Shown: piece by piece, positions 1 through 7,789 of the stretch | How positions within the stretch are numbered: the stretch's first letter is position 1 | Layout: each line of letters opens with the position of its first letter | NCBI GenBank assembly: GCA_946626535.1 | Contig: CAMOUK010000048.1 | Coordinates: forward strand, 1-7,789 | Reading direction: 5' to 3' | Length of the DNA stretch: 7,789 bases | Source: an uncultured Caryophanales bacterium | GTDB taxonomy: Bacteria > Bacillota_I > Bacilli_A > Acholeplasmatales > Anaeroplasmataceae | Translations under genes and position numbers: made by a program | Notes under the pieces: model-generated | Database searches by the model: none | Seen by the model: the letters and a program-made list of their open reading frames with translations, nothing else | Told to the model about the DNA's origin: nothing

Positions 1-1088
1 CCTTTTATAATTGGTTTAGATTGTTCATTTTTTAATAAGTCAATATTATAGATTGCATCTAATATTTTAGATGCTTTCATTTCAATATCTAATATATTAT
101 TTAATCCTTCCTTAATATTAGAATATATATTGATATTCTTTTTCATTTTATTTAAATAAGCTTTACCTAAACTATCATATCCTAATATTCTTACAAAGTT
201 TATATCTAAATTATTGATATCAGATTTCTTAATATTAAATAAAATATACATTAACATTCTTTTAATTCTAGTTTTTGTATATCTTTTTGTAGATAGGTAA
301 TCTATAAATGCATCTAGGTCACTATAATTAATAATATCTTTTAATTTATTTTCTATTCCCTCATCTACAAAATATAGATTTTTTAAATCTAAAATATCTG
401 ATTCTAATATTTTATATTTTAAATAATTAAATAATTTATTTTCATCTAATACATTATCCTTATTAATATAGTTAGGACAATATTTATTGATTAAATCTAA
501 ATTAGCTCTAATAGATCTAGAAGAAGTAAATTCTAAATTGTTAGGTATTATTTCATTATGGCTTGAATTAAATCTTTTAATCGTATTTAATTCAATATTA
601 TAATTATTATCCTTTATAGCCTTATAATATGAATAGCCTAGCATATCATTAGGCTCTAAATCTAATATTTTAGAATAGGCTTCCTTATAAGAATAGCCTT
701 TTTCTAGATATTCTTTTATTCTAGTATCATTATTTTTATATTCATTATATGCTTTTTCATATAATTTAATATCATCTGTTTCACTACCAATAATAATTTT
801 ATTAACATTTAATAGATTTAATATTGAAACAGCATTATAAGCAAATATATCAGAGCGTTGGCATGCTAAAACAAATGGGAGTTCAACTACTAAATCTATC
901 CCAGCTTCTAAAGCATAATTAGTCTTTTCGAATTTATCGAAGATAGATAAATCGCCTCTAGATGAAATAGAGGATGACATAACAGCAATTATTAAATCTG
1001 GCTTATATATTTCTTTAATTTTATTAATATGATAAATATGCCCATTATGCAATGGGTTATATTCGACTATAACACCTATAATATTCAT
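1..1088 (-). CDS. tmcAL: tRNA(Met) cytidine acetate ligase TmcAL (YlbM), 3' end cut by window
   Basis: Partial gene: 362 codons are present and the C-terminus lies beyond base 1. The protein starts MNIIGVIVEYNPLHNGHIYH, which is the family's opening with the nucleotidyltransferase HxGH motif (HNGH, residues 14-17). Further family landmarks follow in order: VMSS...RGDLSIFDKFEKTNYAL, GIDLVVELPFVLACQRSD, IIGSE, PNDMLGYSY, SSRSIRANL, VDEGIEN, LSTKRYTKTRIKRM and VRILGYDSLGKAYL. These match Bacillus subtilis YlbM as I remember it (for example LKTKRYTWTRLQRM). By family knowledge the enzyme uses ATP and acetate to form N4-acetylcytidine at the elongator tRNA-Met wobble position in the cytoplasm. About 400 residues is normal, so perhaps 30-50 are missing. 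The ATG at 1088-1086 follows AGGTGA (1099-1094) by 5 nt. It is divergent from pepF. The usual MSGxFxQRGEP segment is degenerate here (MSSSISSRGDL). Family assignment is firm; activity is inferred. Confidence 0.93.
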   Translation of the reverse strand, partial: MNIIGVIVEYNPLHNGHIYHINKIKEIYKPDLIIAVMSSSISSRGDLSIFDKFEKTNYALEAGIDLVVELPFVLACQRSDIFAYNAVSILNLLNVNKIIIGSETDDIKLYEKAYNEYKNNDTRIKEYLEKGYSYKEAYSKILDLEPNDMLGYSYYKAIKDNNYNIELNTIKRFNSSHNEIIPNNLEFTSSRSIRANLDLINKYCPNYINKDNVLDENKLFNYLKYKILESDILDLKNLYFVDEGIENKLKDIINYSDLDAFIDYLSTKRYTKTRIKRMLMYILFNIKKSDINNLDINFVRILGYDSLGKAYLNKMKKNINIYSNIKEGLNNILDIEMKASKILDAIYNIDLLKNEQSKPIIK

Positions 1089-1104
1089 CAAAATCACCTA
1101 ATTT

Positions 1105-1133
1105 ATTATACTAGAATTTATTAATAAATTGAA
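1105..1133 (-). promoter_or_regulatory. putative tmcAL promoter
   Basis: On the minus strand, TTCAAT (1133-1128) and a perfect TATAAT (1110-1105) are separated by 17 nt. The predicted start near 1098 would give a leader of only about 10 nt, which just includes the ribosome binding site. That is short, so the call is tentative. The -35 hexamer overlaps the pepF -35 on the other strand. Confidence 0.45.
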
Positions 1134-1157
1134 TATTTAATACTTTTATTTTATAAT
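1129..1157 (+). promoter_or_regulatory. sigma-A promoter of pepF
   Basis: TTGAAT (1129-1134), a 17-nt spacer and TATAAT (1152-1157) form a near-consensus promoter. Transcription would start near 1164, about 20 nt before the pepF ATG and just ahead of its GGAGGG ribosome binding site (1170-1175). Confidence 0.75.
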
Positions 1158-1184
1158 AATTATTGTTTTGGAGGGTAAGAAAAT

Positions 1185-2945
1185 ATGAATAATTGGGATT
1201 TAACAAAAATTTATGAAAATGATGAATTATTCAATAATGATTTAGCAAGAATTGCTAAAATCGTTGAAGAAGTAAATTTATTAAAAACAAAATTAAATGA
1301 ATTTGAATCATTTAAAAAATATGTATTATTAAATAAAGAATTTAATTTAGTATTATCTAAAGCATATACATATGCATCTATGAGCCATGATTTAGATCAA
1401 AGAGATGAAGCAAATCTAAATAAATATCAAAAGGCTTATATGACTTACGCTAAGGCTATTCAGGGAATGGCTTGGGTTGAACCAGAGCTTTTAACTGTTG
1501 GTGAGGATAAATTATTAGATTTCTGTTCAAAGGATGAAGAGTTAAAGGCTTCAGCTTTCTCTATCAAGAATCTATATAGATTACATAAATATGTTCTTGA
1601 TGAAAAGAGTGAGGCTATTTTAGCAAATGCTGATGAGGCATTCTCTAAGTTTAATGATTTATATGATAAGGTTTGTGTTGTTGATTCTAAATCTGTTAAG
1701 GTTAAAATTTCAACTGGTGAAACATTAGAAATTAATGGCTCAAATTATACTTATTATCTATCTAAGGCTGAAAATCAAAAGGATAGAAAGAAAATCTTTG
1801 AAGCATATTATAAGGGCTTTGAGGATAAGAAAGCAACACTTGCAGGTGTTTATGATGGTATTTTAACTGCTGATTTAGCTAGAGCTAATTCTAGAGGCTA
1901 TAAATCTATGATTGATATGCATTTATTTAGAAATGATATTGATAAATGTGTATATGAGGCTTTAGTTAAGACTGCAAGAGCTAATACTCAACCATTAAAG
2001 AAATATATTAAGCTAAGAAAAGAAAAGCTAGGCTTAAAGAGCTACCATACATATGATAGATTCGTTGAATTTGTAAAAAGTAATAAGGAATATTCATATG
2101 AAGAAGGTAAAAAGCTAGTATTAGAAGCTGATAAGTCAATGGGTGAAGACTTCTATAAGAAGTGTCAAACAGTATTAGAGGATGGTAGAGTATCAGTATA
2201 TCCTGGTGAAGGTAAGAGAACTGGTGCTTATTCAACTGGTACATATGATAATGGACCATTCATCTTATTAAACCACAATGGTAAATTAGATGATGTATTT
2301 ACAATTGCTCATGAGGGTGGACACTCTATTCATACAATGTATTCAAATGAAGCTCAACCAGTAGAAACAGCAGATTATACTATCTTCGTTGCTGAAATTG
2401 CTTCAACTTTAAATGAACAAGTATTACTTGACTATATGTTAAAGAATATTAAGGATAAGAATGAAAAGATTACATTATTACAACATTCTATCGATTCTTT
2501 AATCGCAACATTCTATAGACAAACATTATTTGCTGATTATGAATTACAAACTCATAAGATGAAGGAAAATGGTGAACCTATTACTGATACAGCATTATCT
2601 AATATAATGGCAGATTTATATAAGAAGTACTATGGTATCAATTTAGATAGAGAACCATTAAAGAAATATGTATGGGCATATATTCCACATCTATTCCATA
2701 CTCCATTTTATGTATATCAATATGCAACATCAAATGCTGCAAGCTTAGCTATTTATTCTAAGATTAAGGCAGGAGATAAGGAAGCATTTGATAAATACAT
2801 TAATTTAATTAAGAGCGGTGGAAGTGACTATCCAGTAAATCTAGTTAAGAATGCTGGCGTAGACTTAACTAAGAAGGATGCTTATTTAGCTTTAATTAAT
2901 AGAGTTGATGAGCTAGTTGATGAATTAGCTGAATTATTAAAGTAA
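1185..2945 (+). CDS. pepF: oligoendopeptidase F (M3 family zinc peptidase)
   Basis: A 586-residue cytoplasmic metallopeptidase that, by family knowledge, cleaves short peptides (roughly 5-20 residues) in peptide recycling. The M3 zinc site is visible: AHEGGHSIHT gives H376-E377-x-x-H380, and E404 in FVAEIASTLNE is the expected third zinc ligand. The N-terminal half is the long helical, acidic PepF region (start MNNWDLTKIYENDELF). The C-terminal half carries family blocks such as YAYSTGTYDNGPFILLNHNG-like residues before the HExxH, and FHTPFYVYQYATSNAASLAIY near the end. No signal peptide or membrane segment is seen, and the length is typical for the family (about 600). The ATG at 1185 follows a strong GGAGGG (1170-1175) by 9 nt. 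It appears monocistronic, with its own promoter and a hairpin terminator 8 nt after the stop codon. No missing key residues were noticed. Confidence 0.96.
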   Translation: MNNWDLTKIYENDELFNNDLARIAKIVEEVNLLKTKLNEFESFKKYVLLNKEFNLVLSKAYTYASMSHDLDQRDEANLNKYQKAYMTYAKAIQGMAWVEPELLTVGEDKLLDFCSKDEELKASAFSIKNLYRLHKYVLDEKSEAILANADEAFSKFNDLYDKVCVVDSKSVKVKISTGETLEINGSNYTYYLSKAENQKDRKKIFEAYYKGFEDKKATLAGVYDGILTADLARANSRGYKSMIDMHLFRNDIDKCVYEALVKTARANTQPLKKYIKLRKEKLGLKSYHTYDRFVEFVKSNKEYSYEEGKKLVLEADKSMGEDFYKKCQTVLEDGRVSVYPGEGKRTGAYSTGTYDNGPFILLNHNGKLDDVFTIAHEGGHSIHTMYSNEAQPVETADYTIFVAEIASTLNEQVLLDYMLKNIKDKNEKITLLQHSIDSLIATFYRQTLFADYELQTHKMKENGEPITDTALSNIMADLYKKYYGINLDREPLKKYVWAYIPHLFHTPFYVYQYATSNAASLAIYSKIKAGDKEAFDKYINLIKSGGSDYPVNLVKNAGVDLTKKDAYLALINRVDELVDELAELLK

Positions 2946-2953
2946 TAAATTTG

Positions 2954-2987
2954 AAAGGAAGATAAGAATATCTTCCTTTTTATTTTT
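2954..2987 (+). terminator. intrinsic terminator of pepF
   Basis: A perfect 11-bp stem (AAAGGAAGATA at 2954-2964 with TATCTTCCTTT at 2969-2979) closes an AGAA tetraloop and runs into a T-rich tract to 2987. The end of the tract overlaps the first half-site of the downstream operator array. Confidence 0.92.
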
Positions 2988-3082
2988 GCGCATTTATAAA
3001 ACATAAAAAGCGTAAAAATTGCGCCTTGATAAAATTGTAAAAGCGCAAAATTTGCGCATTAGCAATTGACAAAAAGCGCAAA
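2977..3082 (+). repeat. 33-bp phased operator array (GCGCAAA / TTTGCGC) upstream of mntA-like gene
   Basis: Four GCGC-centred sites repeat with an exact 33-bp period. Site 1 is a right half only (TTTGCGC, 2985-2991). Site 2 is an imperfect 15-bp palindrome (3010-3024, differing from site 3 at two positions). Site 3 is a perfect palindrome of 7-bp arms around one base (GCGCAAA, A, TTTGCGC; 3043-3057). Site 4 is a left half only (GCGCAAA, 3076-3082). Their centres fall at 2984, 3017, 3050 and 3083. The DNA between sites is also partly repeated (TT..A.AAA and AAAAA runs), so the block resembles three degenerate 33-bp tandem copies. Site 4 lies inside the -35/-10 spacer of the next promoter, and site 3 lies just upstream of the -35. 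I infer autorepression by the HTH domain of the protein encoded downstream; binding is not shown by the sequence. Confidence 0.8.
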
Positions 3083-3094
3083 CTCTATTAAAAT
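3066..3094 (+). promoter_or_regulatory. sigma-A promoter of the mntA-hepT cassette
   Basis: A consensus TTGACA (3066-3071), a 17-nt spacer and TAAAAT (3089-3094). The predicted start is near 3101, so the leader is only about 10 nt and contains the ribosome binding site GGGTGAT (3101-3107). A GCGCAAA operator half-site occupies 3076-3082 in the spacer, where a bound repressor would block polymerase. Confidence 0.82.
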
Positions 3095-3111
3095 ATAATT
3101 GGGTGATATCT

Positions 3112-3579
3112 ATGAATGAACTACGAAAAGTTAGACAATTGCTGAATATAACTCAAGTGGATGCCGCAAATATTTTGAATATTTCTAGAAGAACTTATCA
3201 AAAATATGAAGCATTAGATGATTTAGATGATAAGTTAGAATACTATGTTTACAAATTAAAAGAATCAAATGTCATCGATGAAGAAAACGGGATATTAAGC
3301 ATTGACACTATTAAAAAAGAAGTAAATAATATTTTTTCCAAGTATAAAATTAATTTTTGTTATCTATTTGGCTCTTATGCTAAGAATAAGGCTACCCCAT
3401 CTAGTGATGTTGATTTATTGATTGATTCTGATGTTACTGGATTAGATTTTTTTGGATTGGTAGAAGAATTGAGACAAAAATTGCATAAGAGAATAGATTT
3501 ATTAAAATTGGAGCAATTGGATAATAATGAAGAACTATTACGCGAGATTATGAAGGATGGAATAAGAATATATGGATAA
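3112..3579 (+). CDS. HTH + MNT-domain antitoxin-like nucleotidyltransferase (MntA family)
   Basis: A 155-residue two-domain protein. Residues 1-45 form a Cro/XRE-like helix-turn-helix (VRQLLNITQVDAANIL followed by ISRRTYQKYE). Residues 70-155 form a minimal nucleotidyltransferase with G87-S88, ten residues, then D99-V-D101: the GSX10DXD signature of MntA, which binds metal and ATP. In characterised MntA-HepT pairs the antitoxin neutralises HepT by transferring AMP to a tyrosine in its RX4HXY motif. An N-terminal HTH suggests this antitoxin also binds the GCGCAAA array upstream and represses its own operon; that is inference. The ATG at 3112 is preferred to an in-frame GTG at 3103, because the GTG lies inside the ribosome binding site GGGTGAT (3101-3107). 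It overlaps hepT by 8 nt, which suggests translational coupling. All visible catalytic residues are present. Confidence 0.88.
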   Translation: MNELRKVRQLLNITQVDAANILNISRRTYQKYEALDDLDDKLEYYVYKLKESNVIDEENGILSIDTIKKEVNNIFSKYKINFCYLFGSYAKNKATPSSDVDLLIDSDVTGLDFFGLVEELRQKLHKRIDLLKLEQLDNNEELLREIMKDGIRIYG

Positions 3580-3907
3580 TACTAAAATACCGAAGTATTA
3601 TGTAGATAAAATAATTAAAGATATTGAATTTTGTATCACTAAATTAGAAAAGAAGGCACCTGATGAATTTGATGAAGATGAAGTTTTGAGTAGCGCAATA
3701 AGTTTTAAATTCATTCAAATATCTGAAAATGTAAAAAAATTGCCAGATTCAATTTACAAAATGTATCCAACTATTCCATGGGTAAAAATAAGTGGCTTAC
3801 GTAATCGTATTGTCCATGATTAAGGTTCTGTAAAACTTAATATAATATATGATACGGTGAAAGAAGATTTACCAAAATTGGTCTCATCGTTGAAGGAAAT
3901 AAAATAA
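3572..3907 (+). pseudogene. hepT: hepT-like HEPN toxin gene interrupted by TAA at the RX4HXY tyrosine codon
   Basis: Read from ATG 3572, the frame gives 83 residues of a HepT/DUF86 protein: helical N-terminus, then AISFKFIQISENVKKLP, YPTIPWVKISGLRN and RNRIVHD (R77 to D83). It then meets TAA at 3821-3823. The same frame reopens at once and reads GSVKLNIIYDTVKEDLPKLV... for 27 codons, to a second TAA at 3905-3907. This is the expected HepT C-terminal helix, so the ancestral protein was about 111 residues. The family motif is R-x4-H-x-Y; R77 and H82 are present, and codon 84, which should be Tyr, is the stop. A one-base change (TAT or TAC to TAA) explains it. By family knowledge the motif forms the RNase site and the Tyr is the residue AMPylated by MntA, so the product should be inactive. 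The start overlaps the antitoxin gene by 8 nt, behind a weak AAGGATGG. Sequencing error is the main alternative. Confidence 0.85.
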
Positions 3908-3912
3908 TAAAT

Positions 3913-3946
3913 AAAAAGGAAAGACTTCTATAAATCTTTCCTTTTT
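3913..3946. terminator. bidirectional intrinsic terminator between hepT and gdhA
   Basis: A perfect 12-bp stem (AAAAAGGAAAGA at 3913-3924 with TCTTTCCTTTTT at 3935-3946) around a 10-nt loop. The A-run on one side and T-run on the other give U-tracts in both directions. It can therefore end the plus-strand mntA-hepT transcript and the convergent minus-strand gdhA transcript. Confidence 0.88.
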
Positions 3947-3964
3947 ACCTTTTTACCTTTTTAA
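3941..3964. repeat. short 8-bp tandem repeat (CTTTTTAC x3)
   Basis: CTTTTTAC at 3941-3948 and 3949-3956, followed by CTTTTTAA at 3957-3964, then a further T-rich stretch to about 3979. It lies between the gdhA stop and the shared terminator, so it is a polypurine tract in the gdhA 3' untranslated RNA. It is most simply slippage-prone low-complexity DNA; no function is evident. Confidence 0.7.
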
Positions 3965-4004
3965 CCTTTTCTTTTTTTAATACTTTCTTTCAAATATAAA
4001 TAGC

Positions 4005-5480
<1,476 letters not shown>

Positions 5481-5534
5481 TTATTTGGTGTTAAAAATTC
5501 TAAAATAATTGTAGTTTTTTTAAAATTTAATTTA

Positions 5535-5543
5535 TGATATAAT
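5535..5543 (+). promoter_or_regulatory. putative extended -10 promoter of the kinase-preA operon
   Basis: TGA followed by TATAAT (5535-5543) gives an extended, perfect -10. The -35 position (5515-5520) is only a T-run. The start would be near 5550, immediately before the ribosome binding site AGAGGATG (5551-5558) of the gene at 5563. Confidence 0.6.
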
Positions 5544-5562
5544 ATTTTTAAGAGGATGCGTT

Positions 5563-6105
5563 ATGAAAAAGGTAATATTATTTGGAGGCTGTCTTGCAGC
5601 CGGCAAATCAACATTTTCTAATATGGTTGGTGACAAATATAATATTTTAATTATCAACAAGGATAATTTAAAAGAAATATTAGGAGATAATTTTTTTGCT
5701 AAAAATAGAGAAGAAAACAAGAAATTATCTGTGGCATCATTTCAACTTATTAAATATATATTATATAAAGAAAAAAATATAGTTGGCTTCGAATCAAATT
5801 TTAAGGATTATGAAATGGAGGAATTGACTAAATATTTTTCTTTAAATGATATTGATGTTTTATCATTTGTCTTTGATGCAGATGATGAAATATTGCATCA
5901 AAGATTTTTAAAAAGATTAAATGAAAATAGACACTATGTTCATAAGTCAGAGGATTTTAGTAATCTAGATGATTTTACTAAAATGCTTAATGGCTTAAGA
6001 AAGGTTAAATATCCTGGTAAGGTAGTTAATATATGCTGTAATGATTTTTCATATCAAAAAGATGAAAAATTATTTAAGATAGTAGAACAATTTTTAAGTG
6101 AATAA
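5563..6105 (+). CDS. small P-loop kinase / AAA_33-type NTPase of unknown substrate
   Basis: A 180-residue soluble protein. Residues 4-17 (VILFGGCLAAGKST) are a first beta strand plus Walker A (GxxxxGKST, K15, S16). The segment INKDNLKEIL (31-40) matches the DNA/RNA-kinase and zeta-like layout, in which an acidic residue (here D34) follows strand 2. F-E-S-N-F (76-80) fits the ESNF motif seen in AAA_33-type kinases. An arginine-rich lid follows strand 4: DADDEILHQRFLKRLNENRH (105-124). This supports phosphoryl transfer to a small molecule or nucleic acid end. The substrate cannot be named, and I see no antitoxin partner that would make it a zeta toxin. The ATG at 5563 follows AGAGGATG (5551-5558). 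Only 18 nt separate it from the preA-like gene, so the two are probably cotranscribed; a shared metabolic role is possible but unproven. Confidence 0.75.
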   Translation: MKKVILFGGCLAAGKSTFSNMVGDKYNILIINKDNLKEILGDNFFAKNREENKKLSVASFQLIKYILYKEKNIVGFESNFKDYEMEELTKYFSLNDIDVLSFVFDADDEILHQRFLKRLNENRHYVHKSEDFSNLDDFTKMLNGLRKVKYPGKVVNICCNDFSYQKDEKLFKIVEQFLSE

Positions 6106-6123
6106 GAAAGGAAGTCGAGTTTT

Positions 6124-7599
6124 ATGCAAAATTTTGTATCATCAAGAGAGATTATTAAATGCTTAATGTGTCACGATGCACCCTGCACAAATGCTTGTGA
6201 GGCTGGAGTTGATCCTGCAAAGATTTTAAGATCAATACGTTTTGCTAATTATAAGGGAGCATTAAGCAATTCAAATGAGTCTTGTCTAAATTGTAGTGGT
6301 CCTTGCCAAAAAGCTTGTGTAATGGGAGATGAGCTAAATTTAAAAAGAATTATGAGCTCATGCTATCTTGCAAAAGATAGGTTTAAGATGAGTTATGAAA
6401 AAGCAGATATTAGAACTGATATTTGTGGTATAGAAATTGAAAATCCATTTTTACTTTCATCATCAGTTGTAGCATCAACATATGATATGTGTAAAAGAGC
6501 TTTTGAGGCTGGCTGGGCTGGTGTAGCATTTAAGACAATATGTATGATGGATATTGTAGAAGCATCACCAAGATTTTCGGCTGTAAAGGGTTTAGATGGT
6601 TCAATTCAAGCTTTTAAGAATATTGAGCAATTAAGTGACCATTCGGTAATTGAAAATTTAGAAATATTTAAAAGATTGAAAAAAGAATTTCCTAAAAAGT
6701 TTTTATTAGTATCCATTATGGGAAGAAATGAAGAGGAATGGGCTTATTTAGCTAAAGAATCTGAAAAAGCTGGAGCAGATGCGTTGGAGTTGAATTTCTC
6801 ATGTCCTAATATGACTGAAGATGGTACAGGTAGCGATGTAGGTCAAATACCTGAGCTTGTAGAAAAATATACAAGGGCAGTAGTAGATGTTGTTAAAATT
6901 CCTGTTTTAGCTAAATTGACTCCAAATGTTATGACTATGTCACCATCAGCTTTAGCAGCAAAGCGTGGTGGTGCAAAAGGTATCGCAGCCATAAATACAA
7001 TAAAATCTATCACTGATTTAAATATTATGGAAAAGGTATATACATCTAAAAAGATAGATAAATTTGCTGTTGGTGGTTTATCAGGCCCTGCAGTTAAGCC
7101 TATTGCTTTAAGATTTATAGCTGAGCTTGCTCAAAATAAGGAATTAAAGGATATGCATATATCAGCAATGGGTGGTATATATACTTTTGAGGATGCATTA
7201 GTATTTATGTCCTTAGGAGCTCGTTCAATTCAAATAACAACTGCTGTTATGGAATTTGGCTATAGAATTATAGAAGACTTAAAAGAAGGCTTAGAATATT
7301 TTATTGCAGCTAACGGACATAAGAGCTTAAAAGAATTAGAAGGATTAAATATTTCTAATTTAGTAGATGTAGAGCAGATGGAAAGAGATTATGTAATCTA
7401 TCCAAAATTCATAAAAGAGAACTGTTTACATTGTGGAAGATGCTATATTTCTTGCCAAGATGGAGGACATCAAGCAATAAAATTTGAAAATAGAGTTCCA
7501 ACACTTGATGCAAAAAAATGTGTTGGTTGTCATCTATGTGTAATTGTGTGTCCAAATAGAGCAATTATTTCAAGTGAAATTAAAGTTAAGAAATCTTAA
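6124..7599 (+). CDS. preA: PreA-like dihydropyrimidine dehydrogenase-family flavo-iron-sulfur protein with N-terminal Fe-S domain
   Basis: A 491-residue three-part protein. Residues 1-95 hold two cysteine clusters (C13, C16, C21, C25 and C54, C57, C61, C65), resembling the N-terminal [4Fe-4S] domain of dihydropyrimidine dehydrogenase and PreT. Residues about 99-400 form a dihydroorotate-dehydrogenase-like FMN barrel (ENPFLLSSSVVAST, LELNFSCPN, LAKLTPN, AVGGLSGPAVKP, SAMGGIYT...ALVFMSLGARSIQITTAV). The C-terminus has two ferredoxin clusters: C434, C437, C440, C444 and C466, C469, C472, C476. Usual PreA is about 410 residues without the first domain. The reaction expected from the family is NAD(P)H-linked reduction of uracil or thymine. 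However, the loop position matching the catalytic cysteine of mammalian DPD (LACGQ) is valine here (V239 in GSDVGQ), and no PreT subunit is adjacent, so the substrate is uncertain. The ATG follows AAAGGAAG (6107-6114) by 9 nt. Second gene of the kinase operon. Confidence 0.82.
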   Translation: MQNFVSSREIIKCLMCHDAPCTNACEAGVDPAKILRSIRFANYKGALSNSNESCLNCSGPCQKACVMGDELNLKRIMSSCYLAKDRFKMSYEKADIRTDICGIEIENPFLLSSSVVASTYDMCKRAFEAGWAGVAFKTICMMDIVEASPRFSAVKGLDGSIQAFKNIEQLSDHSVIENLEIFKRLKKEFPKKFLLVSIMGRNEEEWAYLAKESEKAGADALELNFSCPNMTEDGTGSDVGQIPELVEKYTRAVVDVVKIPVLAKLTPNVMTMSPSALAAKRGGAKGIAAINTIKSITDLNIMEKVYTSKKIDKFAVGGLSGPAVKPIALRFIAELAQNKELKDMHISAMGGIYTFEDALVFMSLGARSIQITTAVMEFGYRIIEDLKEGLEYFIAANGHKSLKELEGLNISNLVDVEQMERDYVIYPKFIKENCLHCGRCYISCQDGGHQAIKFENRVPTLDAKKCVGCHLCVIVCPNRAIISSEIKVKKS

Positions 7600-7620
7600 A
7601 AATATTAGATAAATTACAGA

Positions 7621-7653
7621 AAAATCGCTTTCATTTTTTGGAGGCGATTTTTT
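7621..7653 (+). terminator. intrinsic terminator of the kinase-preA operon
   Basis: AAAATCGC (7621-7628) pairs with GCGATTTT (7644-7651), extended inward by a U-G and a U-A pair, with a loop of about 11 nt and a T-run ending at 7653. It lies 21 nt after the preA-like stop codon and just before the rRNA promoter. Confidence 0.85.
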
Positions 7654-7675
7654 ATAAAAAAAGTAAAAAAAATTG

Positions 7676-7704
7676 TTGACTTAATATTTGGTTTGTAGTA
7701 GAAT
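7676..7704 (+). promoter_or_regulatory. consensus sigma-A promoter of a ribosomal RNA operon
   Basis: TTGACT (7676-7681), a 17-nt spacer and TAGAAT (7699-7704) make one of the strongest promoter matches in the window. An A-rich tract (7654-7672) precedes the -35 and could act as an UP element. The likely start is G7712. No open reading frame follows; the transcript carries the rRNA leader signals described below. Confidence 0.85.
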
Positions 7705-7711
7705 ATTTCTC

Positions 7712-7789
7712 GTGCGCTGATGAAGTTGCATAAGAAATTTGGTCTTTGAAAACTATATATAACTTAAACGAAAAACAAACAATAAAACG
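7712..7789 (+). other. rRNA operon 5' leader, 16S gene expected just past the window
   Basis: The untranslated leader contains GGTCTTTGAAAAC (7741-7753), which matches the boxA antitermination element TCTTTGAAAAC found ahead of 16S (and in the 16S-23S spacer) in Firmicutes. Because a strong promoter is directly upstream, the 16S leader is the better reading. The rest (7754-7789) is A-rich with no coding potential. No mature rRNA sequence is inside the window. Confidence 0.82.
7741..7753 (+). promoter_or_regulatory. boxA rRNA antitermination element
   Basis: GGTCTTTGAAAAC matches the Gram-positive boxA, which by established knowledge recruits NusB/NusE (S10) so that polymerase reads through rRNA genes. 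It lies about 30 nt after the predicted transcription start. Confidence 0.75.

Follow-up and report, generated by a model that had tools for sequence, protein, structure and literature searches.

The locus described here raises the question of what a nonsense codon at the motif tyrosine of a HepT toxin has done to its operon: whether the codon is real, whether loss of that tyrosine is what disarms the toxin, and whether the same thing has happened elsewhere. The window, that is, the whole stretch of 7,789 nucleotides analysed, comes from a contig of an uncultured Caryophanales bacterium of the Anaeroplasmataceae. We propose that it very probably carries a type VII (HEPN-MNT) operon whose toxin was recently inactivated by one nonsense mutation. 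The features on which the argument depends are the following.

1185-2945, + strand: pepF, the upstream neighbour of the two-gene operon
2986..3084, + strand: three 33-nt direct repeats with GCGCAAA/TTTGCGC half-sites, from a search for direct and inverted repeats
3066..3094, + strand: sigma-70-like promoter TTGACA-17-TAAAAT, 11/12 match, overlapping the third 33-nt repeat
3112-3907, + strand: two-gene operon mntA and hepT, from ORFs and profile matches
3112..3579, + strand: mntA, a 155-aa antitoxin with an N-terminal HTH_3 and a minimal nucleotidyltransferase domain, GSX10DXD intact
3572..3823, + strand: truncated hepT frame, 83 aa, with an 8-nt overlap with the end of mntA; R77 and H82 of RX4H encoded
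3821..3823, + strand: premature TAA at codon 84, in the column of the AMP-acceptor Tyr
3824..3907, + strand: untranslated hepT tail, 27 codons and the natural TAA (3905-3907); in relatives with an intact gene it codes for the final HEPN helix
3909..3950, no strand assigned: hairpin resembling a terminator, in the gap that separates hepT from gdh; score taken on the minus strand
about 4005-5360, - strand: glutamate dehydrogenase gene gdh, convergent to the operon

The mnt gene lies directly upstream of the HEPN gene, which is the arrangement expected of type VII systems, and the neighbouring MNT protein carries GSX10DXD. Terminator-like sites are more frequent in the region than expected (3 found vs 0.2), and no Rfam family reaches its gathering score in the window. 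The best matches of gdh, searched within the family that holds both G001 (a goat-reticulum Acholeplasmatales genome) and G002 (an Anaeroplasma genome), have 82-83% DNA identity over most of the gene, and by this measure none of these genomes is near enough to be of the same species. Among the matches listed, those to pepF and gdh stand side by side in no genome of the family, so the comparison with an empty site yielded no syntenic junction; in G028 the two genes share a contig about 81 kb apart, and in the other family genomes they are on separate contigs. Further downstream, a small ORF at 5563-6105, between gdh and a dihydroorotate-dehydrogenase-like gene, resembles a P-loop kinase (AAA_33, with a weak Zeta_toxin match), and the 3΄ end of the window (7640-7789), which has no Rfam match, presumably resembles the leader ahead of a ribosomal RNA operon.

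The residue replaced by the stop codon

As the initial annotation described, and as the sequence and its ORFs confirm, hepT opens with ATG at 3572, runs for 83 codons to a TAA at 3821-3823, and continues in frame for 27 open codons to its natural TAA at 3905-3907. When the two pieces were searched separately against PF01934 (HepT-like), the match of the N piece (E 5e-11) spanned profile positions 5-93, and that of the C piece positions 96-120 (E 0.03, 14.5 bits, under the Pfam cut-off of 23.5). Since both match on either side of one column, the stop stands in the missing column and no frameshift is involved. The N piece retrieved 57 HepT relatives, 52 of which hold the motif, and the stop column is Tyr in 51 of these 52; the lone exception, P0029, has Asp there and comes from a genome whose longest contig is 515 bases. 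The remaining five relatives end or diverge before or within the motif. In a 59-row profile alignment the same column is residue 104 of Shewanella oneidensis HepT (PDB 6m6u/5yep), and the sequence of 6m6w, the Y104A mutant, has Ala in it; the profile thus succeeded where single-sequence searches of the PDB with P0001 and MntA as queries had given no match at E 0.01. Residue 104 is reported as the AMP acceptor of S. oneidensis HepT (PMC7641770), so the TAA replaces the AMP-acceptor tyrosine. The proposal that the stop sits on the conserved Tyr of RX4HXY is therefore borne out by the Pfam pieces, the relatives and the structural alignment alike.

HEPN toxins of this kind (PF01934/PF08780) are recognised by RX4HXY; in the window RX4H is present and the Tyr is a stop, and both P0001 and P0002 have the complete motif. 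The hepT of the window is thus a broken member of the HEPN-MNT family and very probably not functional. P0001 has 111 aa; its N piece departs from that of the window at one residue, and that of P0002 at three. Both relatives have Tyr at the codon-84 column, and both are identical to the window over 27/27 tail residues. The lesion is therefore probably recent, as had been supposed from the open downstream frame, with the limit that the closest intact relatives were compared as protein, so that age is not expressed in substitutions. A lesioned toxin, an open antitoxin and intact close relatives together give the picture of a locus decaying toxin first. In two other relatives, P0015 and P0025, the N half is that of P0013 or of P0023/P0024 and the tail past HDY is like that of another HepT subfamily, a pattern suggesting either that recombination took place at the motif or that the short contigs are chimeric.

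The truncated toxin and the antitoxin left beside it

Because the stop falls on the AMPylated residue, the initial annotation regarded the toxin as precisely disarmed by the loss of this tyrosine. The published mutants point elsewhere. In S. oneidensis the Y104A change was reported to leave the toxicity of HepT unaffected and to reduce its neutralisation by MntA (PMC4621449, PMC7641770), and changes at positions 107 and 118 to abolish toxicity (PMC4621449). These two positions are columns 87 and 98 of the profile alignment, both in the lost tail; the last helix comprises residues 89-110 in the structure model of P0001, and 104 residues of this model can be aligned with 6m6u. Since the equivalents of the toxicity-essential residues 107 and 118 have gone with the tail, and since a Y104A toxin is still toxic, truncation rather than loss of the tyrosine makes sense of survival here, and the disarming would be more readily accounted for by the missing last helix. 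The identity of this HepT to the Shewanella chains is 14-21%, so low that transfer from Shewanella residue by residue is uncertain. We also considered selection aimed at the tyrosine as the main cause, and rejected it: Y104A is toxic, and the Tyr codon provides 2 of the 56 one-step nonsense options in hepT, all weighted equally. The exact position of the stop is unremarkable and needs no special cause.

The 83-residue product would keep the R and H of RX4H, which are needed for toxicity and are still encoded in the frame, and would lack the AMP-acceptor Tyr as well as the entire last HEPN helix; such a truncated HepT probably misfolds or fails to dimerise and would then be degraded. It is conceivable that the truncated protein is made and functional, either as an RNase beyond the reach of AMPylation by MntA or as a non-toxic decoy that binds MntA, and both the remaining R and H and the persistent, less well neutralised toxicity of Y104A fit with this. 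However, a toxin beyond neutralisation should kill the cell, and the entire last helix, with the essential equivalents of 107 and 118, is gone, so that we regard this reading as very improbable.

The antitoxin, by contrast with the broken toxin, is intact, as had been stated: MntA keeps GSX10DXD, its HTH domain (HTH_3, E 4e-6) and a promoter-like site. The three 33-nt repeats are probably operators of HTH-MntA, which would make it a repressor. The promoter match by itself is weak, since the region has 5 promoter-like sites against 8.2 expected. Palindromes occur upstream of many related HTH-MntA genes, though not all. In a strict scan, perfect palindromes with 6-bp arms were found upstream of 37/61 loci with intact hepT, 9/12 with a single stop and 1/2 with several, and palindromes of the same type upstream of 3/5 frameshifted loci, 5/8 partial ones, 6/17 without hepT and 0/2 undecided. 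A shuffle test reached p <=0.05 in only 33/107 loci (intact 17/61, single-stop 6/12, multi-stop 0/2, frameshift 2/5, partial 3/8, without hepT 5/17, undecided 0/2), for which reason DNA binding by MntA is put forward as a prediction; the best single palindrome of the window has p 0.10 in the same test. With HTH-MntA, promoter-like site and operator-like repeats in place, the cell would keep an adenylyltransferase and probable autorepressor, and with hepT broken this enzyme would be left without this toxin to modify. Compared with PADLOC, MntA (3112-3576) matches the candidate defence families PDC-S09 (best E 5e-16) and PDC-M05A (3.6e-9), and neither hepT piece has a PADLOC match at E 0.1.

Other HEPN-MNT pairs place the locus among known systems. 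PDB entries 7ae2, 7ae6, 7ae8 and 7ae9, which we take to be from Aphanizomenon flos-aquae, are structural matches of the HepT model, and 7ae2 and 7ae9 are matches of the MntA model too; the MNT chains of these entries align only to about residues 60-155 of MntA, that is, without its HTH. The pair of S. oneidensis (SO_3166/SO_3165) likewise has adjoining genes, a PF01934 HEPN protein with the RX4HXY column and an MNT protein with GSX10DXD, but here identity is low and hepT is cut at the Tyr codon. A further difference is the N-terminal HTH of MntA, SO_3165 being described as having no predicted DNA-binding domain (PMC4621449).

hepT lesions in a survey of Bacilli

HTH-MntA genes were located with an MntA alignment (A2, E up to 1e-20) in two overlapping genome sets, one of 160 from the order and one of 395 from the class. 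An iterated profile, with stops read as X, was then used to look for hepT downstream. Counting each place once gave 111 loci and the window, 112 in all, of which 110 could be decided, L006 and L078 being set aside. Partial or weak MntA matches (L021-L024, L027, L028), duplicates (L048-L051, L056-L058) and G224:C33:299-601, which lies inside L078, were left out of the count. hepT is intact in 62 of the 110 loci, broken in 27 and not recognisable in 21. The broken genes comprise 12 with a single in-frame stop (the window, L053, L055, L067, L070, L074, L085, L090, L129, L131, L136 and L138), two with several (L016, L096), five with a frameshift (L004, L010, L081, L082, L110) and eight that are partial or remnants. 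An ORF rule alone would have given 67 intact genes; L053, L074, L082, L129 and L136 were classed as broken on inspection. L074, L129 and L136 have an early stop followed by an in-frame ATG and could give an N-truncated product of 91-95 aa, so that loci without an intact toxin number 48/110, or 45 if these three still make one. Three of the eight partial genes (L013, L047, L075) are very weak or position-only matches, and taking them as absent changes 27/21 to 24/24. Where hepT is absent (21 loci), the downstream DNA was read as ORFs only, and another toxin may lie there. A second mark in L131, at column 110, is the natural gene end, as in L130 and L132.

At L078 (G224:C33) a second, decayed MntA (model positions 55-155, five stops) adjoins the open one, and no hepT was seen in the 741 bases downstream. 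No relative was found among viral contigs and plasmids. The open HTH-MntA/HepT pair L171 lies in MT836394.1, labelled Bacteriophage sp.; its neighbouring ORFs look like bacterial genes for UTP-glucose pyrophosphorylase and a tRNA methyltransferase, and L171 is probably bacterial DNA, not phage.

These counts bear on whether the stop in the window is real. A sequencing or assembly error is a reading that one base decides, and near-identical intact copies exist, so the living strain might have an intact hepT. Nevertheless, hepT carries one to three in-frame stops in 14 of the 110 decidable loci, and the other main genes of the window are all open, whereas the control gene pepF, five times the length of hepT, has stops in 0/39 family matches and in 3/150 class matches among the matches listed (237/395 genomes matched). 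Two of these three pepF genes (in G455 and G344) have five and six TGA respectively and no other stop, as expected if TGA is read as Trp, which they suggest for these genomes. Constraint is stronger on pepF than on hepT; pepF therefore bounds assembly error and is no neutral yardstick. On this evidence we consider an error in the window unlikely.

Functional recoding, which had been raised for the case that relatives shared the stop, and programmed readthrough to a full-length HepT fare worse still. The downstream frame is fully conserved in the window copy, as readthrough would require, but close relatives have Tyr rather than a stop, the 14 loci with in-frame stops have TAA, TAG and TGA at unrelated columns scattered over the gene, and an Rfam family at gathering score is lacking from the window. 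Recoding was therefore rejected, and readthrough has next to no credibility.

The columns of the single stops, which range from 8 to 89, return us to the functional truncated protein. Besides the window (column 84), single stops lie just past the motif in L070 (column 86) and L053 (column 89), and L082 has a frame change nearby, so that a preferred truncation point just past RX4HXY is possible. Three of the 12 single stops fall in 6/112 columns (about 0.02 under a uniform model), but the cluster was spotted after the fact and carries no argument, and some of the remaining single stops are found already at columns 8-20. Inactivation of hepT by one nonsense mutation remains the reading that we prefer, and loss of the toxin as a first step is found again and again in Bacilli.

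Order of loss and its meaning

The addiction model predicts that the toxin is lost first and the antitoxin later, since deletion of the antitoxin gene alone is reported to have failed in S. oneidensis (PMC4621449). Taking as MntA damage a stop, a lost GSX10DXD or a truncation, we found it in 0/62 loci with intact hepT, in 2/27 with broken hepT and in 10/21 without hepT. With kinship ignored, 0/62 against 12/48 gives a Fisher p of 2e-5; under the same proviso, L074, L129 and L136 taken as intact give 1/65 against 11/45 (p 2e-4), and stops alone as damage give 0/62 against 5/48. The MntA tree gave 22 kin-independent pairs at its starred branches; damage to MntA went with hepT damage in 2-6 of them and against it in 0 (median p 0.125), and the order of loss corrected for kinship is not significant because too few pairs differ. 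The tree was built from 108 rows, 106 of them labelled, four loci with MntA segments of <120 residues having been left out. It requires at least 38 changes of the intact/broken label, 22 of them forced by well-supported starred branches, against about 34 with shuffled labels: hepT losses are scattered and shallow and are not clustered on the tree. Between L131 (G415) and L132 (G239) 4/811 bases differ, one of them within the stop codon of L131, and hepT of L132 is intact. A search from the toxin side in the 160 order genomes found hepT at 34 places (E up to 1e-8), of which three are not beside a surveyed MntA. G015:C123 stands where a contig begins, as does G099:C231, which has 8 stops; G082:C8 has two TGA; a full-length open orphan hepT was not seen in these genomes.

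Toxin-first decay is known in principle, and the window is a broken member of an established type VII HEPN-MNT module. One parallel is ccdO157 of E. coli, the original paper on which is reportedly Mine et al. 2009. Chromosomal toxin-antitoxin loci such as this one are described as decaying by deletion or nonsense mutations (PMC7167474, PMC2654758), likewise a degeneration, but in another family and phylum. In Klebsiella, antitoxins without a valid toxin are reported to be widespread (PMC7192599); HEPN goes unmentioned in the main text of that paper, whereas here the hepT lesions are read directly. Our literature search, mainly of open papers, yielded, among the titles listed, none that deals with the decay of hepT or with HTH-MntA/HepT as an arrangement, and what specialists may not have met before is the tally of recurrent hepT losses.

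The locus is ordinary in kind, and offers a clean snapshot of the first decay step in a toxin-antitoxin pair. It also corrects the tempting misreading that losing the AMPylated tyrosine disarms HepT. The survey makes such decay measurable: hepT has been hit independently many times, and MntA is undamaged beside all 62 intact hepT genes. In type VII systems this asymmetry of damage offers a natural way to test addiction, for which more kin-independent pairs are needed. As a tentative idea, which we think more doubtful than probable, HTH-MntA/HepT pairs of Bacilli may turn over by frequent, independent and in many cases very recent inactivation of hepT, the leftover HTH-MntA being kept transiently, and for its own sake, as a self-repressing adenylyltransferase that would protect against incoming HepT; it would then be more than a simple remnant. 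This anti-addiction idea can be tested on the collected orphan HTH-MntA genes.
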